DNA of 59,689 nt, taken from positions 1 through 59,689 of the forward strand of contig JAPPJI010000004.1 in the NCBI GenBank assembly GCA_028820405.1, read 5' to 3'. The stretch comes from Candidatus Kaiserbacteria bacterium (GTDB lineage: Bacteria; Patescibacteriota; Minisyncoccia; Phycocordibacterales; JABAAK01). The notes beneath the pieces were generated by a model. It saw nothing but the letters and a program-made list of their open reading frames with translations, was not told the DNA's origin and made no database searches. The number at the start of each line of letters is the position of its first letter. The first letter of the stretch is position 1. The translations under genes were made by a program, and so were the position numbers. This document shows, piece by piece, positions 1 through 59,689 of this stretch.

Positions 1-76
1 AGGCACCCGTGCCGACCATCTTCCAGAGGAGAGTGATACCGGGAGGATCCGGGGCGCCGCAGTTGTTTTAGGGGGT

Positions 77-727
77 ATGTATCGAGTGGACAGAAATAAT
101 TTCTACACCGTACAAAAGAAGGCAACTATCTATACACCAAAGGAAGTGAGTGAATTTCTATTTGATGTTTTGCGGTCGAGTATTCATCAAGATGACGGTG
201 TTATTTTTGACCCTTGTGTTGGAAATGGATCATTGCTTTTGCCATGGAAAAAGAGAGGGTACGATGTGTTTGGGGTTGATATAGAAGATCAAGATTTTCC
301 TAACACAAAAGTGTTGAACTATTTGGAGATGACTAAAAAGGATGTTGACAAAGATGTTTCTCTTGTTGTCATGAACCCACCGTTTAACATTGATGACAAG
401 ACGAAGGAGTATATCAAAAACCAATATGGCGGTAGACCGCTGTTGCCGGAGGTGTGGTTGCAGAAGGTGATAGAGTTGTTGGGTAAAGATATTCCAATAG
501 TTATGTTCACTCCATATGGATTTAGATTAAATCAAACAGAAGTTAGTAAGAGGTGGCAGAAGTTTTCAAGCGGGGAATATCCAGAAATAACAAGTATTAT
601 CTCTCTTCCCAAAGACGTGTTTGACGGCGTGTTGTTTCACAGTGAAATACTCTGTTTTAATTTGCCAAAAATGAAGGGGCATTACTTTGTCCAAACCAAC
701 AGGAGTGAAGGTGTTTTGTTTCGATAA
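77..727 (+). CDS. N6-adenine DNA methyltransferase, R-M modification subunit
   Basis: SAM motif DPCVGNGSLLLPW and catalytic NPPF (VVMNPPFN); directly followed by an EcoRI-like endonuclease. Confidence 0.85.
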   Translation: MYRVDRNNFYTVQKKATIYTPKEVSEFLFDVLRSSIHQDDGVIFDPCVGNGSLLLPWKKRGYDVFGVDIEDQDFPNTKVLNYLEMTKKDVDKDVSLVVMNPPFNIDDKTKEYIKNQYGGRPLLPEVWLQKVIELLGKDIPIVMFTPYGFRLNQTEVSKRWQKFSSGEYPEITSIISLPKDVFDGVLFHSEILCFNLPKMKGHYFVQTNRSEGVLFR

Positions 728-737
728 TGTATATACT

Positions 738-1433
738 ATGGCGACTAGTGATCAACTAAGAGAGAACAAAGAACAGCACAAACCTAAGAATACAGATTCC
801 ATAATTGATGACAGGTTGGCATCGGATGCAATGGAAAGGACGATAAGGTACATCAATGAACGGTTTCCTGACCTGGAGCGGGATGGGTACTATATTGACT
901 ATCAACAGACAGTGCTGTTGGCAGACTTGGTTGCTGTTATAAAAGGGTATGAGAAAAGAGTTGAATATGCCACACTAAACAACAAAGATGCGTTTATGAG
1001 TCCTGATGGTGGGTTATTGATTTTGAAAAAGAAAAGTGACAAAACATATCAACGATTGGTGTTGGTAGTTGAAATGAAGCGTCAAGGAACAAACGACAGG
1101 CGAGAAAAAGAAGGGAAGAAAAAACAGGCACAAGGAAACGCTGTCGAGCGTTTGGGTAAGAATTTGATTGGTATACGATCAACATTGCAGTATGAAAATA
1201 TAACACCATTTGTGTGTTTTGGTTGGGGTGTCGATTTTGTTGAGGGGTCTTCAATCCTAGACAGAATCATCACTATGAATGAGTTTTATGATTTGAACAA
1301 AATTTATGTTTTTAAGAAAGACGGATATAGTCCTGTCTCAATGTTTTTTAGAAAAGAACAATGGTCTGTAGAGGAGTTGTTTGAGGTTATGAAGGAGATA
1401 GCGGAAACAAGTATCAGGAATTACATACATTGA
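738..1433 (+). CDS. EcoRI-family type II restriction endonuclease
   Basis: SPDGGLLIL...LVLVVEMKRQG...QGNAVERLGKNL matches the EcoRI active-site layout PDGG...VAEAKHQG...AGNAIERSHKNI from memory; ATG at 738 chosen rather than 687. Confidence 0.85.
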   Translation: MATSDQLRENKEQHKPKNTDSIIDDRLASDAMERTIRYINERFPDLERDGYYIDYQQTVLLADLVAVIKGYEKRVEYATLNNKDAFMSPDGGLLILKKKSDKTYQRLVLVVEMKRQGTNDRREKEGKKKQAQGNAVERLGKNLIGIRSTLQYENITPFVCFGWGVDFVEGSSILDRIITMNEFYDLNKIYVFKKDGYSPVSMFFRKEQWSVEELFEVMKEIAETSIRNYIH

Positions 1434-1503
1434 GGGTGTATCGCCTTCTATCTAAGCTGGTTATGAAGAGGGTATCTAAACCTCAATTTGCAGAGGAGGG
1501 TGC

Positions 1504-1998
1504 CTAGACGAAGCTTGCGATGATGTCGATGATGTTCGGTTCAATAGAAGTATTTTTCTTGATGTTGATGCGTCGAAATGCCTTTTCAATATGTTCCATA
1601 GTGACGTCGTAAATAGGGAGGATTTCATTCATAGAGATTATCTTTTCTGTTTGAACAATGAGCCGTGCACGATCACCGGGGATGTCGATAATGTTGTAAC
1701 TACTTATTTTCTCCTTCGGTATGAAGTCGTTGTTCATAAAGAGACCGATATTGGTGATGCTGAAGGTGAGATTTTTAGGTTGTTGTCGACCTATGTAGAG
1801 GAACATGCTGGTTGCCATTGCAACAAGGGCACCAAAGATGTACATGTTTAAGAGGATGGCAATAACAATAACGGTGATGCCGAGGAGACCGATCAATAGC
1901 TCCTTGTCTTTTGACGCTGTTCCTTTTTCCTCAAGGAATTCCCACGTTGCATGTGTCTGTATCGTTGTGTCATCACGGTCCTTAGTGCCGCGTTTCAT
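1504..1998 (-). CDS. Membrane protein with two N-terminal TM helices, possibly PH-like
   Basis: Hydrophobic LLIGLLGITVIVIAILLNMYIFGALVAMATSMFLYIG; start at 1998 preferred because of TATACT-8nt-ATG. Confidence 0.5.
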   Translation of the reverse strand: MKRGTKDRDDTTIQTHATWEFLEEKGTASKDKELLIGLLGITVIVIAILLNMYIFGALVAMATSMFLYIGRQQPKNLTFSITNIGLFMNNDFIPKEKISSYNIIDIPGDRARLIVQTEKIISMNEILPIYDVTMEHIEKAFRRINIKKNTSIEPNIIDIIASFV

Positions 1999-2156
1999 AT
2001 ACTGACAGTATACCGTAGCGATCATGGGTGGTATACTTTGCCTATATGCGTCGTGTACTCTCATATATCAATATTTTTCTCACCGCATTCTTTTTTTCAT
2101 ATAGTATTATCAATTTCGGTGCTCATATTTACTTCTCTTTCATTGTCGTGTAGCAC

Positions 2157-3113
2157 ATGGGGATCACACTTGCAATTATCGCCTTTGCCGTATCACTCGC
2201 TTCGCTCATTGCCTGTGTGCATTTTTTCTTACGGAGCGTTGAGCATATCGGTATCACCATCGGTGTCCGTCCGTTTGTCGTCGGGTCGCTCATTATTGCG
2301 TTCGGAACCACCTCACCGGAGCTCATGATCTCGATATTTGCTGTGCTCAACGGGTCTCCCGGTGTCCCCATTGCACAGGCAGTCGGATCAAACATTGCAA
2401 ACATTCTTTTTGTTCTCGGTATTGCGTCACTGTTTATTCGTCGTGTGTCGGCAACAATGACAAAGCAGGTGTCAAAAATAGACCTTCCGTTTATTGTCGG
2501 CAGTACGTTTCTCTACATTCTGTCGGTGTGGGACGGCGTTGTCTTTTTTTACGAAGGACTCCTCCTCCTTACCGCATTCGGTGTCTATGTCGGTCACATT
2601 TTCTTTTCTCGAGACAACCGATCGTATCCGACGACGACACAGAAGCAGTTGGGTGACATTGTTCGTGTGCCACGATCTGTCGGCATGTTCTTTTTGACAA
2701 TTGTCGGGATTGCACTCGCATCGCACCTTGTTGTTGAGTCTCTGCAGAGTATTGCACATGCGTTCTCTGTTCCTGAAGGGGTTATCGCGGTAACGGTGTT
2801 GGCAATCGGAACATCACTGCCGGAGATTGTTGTTGCGGTGCAGGCGGCACTGCGGAATGAGATAGAGTTGGTGTACGGAAGTATTGTGGGTGCGAACATT
2901 TTCAACCTGCTTGTTGTTGTCGGTATTCCCGCACTCATTACCACACTCTATGTTGATTTTGCCGGATTTTCTCTCCTCATCTTCGTTCTCGCCGGAGCAC
3001 TCCTCCTCTTCGTCATCTCAAGTCTGTCAACGAAGGTGCGTTCGTGGGAGGGAATTATCTTCATTCTTCTCTATGTTTTGCTTGTTATACAGTTGGGCGG
3101 TATACTGACATAA
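2157..3113 (+). CDS. Calcium/sodium antiporter (CaCA family, YrbG-like)
   Basis: Duplicated alpha repeats GTTSPELMISI...GSNIANILFVLG and GTSLPEIVVAVQAA...GANIFNLLVVVG. Confidence 0.9.
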   Translation: MGITLAIIAFAVSLASLIACVHFFLRSVEHIGITIGVRPFVVGSLIIAFGTTSPELMISIFAVLNGSPGVPIAQAVGSNIANILFVLGIASLFIRRVSATMTKQVSKIDLPFIVGSTFLYILSVWDGVVFFYEGLLLLTAFGVYVGHIFFSRDNRSYPTTTQKQLGDIVRVPRSVGMFFLTIVGIALASHLVVESLQSIAHAFSVPEGVIAVTVLAIGTSLPEIVVAVQAALRNEIELVYGSIVGANIFNLLVVVGIPALITTLYVDFAGFSLLIFVLAGALLLFVISSLSTKVRSWEGIIFILLYVLLVIQLGGILT

Positions 3114-4105
3114 TGATTTCCGTCGATGCAGGAGCACTCACTGATGCCGCTATCCCGCTCGGAGTTGCCGTAGGTATCGCTCTCTTTTGTGTTGTGCTGA
3201 GAACCATTCTCGTTACCCGTGTTTTTTCGGGGGAAGGAGAACGATCAACCTCTGTTATCCTCACAAGACTCCTCCTTGATCCCCGATTCTTCCCCTTTTT
3301 CGCTTTTCTTTTCGCGTTCCGATTCTTTCTTCCCGCTTCGTACGGTGCTTCGCCGTTTTTGAATAAAGCACTGTTCCTTCTCTTCACGATGCAGTTCATC
3401 GCCATCTCGTGGCGGTTTGTTGACATTGCCGTTGATCGATTTATTACCGGCACGTCAAAAACGGTACGTAGCGGCAGTGTTGTTTTGAAAGCGGTCATTG
3501 CTGCCGTTGCGTTCACGTTCTTGCTTGATAACCTCGGTGTGGCGGTTTCGACGCTTCTCGTCGCTCTCGGTATCTGCGGTGCAGTATTCGCCGTCATGTT
3601 TCGTGACAGCATCGCGAATCTTGCTTCCGCTGCAACCATAGCAATGACCCGGTTGTTTTCCGTCGGTGACGCTGTGTCTGTTCGGGGGAGGCGGGGCACA
3701 GTTCTCTCAATCGGAGGGATTGCAACGAGGATTCAGACAGAGGAGGGCGGTGTGTTGGTGGTGCCAAACCGTGATATGGTGACAAAGGTTGTTACCGTCA
3801 TTGACACCGCCGCGTCAACACTGGTGACGATAACAGTGCCGGTGCCCCGGACAACACCGACGAAACGAATAGAGGAGATACCGACCCTTTTTGAGCAGGT
3901 GGTGTCAGACACGGACAAGGCAGTATTCCGGCATGCAACCGTTGCGTCTGTTGATCCGTCAATGATTTCGTTTGAAGTGGTGTGTCAGGTTGACGGTGAC
4001 CGTGCGACCTGTGCCGCTGTTCGGCACAACCTCGCCGTACAGCTCCTCGCTGCACTGAAGCAGCGGTCATCACCGAGAAAAAAAGGTGATGTTGAGGAAG
4101 AGTAG
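3113..4105 (+). CDS. Mechanosensitive ion channel, MscS family
   Basis: VAVSTLLVALGICGAVFAVMFRDSIANLASA...VGDAVSVRGRRGTVLSIGGIATRIQTEEGGVLVVPN; start overlaps antiporter stop (TAATG). Confidence 0.85.
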   Translation: MISVDAGALTDAAIPLGVAVGIALFCVVLRTILVTRVFSGEGERSTSVILTRLLLDPRFFPFFAFLFAFRFFLPASYGASPFLNKALFLLFTMQFIAISWRFVDIAVDRFITGTSKTVRSGSVVLKAVIAAVAFTFLLDNLGVAVSTLLVALGICGAVFAVMFRDSIANLASAATIAMTRLFSVGDAVSVRGRRGTVLSIGGIATRIQTEEGGVLVVPNRDMVTKVVTVIDTAASTLVTITVPVPRTTPTKRIEEIPTLFEQVVSDTDKAVFRHATVASVDPSMISFEVVCQVDGDRATCAAVRHNLAVQLLAALKQRSSPRKKGDVEEE

Positions 4106-4130
4106 TGCTTCAGTGTAGTATGAAAAGGTG

Positions 4131-4204
4131 GGGCGATTAGCTCAGTTGGCTAGAGCGTCTGGTTTACACCCAGAAAGTCGCAGGTTCGAGTCCTGCATCG
4201 CCCA
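4131..4204 (+). tRNA. tRNA-Val (TAC)
   Basis: Cloverleaf GGGCGAT...ATCGCCC, anticodon loop TTTACAC, T-loop GTTCGAGTC. Confidence 0.95.
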
Positions 4205-4216
4205 CTAACACGATGT

Positions 4217-4933
4217 ATGACAGAGCCGACAATTCTATATGAAGATGACCATCTCCTTGCGGTGAACAAGCCGTCGGGTCTCGTGGTGCACCGCGGTGTC
4301 GGTGTTGATGAGTCAGAGACCTTGGCGGGCTGGATTTTGCAGCACTACCCGGATATTGCTGACGTTGGCGAGGGACCGGAAGGGGCACCCCGCCGTCCCG
4401 GCATGCCGCATCGGCTCGACAAAGGGACATCAGGGGTTATGATCATCGCAAAACGACAGGAAGTCTTCACCACACTCAAGCGACATTTTCAGAAAGGGCA
4501 GGTGCAAAAGGAGTACCATGCGTTTGTTCACGGTGCACCGAAGCAGGATCGGGGAACGGTCACCCTGCCGCTCGGTCGCAGTGTTCGTGATTTTCGGAAA
4601 CGGTCGGCAAGAAGTATACGGGGGCAAAAGCGGGATGCCTGTACGGAGTATGTTGTTGAGACTCGATGCAAAGACGCTTCTCTCGTTCGCTTCTATCCGA
4701 AAACAGGAAGGACCCACCAGATTCGTGTGCACGCACAGGCACTCCAGTCTCCCATTGTCGGGGATACGCTCTACGCACCGCGTCGACCGGTGCTGTTCGG
4801 CTTCTCCCGACTCGCACTCCATGCATACCGGTTGACACTTACAACACACCTGACCGACAATGAGCCGCTTGACCTCATTGCACCGTACCCTGACGATTTC
4901 CTCGCGGCCAAAGAACAGTGCTCACGCACATAG
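4217..4933 (+). CDS. RluA-family RNA pseudouridine synthase
   Basis: PHRLDKGTSGVMIIAK, LPLGRSVRD, KTGRTHQIRVH. Confidence 0.92.
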   Translation: MTEPTILYEDDHLLAVNKPSGLVVHRGVGVDESETLAGWILQHYPDIADVGEGPEGAPRRPGMPHRLDKGTSGVMIIAKRQEVFTTLKRHFQKGQVQKEYHAFVHGAPKQDRGTVTLPLGRSVRDFRKRSARSIRGQKRDACTEYVVETRCKDASLVRFYPKTGRTHQIRVHAQALQSPIVGDTLYAPRRPVLFGFSRLALHAYRLTLTTHLTDNEPLDLIAPYPDDFLAAKEQCSRT

Positions 4934-5048
4934 TTTCAAAAAATAATCATCAGTTTTTGTCAAATAGTAATACCAGAAACGTTGTTCTTGTGTATACTCT
5001 CCAAGAGAGTTGCCCGTATCCATCCATAGGAGAGCAAGGAGGAGGGTT

Positions 5049-5963
5049 ATGCGTATTCGAAGGTATATCGGTGCGATCATCTGCACTGCAGTGATCGTGC
5101 CTGTTTCCGCAGGGAGTCAGGCGATGCCTGATGTTCATACAGCCGTTGACAGTCTCGTCCTCGAAGGGAAGGAACGTGCAGAGCGAGTGCAGGAGCGTAT
5201 CGCTTTGGCACATCGTCCGAATCGATGGATGCTGGACGTTTCATCGTTCCTTGAGCAGGATCGCCTCCATGATGCGGTGATCTGGTACCGATGGTCATCC
5301 GATTCGCTGGAGTACAAGCGGGATGCGGATATTGTACATCGTCTCATTCAGGACAACTACACCAAGACGCTCGTTGATACCCTGTATCAGGTGTACAGCC
5401 ACGTCGGAAAGAAGGTGCAGGCACCTGATGCGAACACCTCGTTTTCGTGGAAGCGGTTTCGCGAGTCAGTGTTGATGGCAGTCCTTAACAACCTGGACGG
5501 CTCTGATGAACGGCTCAAACAGGTGTACCTGGATGCTGACAAGCCGCTTGAGGTTCGTCGTGAAGCGTTCTTCGCCATTACGGATACGGTGTACATCAAG
5601 GAAGCAATCGCCCGCCGGTCTGATCAGCAGCGGCAGGCGAATGCGTACACCATTGAGGTGTCGTACCTTACCCGCCAGGGGCTGAAGCAGGAGGATGAGC
5701 GAATTGTCTCACAGGATCTTGCGGAACGTATTGTGTGGGATGCGTTAAACCAGGAGATGCGGGTTGCCGCTGTTTATGCAATTACGGACAAGGATCGTCT
5801 GGAATATCTCTTTCACCTGTCAGACCACCTTTGCACAACGTCAATGTATCGAAAGTATCGGTTTAACGAGCTTGCGTACGGACCGGCGTTAGTGCACTGC
5901 GGTAACCGGGATGTCAGGAGAATTGCGAGACAGCGTCTCGAACGGCTCTTTCCCGGTGAATAA
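5049..5963 (+). CDS. Secreted/periplasmic protein of unknown function, possible HEAT-like helices
   Basis: Signal-peptide-like MRIRRYIGAIICTAVIVPVSAGSQA; strong SD (aaggagg) upstream. Confidence 0.5.
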   Translation: MRIRRYIGAIICTAVIVPVSAGSQAMPDVHTAVDSLVLEGKERAERVQERIALAHRPNRWMLDVSSFLEQDRLHDAVIWYRWSSDSLEYKRDADIVHRLIQDNYTKTLVDTLYQVYSHVGKKVQAPDANTSFSWKRFRESVLMAVLNNLDGSDERLKQVYLDADKPLEVRREAFFAITDTVYIKEAIARRSDQQRQANAYTIEVSYLTRQGLKQEDERIVSQDLAERIVWDALNQEMRVAAVYAITDKDRLEYLFHLSDHLCTTSMYRKYRFNELAYGPALVHCGNRDVRRIARQRLERLFPGE

Positions 5964-5967
5964 CAGA

Positions 5968-5998
5968 TCGCCCCAACCACTGTGTTGGGGCGATTTTC
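5968..5998 (+). terminator. Intrinsic terminator
   Basis: ATCGCCCCAAC-cactgt-GTTGGGGCGAT followed by TTTTCC. Confidence 0.8.
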
Positions 5999-6040
5999 CA
6001 CAGATATAACGCGGTCAATGCTACAATATAGTCGTTTTGT

Positions 6041-9000
6041 ATGCACCTTTCCGTCTCTTTTTTGCAAAAAAATTTCCTTTTTTTTATCCCCCTGCTTTGG
6101 TTTTTGCTGCTGCCGACAGTTTTTGGACAAACAAGTGTCACACAGGTCTCACTGCAGGCATATCTCCTCGCCGGTGATACTAACATACCGCTCCCGTCAA
6201 ACAACAGTACGATTCATCCGGGAGATCGTGTTCTCTTAGTTCTCAACGCAACACCTGCTCCTCAACAGCAAATTGCACCACACCTTCAGTGTGACCTCAC
6301 CAGTCTTGACGGTACGAAACGGACGATTGTTGACAGTGCACGAAAATTTCCTCAATCACGTCAGGTGACGATGAATATTGACGCCCGATCGGGGAGCGGG
6401 GAGGTTGTCTGCAGGGTTTCGGTCGGCTCTGACGCGTCAGCCGGCTATGTTATCGGAACACCGACGCACACCTTTCTCGTGGAAGCGAAGCCTGCGGTCT
6501 CCATCACGCCGTACGGAAGAGTGAAAGAAGGGAAACAGCCTGCAAGATTTTTGATAGAGGTGGTGGACATCATTAAAGGAATATCGGTTGACGTCGGTTA
6601 TGCCTGTTCCCGTAACGGTAACAGAATTATTGAGCGTTCCGGACAGGGTGCCCCCACCTTCACCGATACGAACCGCCGCCGCACGATCGAAGTTCCGGTG
6701 AACGAGTCGGATGGTGATGGTGACATTGTCTGTACAATACATGAGAGTAGTGCGTACCGAATTGTGCGGGGATCAGCAACGGTAGCGGTCGATGAGGATA
6801 TTCCCCTCGTTTCCCTCGACACAAAAGACAGGGTTGACCAGGTGAATGAACGTGATGCACGGATTGTTTTTTCTGTGCAGCTGAACAAGCCGGCACCGAG
6901 GGGCGGTCTGACCATTGACCTCTCTTGCAGAGGTTCCGGGTTCTCAGGCAATCTTCTCGACATACCGCTCGGCAATCGCGTTGTGCAGTCCGGGAGAAAG
7001 TTGCTCGCATTCCCGGTCAACTTCTCACATGTTCATGTTGCCCATAACCGCTCAAGTGCATCAATCACCTGTTCGCTCAAGAAGAGTGCCCTGTATGACG
7101 TGAACAGCCAGAAGCGGTCAAAGCGGGTGCAGGTGCAGGCGAAACCGCTCGTCTCACTTACCGCTCTGCCGGGTGTCTCGAGTGTGTACGCAGGAAGTGA
7201 GGCGGTTTTCAAGCTTTCTGGGGCGTATCTGACGAGTAGTCTGCTCGTGTCCCTGTCCTGCACTCACAACAAGGTGCCAATTAATATCGGGAGCAGCACC
7301 CTGTTATCAAAACAGCAGCCCGCACGATTCGTTACGATCCCTACCAATCAATTGGAAGAGGGACCGATCACGTGTAGCGTCAGCGATAACCCGGAGTACA
7401 ACGTGGAGAATCGTAAGGCGGAGATTCGGGTACTGAAAGCATCAGCCATTCCTGTTGTCTCCATTGATCCTGATGTCTCGCCGGTGACGATGACATTTGC
7501 AGGCAGCAAACCTTCTTCCGGTGGGTCGGCAAATATCGGGTTTGTTGTCCGTGCACAGTCGTCAGGAGCTGCTGGTGCGGATAGTGTGTTTGTTGACCTC
7601 TCATGCGGTCTCGGCACTCGCGGGTCGGCAGGAGAGTCAGCGCTGCGAAGGAGGGAAACAATCTCCGTTCCGATCAACGATCCGAGAGGACACACGGTAT
7701 CAATTTCCCTCACCAGACTTCCGTTCCGGGGAACGTTCGTCTACTGCAGATTGGAGGAGTACGGTGAAGGAAATAAAGGATCACTCTTTCAGGTAGGGAC
7801 ATCGAGATCGGCTGAGGTGGCGGTTAATCCGTTACCAGCTGTCTCACTGCAGACGAACAAAACAACAGCACTGTCAGTGAATGACATTGTCGAGGTACAA
7901 CTCCACTCTTTCTACACCGAAGGTCTCTCCGGTCCGGTACCGATTTCATGGAACTGCTCATTCCCCTCCGATGACGTTCGGGTGAGGAGAGTTGCAGTCA
8001 AAGGTCAGCAGGAGGTTGGTTCGTACGGCGGGAGAGCGGTGGTGACGAATAGTCCCGGGCTGACGGTTGTCGGACGTTTTCTTGTTGTCGGGTTGGGGAG
8101 CAGTCCGGGGCGAGGTTCTGTTGCTTGCTCACTTGAGCCGCAGACAGATTCCGATATTGTCTATCTTGATGACACCTTTGCCCTCGCAGTCACGTCGCCG
8201 CCCGCACTCTCAATCCATGCAGTTGTCAATGGTCCTGTGTATACCGACGGCATTGCACGATTTTCTGTCCGATCCAACGCTGCATCTGCTGCTGATATTT
8301 CTGCACGAGTTTCCTGTCGGTACGGTAGTGGCGGTGCGGTGCGGACCAGTCTTGCCAACAGCGGCGGATTTGCACTCATTCGGTCAGGGCTCCGGTCAAC
8401 AGATTTTACCGTTGATCTTCGGCTCGGTCACCGGCAGCAGTCACAGGTTGTCTGTTCACTGCAACCGGGCGGCGATTACGCAGTTATCGGCAGGCAGGCA
8501 TCCGTCACCCTTACCCAGCCAAGTGACCGGCCGATTATCAGCATTACTCCCCGCGACCCGGTGATCGGAAAAGAGAACGGCCGATTCCAAAACGCTGTTT
8601 TTGTCATCAACGGCACACGAATTCCTGCTGGCGGAGTAACCGTCGGTTTAAAGTGTCAGACACAAGACTTGTTCGTGCGAGATTTTCAAAAGACCGTTGA
8701 CCTCTCGCCCGGGTATTCGTCGGTAGCGCGTGTTGTGTCAATACAGAGGCTGCACGTGAGCCCCGGATACATTGCCTGTGCACTGCGTCCTTCTGAGAAT
8801 CGTCAGTATGATATCAGGGGATCACTGTCAGAGGCACTTGTGACCGTTGAGTATGAAGAAGGAATTTGTGGGCCGACCGGGTACTCTTGCGAGAGCGGGA
8901 AGCAGTATTGGGTCGAAGGTTATTACGGACCGAATACGTCCGCACTCAAGTGTCTCGGCGTCGGCGGCGGTGTCGACAGTGCAGTTTGTTTGGACGATAT

Positions 9001-11974
9001 TGTTCCGGCGACCCCCGATCCCGAACAACCTGGACCGCAGCCACCAACAGACACATGCCCGCTGCCATCAATATCTTTTGTTACCAAGACACCGGCAGTG
9101 AGGGAATCAGAGATGAATCGCACGATACGATTTGGTGTTCGGACTGACGTTTCAGGGCTAGAGACAAGATGCATCCCCACGTCAATATCCCTCTATTGTA
9201 AGGCGGTCGGCAGTGATGTGGAGATATTCCCGTCAGGGTCCCGTACGGCTGTTCCGGTTCGGACGCAGGGGAGTGGTGAAGTTGCCGTTGCGGTTGAGGT
9301 GGTGAGGGGAAATGTTCGTGATGTTGTTGTTGAATGCGGTATTGATGGCGGACCGAAACAAACGTTCATTGTTCCCGGATCCTCTCCTCAGGACCCTGCC
9401 ACCGATGCGTGTGTGATTCCAAGACTGGGCAGTATTGTTTCAGGTCAGTCTCTCTGTGCCGGTGGGTGGGCGATGTCAGGCGGTGTGAATGTGAGGATTA
9501 TCGGAGGTGATGCTACGTATGTTTGGAGTTGTACGGATGGTTCCGGGAATAGTCAAGAGTGTAAGCATGGGGTGAGAGAGGATGTTCCCGTTGAGCTGCG
9601 AGGGTATTACAAGATAGTAAATCATTCCGGTCCTGGTCGCGTTGATGTCGGACCTGAGCTGGTTCTGCAAAAAAATCAATCGACGCAGCTCTTTTTGCGT
9701 GCGTCTACGTTAGACGGAAGTCGGTTTGGGTTTGACATAAGGGACGTGAAGATAAGTTGCTACTATGAAAAGACAGAATCTGATCAGAGAGAATTCGTAT
9801 TTCCTGTAGGACCCGGAGGACCGGCTGTTTTTGTTACAATTCCTGCCGGCAGCAGTGAGAGCGCAGAGGTGCCTACTACTATTAAAGGTGCGGAACATCT
9901 GCAAGGATCTGACCTGACCTGTCGTATTGAGTTACACGGCAACAGCAATAATATCTACAATCCATCAGGCGGTGACATTGTTGTGGCAATTAATGGCGGT
10001 AAACGAGGAATTGGGGAATTTGAGCAATGCTGGATTGTGTTTTATGACAAGAGGGGGGCGGGAGGTATTCCGGACATCAATCCGGTAATCTCTGATGAGG
10101 GTGATTGCTACTACTATGTACAGAGGTGTGGCGGTCAAAGTTCAAGTGTGCCGAGAGATGGGATTGGAATCACGAGAACAATAGATAATTGTTACACCAT
10201 CGATCAGGTAAGAAAAATAGGAGCGTACATAAAGATCGGAGATCAGCCGTTGACTTGTGGGTGTCCGGGTAGAGGTTGTCAAAACTATGTTCCGCGAAAA
10301 ACAGATGGCAGTGCACAACTGTTTGATCCGGTTTCTGTTAATAATTTGATCAGGAACTACTTCTCGATACTGCATCCAGACTACCAAAACTCAATGGGCT
10401 GCACTCAGTTCAGGAGTGCGTATGCGAAAGGTAGCGGAGACTTTGACGGGAAGGACGGAGAAATAGCATATCCGTTTATCCCGGGTTCAGAACTGTACGG
10501 ATTTGTTTCGGAATCACCCACAGATTCTGGTTTCCGTCGACATTTCAGCAAACCAAGAACAGCACGAGCTATTTTTGACCGGCTGAGAACAAATGCGTTG
10601 CGGAATCCGTTTATGCATGGATTTGTCAAAGACCTTGAAGGATTTAGTGTTACCAGTACCGGTGACGATTCCTGTAACTTTAAAAAGAATGGTCAAACGG
10701 CAGCGATAGGTGCTGTTAATAGAAATCCAGATACCCAAGCAGTCTTTTCTTGCACAAATAGTATTGTGGGTCGTCAAGAAGGAGGTTATGCGTTCCCTGC
10801 ACAGATCGCATACTTTACTGAGCACAGAGGCGATACGGTTGGCGGCACAGAAGATGGAGAAGGATACGTTCTTGATGATTTGGTAATGGCAGTTTCTTTT
10901 GTTGAAAAGATTCGCGAGGGATCCGGTAGCAGCGGATTCTCGGTAGATAACCTACATATTAAGTGCTATGACAAAGAAATTGGCAGGAGTCCGGAATTAA
11001 TTTTTGATTCAAAGTATTCAGAAGGAGGGTTTGGGGTGAGTTATTTTGTTAAACATGACACAAAAAGATTAGGGTCGCCACACCTGGCATGGCTTGATTT
11101 ATATTCAGGATCATACTTTACTGAATACTGGAGAGACTTGTATTTTGGAGAAGTGAATAGGAAGAGTTTGTACTATCGGTACGCAGAGGTTATAGATGCT
11201 GTGATGTATGATTCCCTAAACAGAGCCGGGTTTATTGAACTATACTTGGGTGCTGGCACAAAAGAAGGTACGCCTAGATATGGGTATCATAAGCACAACA
11301 CGAAAGATCGTGACAGGGCCATTGTCCCAAGAATTTTTAATGCATTCATCCAGGGTTTGATTGATCCTGATGACCTTGATGAAGGTCCCGACTACTTTGA
11401 CCCGTTGGATCTGGTAACATCAACAGTGTTAACCGGAACTCCTCTTTTTGATACTTTTACCAAATTATTGCAGAATAAAAAGTCAATTAACAGTTACCCG
11501 TTGAGTAAAAACTATCTTATTTTACTCAACGGTTCGTGGAGAAATGATCGTTCATTGAAAAAACGGGATGTTATTGGCAGGAACATCTTTAACAGAACCC
11601 ACGCCGTGTTTGTTACCATACCAAGGAGTAAGTTTGGAAATAATGCGAAGTATATAGAAGGATCGTCTGCTATTCAATGTAGTTTGATACCAAATGGGTA
11701 TCATGTGTATGAAGACTATAACCACGGTATGTATGCAAATGTTCATTTCAACCTGGAACAGGTAGTATCACCACAAAATCAGAGTGCTGGCGGGACATCA
11801 GATAATCAACCCGTTTGTCCGGTACAGGTTAGTAATCACGATCTAGAAAACGAAGCAGATTGTTGCGAGATTCTTTTTGGTGGAGATACTGATCCTGATG
11901 ACAGTACGGGATGTCGACGGGTGATAGATACGTGGATAGAGTCGCAGCGAAATGGTTTGGGGGGGGGTAGGTAA
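6041..11974 (+). CDS. Giant secreted Cys-paired beta-repeat protein
   Basis: Signal peptide at N terminus; about 7 repeats of ~100 aa each with two Cys and an SATVAV-like closing strand; ends immediately after a G9 tract. Confidence 0.75.
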   Translation: MHLSVSFLQKNFLFFIPLLWFLLLPTVFGQTSVTQVSLQAYLLAGDTNIPLPSNNSTIHPGDRVLLVLNATPAPQQQIAPHLQCDLTSLDGTKRTIVDSARKFPQSRQVTMNIDARSGSGEVVCRVSVGSDASAGYVIGTPTHTFLVEAKPAVSITPYGRVKEGKQPARFLIEVVDIIKGISVDVGYACSRNGNRIIERSGQGAPTFTDTNRRRTIEVPVNESDGDGDIVCTIHESSAYRIVRGSATVAVDEDIPLVSLDTKDRVDQVNERDARIVFSVQLNKPAPRGGLTIDLSCRGSGFSGNLLDIPLGNRVVQSGRKLLAFPVNFSHVHVAHNRSSASITCSLKKSALYDVNSQKRSKRVQVQAKPLVSLTALPGVSSVYAGSEAVFKLSGAYLTSSLLVSLSCTHNKVPINIGSSTLLSKQQPARFVTIPTNQLEEGPITCSVSDNPEYNVENRKAEIRVLKASAIPVVSIDPDVSPVTMTFAGSKPSSGGSANIGFVVRAQSSGAAGADSVFVDLSCGLGTRGSAGESALRRRETISVPINDPRGHTVSISLTRLPFRGTFVYCRLEEYGEGNKGSLFQVGTSRSAEVAVNPLPAVSLQTNKTTALSVNDIVEVQLHSFYTEGLSGPVPISWNCSFPSDDVRVRRVAVKGQQEVGSYGGRAVVTNSPGLTVVGRFLVVGLGSSPGRGSVACSLEPQTDSDIVYLDDTFALAVTSPPALSIHAVVNGPVYTDGIARFSVRSNAASAADISARVSCRYGSGGAVRTSLANSGGFALIRSGLRSTDFTVDLRLGHRQQSQVVCSLQPGGDYAVIGRQASVTLTQPSDRPIISITPRDPVIGKENGRFQNAVFVINGTRIPAGGVTVGLKCQTQDLFVRDFQKTVDLSPGYSSVARVVSIQRLHVSPGYIACALRPSENRQYDIRGSLSEALVTVEYEEGICGPTGYSCESGKQYWVEGYYGPNTSALKCLGVGGGVDSAVCLDDIVPATPDPEQPGPQPPTDTCPLPSISFVTKTPAVRESEMNRTIRFGVRTDVSGLETRCIPTSISLYCKAVGSDVEIFPSGSRTAVPVRTQGSGEVAVAVEVVRGNVRDVVVECGIDGGPKQTFIVPGSSPQDPATDACVIPRLGSIVSGQSLCAGGWAMSGGVNVRIIGGDATYVWSCTDGSGNSQECKHGVREDVPVELRGYYKIVNHSGPGRVDVGPELVLQKNQSTQLFLRASTLDGSRFGFDIRDVKISCYYEKTESDQREFVFPVGPGGPAVFVTIPAGSSESAEVPTTIKGAEHLQGSDLTCRIELHGNSNNIYNPSGGDIVVAINGGKRGIGEFEQCWIVFYDKRGAGGIPDINPVISDEGDCYYYVQRCGGQSSSVPRDGIGITRTIDNCYTIDQVRKIGAYIKIGDQPLTCGCPGRGCQNYVPRKTDGSAQLFDPVSVNNLIRNYFSILHPDYQNSMGCTQFRSAYAKGSGDFDGKDGEIAYPFIPGSELYGFVSESPTDSGFRRHFSKPRTARAIFDRLRTNALRNPFMHGFVKDLEGFSVTSTGDDSCNFKKNGQTAAIGAVNRNPDTQAVFSCTNSIVGRQEGGYAFPAQIAYFTEHRGDTVGGTEDGEGYVLDDLVMAVSFVEKIREGSGSSGFSVDNLHIKCYDKEIGRSPELIFDSKYSEGGFGVSYFVKHDTKRLGSPHLAWLDLYSGSYFTEYWRDLYFGEVNRKSLYYRYAEVIDAVMYDSLNRAGFIELYLGAGTKEGTPRYGYHKHNTKDRDRAIVPRIFNAFIQGLIDPDDLDEGPDYFDPLDLVTSTVLTGTPLFDTFTKLLQNKKSINSYPLSKNYLILLNGSWRNDRSLKKRDVIGRNIFNRTHAVFVTIPRSKFGNNAKYIEGSSAIQCSLIPNGYHVYEDYNHGMYANVHFNLEQVVSPQNQSAGGTSDNQPVCPVQVSNHDLENEADCCEILFGGDTDPDDSTGCRRVIDTWIESQRNGLGGGR

Positions 11975-12557
11975 TATCAGTACGGATCCTGCTATTGATC
12001 CGACAGATACCACCGCACCAACTATTACCGTCGCCCGTCCGTATGATATTTTGGCTAATCGTCCTGAAGGCAGGGTCTACCTCAGAGGTCTCTATGCGAC
12101 TGACGATGATGGTGATCCAACAACCTGGGTATATGTCAATGTGGCAAACGCTCAGTCCAAAACCAGTTGTGCGGCGAGTGATTTCAATTTGTCGATACCG
12201 TATACCGAAGCAGGCGGTCTCTCTTTCAACCCTGAGACGGACGGTAACAGCAAGGTCTGTTTTCGGTCAACAGATGCCAATGGTAACCATGGTTACGGGA
12301 TATCCGATCTCATCGGCAATACCGGTGATACGGAAATTCCTCGTAACAATTGTCCAAAATGGCTCGTTGACTACAATTCAGAAAACGGAGTTGATTGTTG
12401 CAGTGCCTATCAAGAGGCTGATCCCAGCGCTTTCTTTTATCAGGATACCGATCCTTCTACTGATGACACTGAGTGTGTCAGGATGATATGTGAGTACCTT
12501 AAAAAAGAAGAAACTTTTCTCAGTGAATTGCAGGCAGACTATTGGTGTTCAACATAA
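11952..12557 (+). CDS. Probable C-terminal continuation of the giant protein in the +1 frame
   Basis: Overlaps the 3' end at G9 (11959-11967); same extracellular style and a repeated DCC...DTDP..D.T.C motif. Confidence 0.65.
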   Translation: MVWGGVGNISTDPAIDPTDTTAPTITVARPYDILANRPEGRVYLRGLYATDDDGDPTTWVYVNVANAQSKTSCAASDFNLSIPYTEAGGLSFNPETDGNSKVCFRSTDANGNHGYGISDLIGNTGDTEIPRNNCPKWLVDYNSENGVDCCSAYQEADPSAFFYQDTDPSTDDTECVRMICEYLKKEETFLSELQADYWCST

Positions 12558-12568
12558 TTGTTTCTCAG

Positions 12569-12652
12569 TGCCCAGGAGAGGACTTGAACCTCCACAGGAT
12601 TGCTCCCATACGCTCCTGAAGCGTACGCGTCTACCAATTTCGCCACCTGGGC
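12569..12652 (-). tRNA. tRNA-Leu (CAG)
   Basis: GCCCAGG...CCTGGGCA with long variable arm; anticodon loop TTCAGGA. Confidence 0.93.
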
Positions 12653-12673
12653 AATTACTTGAAGTATATCGTA

Positions 12674-13126
12674 TTACGCCGTTTCCTCCTGTGCTTCTGA
12701 CTCTTCTGTTGCTGTTGATTCTTTTTCCTCCGGCTTCTCTTCGACAGATGGTTCGGTGCCGATGCCAAGACTGAGTACCCGCCGGAGTTTCTCTCGCACC
12801 TGTCGCGGTGTCTTGTCCCTCAGGAAGTAGATCTTTGACCGCCTTGTTTTTGTTTCTCGGGACACCTCAATCTTTTCTATGGTCGGTGAGTAGAGGGGGA
12901 ATATTTTTTCGACCGCAATACCGTCTGATCCGACCCTTCGAACGGTGAACGTTGCCCCTGGTTCGGTGCCGTGTTTTCGTGCGATAACGACTCCTTCAAA
13001 TACCTGACTTCGCTTCTTGTCTCCTTCGACGATTTTTTGATGAACACGCACCGTATTACCTGCTGAAAGTCGCAGGGTTTTTCGCTCTTCCAGGTCTTTC
13101 GATATTGCGTAGTCGGCTGTTGTCAT
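12674..13126 (-). CDS. rplS: 50S ribosomal protein L19
   Basis: LRLSAGNTVRVHQKIVEGDKKRSQVFEGVVIARKHG...FPLYSPTIEKIEV. Confidence 0.95.
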   Translation of the reverse strand: MTTADYAISKDLEERKTLRLSAGNTVRVHQKIVEGDKKRSQVFEGVVIARKHGTEPGATFTVRRVGSDGIAVEKIFPLYSPTIEKIEVSRETKTRRSKIYFLRDKTPRQVREKLRRVLSLGIGTEPSVEEKPEEKESTATEESEAQEETA

Positions 13127-13283
13127 AGGTATGCATACTAACGTATAGCAGAGTTTTCCGCAATTTTATTTGGTGAATTCTCATTAGAAGCACACATCAC
13201 ATTGGATAGAGAGGGTGGGGGGTTTTGCAGTGCAAGTTCTCACAAGGTAGGAACAGGCAAGCATGTCTGATAATGAGAGTTTG

Positions 13284-13409
13284 AAAAACCCGCATAAAAC
13301 AAGGATTTTATTCCCATGCACAAATTTTTGTATGCATAAGAATCTAAAAAACCCGCATAAAACAAGGATTTTATTCCCATGCACAAATTTTTATATGCAT
13401 GGGAATCCG
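13284..13409. repeat. Two tandem copies of a 63-bp repeat with internal palindrome
   Basis: aaaaacccgcataaaacaaggattttattcccatgcacaaattttt(g/a)tatgcat repeated with period 63; second copy has CCCATGCA...TGCATGGG arms. Confidence 0.85.
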
Positions 13410-13436
13410 GACCACTCCTACTCTTAAGCACCTCTC

Positions 13437-14891
13437 TTATTTAGGTTTGGACATCGTTTTGCCCTTTATTTCGAAAGATGTCTTGAAATCAGGCAAAACG
13501 TAATACGTATACCGCTTGCTTTTTCCTCGGGTAATTTTTCGTAAAAGCCCTTTTTTATGCCATTCCTTCAGCATGCTTGACATTTCGTTTCTTTGTGTAA
13601 TCCCGGTAATCTCCCTCGCTGTTTCATTTTTTATATAATCTTTTTTCTCCAAATATTCCTTCACCCGCTCCCATTCGCTCGGTGCCTCTTCATTACTTAA
13701 GATTAGTTTGACAGAATTTTCTATGTCAGGGTGTGTCACAAAACTCGGCATATACAGGTTCTTCTTCTTCATTTCACTACGCATTGCCTTAACGCCTTCA
13801 TTCATATCAAGGTTTGGCGGATTCGGAAATTCACGTAATGTTTTTACCATCAGATCATTTCTGTACCTTGACGCTCGGTCAATGCCTATGTTTTTCTTCG
13901 TAATGTTAAATGGAAACAGTCCCGGACTCAAAATCTCAACCCTATCACCGAACACTTTGATTTCTATGTCTTATTTTGTGTAATAATCTCGATGTATCAC
14001 TGCATTTGTGATCCCTTCCTTCACCGCCCTTTCTGGCAATTTAAATGTTGTTCTGAAACCGGAAGATATTTCAACCCCTCCACTCAAAAGGTCTAACACA
14101 TACTCCTGTGCCTCTGCTATCATCTTATGAACAGGACCTTGTACAAGTTTGGGGACTTTGAAAAAATTTGGTGTTTCATGATATTCCTCCTCGTTGCCGT
14201 GATATGTCATGATTTTAATAGCACACTTCATGTCAGTGAGATGGGTTGGGTGTTCAGCAAATAATAACACTGCTGCTCTTGTCGGCTTCAAAACACCATC
14301 GTCTTCTCGGACCAAGCCCTTTGATCGGAGAACGTGCTCAATACCTTTATTTTCAGGATCCAGACCTCCTCTTTCTTTCCAGGTTCGGTAATGCTCTGTA
14401 TCCAATAAATCAATCTTAACATCATCAACCAACTCTTTGTCAGCCATCCTAAAACCTTTCGCATAATCAAATTGAAGAATCTCATGCGGTGTCAATTTCT
14501 TATTGCTTTTTTGTAGACGGATCCAAACTTCATCACTAACTGTGTGGAAAGAGTCAGTAGATTTCTGGATGGTTAACAGCACAACCGTTTTTTCTCCGCA
14601 ACTGATTTCAGAAAACTCTATGCTTACCGGAAGTCTTATGCTCCTCAATTGTTGGTGTATCTCATCAAAGTTTTCTTTGTTCTCTTCAATGCCAAAAACT
14701 CTTTCCACACCCTTCATCTTTGTCTTCTCAGGGTCATCAATGCCCAGGATAATAACACCACCATCAGTGTTTGCCATAGCAGCAACAGTTTGAATAACCC
14801 TTTTGACAACGCCGTCGCCGTCAATTCGCTTGAACTCAATGTCTTTTGTTTCTTCAGGGATGTTCAGTATTTTTTCCAGTATTTTTTCCAT
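13437..14891 (-). pseudogene. AlbA_2 / RecG C-terminal-like ATP-binding regulator interrupted by an in-frame TAA
   Basis: Two ORFs in the same minus frame read AVIHRDYYTK-*-DIEIKVFGDRVEILSPGLFP; the HRDY...DRVEILSPG element is normally continuous. Confidence 0.75.
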
Positions 14892-15021
14892 AATTTTCCA
14901 TACACAATCATAATCAGTATACCGTGTGTCGTGGCCTGGGGAGACTGCATCAGCAATCTCTTATTTTGTAAAGGGTAGGCTGCCTCGCAATCTGCCCCTG
15001 GTGTGCGGTATACTTGAGGTG

Positions 15022-16035
15022 ATGCCTACAGAAGCGACTCTTGGAAACAGTACAGGGAATACGGAGCCGCTTCTCTCCGAGAACAAAGACCGATTCGTTC
15101 TTTTTCCCATTGAACACGACGACATTTGGGATTTTTATCGGCGTGCAGTTGCAAACTTTTGGGTACCGGAGGAAGTAAACTTTTCAGATGACATTGAACA
15201 CTGGAACAATCGATTGAATGATGACGAGCGTCATTTCATCAAGCATGTCCTTGCGTTCTTTGCTGCGTCCGACGGGATTGTAAACGAAAATCTTGCTGAA
15301 GATTTTCTCTCACAAGTGCAGTACACCGAAGCAAAATTCTTTTACGGCTTCCAGGTTGCGGTTGAGAATATTCACTCGCACACGTACTCACTCTTCATTG
15401 ACACCTATGTAAATGACAAGAAGGAGCAGGATCATCTTTTGCACGCAATTGAAACGATTCCGTCGGTTAAAAAGAAGGCGGACTGGGCGCTTCGATGGGT
15501 TGAGCAGGGAAGTTTTGTCGAACGACTCATCGCATTTGCAGTTGTTGAGGGTATTTTTTTCTCCGGCAGTTTCTGTTCCATCTTCTGGCTGAAGCATCGG
15601 GGTCTCATGCCCGGTCTCTCGTTCGCCAACCAGCTTATTTCCCGGGATGAAGGACTGCATCGGGACTTTGCGTGTCTTCTGTACCGTAACCACATTGTTG
15701 AGCAGATGCCGAAGGAGACACTCTACGGCATTATCAAAGAAGCCGTCGCATTTGAAAAAGAATTCATCACTGAATCATTGCCGGTTCGACTCATTGGTAT
15801 GAATGCTGACAGTATGTCCACATACATCGAGTACGTGACCGATCACCTCCTCGTTGAGCTCGGACTGCCAAAAATGTTCAACGTAAAAAACCCGTTTGAT
15901 TTTATGGATATGATTTCTCTTGAAGGAAAAACCAACTTTTTCGAACGACGGGTGTCAGAGTATCAGAAGTCGGGTGTTGCGACCGGCGGTGTGACCGCCG
16001 ATCACAGCGACTTCACTCTCGATCAGGATTTCTAG
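15022..16035 (+). CDS. nrdB: Ribonucleotide reductase class I, beta subunit
   Basis: [27 protein letters not shown]...[11 protein letters not shown]; adjacent to the alpha subunit. Confidence 0.92.
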
Positions 16036-16038
16036 CAT

Positions 16039-18411
16039 ATGTACGTTATTAAGCGGGATGGAAGCAGGGAGGAAGTTCGATTTGACGCTATCGTTGAGCG
16101 TATCACCGCACTGACCAATGGATTGGATACCGCCTTTATTGATCCGACAGAAATTGCCCAGCGTGTTGTTGACGGACTCCATGACGGTATCACAACTGCC
16201 GAGCTCGACATCCTTGCGGCTCAAACCTGCGCGTCACTTGCAACGGTGCACCCTGATTTTGCAAAATTGGCAGCCCGTATTACCGTTTCAAACCTGCACA
16301 AGAATACCGATGCATCGTTCACAGAAACGGTGAAAAAGTTGCATGCATACATTGAGCCGAGAACGGGTCTTCATGCACCGTTTGTCTCAGACGAACTCTT
16401 GCATATAGTCACGATGCATGGGGACAAGATTGATGCTGAGATTGACCACGATCGCGATTACGAGTTCTTCGAATTCTTCGGTATCAAGACGCTTGAGAAG
16501 GGGTACCTCATGTCATTCGGCAGCAAGATCATCGAGCGGCCGCAACACCTATTTATGCGGGTTGCGCTCGGCATTCATGGTGACGATCTGTCGACCGCAT
16601 TTGAGACGTACCGCCACCTTTCCAAAAAGGACTTCACGCATGCAACGCCGACACTGTTTAACGCGGGGACACCGATTCCGCAGATGAGCTCCTGCTTTCT
16701 CGTCGCGATGTCGGATGACAGTATCAAAGGTATCTACAAGACACTTTCCGACGTTGCACTTGTCTCTCAAAGTGCAGGCGGTCTCGGCATCAACGTGCAC
16801 AACGTTCGGGCAAAGGGAAGCTTCATCGCAGGATCAAGAGGTGTTTCAAACGGACTGGTGCCGATGCTGAAAAATTTCAACGAAACCGCTCGGTACGTTG
16901 ATCAGGGTGGTGGGAAGAGGAAGGGGGCATTTTGCATCTACCTTGAACCGTGGCATGCTGACGTGCTTGATTTTTTGGAACTCAGGAAGAATCACGGAGC
17001 GGAAGAGCTTCGTACCCGTGACCTCTTTCTCGCACTTTGGATCCCGGATGAGTTTATGCGGCGCGTTGAAGCGAACGAGTCATGGACACTGATGTGTCCT
17101 CGTGAGTGTCCGGGACTGCACACGTCGCACGGTGAAGCATTTGAAGAACTGTACCGGCGATATGAGCGTGAAGGGAGAGGGAAGAAGACCGTTCCGGCAC
17201 GGGAGATGTGGAGCAAGATTGTTGATGCACAGATTGAGACCGGAAATCCGTTCATGCTCTACAAAGATTCAGCAAATGCGAAGTCAAACCAACAGAACAT
17301 CGGAACCATTCGGAGCAGTAATCTGTGTACGGAGATTATTGAATACTCTGATGAAAAGGAGACTGCGGTGTGCAACCTCGCATCAGTCTGCCTCAACCAG
17401 TTTGTGCAAGATGACGGAACGTATGATTTCAAGCGGTTGCATGAGGTGGTCCGTGTCATGTGTCGAAATCTCAATCGGGTTATCGATCGGAACTACTACG
17501 TTGTGCCGGAGTCAAAATACTCAAACCTTCGGCACCGACCGATCGGTATCGGGGTACAGGGGCTGGCTGACACCTTTGCACTCATGAAACTTTCATTTGA
17601 TTCGCCGGAAGCACGTGAGCTTAATAAGCATATTTTTGAAACAATCTACCATGGTGCAGTTGCAATGTCGGTTGACCTTGCGAAGCAGGACGGGGCGTAC
17701 GAGACGTTCAAAGGATCCCCCGCATCGGAGGGGAAATTCCAGTTTGATCTCTGGAACACATTACCGGATTCCGGTCTGTGGGACTGGGAGTCGCTGCGGA
17801 AAGAAATGGTTGCACACGGACTGCGAAACTCGCTCCTCATTGCACCGATGCCGACTGCAACGACGGCACAGATTTTTGGCAACAATGAGTCTATTGAGCC
17901 GTTCACCTCAAATCTCTACGTGCGACGGGTGCTCTCCGGTGAATTCATTGTCATCAATAAACACCTGTTGAGAGATTTGCAAGAAGCCGGTGTGTGGAAC
18001 GAAGACCTCCGCCATAAACTTATCGCGTCTCGGGGGTCCGTACAAAATATTGAAGAGATTCCGGAAGTGCTGCGGCATCGATACCGAACTGTGTGGGAGA
18101 TACCGCAACGACATATTATTGACATGGCAGCAGAACGGGCTCCGTATATTTGCCAGAGTATGAGTTTGAATATTCACATGCGTGACGCAACGGCGGGCAA
18201 GCTGACAGCACTTCACTTTCATGCATGGAAGAGCGGTTTGAAAACGGGTATGTACTATTTGAGAAATACGCCGGCGGTAGAAGCAGTGCAGTTTACGGTG
18301 GATAAGACGAAGGTTGGGAAACGCGGTGGTGAGAAACAGCAGGAAGAAAAAGTCCCGGTGCAAGAAGAGAACGCGGATGATCCGAACATGTGTATTTCGT
18401 GTGGCAGCTAA
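16039..18411 (+). CDS. nrdA: Ribonucleotide reductase class I, alpha subunit
   Basis: N-terminal ATP-cone; ATPTLFNAGTP, LMCPRECPGL, NLCTEI, PMPTATTAQIFGNNESIEP; C-terminal CISC. Confidence 0.95.
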   Translation: MYVIKRDGSREEVRFDAIVERITALTNGLDTAFIDPTEIAQRVVDGLHDGITTAELDILAAQTCASLATVHPDFAKLAARITVSNLHKNTDASFTETVKKLHAYIEPRTGLHAPFVSDELLHIVTMHGDKIDAEIDHDRDYEFFEFFGIKTLEKGYLMSFGSKIIERPQHLFMRVALGIHGDDLSTAFETYRHLSKKDFTHATPTLFNAGTPIPQMSSCFLVAMSDDSIKGIYKTLSDVALVSQSAGGLGINVHNVRAKGSFIAGSRGVSNGLVPMLKNFNETARYVDQGGGKRKGAFCIYLEPWHADVLDFLELRKNHGAEELRTRDLFLALWIPDEFMRRVEANESWTLMCPRECPGLHTSHGEAFEELYRRYEREGRGKKTVPAREMWSKIVDAQIETGNPFMLYKDSANAKSNQQNIGTIRSSNLCTEIIEYSDEKETAVCNLASVCLNQFVQDDGTYDFKRLHEVVRVMCRNLNRVIDRNYYVVPESKYSNLRHRPIGIGVQGLADTFALMKLSFDSPEARELNKHIFETIYHGAVAMSVDLAKQDGAYETFKGSPASEGKFQFDLWNTLPDSGLWDWESLRKEMVAHGLRNSLLIAPMPTATTAQIFGNNESIEPFTSNLYVRRVLSGEFIVINKHLLRDLQEAGVWNEDLRHKLIASRGSVQNIEEIPEVLRHRYRTVWEIPQRHIIDMAAERAPYICQSMSLNIHMRDATAGKLTALHFHAWKSGLKTGMYYLRNTPAVEAVQFTVDKTKVGKRGGEKQQEEKVPVQEENADDPNMCISCGS

Positions 18412-18416
18412 AGAAA

Positions 18417-18442
18417 AACCACCGCACATCTGTGCGGTGGTT
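18417..18442. terminator. Bidirectional intrinsic terminator
   Basis: AACCACCGCACA-tc-TGTGCGGTGGTT. Confidence 0.8.
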
Positions 18443-18444
18443 GT

Positions 18445-18888
18445 TTAGAGGGAAATAATGCTTTCTCGAAGGACGTGAAGCGGCACCTTTACTTCCAGCC
18501 ATGTTTTCTTTGGTTCGACCAAGATGTTCATATTTCCTTGGATTGAATGAATCGGTGTGCGTACTTGAAGACGCCACGTACCTTTTGACCAGAGAAAAAA
18601 GTCGGCGGTTCCGTCACGCACCCGAAGGGGGGTGTGAAATCGAAAATGCCAATTCTTTGGTGACTGAAAAGAGAGGTTCGCGCCCCGTCCTTTTATGTTG
18701 AACCGCCATCCCTTCTTGACCGACATGTGGCGCGAAACCGTTTGTACGGTTCGTGTCACAATGTCCCTTTTTTTCAGCGACAGTGTTGTCGGTTGGGATG
18801 GGGGTTTGGGTACCGGCAGCAGCTCCTCCGCAGGCAGTGCCTGAAAGGTAATCATTGCGGTCAGTATTCCCAGAAGCAGTCGGGTCAT
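18445..18888 (-). CDS. Secreted protein of unknown function
   Basis: Signal peptide MTRLLLGILTAMITFQALPAEE; repeated KGxWRxxxxxPxxxxxG style strands. Confidence 0.5.
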   Translation of the reverse strand: MTRLLLGILTAMITFQALPAEELLPVPKPPSQPTTLSLKKRDIVTRTVQTVSRHMSVKKGWRFNIKGRGANLSFQSPKNWHFRFHTPLRVRDGTADFFLWSKGTWRLQVRTPIHSIQGNMNILVEPKKTWLEVKVPLHVLRESIISL

Positions 18889-18979
18889 GAGGGGGCTCCT
18901 TTCTGGGATATAGAATATAATATTGTTGTAAATATGTCAAATATGTGGTTTTTGCAGAAGGGGAGGGGGTATAAAAAAA

Positions 18980-19007
18980 GACCCTTGCGCTGGTATACGC
19001 AAGGGTC
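18980..19007 (-). terminator. Intrinsic terminator
   Basis: GACCCTTGCG-ctggtata-CGCAAGGGTC with T-run on the minus strand. Confidence 0.75.
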
Positions 19008-19014
19008 GTAATGG

Positions 19015-19542
19015 TTACTTTGCTTCTGTGGCGACGATGTGAATCCGTCCTGCAAGCGATGCGGTCTGCCGTTTGATCTGGTGAATAACGTCGCTGCTAC
19101 TCCTGAGTTTTCCTTTGTGGAATATCAGGGTTACAACGGTCAACGTGCCGTCATCGTCTGTCGCGGTCTGGACCTTAATCTGTCGGATCCCCTTTCCTGC
19201 ACTGCCAAGGCGTTCTCCGGCGGTGAACATGACCGCCTTGTCAGAGACAGCGTGTACCCACGGACCGGGGGGAATAATTCCGTCAAGGTCCTTAATGAGT
19301 GCCCGCATCTCAATCGGCAGAGAAGCAGCAAGGACAGAATCAGTCCTCGATGACTGCCCTGCCCGTGATGCCACCGTGCGATAGAGTATGGGGTTTTTCG
19401 TCACCATGTTATAGCGCCGAAGCACCTCTTGCAGGGCGCGGTCAGAGACTTCGTCTGCCTGACCCGGCAGAGCAAATGTCAGAAGCAAACAGGTTGTTGC
19501 GATTAAGAGCATGCATCCCCTCCTCTTTTTAGCAGGCATCAT
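19015..19542 (-). CDS. Secreted protein of unknown function
   Basis: Signal peptide RRGCMLLIATTCLLLTFALPGQADE. Confidence 0.5.
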   Translation of the reverse strand: MMPAKKRRGCMLLIATTCLLLTFALPGQADEVSDRALQEVLRRYNMVTKNPILYRTVASRAGQSSRTDSVLAASLPIEMRALIKDLDGIIPPGPWVHAVSDKAVMFTAGERLGSAGKGIRQIKVQTATDDDGTLTVVTLIFHKGKLRSSSDVIHQIKRQTASLAGRIHIVATEAK

Positions 19543-19603
19543 TACCTACCAACCTACTATCTTTATACAACAAAACGGGTGGTAAGTAAAAGACTGATGT
19601 CAT

Positions 19604-21136
19604 ATGTGGTACAGTAGCAATAGTATGCGTCGATCCTTCGTTGTTATTGTCAGTACCCTTTGTTTACTCCTCCTTGCGTACTTCGCTGTCCCGATTGTTA
19701 TGCCCCGTCACAATCTTGTCCCTATTGTCGCGACAAAACAACAAGGATTTATTCTTGCTACTGGCAGTATTGAGGCACGTGATGATGTCGTGCTTGCATT
19801 TGAGGGAGGCGGCGTGGTGCGCGATGTTGAGCACGTCGTTGGCGATCTCGTGCAGGCGGGAGATGTTATCGTGTCACTCGATGCCGGTACACTTCGTGCT
19901 GACGTTGAAGCACAGCGTCTGCGGGTACAAAAAGAAGGTATTCGCTTGGGAAGCTTCAAAGGTCCTGAAGAGAAGGAGCGGGCACAAATTGATGCGAGTG
20001 TTGCGGTTGCTGAGCGGCAGGCTGAGAGCAAGACACACATCGCACTAACCTCGGCACAGCAGATTGCCGGTGAGATTGAGAACATGATTCGAACAGAGGT
20101 TGATGTGCTGTTTGAGAATCCTGATACGAATCCTCGGCTAACCAGTAAACATATCTCAGTGGACGATCGTCGCAGTGTTAGTCAGACACGAAGTGACTTT
20201 GAGCAATTATTTGCAAAGTGGCGTACGTGGTCCGGCGTCGGCAGCGTGTCACATGCCCGGGTGTCGGGTGTGTTGCGGGAATTTGAGTCAGATCTTCGGT
20301 ACATGCACGGCGGCATCGTCACCTTCTATGACACACTTTTACAATACAGAGGATTGAGCGACGAAAATAATCAGGCCTTTCTCCTCATTACAAATGTTCG
20401 ATCAGAACTTTTGAAGCACACCGTCGCCATTTCGCAGCATGCACAAAGTGTTTCAGTTGCTCATGCTGAGCGAAACCTTGCCAGAGCGCAGTCAGACAGA
20501 CAGCTCTCCGGCGGCACCGAGGCGGACCGCCTTGCCCAGTCAGCACAGGTTGATGTAGAACGCGAACAGCTGCGTCGACTTGAACTGCAGCTTGCCAAAA
20601 CGCAGATTCGTGCACCGTTCTCCGGTGTGATTGGTGACATCTTTGTGCAACAGGGTGAGTTTGTTGCTGCCGGTGCCGGTGCCGTTCGTCTCGTCTCTCA
20701 GGGAGGGTTTGACCTGTCTGTTGATGTTACCGAGGTTGATGTTCAGAATGTTGCTGTCGGTCAGGATATGGTTGCAGAGGTTGAAGCAACCGGTGAAGAG
20801 CTCACTGCGACGGTTCGAACCATCAGCGAAGCTGAGAAGCGGGTTGATGATGTTCCGGTCTATACCGTCACCTTTGACCTTGCAGAATCAGATACTGCCC
20901 TTCGCCCCGGCATGACCGTTGATGTACAGGTGCCGACGGGTGATCCGATGCAGGCGTTTATCGTGCCGAGGTCTGCCCTGGTGAGTGACGGCGGCACCCA
21001 TTCCGTATCAGTGCAACGGGGTGGTGTGGTGATATCGGTAGAGGTGATGGTCGGGTCAACCGTAACCGGTGATCACATTTTGGTAACGGGAGAGTTTCAG
21101 GACGGCGACCTTGTCATTGACGAAAAAGGACGATGA
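19604..21136 (+). CDS. HlyD/MacA-type efflux periplasmic adaptor subunit
   Basis: Coiled-coil between lipoyl halves; LELQLAKTQIRAPFSGVIGDIFVQQGEFVAAG; followed by FtsX-type permease and ATPase. Confidence 0.88.
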   Translation: MWYSSNSMRRSFVVIVSTLCLLLLAYFAVPIVMPRHNLVPIVATKQQGFILATGSIEARDDVVLAFEGGGVVRDVEHVVGDLVQAGDVIVSLDAGTLRADVEAQRLRVQKEGIRLGSFKGPEEKERAQIDASVAVAERQAESKTHIALTSAQQIAGEIENMIRTEVDVLFENPDTNPRLTSKHISVDDRRSVSQTRSDFEQLFAKWRTWSGVGSVSHARVSGVLREFESDLRYMHGGIVTFYDTLLQYRGLSDENNQAFLLITNVRSELLKHTVAISQHAQSVSVAHAERNLARAQSDRQLSGGTEADRLAQSAQVDVEREQLRRLELQLAKTQIRAPFSGVIGDIFVQQGEFVAAGAGAVRLVSQGGFDLSVDVTEVDVQNVAVGQDMVAEVEATGEELTATVRTISEAEKRVDDVPVYTVTFDLAESDTALRPGMTVDVQVPTGDPMQAFIVPRSALVSDGGTHSVSVQRGGVVISVEVMVGSTVTGDHILVTGEFQDGDLVIDEKGR

Positions 21137-22452
21137 ACCGGTCAGATGTTACATTAGGATTTTTTCTCACCTTTCGATACCTTCGTCGATCAAATCCCTG
21201 GACGACCATCCTCATCACCTTTGTCATGGTTCTCACCTTCCTCAACCTCACCGTTATCGGCGGGCTTCTTGAGGGCATCGTTGTCGGATCGTTTGTCGGA
21301 CTTCGTGATCGGGCGATCGGTGACGTTGTCGTCTCGGTAAAGTCGGGTGAGACATACGTTGGCCGATCACAGCATATTATCCGATCATTGCGCGGTGACT
21401 CGCGGGTTGCTTCACTCTCTCCCCGGTACAGCACCACCGTTGAAGTTATCGCCGAGGGAGATGTGTATAACGTGACAAACGCGAATGATCAGCGTCGGTC
21501 GGTAAAGACGGTTGCGTTCGGTGTTGATGCTGATGCGGAGCGATCCACCATCAATCTTCCGGACAGCATTATCGAAGGATCCTATTTTAGCGGTAATAAC
21601 CGGAAAGAGTTGCTGATTGGCAGTGCACTCCTTGAGCGGTATTCACCGTTTGGGAGTGAAGTACTTCCGGATGTTCATTCCGGCGATTACGTGTATCTTC
21701 GAAAGATAAGCTCTGCTCAGGGTCTGGTGAGCGGGTCACAGTATCAGAGTGTGCAAAACAGTGCCGACGCACTCTCCTCTCCTTTGCAAAAATATATTGT
21801 GCGCGGTATCTATCGCACCAAGGCGGGGGAAATTGATATTGCACTCATGATGGACCAGAACGAAGTTCGGTCTGTTGGAGTTAATCCGGGGAATAACGTG
21901 AACAGTATTGCGGTTCGGCTGAAGAATCCGGACGACGCGGTGGCGGTTCGGGACTCACTCTATGCACAGGGGTTCGGTCGGTATGCAAAGATCGAAACCG
22001 TTAATGATGCGATCGGTCCTTTTCTTGATGACATCAGAACGGTCTTTCGTCTCCTCGGGTCCATCGTCGGTGCAATTGGTCTTGCGGTTGCCTCTATCAC
22101 CATCTTTATCATTATTTTTGTCACCGCGGTTTCCCGAAGCCGGTACATCGGTATTTTGAAGGCAATCGGTATTACCCCAAGTGCAATTCGCCTCTCATAC
22201 GTTTTTTATGCACTCTCGTTTGCCGGTATCGGCTGTGCCATCGGTCTCACCCTTCTCTTCGGTCTTTTTGTTCCGTTCTTTGAGGCGAATCCGATACCGT
22301 TTCCGTTCAGTGATGGTATCCTGTACGTGACACCGACAACGGTATTGATTCAGGTTGCACTCATTATTGTTGCGACGGCGATTGCCGGACTCATTCCGGC
22401 TCACCGGGTGGTACGACGACCGTCAATTGATTCCGTTCGCGGTCGGGAATAG
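21133..22452 (+). CDS. MacB/FtsX-type ABC transporter permease
   Basis: Four TM helices with a large extracellular domain; VSRSRYIGILKAIGITPSAIRLSYVF. Confidence 0.88.
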   Translation: MNRSDVTLGFFLTFRYLRRSNPWTTILITFVMVLTFLNLTVIGGLLEGIVVGSFVGLRDRAIGDVVVSVKSGETYVGRSQHIIRSLRGDSRVASLSPRYSTTVEVIAEGDVYNVTNANDQRRSVKTVAFGVDADAERSTINLPDSIIEGSYFSGNNRKELLIGSALLERYSPFGSEVLPDVHSGDYVYLRKISSAQGLVSGSQYQSVQNSADALSSPLQKYIVRGIYRTKAGEIDIALMMDQNEVRSVGVNPGNNVNSIAVRLKNPDDAVAVRDSLYAQGFGRYAKIETVNDAIGPFLDDIRTVFRLLGSIVGAIGLAVASITIFIIIFVTAVSRSRYIGILKAIGITPSAIRLSYVFYALSFAGIGCAIGLTLLFGLFVPFFEANPIPFPFSDGILYVTPTTVLIQVALIIVATAIAGLIPAHRVVRRPSIDSVRGRE

Positions 22453-22454
22453 TT

Positions 22455-23156
22455 ATGGAGTATCTTTTGCAAACGAAAGGGTTGATAAAAACATTTATTG
22501 ACGGTTCACAAGAGACGGAGGTGCTGAAAGGGATAGATCTCTCAATTGCGTCCGGTGAGTTTGTCGCGGTTACCGGTGCGTCGGGGACCGGTAAAAGTAC
22601 CCTGTTGCACCAACTCGGTTTGCTTGACGACCCGACGGGCGGGTCGGTTTTTATTGACGGCACGAATGCATCCGACCTCTCAACGGTACAGCGGTCCGAA
22701 CATCGACTGCGCCGTTTTGGGTTTGTGTTTCAGGACTACGCCCTGATACCGGAACTTACCGCGTGGGAAAACATCGCCCTCCCCGTTCTCATGCGCGGTG
22801 CCTCTCGGTCACTTGCAAAGAATCGTGCGGTTCGTGCACTGAAACAGCTTGGTATGGAGGATCGGGCAACTTACCGACCGAGCCAGCTCTCCGGCGGTGA
22901 AAGTCAGCGGGTTTCTGTCGCACGGGCTATCGTGCACAAGCCGGACATACTGTTTGCTGATGAGCCGACGGCGAACCTTGATTCCGAACGATCTCGGCAA
23001 ATTATTGACATCTTTCACGACCTGCACAAAAGCGGTCAAACCATTGTCATGGTGACGCATGAAATTGAGTACGCAAAGGAAGCGACACGGCTTATTGTAT
23101 TGCATGACGGACGTGTTCAGCAGGACAAAAAACTGCGCCGGCGTCGTTCCCGCTGA
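22455..23156 (+). CDS. ABC transporter ATP-binding protein, MacB/LolD type
   Basis: GASGTGKSTLLHQLGLLD, LSGGESQRVSVARAI, LFADEPTANLD. Confidence 0.95.
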   Translation: MEYLLQTKGLIKTFIDGSQETEVLKGIDLSIASGEFVAVTGASGTGKSTLLHQLGLLDDPTGGSVFIDGTNASDLSTVQRSEHRLRRFGFVFQDYALIPELTAWENIALPVLMRGASRSLAKNRAVRALKQLGMEDRATYRPSQLSGGESQRVSVARAIVHKPDILFADEPTANLDSERSRQIIDIFHDLHKSGQTIVMVTHEIEYAKEATRLIVLHDGRVQQDKKLRRRRSR

Positions 23157-23176
23157 CGGTATATACTGTCAGTGCT

Positions 23177-23428
23177 ATGGCTTTTTTCAAACCGATTTCA
23201 TTTCTGTTGGTGGCTGTTGCCGTCATCTTTTTCTTCATCATCTACAGCGGCGGTCTCTCAAAGGGAATTGAGACAGTTCGTGACATTGTCGGTGACAAGC
23301 ATGCCGCAGCACTCCTCATGTTTAGTGCCGTTGTCGCTGTGCTCATCATCTTCGGTGCAGGTGTTGTCCGAGACAACGTTACTATCAGAGACATCCTATT
23401 CATTCCGCAGCATGAGTCCGAAGAGTAA
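23177..23428 (+). CDS. Small two-TM membrane protein
   Basis: 83 aa, two hydrophobic segments; TATACT-9nt-ATG. Confidence 0.55.
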   Translation: MAFFKPISFLLVAVAVIFFFIIYSGGLSKGIETVRDIVGDKHAAALLMFSAVVAVLIIFGAGVVRDNVTIRDILFIPQHESEE

Positions 23429-24080
23429 GCGGGAGCGAAAAGAACGGGTGAAAAAACTCATCACTGTTTTACGAAAACACTTTCCAAATGCAAAGCTTGC
23501 ACTGAAGTACAAGACGCACTGGCAGCTGTTGGTGGCGGTGCAGCTGTCTGCACAATCAACAGACAAGAAGGTAAATGAAATTATGCCGTCGTTTGTAAAG
23601 CGGTTTCCTACCATGCAAGACTGTGCGACGGCTGATGTTGCAGACATTCAGGATGCGGTGAGTTCTGTGCTCTACTACCGAAACAAAGGGAAAAATATTC
23701 ACGCTGCCGCGAATACTATTATTACCAACTTCAATGGTCGGCTTCCGAGGACGATGGAAGAAATGCTCACTATTCCCGGGGTTGCGAGAAAGACGGCAAA
23801 TGTTCTTCTCGGAACACTGTTCCATGGTATGGAAGGTATTGTTGTTGATACCCATATGATTCGGTTTGCAAGACGATTCGGTCTGACAGATTATAAAGAT
23901 GCCGTTCGTATTGAGCGGGATTTGATGGAGATCGTTCCGAAAAAGGAGTGGTACCAATTTTCCTACTTTGTTGTTGAGTACGGCCGTTCATACGGAAATC
24001 CGCGGGGAAAAAAAGCACTGCATGCATCAGACCCGCTTGTTGCCGTGTATCCGAAGTCGGATAACTTCTGGCCGCGGTGA
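23412..24080 (+). CDS. nth: Endonuclease III-like DNA glycosylase lacking the Fe-S loop
   Basis: HhH LTIPGVARKTANVLLGTLFH and catalytic VVDTHMIRFARRFGL; C terminus has no Cys. Confidence 0.88.
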   Translation: MSPKSKRERKERVKKLITVLRKHFPNAKLALKYKTHWQLLVAVQLSAQSTDKKVNEIMPSFVKRFPTMQDCATADVADIQDAVSSVLYYRNKGKNIHAAANTIITNFNGRLPRTMEEMLTIPGVARKTANVLLGTLFHGMEGIVVDTHMIRFARRFGLTDYKDAVRIERDLMEIVPKKEWYQFSYFVVEYGRSYGNPRGKKALHASDPLVAVYPKSDNFWPR

Positions 24081-24137
24081 TGAAGTGTTGACAGAAAACG
24101 GCAGTACGGTTTGTTGCACGATATACTGCAAAGTAGT

Positions 24138-25220
24138 ATGGAACCTCGAAAAGAGTTGCAAGACTACGTTGACTTACTCGTCGCACGGTCTGCTTCAGAT
24201 ATCCACCTCGTTGTCGGATCAAAGCCGATTATGCGCGAGAAGCGTGAACTCGTTCCTATTATTCAAAAAGAAGTCATTACCGGCGATGACACAGCAGCAC
24301 TGTTCAGAATCTTGTGCGGCACATCCGTTGAGAGAGATGAAGACGTTCTCCGGGAGAGCAAGCATCTCTTGTTCGGTTACCAGCATGAGATTGAGGGCGG
24401 TCGGAAGGTTAATTTCCGCATCACCGCCTACATGGAACGGCAACACATCGCCATTGCAATGCGTCTCGTGCAGGAAACCGAGACGACGATTGAAGAGTTA
24501 GGACTGCCGCCAATATTAAAGTCCATCATGCAAGAGCCTGACGGACTCTTTCTCATTACCGGTCCGTCGGGGAACGGAAAATCAACGACGCTGACGGCGA
24601 TGATCAGTCACTGTAACAATACGATGCGAAAACACATCGTAACAATTGAAGACCCGATAGAGTTTATCTACCAGGACAAGAAGTCGATCATTTCACAGCG
24701 CGAAGTACCGATTGACGTTGAAACATTCCGTTCGGGAATTGACACCGCCTTGCGGTCTGACGCTGACATAATCATGATCGGAGAAATGCGAGAGATTGAC
24801 ACAATGCGAGCTGCGATGACGGCGGCAGAGGTCGGGCATCTCACCCTTTCAACGGTCAGTTCGAGCGGTGCGGCAAATACCGTGCATCGAATCATCGACT
24901 CATTTCCGGCGGATCAGCAGCCGCAAATCATCAGTCAACTCGCCAGTTCACTGCTCGGTGTCTGCTCTATCCGGCTCCTCCCCCGAATTACCGGCGGTCT
25001 TATTCCCGTGTGTGAGGTGTTGATAAACACACCGGCGGTCGGGAATCTGATTCGTGAGAACCGAATCACCAGTATCAAAACAGCCATTCAAACCGGTCGG
25101 GAAGAGGGGATGATCAGCCTTGAGCAGTCACTTGCCGATCTGGTGAAGGGGGGCGAGGTAGCCCTTGAGACCGCGACAGTTCATGCGAATGATGAACAGG
25201 AGCTCATGAAGTATTTGTAA
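24138..25220 (+). CDS. pilT: Type IV pilus retraction ATPase PilT
   Basis: ITGPSGNGKSTTLTAMI, TIEDPIEFIY, MIGEMREIDTMRAAMTAAEVGHLTLSTV. Confidence 0.9.
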   Translation: MEPRKELQDYVDLLVARSASDIHLVVGSKPIMREKRELVPIIQKEVITGDDTAALFRILCGTSVERDEDVLRESKHLLFGYQHEIEGGRKVNFRITAYMERQHIAIAMRLVQETETTIEELGLPPILKSIMQEPDGLFLITGPSGNGKSTTLTAMISHCNNTMRKHIVTIEDPIEFIYQDKKSIISQREVPIDVETFRSGIDTALRSDADIIMIGEMREIDTMRAAMTAAEVGHLTLSTVSSSGAANTVHRIIDSFPADQQPQIISQLASSLLGVCSIRLLPRITGGLIPVCEVLINTPAVGNLIRENRITSIKTAIQTGREEGMISLEQSLADLVKGGEVALETATVHANDEQELMKYL

Positions 25221-25227
25221 AAGACGT

Positions 25228-26424
25228 ATGCAATTTACGTACAAAGTATTAAACAAAGAAGGGAAAGAGGTGAAAGGGCGTGTTGAAGCGACAAGTCGTT
25301 CGAATGCGATCAGCCTCCTGCAGGAAAACGGCTATACCGTTCTTGAGATTAAAGAGGACTTGGGGAAGTCTTTCAATTTTAATCTGTTCCTTCGGGTGAA
25401 GACCCAGGATATCATTGTTTTTTCCCGGCAGATTGCAACGCTCTTTGAGGCGGAGATTTCCGCACTTCGTGCATTTAATCTGGCTGCGGAAAATATGCCG
25501 AATAAGTATTTTCAGGGAATCTTGCTGGACATCGCTCGGAGCGTCGAGTCAGGGGTGACTGTTGAGAAGGCGTTCTGGAAACACAAAGACGTCTTCGGTG
25601 AGTTCTTTATTGCGGTCGTCTCGGTCGGTGAGCGGTCAGGAACACTGCCGCACTCTTTTACCTACATTGCCGATCATCTGGAGCGCACCTCTGAGATCAC
25701 GTCAAAACTCAGGAAAGCACTGACCTATCCGATATTTGTCGTTGTTACCTTCATTGCGGTGATGGTGTTGGTAATGGTGACGGTTATTCCGCAAATATCA
25801 ACCATCCTGACCAGCTCGGGAGCCGAATTGCCCACAGTCACCAACGTTGTGATCGGTATCAGCAACTTCATGCAGGATAATCTTTTTACGATGGCAATCG
25901 TTATTCTTTTCTCTATAGCCTCACTTATCTTCTACGCCAGGACAGAGGACGGAAAAGAGACGATTGACAGTGTTGTTCTGACATTCCCGCTCATCGGTCC
26001 CCTCCTTCAAGAATTCTATCTCGTCAGATTCTCCGGTAACCTCGGTGTCATGCTTGCAAGCGGTGTTCCGATTGTTTCATCACTGCAGATTTTGAGTCGG
26101 GTGATGATTAACAAAGTGTATCGTGACATGGTGCAAGACATCGCCAGTCGAGTGCGGCAGGGTGCGACATTGTCAACGGCACTGAAAGGGCATGAGTATG
26201 TCAGCAGAAATGTGGTGAGCATTATTAAAATTGGTGAAGAGGCGGGTGAGTTGAAAAAAATGGTTATGGTCATTAACAATTTCTATCAAAGAAAACTGCA
26301 AGATACCATCGATGTGATGATTGACCTGATTCAGCCGACAGTGATTGTCCTCCTCGGTCTCGGCGTCGGTCTCCTTATCGGGTCTGTCATCATCCCGATC
26401 TACTCTATCTCGAGTGCACTCTAG
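25228..26424 (+). CDS. pilC: Type II secretion F / PilC-type inner membrane protein
   Basis: FSRQIATLFEAEISALRAF, GERSGTLPHSFTYIADHLE, KIGEEAGELKKMV. Confidence 0.9.
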   Translation: MQFTYKVLNKEGKEVKGRVEATSRSNAISLLQENGYTVLEIKEDLGKSFNFNLFLRVKTQDIIVFSRQIATLFEAEISALRAFNLAAENMPNKYFQGILLDIARSVESGVTVEKAFWKHKDVFGEFFIAVVSVGERSGTLPHSFTYIADHLERTSEITSKLRKALTYPIFVVVTFIAVMVLVMVTVIPQISTILTSSGAELPTVTNVVIGISNFMQDNLFTMAIVILFSIASLIFYARTEDGKETIDSVVLTFPLIGPLLQEFYLVRFSGNLGVMLASGVPIVSSLQILSRVMINKVYRDMVQDIASRVRQGATLSTALKGHEYVSRNVVSIIKIGEEAGELKKMVMVINNFYQRKLQDTIDVMIDLIQPTVIVLLGLGVGLLIGSVIIPIYSISSAL

Positions 26425-26443
26425 TATGGTGGTGCAAAAGAAA

Positions 26444-26470
26444 AACACCCGCACAGTACGTGCGGGTGTT
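26444..26470. terminator. Intrinsic terminator
   Basis: AACACCCGCAC-agtac-GTGCGGGTGTT. Confidence 0.8.
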
Positions 26471-26476
26471 TGTTTT

Positions 26477-27337
26477 TCACCGCATCTTGACCTTTCCCCA
26501 GCTTGTTGATTCGACACCTGTCGGGAACGGTGTTTGTTTTTCATACAGTCCCCAATCAGAGATGAAAACAGTGTGGGGGAATCCGTCACTGCCCTCTTCT
26601 TCGAGAGAGACAAAGACTATGAGTTGGCACCTCTCATCGAACAGACCAATGGCGCCTTCCGAGAGGATGACCCATGTTCCGCCGTTTTCATAGATGACGG
26701 AACCGTCATCTCGAACAGACCACTTCCACGTCCAGGAATTGTCCTGCTGTTCGAGAGTGAGGGATCCTCCTTTGCCGCCGGAATCGTAGGTGTACTGACC
26801 AGTGAAGCGTCGGTAATCATCAGCATCAGCGGTAAAGAAGGTAAATGTGTCTGCGTCAAAATCTCCCTCGCTGCAATAGGTTGAGGGCTCACCCTGAGCG
26901 GTACCTGTCGGGGATGGTGTTTGTTTTTCATACTGCCCCCAATCATAGGCGAACATGAAATTAGGAAATGCACCGTCACCCTCTCCTTCAAGAGTGATGA
27001 AACTGATGAGATTACAGTCCTCGTCAAACAGGCCGAGGGCATCGTCCGAGAGAATAACCCACGTTCCGCCATCTTCATAGACGGTGAGACCGTCATCTTG
27101 GATGACCCACCTCCATGTCCAGGCATTATCCTGCCGCTGGAAGGTCAGCACCTTCCTTCTGTCACCGGAATCGTAGGTGTACTGACCGGTGAGGCGTCGG
27201 TAATCATCAGCGGTAAAGGAGGTGAATGGACTTACATCAAAGTTTCCCTCGCCACAGCGGTGACTGACGGGTTCATTTTGAGCAACAGAGATTGTTGCCC
27301 AAAGGACGGATGCTGCCAACAGAACGATGCGTGCCAT
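26477..27337 (-). CDS. Secreted protein with two tandem W-rich beta domains
   Basis: Signal peptide MARIVLLAASVLWATISVAQ; two ~120-aa copies of YRRLTGQYTYDSG...NAWTWRW...GGTWVILSDDALGLFDE. Confidence 0.7.
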   Translation of the reverse strand: MARIVLLAASVLWATISVAQNEPVSHRCGEGNFDVSPFTSFTADDYRRLTGQYTYDSGDRRKVLTFQRQDNAWTWRWVIQDDGLTVYEDGGTWVILSDDALGLFDEDCNLISFITLEGEGDGAFPNFMFAYDWGQYEKQTPSPTGTAQGEPSTYCSEGDFDADTFTFFTADADDYRRFTGQYTYDSGGKGGSLTLEQQDNSWTWKWSVRDDGSVIYENGGTWVILSEGAIGLFDERCQLIVFVSLEEEGSDGFPHTVFISDWGLYEKQTPFPTGVESTSWGKVKMR

Positions 27338-27449
27338 AGCCTTCTCCTTGTGAGTGTGTGAGTGTTCACGCCTACTTACATTATACGCAGGCACCGTTTG
27401 TTTCACAATGTTTTTGAAGGGTATCACGTGTCGGTGAGTGCAAAAGAAA

Positions 27450-27477
27450 ACCCCCCGCACGGTATGTGCAGGGGGTG
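27450..27477 (-). terminator. Intrinsic terminator, related to the one at 26444
   Basis: ACCCCCCGCAC-ggtat-GTGCAGGGGGT in the shared context gtgcaaaagaaaa. Confidence 0.7.
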
Positions 27478-27480
27478 TTG

Positions 27481-28056
27481 TTATCGGGACAGCGATTTTA
27501 TCTGTCCCCAGCTCACCGATTCGACGGCTGTTGGGACCAGGTACAGTCTTCGGTCAAGGGAATATGAAAGACCTTCACGATGGATAGACACCAACTCAGA
27601 AAAAGATCCTTCACTGAAAACAAAAGATTCCACAAGTTGACCATACTCATCCAGCAGACCAATGCCACCAAATGGGAGCACAACCCACTCTCCACGGTCG
27701 TCGGAGAGTCCGAGGTCGCCAAACCAGACAACCTTTCGCCATGACCAGGAGGTTCCTCCTTGATCTCCGTTCAGGGTAAGGGCGACGGTCCGATCGCCTT
27801 TTTCGAAGACGTAGTAGCCGACGAATAGGTGACCAATATTAGACGGGTTTCGCAGATCAATGTCAATTCCTTCGCCACGAAGTGCCGCAAGGGGACTGTG
27901 GTCCTCGAGAGAGCACTCTTCGACGGCCGCTTGACCGCATACATTGGTCCAAAACACCTCCATCCAGGTCCAGTATTTGGGAACAGTACTGTCCCTGTTT
28001 TGAGCAACAGAAACCGTCGCCAAGAGGGTCAAAGATAAGGCAATAATGCGTAGCAT
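27481..28056 (-). CDS. Secreted paralog of the W-rich repeat protein
   Basis: TSWSWRKV...GEWVVLPFGGIGLLDEYGQL and C-terminal PTAVESVSWGQIK matching PTGVESTSWGKVK. Confidence 0.65.
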   Translation of the reverse strand: MLRIIALSLTLLATVSVAQNRDSTVPKYWTWMEVFWTNVCGQAAVEECSLEDHSPLAALRGEGIDIDLRNPSNIGHLFVGYYVFEKGDRTVALTLNGDQGGTSWSWRKVVWFGDLGLSDDRGEWVVLPFGGIGLLDEYGQLVESFVFSEGSFSELVSIHREGLSYSLDRRLYLVPTAVESVSWGQIKSLSR

Positions 28057-28183
28057 GTTCTCCTCCTCAATAAGGTAGGGGTAAATGTCCGTATGTATAT
28101 TTTATACAATAAATCTTGATATTTGGCAACTATTCACCCCTTTTTGTGTGAGGGAGATGGCAGAAGAGGGGTCATTTTCCTGA

Positions 28184-28292
28184 AAATAAAGGGCTTTTGG
28201 AGCGAAAAAGGGTGTTTGTGAGGGGCATGGGTAAAAACAAGTCTTCCCTACTGGATAAGTTGATAAAATCCCCTTATTTAAAGCCTTTATTT
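28184..28292. other. Long-range inverted repeat upstream of the sigma region 4 / HARE-HTH gene
   Basis: AAATAAAGGGCTTT (28184-28197) and AAAGCCTTTATTT (28280-28292), one bulge. Confidence 0.5.
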
Positions 28293-28413
28293 AGAGAAGT
28301 AAAGGGTTTTTCGGGGGGGGGCTAGCATTTTTCCCCATTTAATGATATTGTGTGATACAAGCCTGTGTGTGCATTTCGGCTTCGGGATGCATATGCATGG
28401 CGATTAACTGAGT

Positions 28414-29427
28414 ATGAAAATCCAAATCAAACAATCAGTCGACCAAGCTCTACAAGCGCTCAACAAACAACAGCGTGAGGTCATCTCATTGCGTTTTGGT
28501 TTGGAGGATGGAAAGAAATGGGTACTCCAGGAAATCGCTAATGAATACAATCTGACCCGTGAGCGAATACGGCAAATCCAGAACACGGCACTGAAGCAGC
28601 TGCGAAAGGACCCCTGTGTCCAGTCGCTCTCTGAGGTAGTCAGCCATGTTGAGGACACCCTTCGTCTGTGTGGCGGTGTGTCATCCGAGGAGCGTCTGTG
28701 TCTGTCATGTGAGGCATCAACAAAGGCAGAGAAAAACTATGTACACCTGCTTCTGACGATTGCTGAGCAGTTCTCTCAGGCATCTGAAACCGACCACGCT
28801 GAAAAGCATTGGTACCTCGACGAGGAGAGTCGGGATCGGGCACACGGCATACTGGAACATCTCCATACGGAGATTGAAAAGAAGAAAGATGCGGTACTTG
28901 AGTCTCAGGAAGTGGAAGGGGTGCTTGCAAACGCACCGTACCAGTGTCCGGCAGACTATACCGTTATCACCGACCTCTCAAAGAAGGTAAGCCGAAACTA
29001 TCGCGGTGAGTGGGGAATCAAAGGTCACCCGGAGATTGCACTCAACACACTTGCCGGTTACATCACCGTTGTTCTGCGGACAGAAGGGAAGCCGCTTCAC
29101 TTCACAGAAATCTCAAAGAAGATTTCAGAGGCGAAGGGTTCACCGTGTCACCAGGAGAGCTGTCACAACGAACTGGTCCGACGAAAGGAGTTTATCCTCG
29201 TTGGTCGTGGTATGTATGCCCTTGCCGGTATGGGATACCGTTCCGGTACCGTTGCTGACATCATTCTGGCAATCCTCAAGGAGAAGGGTCCGATGACTCA
29301 AGCGGTTATTATCGAGCGCGTAAAGAAAGAGCGATTGGTGAAAGATCAGTCAATTGTTTCTGTTCTGAACAACAACAAGCAGTTCGTAAAAAACGAAGAT
29401 AAAGAGTACTGTTTGGCTGAGGAATAA
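28414..29427 (+). CDS. Sigma-70 region 4 fused to a HARE-HTH (RNAP delta-like) domain
   Basis: LNKQQREVISLRFGLEDGKKWVLQEIANEYNLTRERIRQIQNTALKQLRK; C-terminal GKPLHFTEISKKI...LVRRKEFILVGRGMYAL. Confidence 0.82.
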   Translation: MKIQIKQSVDQALQALNKQQREVISLRFGLEDGKKWVLQEIANEYNLTRERIRQIQNTALKQLRKDPCVQSLSEVVSHVEDTLRLCGGVSSEERLCLSCEASTKAEKNYVHLLLTIAEQFSQASETDHAEKHWYLDEESRDRAHGILEHLHTEIEKKKDAVLESQEVEGVLANAPYQCPADYTVITDLSKKVSRNYRGEWGIKGHPEIALNTLAGYITVVLRTEGKPLHFTEISKKISEAKGSPCHQESCHNELVRRKEFILVGRGMYALAGMGYRSGTVADIILAILKEKGPMTQAVIIERVKKERLVKDQSIVSVLNNNKQFVKNEDKEYCLAEE

Positions 29428-29449
29428 GAAACTGGTGTATAACTAGGGT

Positions 29450-30931
29450 GTGTACCCGGTCTTCAGGAATAACATCTATACTCCTTTTGTTCGAATCGGA
29501 TTCGTCTGTATATTCCTGTCGTACGTTGCGTTCATCACCTACAACATAACCACGCCCGGCTATATCATCGAGGCATTCTTCACTAACCCGTCATTCTTTG
29601 TCGCTCTGCGATTCCTCTCCGTTTACCTCGTGCTTGCCTCTCTCGTTATCCTCACTGTTGCCGCTGTTATCTACGCATACATTGAGATCGGGAGATACAA
29701 GCAGCAGGTTGCATACCTGACCGAGGATCGTAAACTGCTTGAAGTTCGACTGCCGGAAGACACCCAAGAAACACTCTCGTCCATGGAGGCGGTGCTGGAG
29801 ATGATTGCATATACCGGCGGTGAAGGGCTGTGGTTTCCCGTGTGGTGGTTTGGAAAGAAACGGCCGATGTATTCATTTGAAATTGTGTCAAAAGGCGGTA
29901 TCGTTTCTTTCCTTATCCACACGAGGGCAAACCTTGCACCGGCGGTGATGTCTGCCATATACGCTTTTTACCCCCGTGCACAGGTCAACGAGGTTGATGA
30001 CTACACGCACGACTTTGAGTATGATAAAGAAAAGGTCTCGGTGTTCTCATTTGAGTGGAAACTGCTGCAGGACAACAATCCGTTGCCGATAAAGACGTAC
30101 GTTGAGTTTCAACTGGAGCGGTATCCGGGAACGAGTGGTTTGCCGCCGGATGTGGTCGGATCTGCCATGCAGCCGACGCGACCGCTTGTTGACCCGCTCG
30201 CCCCTCTCTATGACCTGTTCGGGTCAATTGGTGGTGATGAGCAATTGTGGGTGCAGTACGTATTCCGTGCACAAAAATATGCACGGTCCCGGGAAGATGT
30301 TGCAAGTGACCCGGTTACCGTAGACTACTGGAACAAACAGAAGCTGCCTGATGAGATTCGGGACGCACTCTTTGACCTTGAAAAGAGGGTGAAGGAGGGG
30401 CGTGCCGCTGACACGGATCCCGCAATTCTCAGTTCAGCAGAACGTCGACTGCAGGCGATCGGTCCAAGACTTATCGAAAAACAGGCAGTTGAAGTCGGTA
30501 TTCGTATGATGTACGTAACCCCTGCCGGATCGTTTAATCCTGCCCGCCTTGCACCGCTGACGGCGGTGTACAAGCTGACAAACGCAGATGAGAATGCCCT
30601 CATTCCGCACGGGACACTCCTGACTGACAAGTTTGAGGTGCCTGCCCTTGAGCCGCCGCGACAGGACAAGGAGGCGGAGAAACAACTGCTTCTCCAGTTG
30701 TACCGTGACCGTCTATTCTGGTATGCTCCTGCACTGTTTATGTATCAGATATCAGACGGAAAACGGTGGTCAAAAACGGTGGAAGGTCCGACCAGGCCGA
30801 GAATTGCGTCAGTGATGACAACAGAAACACTCGCAACCATCTGTCACTTCCCGACGGTGTATGTAAAGACGCCGACGGTGAAGCGAATTCTCTCAACGAC
30901 CGTTGAGCCGCCGGAGAACCTGCCGGTATAA
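29450..30931 (+). CDS. Membrane protein resembling the N-terminal region of CPR VirD4/T4SS-like proteins, no ATPase domain
   Basis: GTG start, two TM helices; DPLAPLYDLFGSIGGDEQLWVQYVFR. Confidence 0.5.
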   Translation: MYPVFRNNIYTPFVRIGFVCIFLSYVAFITYNITTPGYIIEAFFTNPSFFVALRFLSVYLVLASLVILTVAAVIYAYIEIGRYKQQVAYLTEDRKLLEVRLPEDTQETLSSMEAVLEMIAYTGGEGLWFPVWWFGKKRPMYSFEIVSKGGIVSFLIHTRANLAPAVMSAIYAFYPRAQVNEVDDYTHDFEYDKEKVSVFSFEWKLLQDNNPLPIKTYVEFQLERYPGTSGLPPDVVGSAMQPTRPLVDPLAPLYDLFGSIGGDEQLWVQYVFRAQKYARSREDVASDPVTVDYWNKQKLPDEIRDALFDLEKRVKEGRAADTDPAILSSAERRLQAIGPRLIEKQAVEVGIRMMYVTPAGSFNPARLAPLTAVYKLTNADENALIPHGTLLTDKFEVPALEPPRQDKEAEKQLLLQLYRDRLFWYAPALFMYQISDGKRWSKTVEGPTRPRIASVMTTETLATICHFPTVYVKTPTVKRILSTTVEPPENLPV

Positions 30932-30938
30932 TCGTGAT

Positions 30939-31928
30939 ATGCAAATAACAATGACATGGAAACAAAGCGTGCTGCGAGGACTACGATTTCACTGGGTATA
31001 TGTTATTGCCCCGCCGCTCTTTTTCCTCCTCTGTCTCGCCGTATTCTTCTTTGACGCACCGCAGGATAGCGAGCACTATCCGCAGGTGTTTGTCGTCTCC
31101 GAAGGGGAGACAGTTCGGGAGATCGCTACCAGGTTGCAAGAAAAACAACTCATCAATTCAAAAAGCCTTTTCATTATCGCGAACCACATAAACGGGGGAA
31201 AGATTCTCTGGGGGTCATATCACTTTTACAAACCAAAGGGGGTATTCTTCCGTGCACGGGAGATGTACCTCGGCGAGAAGAACATGCCGCTCCGCAGGAT
31301 TAAGGTGCCGGAGCGCAGTAACTTCTACCACCTCGCTGATTTGTTTGATAAAGAGTTTAACGACTTTGATCGCGACACCTTTGAAGATCTTGCGAGAGAT
31401 CGTCACGGCTACCTCTACCCTGACACGTACCTCTTTTCTGAGGAAGAGGTGACGCCTGAACAGGTTATCGATATTATGATGCGGACGTTTAATCGTCGGA
31501 CCGATGATTTATTCGAAGCATATGACGGACCGCTCTCTCAGGATGAGATTGTTGCCCTTGCCGCTATTGTTGAGCTGGAAGCAAGTCGATTGGATGATCG
31601 AAGGCTTATTGCCGGTGTTCTTTTCAATCGTCTTGAGCAGGACATGCGGCTTGAAGTTGATGTCCCCTTCATTTTTATTGACGGTAAAGATACGTTTGAC
31701 CTCAGTCTTGAAGACCTCCAATCAGATCATCCGCTAAACTTATACAAAAACTACGGGATCCCGCCGATTCCGATTGTGAATCCAAGCCGCGATTCAATTG
31801 ATGCGGTGATCAATCCGACAGAATCAAATTACCTCTACTTTGTCGGTGACGGTCGCAGGACCTATTTCAGTGAAACGTATGCAGAGCATCTTGAAAAGAA
31901 GCGAACGTATGTTGACCCGTACAAGTAG
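30939..31928 (+). CDS. mltG: Endolytic transglycosylase MltG
   Basis: EGYLYPDTY-like DRHGYLYPDTYLF, AAIVELEA, NPSRDSIDAVINPTESNYLYFVGDG. Confidence 0.92.
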   Translation: MQITMTWKQSVLRGLRFHWVYVIAPPLFFLLCLAVFFFDAPQDSEHYPQVFVVSEGETVREIATRLQEKQLINSKSLFIIANHINGGKILWGSYHFYKPKGVFFRAREMYLGEKNMPLRRIKVPERSNFYHLADLFDKEFNDFDRDTFEDLARDRHGYLYPDTYLFSEEEVTPEQVIDIMMRTFNRRTDDLFEAYDGPLSQDEIVALAAIVELEASRLDDRRLIAGVLFNRLEQDMRLEVDVPFIFIDGKDTFDLSLEDLQSDHPLNLYKNYGIPPIPIVNPSRDSIDAVINPTESNYLYFVGDGRRTYFSETYAEHLEKKRTYVDPYK

Positions 31929-32955
31929 TCCGAAGCGTATTGCAGTAGCAGTTTCGGGCGGCGTTGATTCATCGACAACTGCGCATCTCCTGAAAGAGGC
32001 GGGTCACCGGGTCACCGGAGTCTTCATCACCATCCGAAACCCGTCACACCTCTCCTGTTCATCATCGGAAGATCGGCAGCATGCCATGCGTGCATGTGCG
32101 ACACTTACGATCCCGTTCCTTGATTTTGACGCGACGGAGGTGTATCGGGAACAGGTTATTAATCCGTTCGTTGCTGCATACAAAGCGGGTGAGACGCCGA
32201 ACCCCGATGTTTTGTGTAACAGTGCGGTGAAGTTTGATGCACTTGCATCGTTTGTGTTTGATCGGGGGTTTGATGTACTTGCGACCGGTCACTACGCAAG
32301 GACTCAAAATGCTGACGGGGACACTCGGCTGGTCCGATCGGTTGATGAAGAAAAGGATCAGACCTATTTCATTTACACTATTCCGTCAAGCGTGCTTCAG
32401 AAGACCTGGTTCCCGATTGGCGGGTATACGAAACAGCAGGTGCGATCATTGGCGAAAGATGCAGGACTGCCGGCGGCGGAGAAGAAAGATAGTGTCGGTC
32501 TCTGCTTTCTCGGTGACGTGAGCATGAAGACTTTTCTTTCCGCATACCTGTCTGAAACGGTCGGTGCGGTTGAGACGGAAGACGGCACTAGTATCGGTGA
32601 CCATGACGGTGTCAGATTCTATACCCTCGGACAGCGTCACGGATTTCGTACGTCAGTGCAAAAACCGCAGGTTGTTGTCGGCAGAGATCTGGAGAGAAAT
32701 GTTCTGGTCGTTGCCGATACCGCTGACAGTGCAAAGAAAACCAGTTTTCATTTAAAAAATAGTTTGTTCCGACAGGATCCGACGCATGCAGTTGTTGCAA
32801 GGTATCGTCACCAGGGACCGCTCTGTCCGGTGACTGTTGCGTCAAACGGTACCGAAGTTCGCTTTGCCGATCCGCAGCTCATTGCACCCGGTCAGTCAGT
32901 CGTCCTCTATACCGAAGACGGCGAGTGTTTGGGCGGCGGTGTTGTCTGTCCCTGA
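31909..32955 (+). CDS. mnmA: tRNA-specific 2-thiouridylase MnmA
   Basis: AVSGGVDSSTTAHLL, GETPNPDVLCN, GHYAR, SVGLCFLGDV. Confidence 0.93.
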   Translation: MLTRTSSPKRIAVAVSGGVDSSTTAHLLKEAGHRVTGVFITIRNPSHLSCSSSEDRQHAMRACATLTIPFLDFDATEVYREQVINPFVAAYKAGETPNPDVLCNSAVKFDALASFVFDRGFDVLATGHYARTQNADGDTRLVRSVDEEKDQTYFIYTIPSSVLQKTWFPIGGYTKQQVRSLAKDAGLPAAEKKDSVGLCFLGDVSMKTFLSAYLSETVGAVETEDGTSIGDHDGVRFYTLGQRHGFRTSVQKPQVVVGRDLERNVLVVADTADSAKKTSFHLKNSLFRQDPTHAVVARYRHQGPLCPVTVASNGTEVRFADPQLIAPGQSVVLYTEDGECLGGGVVCP

Positions 32956-32970
32956 TATACTGCAAATCAG

Positions 32971-33816
32971 ATGGAGAAGAAAATTGTGAAGCGGGACGGG
33001 ACGGTAGCTGTCTTTGATCGGTCAATTCTTGAACGATCTCTCATGCGAACGGGTGCATCAAAAGAAAGTGCACGGAGTGTCGCGGAAGAAGTTGAGCAGA
33101 ACATGCATGACGGAGACACAACATCACTTGTGTACAAACAGGCGTTTGACCTGCTGTCTCATCAGTCAAAGCATGCGGCAATGCGGTACTCACTGAAACG
33201 GGCATTGTTTAACTTCGGTCCGACCGGATTTCCGTTTGAGAAGTTTGTCGGTGAGCTGTTTCGCCGAAAAGGGTATATCGTTTCAACAAATGTGCACCTG
33301 CAGGGCAGGTGTGTCAGTCATGAAGTTGACGTGTTCGCTTCAAAACCTGACGGGACAGAGCGAACGGCAATGGAGATCAAGTTTCATAACGATATGCATA
33401 CCCGATCCGATGTGAAGTCAGTGCTGTATGTAAAGGCACGGTTTGATGACCTTCTGGGAGTTTCACAATCACGGTTTTCAAGAAAAAAGAGGGGTGCTGT
33501 TGACTCCTGCCTTTTTGTCACCAACACCAAATTTACTAAAAACGCCCTGCAGTATGCGACCTGTGCAGGAGTGTCTATTCTCGGATGGGGGTATCCGTAC
33601 AACAATAACCTGCAGACGTGGGTGCAAGAGGTCGATGCGCATCCCATTACCTGTCTCCCGTCAATTTCATCCTCAGTTGCACGGCAACTCTTTGATCAGG
33701 GGGTTGTCACCTGCCAAGGATTGTTGGAAAACCCTGAGATCTTTCGTTCTCTGCCGAACGCTGATACTATTGCTGATGAGGCGGCACTGCTCTGTCGACC
33801 GTCCGGGCGGCGGTAA
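32971..33816 (+). CDS. ATP-cone plus Mrr-like PD-(D/E)XK nuclease protein
   Basis: KIVKRDGTVAVFDRSILERSL (ATP-cone); FEKFVGELFRRKGYIV...HEVDVFA...AMEIKFHN; C-terminal HhH-like segment. Confidence 0.78.
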   Translation: MEKKIVKRDGTVAVFDRSILERSLMRTGASKESARSVAEEVEQNMHDGDTTSLVYKQAFDLLSHQSKHAAMRYSLKRALFNFGPTGFPFEKFVGELFRRKGYIVSTNVHLQGRCVSHEVDVFASKPDGTERTAMEIKFHNDMHTRSDVKSVLYVKARFDDLLGVSQSRFSRKKRGAVDSCLFVTNTKFTKNALQYATCAGVSILGWGYPYNNNLQTWVQEVDAHPITCLPSISSSVARQLFDQGVVTCQGLLENPEIFRSLPNADTIADEAALLCRPSGRR

Positions 33817-33821
33817 CGGGT

Positions 33822-34586
33822 ATGAATAAACACGCAACACGAAAACGAAACATCTTTGATCCGAACAGTGATCGACCATTTGACCTTTCGCGGGGGAAAA
33901 TAGAGTTGTTCATCTCCTGTCCCCGTTGTTTCTATCTTGATCGTCGACTCGGCGTTTCCCCGCCGTCATCATTTCCGTTTAACTTGAATGATGCGGTAGA
34001 CTTGCTGCTCAAAAAGGAGTTTGACACGTATCGGGAAAAACAGGAACCACACCCGCTTTTTGTGCAGGAAAAACTGGATCTTGTTCCCTTTGCACATAAT
34101 GATCTGGACACGTGGCGTGACCCCTTTACCGGTATTCGATATCACCACAAAGAATCAAACTTTGTTGTCTTCGGCGGTATTGATGACGTATGGGTTGATC
34201 CTGAAGGTACGTTGGTAATCGCAGATTACAAAGCAACCAGCAAAGACGGTGAGGTCTCTCTCGACGCTGCATGGCAGCGGTCGTACAAAAATCAAATGGA
34301 AGTGTATCAATGGCTCTTTCGTCAGAACGGATTTTCTGTTTCCGATACCGGATACTTCGTTTACCTCAATGGTGACCGGACCAAAGATGCGTTGAATGAG
34401 ACGCTCCATTTCAAAACAACATGCATTCCGTATACCGGGAAGACAGATTGGATACCGGACACACTCATGGCAGCGAAAGAAACGCTTGTGGCAGATACTG
34501 TCCCGGAGGCCGGTCAGTGGTGCAACCTGTGTCCGTATCGAGATGCGGCAGGAAAGTCATTTCGTGACCATGTAATGAAGAAATAA
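33822..34586 (+). CDS. PD-(D/E)XK nuclease, RecB/Cas4-like
   Basis: LFISCPRCFYLDRRLG, GGIDDVWVDPEGTLVIADYKATSK, C-terminal CNLCPY. Confidence 0.78.
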   Translation: MNKHATRKRNIFDPNSDRPFDLSRGKIELFISCPRCFYLDRRLGVSPPSSFPFNLNDAVDLLLKKEFDTYREKQEPHPLFVQEKLDLVPFAHNDLDTWRDPFTGIRYHHKESNFVVFGGIDDVWVDPEGTLVIADYKATSKDGEVSLDAAWQRSYKNQMEVYQWLFRQNGFSVSDTGYFVYLNGDRTKDALNETLHFKTTCIPYTGKTDWIPDTLMAAKETLVADTVPEAGQWCNLCPYRDAAGKSFRDHVMKK

Positions 34587-34714
34587 GTATTCAGAAGTCT
34601 TGTTTTTGACAAGAACGGACGTCTATTTTCTTGCACAGCGTCTTTGCAATCCACGCAATCCACAGGTGAAAGCGGTGGTGTCTGACAGGGTAGTTCCTTT
34701 ACAATAAGATTGAT

Positions 34715-36166
34715 ATGTCCGCTCCCAATTTTAAAACCGGAACGCTTTTTACAGCAGATAATATTCATATCTTAAGAGGGATGAAAAGTGAATGTATTGA
34801 CCTGATATATCTTGATCCGCCATTTAACAGTAATCAAAACTATGTGAGACCGCTGCCGATAAAGGGTAAAGAAATTTTAGCTGCGTTTAAAGATGTTTGG
34901 AAAAAAACTGATGTTGTGGACGCACATTTTGAAAAGTTGGAACAAGAAGATCCGTGCCTTTATGAGATCATCAAAGGGGTAGAGAAAGCACACTCACCAA
35001 AAATGTTTGCATACTTGGTGTATATGACCGCCCGTCTCAAGGAGATGGAGCGCATTTTGAAGCCGGCAGGAAGTATTTATCTTCACTGTGATCAGACTGC
35101 AAGCCATTATTTGAAAGTGGTGATGGATTGTCTTTTTGGTGAGAAAAATTTTGGCAATGAGATACTCTGGGTGTATGGGGACACTGCAAGGGGCGCGAAA
35201 GCAATCGCAAGACAGTTTGCAAGAAATAATGATACCATTCTTTATTACAGAAAAGGAAAAGATTTTTTGTTTAACAAGACCTATTCTGAAAGAAAAATTA
35301 ATTTCAAAGGTTCTGGGTATAAGAGAGATAAAGATGGTAGGTGTTTCAGAACAGCACCAAGAGGAGATTATACCGATGAGAGTATAAAACAGTTAAAGAA
35401 AGAAGGTCGAATCTATATTACGAAAAGTGGAAAAACTCGTATTAAGTATTACGAAAAATGCGACGAGGACTTTGTTTATGAGCAAAGGATTGTTGGCAAC
35501 GTCTGGAACGATATTCCGGACATGATGCATGTGAGCAGGACCGAGAAAACAGATTACCCAACACAAAAACCCCTTGTTCTCCTTGAAAGAATAATAAAAG
35601 CAAGTACCAATGAAGGAGACATTGTGCTTGATCCTTTTTGTGGTTGTGCTACCGCCATAGTGGCAGCAGAGAAGTTGAATAGGAAGTGGGTGGGTATAGA
35701 TATTTCCCTGTTTGCCAAGTTCTTTGTAAAGCATCGAATGAAGAATGAATTGAAAAAGAGCCCGAAGGACATAAAACCAATTTTTCTTAAGGGGATAAGT
35801 GGAGGGGAAGATATGCCGCCGATTGAGGTCGGCGGAGGTAAAGGGGAAAGACATGATCTGTATAGAGAACAAGATGATGGACATTGTAACGGGTGCGATC
35901 ACCCGTATCACATTAAAGACTTCACCTTCGACCACATAATACCGACATCAAAGGGAGGGCAAGACACGCCAGATAATAGGCAATTGCTTTGTTTCTCTTG
36001 CAATACAACAAAAGGTACTGACACAATGGAAACGCTGTGGCACAAACTTGTTGATGCCGGATTACTTGAAAAGTATGAGGTAGATGAAATTAGAGAAAGA
36101 TTTAATGTTAGGCGAGAAAGGGCGATGGATCGTATCAGAAAAATGATCAAAAACGATAAAACATAG
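34715..36166 (+). CDS. DNA (adenine/cytosine-N4) methyltransferase fused to C-terminal HNH endonuclease
   Basis: DLIYLDPPFNSNQNY, DIVLDPFCGCATAIVAAEKLNRKWVGIDIS, then CNGCD...FTFDHIIPTSKGGQDTPDNRQLLCFSCNTTKG. Confidence 0.88.
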   Translation: MSAPNFKTGTLFTADNIHILRGMKSECIDLIYLDPPFNSNQNYVRPLPIKGKEILAAFKDVWKKTDVVDAHFEKLEQEDPCLYEIIKGVEKAHSPKMFAYLVYMTARLKEMERILKPAGSIYLHCDQTASHYLKVVMDCLFGEKNFGNEILWVYGDTARGAKAIARQFARNNDTILYYRKGKDFLFNKTYSERKINFKGSGYKRDKDGRCFRTAPRGDYTDESIKQLKKEGRIYITKSGKTRIKYYEKCDEDFVYEQRIVGNVWNDIPDMMHVSRTEKTDYPTQKPLVLLERIIKASTNEGDIVLDPFCGCATAIVAAEKLNRKWVGIDISLFAKFFVKHRMKNELKKSPKDIKPIFLKGISGGEDMPPIEVGGGKGERHDLYREQDDGHCNGCDHPYHIKDFTFDHIIPTSKGGQDTPDNRQLLCFSCNTTKGTDTMETLWHKLVDAGLLEKYEVDEIRERFNVRRERAMDRIRKMIKNDKT

Positions 36167-36481
36167 AACGTTCCTCCAAGAAGAGAGATAGGTCAGGTAA
36201 ATCATTTGCTGGGACAAGAAGGGTGCATGCAAGGGGTCAAGAAGTCACCCTTGTCGAATCTCTTGCCATCACCAACAGAAATGTCAACGGTCCCTGTTGA
36301 GACATCAAAGGGGAAGGTGCGGTATACCGCTCGCACCGCAGGCAGAGACTGCAAGCCGATCTGTTGTTTTAGGATTGATCTTGGTCTACACAAATAAGCA
36401 CAACAATTTTTTCTACATTATGAAAGAGAAGATATACTTTTTATTGTGCGTGTAGTGAAGGTAGTGTTATACTTTACTACC

Positions 36482-36991
36482 ATGGACGGTCAGGTAAAAC
36501 AGGGGATTTGGAATTCCATTCTTGCAGCTGTAAACTTCAGTGAGACAAAGAAAAAGGTTGATAATTTGGACAACAGGATGTCTGAATTAGAGAAAGATAT
36601 CGTGGTATTTAAGGAGTTTAAAGTGCAAACACAAAAATTCATAGACAGTAAGATATTTAGTGCCAAGAGCCCGCTATCGTTGACAGATTTTGGGGTAAAG
36701 CTTGTTGAGGAGAGTGGTTTGGAAAAAATACTTAAAGATAAGACTGTTAAAAAAGATTTGCTTCAAATGCTTGAGGAAAAACAACCACAGACAAGGTATG
36801 ATGTTCAAGAAATGGCACGAGAGTTGATGAATGGTTTGACTGAATACAAGCCGTTTGCCCCAATTAAAGACTATGCCTATGATCAAGGCAAGGACTTTCA
36901 GCAGATACTTCGGGCGGGAGGAATACTACTGCGAGACACCTATATTGAAAAAAATATGAGCAGGGGTAAGAAGGTGGTCTCGAGGCGGTGA
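36482..36991 (+). CDS. Coiled-coil protein of unknown function
   Basis: ATG 8 nt after TATACT with TTGTGC 18 bp upstream; helical composition. Confidence 0.55.
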   Translation: MDGQVKQGIWNSILAAVNFSETKKKVDNLDNRMSELEKDIVVFKEFKVQTQKFIDSKIFSAKSPLSLTDFGVKLVEESGLEKILKDKTVKKDLLQMLEEKQPQTRYDVQEMARELMNGLTEYKPFAPIKDYAYDQGKDFQQILRAGGILLRDTYIEKNMSRGKKVVSRR

Positions 36992-37040
36992 AGGAGGTTT
37001 GTGTGCCGCTATTGCAGTGCGGGTGGTATACTGACCGCAC

Positions 37041-38891
37041 ATGCGTGTACAAGAAGTGCGGGAGAGGTACCTGCAGTACCTCTCTTCACTCAATCACCAT
37101 ATTCTTCCTTCAGCGTCGCTCATTCCGCAGGAAGATGCCACGACACTGTTTACCGGATCCGGTATGCAGCCGCTGGTGCCGTACCTGCTCGGCAAGGATC
37201 ATCAGGCAGGTTCCCGTCTCACCGGATCACAGAAGTGTTTTCGTGCAAATGATATTGATGAAGTCGGTGATCTGCGTCACACGACGTTTTTTGAAATGCT
37301 CGGCAATTGGTCACTTGGTGACTATTTCAAAGAAGAGCAGATTCGCCACTGTTTCCATTTCCTTACCGATCCGAAAGAAGGGATCGGGCTTGATCCTCAG
37401 CGGCTCTACGTGACGGTTTTTTCCGGTGATGCGATGTATGACATTCCGCGTGATGATGAATCGGTGTCGATTTGGCAGGAGGTATTTGCGTCAGTCGGTA
37501 TTGAGGCGAAGGTTGCTGACATCGGGTCAGAAGAGGCAGGTGACAAGCGCGGTATGCGTGACGGAGAACGAATCTTTTTCTATGACGGTAAGAAGAATTG
37601 GTGGAGTCGTGCCGGTGAGCCGGGAGAGATGCCGGTTGGCGAGGTTGGAGGTCCGGACACGGAAGTATTTTACGATGTCGGCTCTGAGCATGCGGATCCG
37701 AATTTTCCGGGAAAGGCACACCCGAACACGGAGTCAGGGCAGTTTTTTGAACTCTGCAACTCTGTCTTTATGCAGTATGTTCGTACCGAGTCCGGGTTTG
37801 CACCGCTTCCCAAAAAGAACATTGACTTCGGCGGCGGCCTTGAGCGAATGGCGGCGGCAACAGAACAAACGCCGGACATTTTTATGATTGACGTGTTCAA
37901 AAACATGATTGACCAACTCGTCAAACAATCCGACGTTTCGTATCAGGACCGGCCGCAGGCATTTCGTATCATTGCTGATCATGTGCGCAGTGCCCTCTTT
38001 CTCATTGCAGACGGTGTGCAGCCGTCAAACACTGATCGAGGTTATGTGCTCCGTCGCCTTATCCGATCCGCTCTGTACCAGCTGCGGCACCGCCTTGCGG
38101 TTTCAGATATGCATCTCTCTGATCTTGTGCACCCGCTCATTACCACCTACCGTGACCAGTACCCTGAGGTTGCAGCCTGTAATGCCGGTATGTGCATTGA
38201 AGAAGAAGAGCGGCGGTTTGAAGCAACACTTGCAAAAGGTATGAAGCACCTCAATACCGCTCTCTCGTCCGGGGCGGTGTCGGGCGACGATGCGTTCTCT
38301 TTGCAGAGCACCTACGGATTCCCCGTTGAACTTACTGAGCAGCTTGCAGGAGAAGCAGGGATATCGGTTGATCGGGAGGCGTACGAGACTGCAATGAAGC
38401 AGCATCGGGATGTGTCACGAAGTGCATCACAGAAAAAGTTTAAAGGAGGTCTTGCGGATACTGATGCGATCTCTGTCCGGTACCATACCGCGACTCACCT
38501 TCTGCACCAGGCACTGCGTGATGTGCTCGGTGATGAGGTGTTGCAGAAAGGGTCAAATATAACCCCGGATCGTCTGCGGTTTGATTTTTCCTTTGAGAGG
38601 AGGCTCACTGATGAAGAGAAACAACGGGTAGAGGCTATTGTCAATGAAAAGATAAAGGATGCACTGCCGGTCACCTATCAGGACATGTCGGCTGACGAAG
38701 CCGAGAAGGTCGGTGCAATCGGGGTCTTCTCCTACGGCGACACCGTCCGGGTCTACTCCGTCGGTGACTATAGTCGTGAATACTGCGGCGGTCCGCACGT
38801 TGAAAATACTGCTGAGTTAGGGGTCTTCCGTATCAAGAAGGAAGAGGCGGTGAGCAGCGGGATTCGGCGTATTCGGGCGGTGCTTGACTAA
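37041..38891 (+). CDS. alaS: Alanine-tRNA ligase without the C-Ala domain
   Basis: LFTGSGMQPLVPYLLG, EVGGPDTEVFYDVG, TATHLLHQAL, EYCGGPHVENTAELG; ends at GIRRIRAVLD. Confidence 0.93.
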   Translation: MRVQEVRERYLQYLSSLNHHILPSASLIPQEDATTLFTGSGMQPLVPYLLGKDHQAGSRLTGSQKCFRANDIDEVGDLRHTTFFEMLGNWSLGDYFKEEQIRHCFHFLTDPKEGIGLDPQRLYVTVFSGDAMYDIPRDDESVSIWQEVFASVGIEAKVADIGSEEAGDKRGMRDGERIFFYDGKKNWWSRAGEPGEMPVGEVGGPDTEVFYDVGSEHADPNFPGKAHPNTESGQFFELCNSVFMQYVRTESGFAPLPKKNIDFGGGLERMAAATEQTPDIFMIDVFKNMIDQLVKQSDVSYQDRPQAFRIIADHVRSALFLIADGVQPSNTDRGYVLRRLIRSALYQLRHRLAVSDMHLSDLVHPLITTYRDQYPEVAACNAGMCIEEEERRFEATLAKGMKHLNTALSSGAVSGDDAFSLQSTYGFPVELTEQLAGEAGISVDREAYETAMKQHRDVSRSASQKKFKGGLADTDAISVRYHTATHLLHQALRDVLGDEVLQKGSNITPDRLRFDFSFERRLTDEEKQRVEAIVNEKIKDALPVTYQDMSADEAEKVGAIGVFSYGDTVRVYSVGDYSREYCGGPHVENTAELGVFRIKKEEAVSSGIRRIRAVLD

Positions 38892-38917
38892 CCGTTTCTA
38901 ACTAGTATTATTGGTTT

Positions 38918-39037
38918 GAGGGCTGTCGTTGGGTGAGACGCACCTATTACTTACAGCCTTTGCAGTAGATTCCCATCGTTGTGGTTGGGAAAAGCCTGCT
39001 GAGGGTCGGTTCACTCTGTTGAACCGGCCCATTTTTT
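38918..39037 (+). ncRNA. Candidate structured small RNA between alaS and the following gene
   Basis: Promoter TTGACT (38884-38889) - 16 bp - TATTAT (38906-38911), hairpins GGCTGT/ACAGCC and TTCCCA/TTGGGAA, terminator GGGTCGGTTCA-ctctgt-TGAACCGGCCC plus T7. Confidence 0.55.
39003..39037 (+). terminator. Intrinsic terminator of the candidate sRNA
   Basis: GGGTCGGTTCA...TGAACCGGCCCATTTTTTT. Confidence 0.75.
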
Positions 39038-39096
39038 TGTCTAAAGAACATGTGAGGATTGCGTTGCCCGCGGTTCTCTGTGTATACTGTCCCCAT

Positions 39097-40434
39097 ATGG
39101 CAGACGAGGATGAGAATCCGTTACATTCGATTGAGCGATCAAATCTCAGTAGTGCACAATCAAGTGACTCGATGCGGAAAAAGCCAAGTTCGCGGAAGCG
39201 GTCAGGCGATGACATGCTGGGTGGGTCAAAGAAAGGAAGCCGACGTTCCGGTGGGAAAAAGCGGTCAATATTTGTTCTCATCATCCTCATCGGTGTTGCT
39301 GTATTTTTCATTTCAACAACATTTTCAAAGGCAACGGTGTCGCTGACCCTGGCAAGCAGTGAGGTGGCAATTGACGGTGTGTTCACTGCAGTGCGTGAAC
39401 CGGCACAGGTACCGGATGGTATTTCATACAGCCGACGGGGTCCGTATGAAGAAGTCCGCGAAGCGATCGTGACAAACATCACAAAAGAGCCGAGGAGTAC
39501 GCATGCGAAAGGAGTGGTGACGGTATACAACCCGCACACAGAAGAGCTCAAACTTATTAACAGGACAAGGTTTCAAACAAATGACGGTCGTATCTATCGC
39601 CTGAAAGGGCAGCAGACGGTGCCGGCAGCAAAGAAGAGCGGAGATCAGGCTGTGCCGGGTGAAAAGGAGGTAGAGGTAGAGGGAGATGTCATCGGATCAG
39701 CATATAACTTAACGGAAAAGAATGTTCGCCTCTCAATCCCGGGACTTGCGAACACCCCAAACTTCAAGCAGGCATACGGTGTTTCAAAAGACAAAATCGT
39801 CGGCGGCTTTGACGGTGAACGATTCATTCCGAATGAAGAGGAGGAAAAAGAGAAGCGTGAGCAGCTTCGTGCTGACATTAAGCGGGATCTTCGTGACACG
39901 TTGACGCAGTCGCTTGACAACAACTCACTTAAAGATCGGGTGGTGTTTGAAAACGGTGTCTTCATCGTCTATGAATCGCTTGAGAATGAGCAGCGAGATG
40001 ATAGTGTTGTGTTGCGGGAGAAAGGGACGCTCTATGCGATATCGTTCCGTGAAGCGGAACTCGCAACCCTGCTTGCACAGTACGCTCCTTCAGAAGCTAT
40101 TCCGCAACGCGTCTCTCCGACAAATATTGAAGAGTCCGGTATGACCATGGAGCTTGAGAATCAGGAAGAGTTCGACATTGTCTCTTCAACAGAGTTCCGT
40201 TTCCGACTCAGTGGCGGTGCAAAACTTTTCTGGAACATCGATCCGCTTCTGTTCCTCAGTGATGTTGCCGGAAAAGATCGCTCTGAGGTTGAAGAGGTCG
40301 TTCTCAACCAGTATCCGCAGGTAACTCGCATTAACGACATCTCTGTCTTTCCTATTTGGCGGGCGAGTCTGCCGGGTAACCGGGGGAAAATACAGGTTGA
40401 CGTGAATCACGAAACACCGGAAGAGGACCGCTAA
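39097..40434 (+). CDS. Single-pass membrane protein, baseplate J-like extracellular region
   Basis: One TM segment (SIFVLIILIGVAVFFISTTFSKA); VVTVYNPHTEELKLINRTRFQTNDGRIYRLKG. Confidence 0.65.
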   Translation: MADEDENPLHSIERSNLSSAQSSDSMRKKPSSRKRSGDDMLGGSKKGSRRSGGKKRSIFVLIILIGVAVFFISTTFSKATVSLTLASSEVAIDGVFTAVREPAQVPDGISYSRRGPYEEVREAIVTNITKEPRSTHAKGVVTVYNPHTEELKLINRTRFQTNDGRIYRLKGQQTVPAAKKSGDQAVPGEKEVEVEGDVIGSAYNLTEKNVRLSIPGLANTPNFKQAYGVSKDKIVGGFDGERFIPNEEEEKEKREQLRADIKRDLRDTLTQSLDNNSLKDRVVFENGVFIVYESLENEQRDDSVVLREKGTLYAISFREAELATLLAQYAPSEAIPQRVSPTNIEESGMTMELENQEEFDIVSSTEFRFRLSGGAKLFWNIDPLLFLSDVAGKDRSEVEEVVLNQYPQVTRINDISVFPIWRASLPGNRGKIQVDVNHETPEEDR

Positions 40435-41060
40435 CGTGCAAGTGCAAGTGTGGTAACGGAACGTGCACCGGCACAAAGGAGTGATTGCCGTGCTGCCTTC
40501 AGTGTTGCACCGGTCGTCGTGACATCGTCAAAGATCACGTAGGCAGTCTGTTTCATGATCGGTTTTTCAACAGAGAAGGCATGCTTTACGTTGTGCAGTC
40601 GCTCCTGTTTGGAGAGGGTGTTCTGTCGTCGTACCGTGTGTTTCCACTGAAACAGTGTGGTGTCAATACAGAAATCACCGTCTTCTGAGAGGAGAGCGGC
40701 GAGACAGGAAAGGTGGTCGTAGCGGTACTGCTGCATGCGAATTGCCGTTGCGGGGATAATAGTAATGCAATGGTTGCGGTTGTGCAGGTTGTGATAGTTT
40801 TTGAGGTGTTCAGAAAGAAGTGCCGCTCCGAGGGAAAGGCAACGGGCATCCTGCCGGTGCTTAATACCGACAAGCAGTTGCCTGACTGCCTTATTGCGAT
40901 ACGGGAGAAGTGATTCGTGTCCGCACTGTTTCTTGAGTGCGGAAAGTGATCGTATCGTCTGTTCATCAGAGTGACGTATCATTGGCGGAAAGAGTGCATC
41001 GATGAAAGCGGAAAGGATGGATTTGCTGTGATTATAGATCGGCCACATAGTACAAGGCAT
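40431..41060 (-). CDS. ComF-family phosphoribosyltransferase
   Basis: C-terminal PRPP motif VIFDDVTTTGATLKAARQSLLCAGARSVTTLALAR. Confidence 0.8.
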   Translation of the reverse strand: MPCTMWPIYNHSKSILSAFIDALFPPMIRHSDEQTIRSLSALKKQCGHESLLPYRNKAVRQLLVGIKHRQDARCLSLGAALLSEHLKNYHNLHNRNHCITIIPATAIRMQQYRYDHLSCLAALLSEDGDFCIDTTLFQWKHTVRRQNTLSKQERLHNVKHAFSVEKPIMKQTAYVIFDDVTTTGATLKAARQSLLCAGARSVTTLALAR

Positions 41061-41085
41061 AGTATACTGTGGACACACTGTCGCA

Positions 41086-42210
41086 ATGATTTTGTCAAAA
41101 CTAACATCCCTGTTCACCGGAGGAGGCGGTCGAGCCGTCGGTATTGATATCGGTTCGTCAACAATAAAAGTGGTACAAATTCGAAAGGAGCGCGGGACCA
41201 TCGTACTTGAGACCTACGGATCCCTCGCCATCGGACCGTATACGGAAGGTGCGGAGATTGGGCAGCAGGCGAACGCAAGTGAGGAGGTCATTGTTACTGT
41301 CCTTGAGACACTTATGAAGGAGTCGAAGGTTCGTGAAGGGGTGGCATGCGTTTCAATTCCCTTTCATGCCAGCCTCATCTCACTTATTGAAGTTCCTCCG
41401 CTCTCTGATGAAAAAATGGCACAAGTAATTCCGTTTGAGGCTCGTCGGTATGTGCCGGTCCCCCTTGAAGAGGTTTCAATGGATTGGTTTGTTATCCCCC
41501 AGGCACTGCTAGAGCGTGATGATGCATCAATCTTTCAGGAGGATAACGAAAAGCCGCAGACTCCCGGAGAAGAGAAGAGGAAAGTGCTCATCATTGCCAT
41601 TCACAACCATGAGCTGATGAAATATCGGAACATATTGGGCAAAACAGATTTGAAGGTGACATCATTTGAGGTTGAGATTTTTAGCACCCTGCGCTCGTCA
41701 GTGTATGAGAGCCACCTCCCCATCATTGTTATTGATATTGGGGCAAGGACAACCAAGTTTTACATCATTGAGCACGGTATCGTTCTCAGGTCATTCTTCA
41801 TTAACCAGGGCGGGCAGACAATCACCAAGGCTATCATGAGCAACGAAGGTATCTCTTTCAAAGAAGCTGAACACAAGAAGCGTGAGCACGGGTTTTCCCT
41901 GCCGAATAAAGATTCGCAGCGGGTCGTCGCGCTTGTTATTGATGAGATTTTTTCCGAGGCGAATAGTGCGATTATTGATTTTGAGCAGCGGTACCGTCAG
42001 TCAGTCTCGAAGATGATCTTGACGGGCGGCGGTGCGGTGATGGAGGGCATGTTGGAAGAGGCAAAGAAGAAAACAAACATCAGTGTTGAGATAGCAAATC
42101 CGTTTGGGAGAATGCAGTATCCTGCTTTGCTCGCTGACTCATTAAAGAAGAATGGGTCCGAATTCTCTGTTGCCGTCGGGGCGGCCATTCGGGCTCTTGA
42201 GGGGAGGTGA
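41086..42210 (+). CDS. pilM: Type IV pilus assembly protein PilM
   Basis: AVGIDIGSSTIKVVQIRKERG, PFEARRYVPVPLEEVSMDW, IVIDIGARTTKFYII. Confidence 0.9.
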   Translation: MILSKLTSLFTGGGGRAVGIDIGSSTIKVVQIRKERGTIVLETYGSLAIGPYTEGAEIGQQANASEEVIVTVLETLMKESKVREGVACVSIPFHASLISLIEVPPLSDEKMAQVIPFEARRYVPVPLEEVSMDWFVIPQALLERDDASIFQEDNEKPQTPGEEKRKVLIIAIHNHELMKYRNILGKTDLKVTSFEVEIFSTLRSSVYESHLPIIVIDIGARTTKFYIIEHGIVLRSFFINQGGQTITKAIMSNEGISFKEAEHKKREHGFSLPNKDSQRVVALVIDEIFSEANSAIIDFEQRYRQSVSKMILTGGGAVMEGMLEEAKKKTNISVEIANPFGRMQYPALLADSLKKNGSEFSVAVGAAIRALEGR

Positions 42211-42264
42211 CGGTTGTTCTGCACGACGTTCCGCTGACAGCTCTCCGCCCCCTATATACTGGTA

Positions 42265-42909
42265 GTGTACCGGCTCATGTTTCCAACATTCTCAAAAGAT
42301 TTTACCAATGAAGCCCAAAAAGGCGGCAGTACTGACCCTGTTCAACAGTCATTTTCAGAAGCACCGAAGGAAGTCAGCTCACCTGTGCGGACTGATGTCC
42401 GGTATGTGATCGCAATCATAGTGTTTGTGGTCTCAATTGTTGCCAGCGGCGGATTGTATGGCGCCAACATGTACCTTGATCAACAGGTCGCATCAATCGA
42501 GAATCAGCTTGTTGAGCAGGATGCCGTCATCAAAACCAATGTCATCGCCAGCCTCGTTTCATTTAGCCAATCAATAGATATTTTCAAAGTGATTGAGTCA
42601 TCTCGGTCCGGGTATGTGCCGGTCATAGAGGAAATTGAAAAAATCGTCGTTCCGGGTGTCCGGTTTTCATCTGCGAAGATAGCACTGACGTCCGATCAGA
42701 CGTACCAGGTTGATGTCAATGGTGTTGCGGATTCGTTAGTTTCATACCTGCAGCAGGTGAACGCCATCACAACGGTAGAAGAAGATGTCCGCTTTGCTGT
42801 CGATGGGCACTCGATTCGAAGGGAGAGTGACGGGAACAGCCGTGTCGTTTTTACCATGAAGGCAACCATACCGGTTGACGCCGTTGTCACGATCGGTGAA
42901 TCAGGATAG
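42265..42909 (+). CDS. pilN: PilN-like type IV pilus assembly protein
   Basis: Single TM, position between PilM and PilO; start uncertain. Confidence 0.65.
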   Translation: MYRLMFPTFSKDFTNEAQKGGSTDPVQQSFSEAPKEVSSPVRTDVRYVIAIIVFVVSIVASGGLYGANMYLDQQVASIENQLVEQDAVIKTNVIASLVSFSQSIDIFKVIESSRSGYVPVIEEIEKIVVPGVRFSSAKIALTSDQTYQVDVNGVADSLVSYLQQVNAITTVEEDVRFAVDGHSIRRESDGNSRVVFTMKATIPVDAVVTIGESG

Positions 42910-42913
42910 TGGT

Positions 42914-43480
42914 ATGAGTAATTACTTTGTTAAAGCACTTATTTTACTTCTGTTTTCCGCAATAGCGTATGCGGTGTTCATTGGTCCGTGGTATGCCGAA
43001 GCACGTGCAACCTATGATCACGTGCAACATCTCGAAGATGTTATTTCACAGGTACAGGAGTTGGGTGAACGTCGTGATGAACTCCAGGCTGAGTTCAACA
43101 GTATTCCGCCGAACAAGACGGCTCTCATTCAGAATGCCGTTCCGCCGCACTCGTCAGAGAATGTCATTCTCTTCTTCCTTTCTCTTGATGCCTTTATTAC
43201 GCAATCTGGTTTGCCGACTGACACGGCGTATACTATTGACCCTGAAGAGGTTAATCCTGATACCGGTATGGTTGCCATCCCGATTCAGTTTAATTTTGAG
43301 GTGATTGACTATGACCTGTTCAGAAGAATCATTGACAACTTTCAACGGTGGGAGCGGGCGGTGCAAATTACCTCAGTACACATGTGGCCGTCATCCAGTG
43401 ACCAGTTCGGCAACACTATTCGTGCGAGTATTGAGATAGAGGCTCTGTTCTCGGCAGGGCTTTCATCAGAAAACATATAA
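42914..43480 (+). CDS. pilO: PilO-like type IV pilus assembly protein
   Basis: Single TM plus coiled coil and ferredoxin-like region; operon position. Confidence 0.65.
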   Translation: MSNYFVKALILLLFSAIAYAVFIGPWYAEARATYDHVQHLEDVISQVQELGERRDELQAEFNSIPPNKTALIQNAVPPHSSENVILFFLSLDAFITQSGLPTDTAYTIDPEEVNPDTGMVAIPIQFNFEVIDYDLFRRIIDNFQRWERAVQITSVHMWPSSSDQFGNTIRASIEIEALFSAGLSSENI

Positions 43481-43483
43481 CCT

Positions 43484-44020
43484 ATGCAGGCACAGAAGAT
43501 AAAATCAATACTCTTTTTTGTCATTATCGGTGCCGGCATGTTCTATTTTGCAAACGTTTTGGTCCGTGTCCCGGAAATGGTCGTCGATGAAGGCGGTGAA
43601 GATCGATCACAGGTATTTCTCAGTTTGGTTGACCGTCTCGCAGTAATCGAATTTGATATCGGCTTCATTGACAGTTTCTCACAAAATCTGTTCATTTCCC
43701 GGTATCCGGATATACAGCGAACGTCACCTAATGTCGGCCGATCAAACCCGTTTGCCGAGTACGACCAATCGTCATCGTTTGATTTTCCCGGAGTGATAAG
43801 TGACGCATCCGGCGGTTCCGGTTTTGTGGAGGAAGATGCAGTGCTCGGTCAGGAAGAATTTATTTTTGAAGAAGATTTTGAGGAGGAAATCTTCTTTGAA
43901 GAAGGAACAGAAGACATCTTGTTAGAGGAAGAGGAGGTATTCTTTGAAGAGGACGTTGAGCAAGATGGTGTGTTTAGTGAAGGTATTGAGGACGGCGGTG
44001 TTTTGCAGTTTGATAATTAA
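43484..44020 (+). CDS. T4P-cluster protein with Glu-rich C-terminal tail
   Basis: N-terminal TM; EEDFEEEIFFEEGTEDILLEEEEVFFEEDVEQDGV; lies between PilO and PilB. Confidence 0.6.
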   Translation: MQAQKIKSILFFVIIGAGMFYFANVLVRVPEMVVDEGGEDRSQVFLSLVDRLAVIEFDIGFIDSFSQNLFISRYPDIQRTSPNVGRSNPFAEYDQSSSFDFPGVISDASGGSGFVEEDAVLGQEEFIFEEDFEEEIFFEEGTEDILLEEEEVFFEEDVEQDGVFSEGIEDGGVLQFDN

Positions 44021-44022
44021 GT

Positions 44023-45720
44023 ATGAGTCCAACAGAAGAGAATAAAACAGACAGTGCCGGGTCAGGAAAAAAGAAAGTGTCGGAAAAGAAGACCGCACTT
44101 CATGCCCAGGGGAAAGTACGGATAACGGGAAACTATCAAATACCGAGCGATTTATTCAAATATATTCCGAATGAATCCGCAAGTTTGTATAAAATGGTGC
44201 CGCTTGCCATGCATGACGGTGTTCTCTATGTCGGGGCGACGAATCCAAAAGATCTTGACGCTCGCGACGCCCTTAACTTCATCACCACAAATCAAAAGAT
44301 TGACTACGAGATACAAAAAATAACAGAGGATCAGTTCAGCTCGCTCATTCAGCAGTACGGTCAGGCGAATATGGAGATAGCGAGTGCACTTGAAGAACTT
44401 GAAGAACAGGGAAACGTTATTCTCGGTATTGACGACGGTGACCAGGATACAGAAACCGGAGAAGATACCCCTCTTAAAGAAGCGCCGGTTATTAAGTTGG
44501 TGAGCAACGTTCTTGCACAGGCAGTGAGTAAAGAGGTGTCTGACGTTCACATTGAGCCTCTTGAGGATAGGGCTGTTGTTCGATACCGTGTCGACGGTGT
44601 CTTGCAGGAAGAACTTCGGTTTCCTCGGGAATTACACAGTCCGCTTGTTGCGAGAATAAAAATACTGTCAAGCCTGCGACTTGATGAGAGGCGTCGTCCG
44701 CAGGACGGAAGGTTCTCAAGTATAGTACAAGGGAGACGGATTGACTTCCGTGTCGCAACGTTCTCAACGGAGTTCGGTGAGAAGGTAACCCTTCGTGTGC
44801 TGGATAAACAGAAGGGGTTGCGGCAGCTTGAAGATCTTGGTTTTGGAGAAGAGATGTATGAGAAGGTACTGCAGGCAATGAATCGACCGTACGGTCTCAT
44901 TCTCGCGACCGGTCCGACCGGTGCCGGTAAAACGACAACATTGTATGCATTGCTGAATACTGTTGAGCGAACAACAAAGAACATTGTTTCATTGGAGGAT
45001 CCGGTGGAGTATCGGCTTGACGGTGTGAATCAGTCAAGTATTCGTCCGGAGATTGGCTATACCTTTGCGAACGGATTGCGGTCAGTACTTCGCGGTGACC
45101 CGGATCAGATTCTGGTTGGTGAGATCCGTGACAAAGAGACTGCTCACCTTGCGGTGCAAGCTGCACTGACCGGTCACCTCGTGTACTCAACACTCCACAC
45201 GAACACTGCCATCGGTGCGATTTCTCGTCTCATTGATTTCGGCATAGATCCGTTTCTTCTTGCACCAACAATCGCTCTTGTTATCGGCCAACGCATGGTT
45301 CGACTCCTTGACGGTGAAGGAAGAGAGAAGCCGGTCGGACCGGCACTTGCAAAACGGTTAGAAGAGAGATTTGCTGATTTGCCGCAGCGGTATAAAACGG
45401 GTATTCCGTCGTTTACCTCATTCCGGGATGCAGCACAGACGGAGGATAATCCGTCAGGTATGCGAGGGCGAATCGGTGTTTTTGAGGTGCTTATGATCGA
45501 TGACGAGATCAGCGAAATCATTCTCAAAGGACCGTCTGATGTTGAATTCTATCGGTCTGCTCGTAAAAATGGATTTATAACAATGTCAGAAGATGCGATT
45601 ATCAAAGGACTCAAAGGACAAATACCATTTTCAGAGATTATGAAAATTGGCGGGGAGGATATGGTTAGCAAACTCTCTCTTGAAGACGTTGAAACGGAAC
45701 TTCCACAGGTGACTGCGTAA
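44023..45720 (+). CDS. pilB: Type IV pilus extension ATPase PilB/GspE
   Basis: GPTGAGKTTTLYALLN, SLEDPVEYRLDGVNQ, LRGDPDQILVGEIRDKETAHLAVQAALTGHLVYSTLHTN. Confidence 0.93.
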   Translation: MSPTEENKTDSAGSGKKKVSEKKTALHAQGKVRITGNYQIPSDLFKYIPNESASLYKMVPLAMHDGVLYVGATNPKDLDARDALNFITTNQKIDYEIQKITEDQFSSLIQQYGQANMEIASALEELEEQGNVILGIDDGDQDTETGEDTPLKEAPVIKLVSNVLAQAVSKEVSDVHIEPLEDRAVVRYRVDGVLQEELRFPRELHSPLVARIKILSSLRLDERRRPQDGRFSSIVQGRRIDFRVATFSTEFGEKVTLRVLDKQKGLRQLEDLGFGEEMYEKVLQAMNRPYGLILATGPTGAGKTTTLYALLNTVERTTKNIVSLEDPVEYRLDGVNQSSIRPEIGYTFANGLRSVLRGDPDQILVGEIRDKETAHLAVQAALTGHLVYSTLHTNTAIGAISRLIDFGIDPFLLAPTIALVIGQRMVRLLDGEGREKPVGPALAKRLEERFADLPQRYKTGIPSFTSFRDAAQTEDNPSGMRGRIGVFEVLMIDDEISEIILKGPSDVEFYRSARKNGFITMSEDAIIKGLKGQIPFSEIMKIGGEDMVSKLSLEDVETELPQVTA

Positions 45721-46438
45721 CATCGGTGAGGCTGAGATTGCCGACAGCAGTTCGTTTGATATGAGTGGTGACGGTTGGCTGACCAATCTGATTGCCAATG
45801 GCATGCACGAGTGATCGAATGTAAGTCCCTGCCCCTACCGATGCTTGAGCGTGGATCTGGTATACCGATGTCTCCTGTAGGTTTGACCAGTCCTTCAAGA
45901 TAGCTGTTTGCCGAAAGTCTCCTCGGACTCGTCGTATCGACTGTTCCGCTGTGTTGCGAACTGTCGAGAGTGATAGTTGCTCTGCACGCAGAATCTCGAA
46001 AGAGGAAATGGTCATTGTTGTCTCCGGGATAGTCACTGATGCAAGGGTGCCGTCCCGTGCATGTTGGTGCAGCGGTTTTCCTTGAACCGCTTTCGAAGAG
46101 TAGGGAGGGTATGGCATTGTGAGTGACCCCTGCATGCTGCTCACTGCACGGCGGACACGGTGTGCAGTGTCATCCTTTACCGGTTTGTGTTCGGTGATTC
46201 GGCCAAGACAGTCATATGAATCTGTTGCCACACCGACGACAAAACTGAACTGATATGTTTTACTGAGACCGTATGCCGAAGATGCTTTTTTACACTCATC
46301 ATCAACGAGGATGATAAGGAGGCCTTCGGCAAGTGGATCGAGTCTTCCTGCATACGTGTAGGTATGCTTGCTTCTGTCGAACAGTCGGTCGATACATGCA
46401 AGTGGTGTTTCGCCACTATTTTTATACACGGCATACAT
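45665..46438 (-). CDS. truB: tRNA pseudouridine(55) synthase TruB
   Basis: YAGRLDPLAEGLLIILVDDECKKASSAY, GTYIRSLVHAIG; exact start uncertain. Confidence 0.88.
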   Translation of the reverse strand: MYAVYKNSGETPLACIDRLFDRSKHTYTYAGRLDPLAEGLLIILVDDECKKASSAYGLSKTYQFSFVVGVATDSYDCLGRITEHKPVKDDTAHRVRRAVSSMQGSLTMPYPPYSSKAVQGKPLHQHARDGTLASVTIPETTMTISSFEILRAEQLSLSTVRNTAEQSIRRVRGDFRQTAILKDWSNLQETSVYQIHAQASVGAGTYIRSLVHAIGNQIGQPTVTTHIKRTAVGNLSLTDVTQSPVEVPFQRLQERVC

Positions 46439-46580
46439 ATACCACATCCTAAGTAACGCAGTGTTTTTTGTCCATGTTTTGTTTATCAACAGGTATGCAC
46501 ATTACACACTTGTTATTCTTTTTCATGCTATGCTATGGGTAATAGGGTAATAGGAATCCATTGGACGTCAAACCCTAGGA

Positions 46581-46611
46581 GTAAAAACCACCGCTCGTCG
46601 GTGGTTTTTAC
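46581..46611. terminator. Strong intrinsic-terminator-like hairpin
   Basis: GTAAAAACCACCG-ctcgt-CGGTGGTTTTTAC. Confidence 0.75.
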
Positions 46612-46642
46612 GTTGTCTGTTTGGTACAATCCACAGAGTAAT

Positions 46643-46711
46643 GCCGGGTCGTCTAATGGTAGGACGCGTGGTTCTGGCCCACGTAATCTAGGTTCGAATC
46701 CTAGCCCGGCA
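46643..46711 (+). tRNA. tRNA-Gln (CTG)
   Basis: GCCGGGT...GCCCGGC A; anticodon loop TTCTGGC; GGTTCGAATCC. Confidence 0.95.
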
Positions 46712-46736
46712 GCTAAGCAAAATAAATTATTTCAGG

Positions 46737-47294
46737 TTACCTTTTGTCTGAGAAGAAAATCGCTACTGCGATGAAGAGAAACGCGGTCAGTGCCATGAGT
46801 GGGATAGTAATGTAGCCGTATTCAAGGAAATAAAATTCTGAGCAGGAAGCACTCATGCCGATTGCATCACACCCGACGACACCGTCAAAGAACCCCGGTG
46901 CACTGCTGTGCAGTCGTTGGCTCACATAGTGGAACAGTGCCGTGATGGTACCGAGTGCGGCAAGGACGTACATGGAAACCTTGTCGATCGCCTTCCCTCG
47001 AATCTGGGCAGTGATGAGCAGTATCGCTATCGGGAACATGAAGATTCTCTGATACCAGCAGAGATTGCATGGCATGAGGTAGTAGATATTTGAGAAGATG
47101 AGTGGTGAGACGAGGGAAACGCTGGCGATAACGGTTGCAACGAGTTGACCGTATTTTTTCAAAAGATTGATGAGGTAGGTGTTGAAACGTCGAACGGGAT
47201 CAAGAGGGAGATATGAGACAGCAAGAAGAACGAAAAGCACATGACTCAGAAGTACAAGAAAACTGACAATGGCGGTAAAAGTGGTGATAGTCAT
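46737..47294 (-). CDS. DsbB-like disulfide bond formation protein
   Basis: Multi-TM; YLMPCNLCWYQRIFMFPIAILL. Confidence 0.85.
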   Translation of the reverse strand: MTITTFTAIVSFLVLLSHVLFVLLAVSYLPLDPVRRFNTYLINLLKKYGQLVATVIASVSLVSPLIFSNIYYLMPCNLCWYQRIFMFPIAILLITAQIRGKAIDKVSMYVLAALGTITALFHYVSQRLHSSAPGFFDGVVGCDAIGMSASCSEFYFLEYGYITIPLMALTAFLFIAVAIFFSDKR

Positions 47295-47332
47295 TGAGGT
47301 ACAGTATATACCGCGTTATGTTTGGCTGGTAT

Positions 47333-47412
47333 AAAAAACAGGAGAACCCTCGTAAGAGGGCCTCCTGTACCCTTAGGTTTTACCCTAAGAGGCCTAGGAA
47401 CAAGTCCTAGAC
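47333..47412 (-). ncRNA. Candidate ~80-nt triple-hairpin RNA (independent sRNA or dsbB leader)
   Basis: Minus-strand TTGCGA (47441-47446) - 16 bp - TATACT (47419-47424); hairpins CUAGGA/UCCUAG, CUUAGG/CCUAAG, CAGGAG(CCCUC..GAGGG)CUCCUG then U6. Confidence 0.6.
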
Positions 47413-47531
47413 ACCACTAGTATACCCATCCTTCAAAGTATCGCAAGAGGGTCTTGAGGTAGGGTGTGGATAACTCTTTTCTGGTACTGATATCTTGTGC
47501 AATGCCCGTCTATCGGTACAATAGAAGTGTT

Positions 47532-48389
47532 ATGGATACTGGTCTTGATCAATTCTATACCAAGCCAGCCGTTGCTCGCTCTTGTATTGAGCACGTGCAA
47601 TCAGTGCTTAATCAATTAGAGGAAGAACCGGTTGTTTTCGTTGAACCGGCGGCCGGAACAGGGTCCTTTGTTGTCGAGCTTGCAAGTCTCGGACTTCCCG
47701 TTCAGGCGTATGATATTGACCCGCAGTATCCGCGTGTCATTAAACGGGACTTTCTTCAGGACCGTATTCGTCCTCGGGGCAATCGTCGTTCCCGGGTGGT
47801 TGTGGGGAATCCGCCGTTTGGCAAGCGGGGAAGTGTCGCTCTTGCGTTTTTGAATCGGTCACTGTATTGGGCTTCAGTGGTCGGACTTATCCTCCCCCGT
47901 CAATTCATGAAGTACGGTACGCAGAAACAGGTTAGTTCCGCTGCACATCTCGTTCTGCAAGAAACACTTCCTCCCCACTCATTTTCAACAGCAGTGCGAG
48001 ACTCTGTTGATATCGGCTGCGTGTTTCAAGTGTGGACTACCCTTGAGGCTGGTGTTCCTGATCTTCGTCTCGGCGAGAAGCCGGCGATATCGCACCGGGA
48101 CTTTATCTTGTATCAGTACAACAATACAGAAGAGGCACGAAAGTTTTTTGAAAACGATTTTGATATTGCTATTTTTAATCAGGGATACGGCGAGTACCCG
48201 ACGTTTCGAACGAGTGCGTCGAGTTGTGAAAAGAACAAACAATGGCTCCTCGTGAAGACGGCAAACAAAGGAGTGCTTGATCGGATAAAAAAGATGGATT
48301 ACAAAACACTGTCCGAGGGAAACACAACAGTTCCGGGATTTAGAAAAGCCGATTTTGTTCGTGAGTATGTTCGGCTGTATGAGTCGTAG
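47532..48389 (+). CDS. Orphan class I SAM-dependent DNA methyltransferase
   Basis: FVEPAAGTGSFVVEL and VVVGNPPFGKRG; no nuclease partner adjacent. Confidence 0.8.
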   Translation: MDTGLDQFYTKPAVARSCIEHVQSVLNQLEEEPVVFVEPAAGTGSFVVELASLGLPVQAYDIDPQYPRVIKRDFLQDRIRPRGNRRSRVVVGNPPFGKRGSVALAFLNRSLYWASVVGLILPRQFMKYGTQKQVSSAAHLVLQETLPPHSFSTAVRDSVDIGCVFQVWTTLEAGVPDLRLGEKPAISHRDFILYQYNNTEEARKFFENDFDIAIFNQGYGEYPTFRTSASSCEKNKQWLLVKTANKGVLDRIKKMDYKTLSEGNTTVPGFRKADFVREYVRLYES

Positions 48390-48398
48390 GTGTTATGG

Positions 48399-48482
48399 TG
48401 CTCAGGAGAGGACTTGAACCTCCACAGGATTGCTCCCATACGCCCCTCAAGCGTACGCGTCTACCAGTTTCGCCACCTGAGC
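48399..48482 (-). tRNA. tRNA-Leu (GAG)
   Basis: GCTCAGG...CCTGAGCA; anticodon loop TTGAGGG; near-copy of the Leu-CAG gene. Confidence 0.93.
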
Positions 48483-48542
48483 GTATCGTCAGTATATACC
48501 GTTTGTCTCAAATGTGCTTTTCCCAGTGTATGATGGTGAGTG

Positions 48543-48941
48543 ATGGATACAGAGGAGAGAAAAGAGAATCTTTCCGAAGAAGCGTGGCGGGTGACGCAAG
48601 AGGGTGCGACAGAGGAACCGTTTACCAACAAGTACTACAAAGAGAAAGCGGACGGTCTCTACCACTGTGCTGTCTGTGATGCAAAATTGTTCGACTCATC
48701 AACTAAGTTTGATTCTTCTTCCGGGTGGCCAAGCTTCTATGACTCGGCTGACAAACAGGCAGTTACGCTCAGCACAGACACGTCAGCCGGCATGGAACGG
48801 ATAGAAGCATCATGTTCGTCATGCGGTGCCCACCTCGGTCACGTCTTTCCCGATGCACCGGACATGCCGACAGGGCAGCGGTTCTGCATCAATTCCTGCT
48901 CTCTTTCACTTAAAGAGAGAAATAATCAGGATTCGTCGTAG
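48543..48941 (+). CDS. msrB: Peptide-methionine (R)-S-oxide reductase
   Basis: CAVCDAKLFDSSTKFDSSSGWPSFYD, GAHLGHVFPD, RFCINSCSL. Confidence 0.95.
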   Translation: MDTEERKENLSEEAWRVTQEGATEEPFTNKYYKEKADGLYHCAVCDAKLFDSSTKFDSSSGWPSFYDSADKQAVTLSTDTSAGMERIEASCSSCGAHLGHVFPDAPDMPTGQRFCINSCSLSLKERNNQDSS

Positions 48942-49396
48942 GGCTTGACGTTCTTTCTGAGAAAAGCGGCAAGTCTCCCGATTTCCTTTTCATCGTCAAT
49001 GGTTTGTGAATCTAGTGCAGCAACCTCTTTTGTCTTGCGGTAGAGGTGGTTTGGTCTGAACGTTGTTCTGTATCCGTTGATGTTGTAGAAGCCAACCATG
49101 CAAAGTATAGAGGATCGTTTGTTCCCGTCTGACAATTTGTGACCTTTGATGACGGAGAACATGATTCGAGCTGCCGCTTCGTGCAGGTTGCTGCCAACAT
49201 AACGCACCCGTGTTTCTACGGTTCTTTGTACAGAGTCCATTCCCTCTATCCACCGATCTTTTTCGGTCGGGAGGAAGGAACCGAATATCTCGGTCAGATA
49301 TTTCTCGTTATATTCTTCTTCGTACAGCTCCAGCAATCCGTCTTGAGAGAAGAATACAACCTTACTCTCTTGAGAGCTTGGCGATGACGTCTCCAT
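48926..49396 (-). CDS. Doc/Fic-type toxin (death-on-curing family)
   Basis: Fic motif GHKLSDGNKRSSIL; translationally overlaps an upstream small ORF. Confidence 0.85.
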   Translation of the reverse strand: METSSPSSQESKVVFFSQDGLLELYEEEYNEKYLTEIFGSFLPTEKDRWIEGMDSVQRTVETRVRYVGSNLHEAAARIMFSVIKGHKLSDGNKRSSILCMVGFYNINGYRTTFRPNHLYRKTKEVAALDSQTIDDEKEIGRLAAFLRKNVKPYDES

Positions 49397-49541
49397 ACTC
49401 TTTAACGGTGTGCTTTGCCGCTCTTTTAATTCTCCTACTCATTTCTTCATCACTCAACGTCCCGACCGTTCTTGTAACACGGTCGCCGGGGTTCTGTCTT
49501 CTCGTGAAGAGTGACTGAATGCGAGAGGCAAATGAGTTCAT
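49362..49541 (-). CDS. 59-aa putative antitoxin paired with the Doc-like toxin
   Basis: Hand translation: MNSFASRIQSLFTRRQNPGDRVTRTVGTLSDEEMSRRIKRAAKHTVKEYGDVIAKLSRE; overlaps the toxin start by 35 nt; below the ORF-track cutoff. Confidence 0.7.
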   Translation of the reverse strand: MNSFASRIQSLFTRRQNPGDRVTRTVGTLSDEEMSRRIKRAAKHTVKEYGDVIAKLSRE

Positions 49542-49661
49542 GAAATGCTATTATGCCACAGAAGACCTGACTGCCGAGAGAAAATCCACAACAATAGACA
49601 AAAAAGTAAAAATATTGTATTATATAAACAGATATCACGAATCACAGACAGGAGAAGAATA

Positions 49662-49919
49662 ATGGTAGTCATGATAGTTTTAGCAATCCTCATCGGTCTG
49701 CTTCTGCAACTTTCTGATCCAATCGGTTTTGTTGCGAACGCGGTGCTCATGGCAGTTGTCTTGGCAGGAATAGGCATTGTCACGTCCCCAATCCGGCTTT
49801 CTCTGTGGGGGTATCAAACGACGAAGACCTGGTGGAAAAAGAAGCCGGATGACAAAAAGAAGGGTGGTGACGGCAAACAACAAAAAAATAAGAACAGGAA
49901 CAGAGGGAACAAGAAGTAG
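49662..49919 (+). CDS. Small membrane protein with highly basic C-terminal tail
   Basis: Two TM helices then KKKPDDKKKGGDGKQQKNKNRNRGNKK. Confidence 0.55.
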   Translation: MVVMIVLAILIGLLLQLSDPIGFVANAVLMAVVLAGIGIVTSPIRLSLWGYQTTKTWWKKKPDDKKKGGDGKQQKNKNRNRGNKK

Positions 49920-49921
49920 AA

Positions 49922-49951
49922 AAACCCGCTTTCGTATACGGAAGCGGGTTT
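49922..49951 (+). terminator. Intrinsic terminator
   Basis: AAACCCGCTT...GAAGCGGGTTT. Confidence 0.75.
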
Positions 49952-50000
49952 CTGTTTTGCACCTCCCATTGCAATCAGGAAGCGGGTTGTGTATGGTGAG

Positions 50001-50075
50001 TAGTAAGGTCCGAAGACAGTAGGTACCAGCAATGGGTAAAACCTGCCGAGGCATCTATACAAACTGAAGGAAGCG
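50001..50075 (+). ncRNA. Ribosomal protein L10 leader
   Basis: GGTCCGAAGACAGTAGGTACC...GGGTAAAACCTGCCGAGGC immediately upstream of rplJ, as in the L10 leader family. Confidence 0.88.
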
Positions 50076-50097
50076 GGCCGAACTATTATCCATAACT

Positions 50098-50580
50098 ATG
50101 GCACTATCACGGTCACAAAAAGAATCGGCTGTTGCTACGATCAAAGAAAACGTTACCAAGGCAAAGACACTGGTCTTTGTTCGTTTTGACAAGGTAACCG
50201 CTGAGGAGATGAATGCACTCCGAACATCATGTGCTAACGAAGACGTCCATTTCATTGTTGCGAAGAAAACGCTCCTTCGAAAAGCATTTGACGGTGCTGA
50301 CATTGACGGTGAGTTTCCCTCCCTTGACGGGGAAGTGGCACTCGCAAGCAGTGAAGATCTGTTGGCATCGGCACGAATCATGGGAGAGCAGAGCAAGCAG
50401 TTGGAAGACCGCCTGCACATCATCGGCGGTGTTTTTGAAGGCGCGTTTACCCCGGAAGGTCAGATGCAAGTCATTGCTGATATTCCGCCACTTAAAACAC
50501 TGTATGCACAATTCCTCATGGTCATTCGATCCCCGATTCAAGGATTTGTGTCCGTGCTTGATCAAGTTGCCAAGAAATAA
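50098..50580 (+). CDS. rplJ: 50S ribosomal protein L10
   Basis: SRSQKESAVATIKENVTKAKTLVFVRFDKVTAEEMNALR; followed by rplL. Confidence 0.93.
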   Translation: MALSRSQKESAVATIKENVTKAKTLVFVRFDKVTAEEMNALRTSCANEDVHFIVAKKTLLRKAFDGADIDGEFPSLDGEVALASSEDLLASARIMGEQSKQLEDRLHIIGGVFEGAFTPEGQMQVIADIPPLKTLYAQFLMVIRSPIQGFVSVLDQVAKK

Positions 50581-50583
50581 CGT

Positions 50584-51048
50584 ATGAGCGAAGAAGAAAA
50601 ACAAGAAGAAACAAAGGAGGAAAAGCCACAAGAAGAGGAAGTGGCACCGGAGGACAGTGGAGACACGGCTGAGGTTGAGGTTCCGGAGAAATTTGCAACC
50701 ATTGTCAGTGAAATTGAAAAGCTGAGTGTACTTGACATGCATGAGCTCGTGAAGCTGTTCGAAAAGAAGTTCGATGTCTCAGCAGTTGTTGCGGCAGCAC
50801 CGGCAGACGGGGCATCAGAGGGAGGCGGTGACGACGGTGGATTGGTAACGGTCACACTTGATGATGCCGGAGCAAACAAGATTCAGGTGATCAAGGTTGT
50901 GAAGGAGCTTACCGGTCTTGGTCTCAAAGAGGCGAAGGACTTTGTCGAGAGTGCTCCGAAGCCGGTCAAGGAAGGGATCCAGAAGGAAGAGGCAGATGAG
51001 ATTGTCTCGAAACTTGAAGAGGCCGGTGCAAAGGCTTCTGTTGCGTAG
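50584..51048 (+). CDS. rplL: 50S ribosomal protein L7/L12 with acidic N-terminal extension
   Basis: [34 protein letters not shown]; ~35-aa acidic leader. Confidence 0.94.
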
Positions 51049-51070
51049 AGAAAACGCTTCCGCAGATGAA

Positions 51071-51098
51071 AAACGCAGGTTTTGTGCCTGCGTTTTTT
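51071..51098 (+). terminator. Intrinsic terminator
   Basis: AAACGCAGG-ttttgtg-CCTGCGTTTTTT. Confidence 0.85.
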
Positions 51099-51165
51099 GT
51101 CATGTTCCTGATTCCATGTGTATATGTCATCTCTGAAAAGGGAGGGTGTGTGATACTACAAGGGT

Positions 51166-51810
51166 ATGCTGGTTCGAGAGAGTAAGAAGGATCCGCTTAT
51201 CAGTATCATGGGATGTGAGGTGCGGGCAAAACTTGTTCGTGTCTTCTCGCTTAATAAAGACACCGTTTACATCGCGAAAGATTTTGTCAAAACCTTGCGA
51301 AAACGGGATGCAGTGATCAAGACCGTGTTAAGGAATCTTGAACGGGATGGAATCGTGAAGAAAAAAAAGGTTCCTGCGGCAGAACGACGGAGTAAAGGGA
51401 TACGAGAAACCATGGGATACGGATATAACAAGCGGTACCCGCACCGTGTTTTTTTGGACACGGTTGTGGAAGAGTCAGTACCGACTGAGCAGGAGGTGCT
51501 GGCTAAAAAGATTACCCAGGTACCGGGGGTTCAGTGTGTGGTCACCACCGATGTTTATGTTGATCGACCGGATACCGTTGCCGATATCATCATTGCGTCA
51601 TCGGAAGATAATGAGGACAACCTCAAGGACCTGATCCGAGATGCTGAAAAAATCATCGGCAGGGAACTTCGCTGCGTTTTCCTGACCATCAATGAACTCC
51701 TCTACCGTGCCCAAACGAATGACCGCTTTATCCGTGACACGCTTGACAGTTCCCACCAGGTACATGTTGATAAAACAGGGGTGTTTGTCGGTGAAGGTGC
51801 ATCCGCCTAA
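51166..51810 (+). CDS. HTH plus nucleotidyltransferase-like (MNT) regulator
   Basis: wHTH region VFSLNKDTVYIAKDFVKTLRKRDAVIKTVLRNLERDGIVKKKK; C-terminal alpha/beta domain. Confidence 0.55.
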   Translation: MLVRESKKDPLISIMGCEVRAKLVRVFSLNKDTVYIAKDFVKTLRKRDAVIKTVLRNLERDGIVKKKKVPAAERRSKGIRETMGYGYNKRYPHRVFLDTVVEESVPTEQEVLAKKITQVPGVQCVVTTDVYVDRPDTVADIIIASSEDNEDNLKDLIRDAEKIIGRELRCVFLTINELLYRAQTNDRFIRDTLDSSHQVHVDKTGVFVGEGASA

Positions 51811-51839
51811 GAGGGCGGTTGGTACGGTATACTGGAGAC

Positions 51840-51890
51840 ATGTGGCTGGGTCCTCATAGCGGTCCCTCCCACACCATTACAGATCTGTAA
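51840..51890 (+). CDS. Putative 16-aa leader peptide
   Basis: TATACT-6nt-ATG; MWLGPHSGPSHTITDL*, stop 4 nt before the next CDS. Confidence 0.45.
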   Translation: MWLGPHSGPSHTITDL

Positions 51891-51894
51891 ATTA

Positions 51895-52581
51895 ATGAAC
51901 ATGATTAATAATTTAGATTTACTTTCTACGAACACGCAGGAGGTACTGCAACTACCACTGATGTTTATTCCTCAGCTGGTTATTGCTCTCTTTATCCTCA
52001 TTGTTGGTTGGATTGTCGGGTGGCTTGTGGAGCGAGTGCTGATTTCAGTTTTCAGGGCGCTCCCGTTCTTTGATGAAGTGCTTCGAAATGTCGGTCTTGA
52101 AGAGGTGACGAAGCGAGCCGGGATGCGAATCAATCTCGGAAAATTCTTCGGCGTTGTCCTGAAGGTATTCATTATCTTCGCGTTTCTCGTTGCAGCAATT
52201 GATGTGCTCGGACTGCAGGCAGTGAACCAGTTCCTCATCTCTGAGGTGCTCGGCTACCTACCGAAAGTCATCTCCGCAGCATTTGTGGTTGTTATCGGTC
52301 TTGTTGTGGCTAACTTTGTCAGCAATATGGTTGCCGGTGCAAGTCGTGCAGTGAAAGTTGAAGGTGGCATTGCAACAAAGATCACGAAGTGGTCAATTGT
52401 TGTCCTCTCAGTCATCGTTGCTCTCGGTGAGCTCGGTATTGCGAATGAGATCATGCAGAGTGTGGTGGTTGGTATTATTGCCTCCATCTCCCTTGCACTT
52501 GGTTTGGCCTTCGGTCTCGGCGGTCAGCAGGCAGCGGCAGATTTCATCAATCGAGTGAAAGACGACATCGGAAGAGGTTAG
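51895..52581 (+). CDS. Mechanosensitive channel-like membrane protein (conserved TM helix repeat)
   Basis: VVGIIASISLALGLAFGLGGQQAAADFINRVKDDI. Confidence 0.8.
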   Translation: MNMINNLDLLSTNTQEVLQLPLMFIPQLVIALFILIVGWIVGWLVERVLISVFRALPFFDEVLRNVGLEEVTKRAGMRINLGKFFGVVLKVFIIFAFLVAAIDVLGLQAVNQFLISEVLGYLPKVISAAFVVVIGLVVANFVSNMVAGASRAVKVEGGIATKITKWSIVVLSVIVALGELGIANEIMQSVVVGIIASISLALGLAFGLGGQQAAADFINRVKDDIGRG

Positions 52582-52604
52582 TCGGAAACGTTTCTGATAT
52601 ATGC

Positions 52605-52630
52605 AAAACACCACCATTTGGTGGTGTTTT
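52605..52630 (+). terminator. Intrinsic terminator
   Basis: AAAACACCACCA-tt-TGGTGGTGTTTTG. Confidence 0.85.
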
Positions 52631-52721
52631 GTTTTTCTCAGCAAGTTTTTGATTTTGTGATATAGTTATAAAAGTATTCTTTCCCGGTCAAGGGTGACTC
52701 TATCCTGCAAGGAGGTTGAAA

Positions 52722-53105
52722 ATGACAAAGCCCGTATCGGTACTAATTAACGATCGTTATGAATATGCGGTGGAGGACTTTGAGATTCTCGGAGGAACTG
52801 TTACGGTGGTCACGGTTCCTCATGAAGACATCGTGGTGGAATTTGATATCCCCGAAGAAATTGCCCCTGAGGAATTTGCCGGGGCTGTTCGTGAACTCAA
52901 TCTCAATAGCAGAATGGGCATTCTGTTGTCAGGCAAGATGCCTGTGTGGGGGTGGGGGATAGTTGTGCATATCGTGCATGTCACCACCTACATCGCCATC
53001 CTAGATCCCTGCTTGGGAGGGTGTGTCGTCGTGATGGTGCGGCCCGATGAAAAACAAGTAAAAGTCGGTCAGGTTTTACGGATCCCAGGTCTTTCATTAG
53101 GCTGA
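52722..53105 (+). CDS. Csx3-like protein
   Basis: LLSGKMPVWGWGIVVHIVHVTTYIAILDPCLGGCVVVMVRP...VGQVLRI resembles the Csx3 core SGRxPIW...H...DPRLGGAVVVxSHxP..vGdvi; SD aaggagg upstream. Confidence 0.7.
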   Translation: MTKPVSVLINDRYEYAVEDFEILGGTVTVVTVPHEDIVVEFDIPEEIAPEEFAGAVRELNLNSRMGILLSGKMPVWGWGIVVHIVHVTTYIAILDPCLGGCVVVMVRPDEKQVKVGQVLRIPGLSLG

Positions 53106-53108
53106 CTG

Positions 53109-53147
53109 AAAAACCCGCCCTACCTGACTTATGGTATGGCGGGTTTT
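53109..53147 (+). terminator. Intrinsic terminator
   Basis: AAAACCCGCC...GGCGGGTTTT. Confidence 0.7.
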
Positions 53148-53241
53148 GTCGTGTTTGTGTAAAGTATAAGGAGAGATGCCGGTCGGCAATCTATTTTCTA
53201 ACCACAGCATCGCAAGGTGCAAAGATAGGGAGACCTGAAAA

Positions 53242-54693
53242 ATGGCAGAAAAGCTGATTGTAAGGGATCGACTTTTGAACAAAATCTTTTTTAAGGAGTT
53301 TGAGCACTCGTCGGGGTTTCGGATTGCCGCAATCTGCAATCGGCAGGTTGATCCGGAGACCTATGCCGCTATTGGCGCAAGTCTCTCCCGGAATCCGTCG
53401 CCGCTGAGGGCTCGGTTGGGGGAGCTCACTGATTTACAGAAAAAGAGGATCATCGGAAGGTATTTTAGGGATTATGGTCACAACTCCGTCGGAGAAATGG
53501 GACACCTCTTTCTTTCCGTTGAAGACATCAGCATGCTCGCTGCAATGCAGTTGATCAGCTTTGCCCGTTTCCAAGGTCAAGAAGCGTCAACGCGATACAT
53601 TGATTTCAGCGAGGTGCGGTATACGCTTCCTTCTCAGATGCAGGAAGATCAGGGTGTCCACGATCTTATGCATGCGTGGTTCGATCTGTACAGCGAGGTG
53701 AACGAACGGTTAGTTGAGCACTATGTTACCAAAGAGGGGATGAAGGAGGGACAGGCACGACCGAGAGCGTTTGATATTGCCGGAGCCTTTCTTCCTTCCG
53801 CGGCAAAAACGAGTGTCGTTATCGCGTGTGACATCAGGAACTTGATTGAGCATGCACGGAAGTTGCGGTCGTACGAAGGTGAGGAGATACAGCATATCAG
53901 CCGGCATCTCCTTGCAGTGATTGACCATCTCTGCCCGAACTCGGTTCGATCGATCGATATGGAAGAAAGTGTGTCGAATGATACCGATCGTCATGCTGTA
54001 TCTTTTTTTGAAGGAGAGTTACAGCGATCCTTTGAGGGTTTCAGAAATAGTGACCCAGAGCCCCGATGGACTCTTCGTCCGTGGGAACTGCGGCCAAAAC
54101 TGTGGGGGAAGACACGGGAGGAAATCATTCGCCTGCTCCGTAGTGAAGAGGTGGGGAGGTACGGTCAGGTTACCTGTGCGGGGAGAGTTTCATTCCGCTC
54201 ACTGAGGGAATTGATGCGTCACCGCCCGAACGTAAAGATCTGGTCGTTTGCATGGAGAGAGCGAGGGACGTCCTCTACGCCTGCGTGGAGAGATGAGTCG
54301 GAGACACTCTACCCACCCCAGTTTTGTCCCTGGTATCTTTTGAGAATTCCCGACACACATCAAGAGGGTATCCGTGAAAGAGTGCAGCAGCTCATGGCGA
54401 CAACCACTGCGATCGGCATTGAGTCATATGTGCGCACAGTCGGCAGGAAGCCGGCCGGCGTTCTCCTCCCCATGGGAGCGGAAGTGCTCTTTGAATTGAC
54501 CGCAACGCTTGATAAGTGGATGTACCTGCTCCACCTTCGATCCGGTCTCAAGGTGCACCCCGAGGTTCGTAATGTGATTCGTTCTTGGGGTCGGGAGATC
54601 TGTGACGGGCTCGGATTTGAGCCGGAGGACCTTGGTCTGAAGTATCTGGAGACACCTGAAACGGATTACGGGAGACGATCAAAAGATGCGTAA
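53242..54693 (+). CDS. Tandem ThyX-like (FAD-dependent thymidylate synthase family) protein
   Basis: Half 1: RDYGHNSVGEMGHLFLSVEDISMLAAMQLISFARFQGQEASTRYIDFS; half 2: FRSLRELMRHRPNVKIWSFAWRERG...DKWMYLLHLRSGLKVHPEVR. Confidence 0.75.
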   Translation: MAEKLIVRDRLLNKIFFKEFEHSSGFRIAAICNRQVDPETYAAIGASLSRNPSPLRARLGELTDLQKKRIIGRYFRDYGHNSVGEMGHLFLSVEDISMLAAMQLISFARFQGQEASTRYIDFSEVRYTLPSQMQEDQGVHDLMHAWFDLYSEVNERLVEHYVTKEGMKEGQARPRAFDIAGAFLPSAAKTSVVIACDIRNLIEHARKLRSYEGEEIQHISRHLLAVIDHLCPNSVRSIDMEESVSNDTDRHAVSFFEGELQRSFEGFRNSDPEPRWTLRPWELRPKLWGKTREEIIRLLRSEEVGRYGQVTCAGRVSFRSLRELMRHRPNVKIWSFAWRERGTSSTPAWRDESETLYPPQFCPWYLLRIPDTHQEGIRERVQQLMATTTAIGIESYVRTVGRKPAGVLLPMGAEVLFELTATLDKWMYLLHLRSGLKVHPEVRNVIRSWGREICDGLGFEPEDLGLKYLETPETDYGRRSKDA

Positions 54694-54716
54694 GATGGTC
54701 GCTATCGGTCATCTCT

Positions 54717-54742
54717 ACCCGGGAGCCAGCATGGTCCCGGGT
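54717..54742 (+). terminator. Intrinsic terminator
   Basis: ACCCGGGA-gccagcatgg-TCCCGGGT then ATTTTGTTT. Confidence 0.7.
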
Positions 54743-54926
54743 ATTTTGTTTGATTTACTGAAGTGCCGCGGTCATGTACGCTTTTATGTCTGACGGGGTC
54801 CATTTTATTGCAGGCAAGAAGGTAAAGTCTGCTGATGCCAAATGATATCGAACAGAATCTTCCCTTTCTGTTACTCGTTCTTGTTTTTCTGTGGATGCAG
54901 TTTTAGGTATTATGGGGATCATCAGG

Positions 54927-55322
54927 TTATTTTTTTTTCAGGTAGTTTTTCCATAGCTGTTCCATCTCTTTATCAACTTCCTGATTCAGCAGTTCGGGCG
55001 CATCGTTGTCTTGGGTCGCCGTGATGTATTCTCCTATCTGCTCGTCCAGCGTTGCCTTTGCAGTGCGGGAGTCTTTTGCACTCACCGTTATGTTAAGCTC
55101 AAGGGCCGTTGCATAGTAGAGACCTTCTTTGTCGTCAAGAATTTGATATACGAGAGACCGTATCACCAATCTTTCAAATGAGTTGACTGGACCACCTTCC
55201 ATATTTTCACAGTATACGTTACGTAAGTACCGAAGAGCAGGTGTGTATATTTTCTTTACATGGAAATTGACAAGAAAATCTACATTATTTACACTATGGG
55301 CATCTTCATCAACTGCCATGGT
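54927..55322 (-). CDS. Hypothetical protein
   Basis: ORF with coherent helical C terminus; start uncertain. Confidence 0.4.
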   Translation of the reverse strand, partial: TMAVDEDAHSVNNVDFLVNFHVKKIYTPALRYLRNVYCENMEGGPVNSFERLVIRSLVYQILDDKEGLYYATALELNITVSAKDSRTAKATLDEQIGEYITATQDNDAPELLNQEVDKEMEQLWKNYLKKK

Positions 55323-55539
55323 TCCAAAAAAGCAAAGAAGCAATAACACGCTTGGGAAGTTTATCCAACAGCAATGAACCAAGCAAAAAAAGAGAACGAG
55401 TGAGGAGGTGTGTGAAAGAGAAGGGGTAGAGGAAGGGTCTTTTTGCAAAAACACCACTGTTGTCTTTTCAACCTTCTCTTTGATTGAGTCCGTGAGTGAA
55501 TCTTTCTTTTTACACAAATCTCACAAGAGGCATCGCTTC

Positions 55540-56787
55540 TTATTTTTCTTCCAGTCCGGGAGTGAAGCCCTGATGTTCAAGTATGCCGATAATACTTCGT
55601 ATAAGATATTTATTGCTAGCAAGTGAAACGTTATATATCCGCCCATCTTTTTCAACAGGAATAAGTATATTTTTTTCTTTCAGGCGTTTTATCATTCTTG
55701 AAATTTTAACAGAGTCGTCTGTGCTGAATAGACCTTTAAGATCAGATGCTTTCAAGAATTCAATCTTTTTCTTAAAAACAAAAGACAAAACGGCGTGTTC
55801 GTCAACATCAATATAACGACGATCCTTCGCATCTTTGATTGCGGGAGTGAGTATGTGTTTTTCCAGGTATTCATAATCCAACAGCTTATCTATCTTTTCT
55901 ATCTCTGAAAGAAGTCCTGTCAAGACGTACTCACACCATGCTAGAACATCCCCCTTCTTTCCAGAATCAGCTTGTCCCAACATCTGATAATATTTTTTCC
56001 TGTCTACACAAAATATTGCGGTTGGATTTAGAATCCTCCCGGTGCGTTCAATATCCTTCTTGTCCTCCACCCCTTTATCTCTGACCTGGAATCCGTATCG
56101 TAACAGGAGTGCGTAAGTAAAGAGGCGAACAACGCGACCGTTTCCGTTCTCAAAAGGATGTATGAAGGCAAACCGGTGATGTGCTATGGCGACCCGCAAT
56201 AACTGATCTCGGGTTTCAACGGTACCATTTACGAAATCAAGCAACTCTTCAATATAATCATTTACTTGAGTAAAGTCAGGCGGATGAAGGTCTGAATGCT
56301 TTATCCATACTTTTTTCATCCTGAAGTTGCCGGGATTACTCACCCCCTCACCTCCGTCTTCAGGAACACGCAGACCGTCGGTAATAATTGTATGCATTTC
56401 AAACAAGAGTTTTTTCGTAATACGCGTGTTGACCTCTACGACATCTTCCACATGCCGCATTGCTTTCTCTATGTTAAGAATTTCCTTCAACTGTTCATCT
56501 TTCCTGTCCAAAGAATCTTTACTCATGTCTTCCGTAATCCGCTCAATTAATTCTGACAAAGTCGTTTGATTGCCCTCTATGCGACCAGAACCGAGACTTT
56601 CTAGTTTATGGAAGATACTCTTCAGTTCAAAAAAAAGATGTGGCGGCGTGCTTCCGTCTATGACTTGGATCTTCAGCTTTTCTAGTTTTATTATGGCTTC
56701 AATGAGATGGGGGTTGGATTCCCAGTCTGGTTGTATTGAATTGAGCGGATAGATTTTTTGCTCATTATTTTCACAGGCTTGATTCAT
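55540..56787 (-). CDS. Fic-domain protein with N-terminal inhibitory motif
   Basis: Fic motif HPFENGNGRVVR; upstream SGRIEGN fits the [S/T]xxxE[G/N] inhibitory helix; C-terminal wHTH. Confidence 0.9.
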   Translation of the reverse strand: MNQACENNEQKIYPLNSIQPDWESNPHLIEAIIKLEKLKIQVIDGSTPPHLFFELKSIFHKLESLGSGRIEGNQTTLSELIERITEDMSKDSLDRKDEQLKEILNIEKAMRHVEDVVEVNTRITKKLLFEMHTIITDGLRVPEDGGEGVSNPGNFRMKKVWIKHSDLHPPDFTQVNDYIEELLDFVNGTVETRDQLLRVAIAHHRFAFIHPFENGNGRVVRLFTYALLLRYGFQVRDKGVEDKKDIERTGRILNPTAIFCVDRKKYYQMLGQADSGKKGDVLAWCEYVLTGLLSEIEKIDKLLDYEYLEKHILTPAIKDAKDRRYIDVDEHAVLSFVFKKKIEFLKASDLKGLFSTDDSVKISRMIKRLKEKNILIPVEKDGRIYNVSLASNKYLIRSIIGILEHQGFTPGLEEK

Positions 56788-57119
56788 TATTTAACATAAT
56801 ATACTAAAATATGTTGAAAAATAAGAGTTTTACACAAATAAGAAAAGAACGTTATTTATCATCCTCCAAAATATTATTTATCACTTTTATATACAGCAAT
56901 GAATATAAATAAATATGTCAAGATCCTTTAGTGGGTGGTAATTATCAGAGTCCGAAGCCTTTTATTTTCAGGAATTTTGATCTCGAGTGCTTGTTGAGTG
57001 GTTTCTTGTTCTATGTTTTTAGAAGACGTGCACATCCCCGTTTGCGTATCCACCCTCGGTCAGGTACACTAATGAATGTGTGAATATGGGGCTGTGCCCC
57101 TTACTCACTGTTGATCTTT

Positions 57120-57146
57120 TTTACAATTAATTCAATAGTTTATATT
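57120..57146 (+). promoter_or_regulatory. Candidate 23S rRNA promoter
   Basis: TTTACA - 15 bp - TATATT about 65 nt before the 23S start. Confidence 0.45.
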
Positions 57147-57206
57147 GCAAAGAGCATGGGCAATTCTGTTTACCAAAATGGTGAAAAGAAAAGCGGTTAG
57201 TGATTT

Positions 57207-59689
<2,483 letters not shown>

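Follow-up and report, generated by a model that had tools for sequence, protein, structure and literature searches.

The window, the whole 59,689-nucleotide stretch of Candidatus Kaiserbacteria DNA analyzed here, carries a gene for a 127-residue Csx3-fold protein, P0001 (52722–53105), identified by family profiles and a structure model; this gene and all of the window features described below lie on the + strand. Its reading frame is open throughout and begins with an ATG placed 6 bases after a Shine-Dalgarno sequence, AAGGAGG, read directly from the sequence (52709–52715). The upstream neighbor (51895–52581) encodes a mechanosensitive-channel TM-helix protein by Pfam profile (PF05552; MscS-like) and has no evident functional link to P0001. 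An intrinsic-terminator-like hairpin (52603–52632) followed by a T run, located by a sequence scan (together 52603–52636), sets the P0001 gene apart from it, and a second hairpin, AAAACCCGCC...GGCGGGTTTT (53109–53150; −28.1 kcal/mol, z = −5.4), directly 3′ of the stop codon, is a probable terminator. Because such hairpins stand both before and after it, the P0001 gene, lying between the MscS-like and ThyX-like genes, appears to be transcribed on its own; a simple scan found no sigma-70-like promoter for it. Codon usage of the gene falls at about the 4th percentile of its own genome, with ordinary GC3, a pattern that would suit recent import or weak constraint and is not decisive.

The downstream gene (53242–54693), already called ThyX-like in a first-pass annotation of this DNA, matches PF02511 in a Pfam profile search and encodes 483 residues with two PF02511 stretches in tandem. 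A genus mate (G194) has a ThyX-like copy that is 44–49% identical and sits in a different gene context. We set aside a functional link between P0001 and ThyX, given the terminator-like hairpins on both sides of the P0001 gene and given that in G194, which has no Csx3, the ThyX-like gene adjoins other genes.

P0001 Is a Csx3/Crn3 Homologue

The first-pass annotation had recognized the Csx3 core in the C-terminal half of P0001; the match covers more than the motif quoted there and persists outside DPxLGG. P0001 scores above the curated cut-offs of both family profiles, with 58.8 bits (E = 4.8e-16) against TIGR02579 (equivalog cut-off 55.4 bits) and 53.3 bits (E = 2.5e-14) against PF09620 (cut-off 21 bits), and it also matches the PADLOC Csx3 models (E = 2e-15). 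The Csx3 domain covers residues 38–121, approximately two thirds of the protein. In a phmmer search of the PDB, the Archaeoglobus fulgidus Csx3 AF_1864 (AfCsx3) was the sole credible match (E = 8e-8).

An AlphaFold model built with 15 relatives has a mean pLDDT of 82 and a pTM of 0.74, with very low confidence for the first 10 residues. When this model was compared to the PDB with Foldseek, the 13 best matches (E ≤ 0.001; best E = 8e-7) were all AfCsx3, followed by the cA4 effector Cat1 (E = 4e-3), so that the predicted fold is that of AfCsx3 and not a different one. Residues 16–31 form an extra N-terminal beta hairpin, where nearly all of the aligned relatives have gaps. P0001 is thus a true Csx3/Crn3 homologue by both profile and fold.

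The Metal-Site Residues Are Kept and Two cA4-Contacting Residues Are Replaced

Csx3 is normally an enzyme that switches off CRISPR alarm signals, and AfCsx3 was originally described as an RNA exonuclease dependent on Mn. In the Csx3 dimer the presumed metal-site histidines occupy one face and the aspartate the other, and stacking of dimers is needed to bring them together. In the AfCsx3-cA4 structure, a phosphate is held by a bidentate contact from R71 and a 2′-OH is bonded by H80; the H60A and D69A mutants are inactive, whereas activity is strongly reduced in R71A and H80A, and the same work describes both R71 and H80 as absolutely conserved across Csx3 (PMC7371418).

Alignments, read with the residue roles assigned in that work, show that P0001 keeps both presumed metal-site histidines, H57 (His83, codon 52968–52970) and the essential H60 (His86, 52977–52979), and the essential catalytic aspartate D69 (Asp95, 53004–53006). 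Two other residues expected of a Crn3 cA4 ring nuclease are missing: R71 is replaced by Cys97 (TGC, 53010–53012) and H80 by Arg107 (CGG, 53040–53042). The two oddities that had been read from the sequence, a cysteine for the arginine of DPRLGG and the loss of the histidine after VVV, therefore both hold in the alignments; with VVV aligned, Arg107 is followed by two extra residues and no histidine lies nearby. Of the neighboring positions, S44 and G45 are retained as S70 and G71, and R46 has become Lys72.

Eleven positions are invariant across 16 Csx3 proteins including P0001 (G66, S70, G71, P74, W76, H83, H86, D95, P96, V103, and G116), and these span both half-sites. By comparison, the H80 histidine is kept in all 28 of the other Csx3 sequences aligned, and position 71 is Arg or Lys in the same 28 except for two AAA-Csx3 fusions (G428 and G488). 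A frame error as the source of the unusual residues was rejected, the P0001 frame being coherent throughout. The R71 change amounts to a single C-to-T step (CGC to TGC, base 53010), at which a consensus error is possible; at H80, where two residues are also added, the difference goes beyond one base.

The Assembly Holds No Detected Type III CRISPR System or Cyclase

The observation that no CRISPR locus occurs in the 60 kb of the window can be extended to the whole assembly (636,599 bases in 27 contigs; completeness 91.7%, so that roughly 8% of the sequence may lie outside it). We found no match there to the Cas10 palm domain (PF22335), a model that a very divergent Cas10 could escape, and none to the RAMP protein family (PF03787). 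There was also no CRISPR array in these 636,599 bases; candidates on contigs C9, C19, and C26 were rejected as short tandem repeats without differing spacers. Neither a SMODS cyclase nor a DAC domain was found in the assembly, and a Cas10 match was absent from all eight genomes of the GTDB family. The genome has one Csx3 copy. No P-loop NTPase is fused to or adjoins P0001, whose neighbors are the MscS-like and ThyX-like genes, and tblastn with two Csx3-AAA partner queries returned nothing credible from its own genome. Elsewhere in the assembly, a MotB/OmpA-like and MotA-like pair with an HNH-like protein after it (contig C26, 46111–48310) resembles a Zorya-type defense system, as judged by eye only.

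Csx3 in the Patescibacteria

Csx3 is rare in Patescibacteria (about 1.5–2.6% of sampled genomes), occurring in 4/197 genomes of the order, 6/384 of the class (with TIGR02579), and 10/380 of the phylum, and P0001 is the sole copy in its genus and family. Single-protein scans of the genome_contigs and viral_contigs sets found no close relative, nor did tblastn against plasmids and phages. A close-relative search across 397 genomes of the order returned G133 alone, with a frameshifted copy. As a search query alignment A2 was too varied and A3 was usable. No relative with the same Cys/Arg pair emerged from the contig, viral, and order-wide searches.

A Cas10 match is present in only one (G711) of the 17 Csx3-bearing genomes of the phylum, the genome of P0001 included; Csx3 in Patescibacteria is thus mostly CRISPR-free, with 16 of the 17 genomes tested lacking such a match. 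Many of the other Csx3 proteins in the phylum group apart in a branch marked by the motif NGPASLPVA, Lys at position 71, and a retained H80, and several of these adjoin a P-loop NTPase that corresponds to the AAA part of Csx3-AAA in PADLOC. P0001 lies outside this branch; the tree places it, without support, close to canonical Csx3 and a single copy from G538, as a singleton whose branch is the longest of all (3.3 changes per column) and whose identity to any other row is at most 35%. The earlier suggestion of a non-CRISPR branch is borne out in that most of the phylum's Csx3 genes lie in genomes without a Cas10 match, but P0001 is not part of the main CRISPR-free branch.

Several other arrangements were seen in the phylum. 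In three genomes (G133, G051, and G245; loci L017, L018, and L025), all without a Cas10 match, genes for Csx3, a Csx3-AAA-type NTPase, bpMoxR, and vWA are clustered in what is a CRISPR-free, conflict-system-like locus; Csx3 is of the NGPASLPVA type in L018 and L025, and the L018 cluster includes an HD protein. The two AAA-Csx3 fusions noted above (L022 in G488 and L023 in G428) have lost D69 and R71 (QPG for DPR) while keeping H60 and H80, and from these residues their Csx3 domains are likely non-catalytic. An 8001-base contig of G296 (contig 15; L020/L090) holds a frameshifted canonical Csx3 together with type IV Cas7, Cas5, and Cas8 (Csf2, Csf3, and Csf1) and a DndC/BrxP-like protein of the PAPS-reductase type.

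Set beside known systems, P0001 is closest to AF_1864, with which it shares the fold, domain length, H57, H60, D69, S44-G45, the PxW motif, and a stand-alone, single-domain form; it differs in R71 (Cys), H80 (Arg), R46 (Lys), the extra N-terminal hairpin, and a genome without type III CRISPR. The Csx3-AAA and AAA-Csx3 systems (PADLOC PDLC01045, PDLC01515, and PDLC01059/C3a67) likewise contain a Csx3 domain and occur in this phylum too, for the most part where the genome has no Cas10 match, but their P-loop NTPase is adjoining or fused, whereas P0001 has no such partner and carries other residue changes. A Csx3 domain was also noted outside CRISPR in MoxR-vWA conflict systems by Kaur et al. 2020 (PMC7159879); the MoxR, vWA, and propeller neighbors of those systems are absent from the surroundings of P0001.

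A Possible Role outside CRISPR

Because the genome has no detected CRISPR system and the two residues that grip cA4 are both changed, P0001 is probably no longer a cA4 off-switch of CRISPR. That both presumed metal-site histidines and the aspartate are retained points to continued use of the metal-dependent site formed by stacking. Our leading interpretation, held tentatively and at slightly less than an even chance, is that P0001, a strongly diverged, stand-alone protein of the Csx3 fold, works outside CRISPR and binds or slowly cleaves a nucleotide other than cA4. Under this interpretation P0001 would still form the Csx3 dimer, and dimers would stack head to tail so that an Asp face and a His face make up one metal-dependent site. 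That site would have changed in its preferred ligand and would show little ring-nuclease activity on cA4; its substrate in the cell, bound or slowly hydrolyzed, may be another small oligonucleotide, a cyclic nucleotide, or short RNA 3′ ends, and P0001 would not serve as a CRISPR off-switch. A more far-reaching version, in which a Csx3-fold metal-dependent phosphodiesterase or receptor acts wholly outside CRISPR on a non-cA4 ligand, with an unrecognized nucleotide signal or an RNA-processing role in a reduced Patescibacteria genome, we regard as rather unlikely. Three points weigh against the leading interpretation: no relative with the Cys/Arg pair was found, which leaves no means of showing that the altered site is under selection; the very long branch and low-percentile codon usage also fit decay or recent import; and neither ligand nor cyclase was found.

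The likeliest of three rivals is decay. P0001 could be the functionless remnant of an imported ring nuclease, with its frame still open and its active site eroding, as the absence of a second copy in the genus or family, the branch length, the atypical codon usage, the loss of two site residues, and the missing CRISPR partner would all support. An intact frame, a strong Shine-Dalgarno sequence, and an isolated transcription unit weigh against it, however, and random loss would not favor the retention of every structural and essential catalytic position; we consider decay doubtful, on a par with the far-reaching version above. Marginally less likely still is a working cA4 ring nuclease, no more than slowed by R71C and H80R, that gives protection from cA4 of another source, such as a type III system carried by a transient plasmid, by a host cell, or by sequence missing from the assembly. 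In its favor, the residues that cannot be lost without abolishing activity, H60 and D69, are kept along with the metal-site H57; R71A and H80A were reported as highly reduced, not dead (PMC7371418); and intact stand-alone Csx3 on viral contigs makes a role outside type III loci plausible. Against it, both cA4-holding residues have changed together, and none of the eight family genomes has a Cas10 match. Since the substitutions affect the residues that hold cA4, and no source of cA4 is known in the cell, we prefer a switch in ligand to a cA4 off-switch that remains active. Finally, P0001 might be a non-catalytic binding or scaffold protein with an unrecognized partner, like the degenerate AAA-fused Csx3 domains of the same phylum, whose persistence in G428 and G488 without D69 and R71 indicates that the fold can be reused without catalysis; P0001, however, keeps the catalytic aspartate and both histidines, and the tblastn search recovered no AAA partner from its genome, which makes this the least probable of the readings considered.

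Csx3 is regarded as an accessory of CRISPR, and annotation by family models would name this gene a CRISPR-associated ring nuclease, a label at odds with a CRISPR-free genome and an altered cA4 grip. If functional, P0001 would be a naturally occurring double variant at the cA4 site with its metal site kept, and would offer a test of which residues set substrate choice; with most of the phylum's Csx3 found without Cas10, the role of the family there needs rethinking. The Csx3 fold, the family, and its occurrence outside CRISPR are already known. What is new is a natural R71C/H80R variant in a CRISPR-free genome, whose interest stays modest as long as no ligand is demonstrated.

Csx3 on Viral Contigs

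A survey of 28,114 phage genomes describes AcrIII-1, Csx20, and Csx16 in phages and makes no mention of Crn3 (PMC12409355). Five IMG/VR viral contigs (L093–L097) carry a stand-alone Csx3 with all of the catalytic residues present, and judged by these residues they may be phage-borne cA4 ring nucleases. L093 also encodes a terminase large subunit and PhoH, L094 RecT and SSB, and L095 UvsX and a primase; in L097 (7890–8908), Csx3 adjoins a Csx3-AAA-type NTPase as a separate gene.
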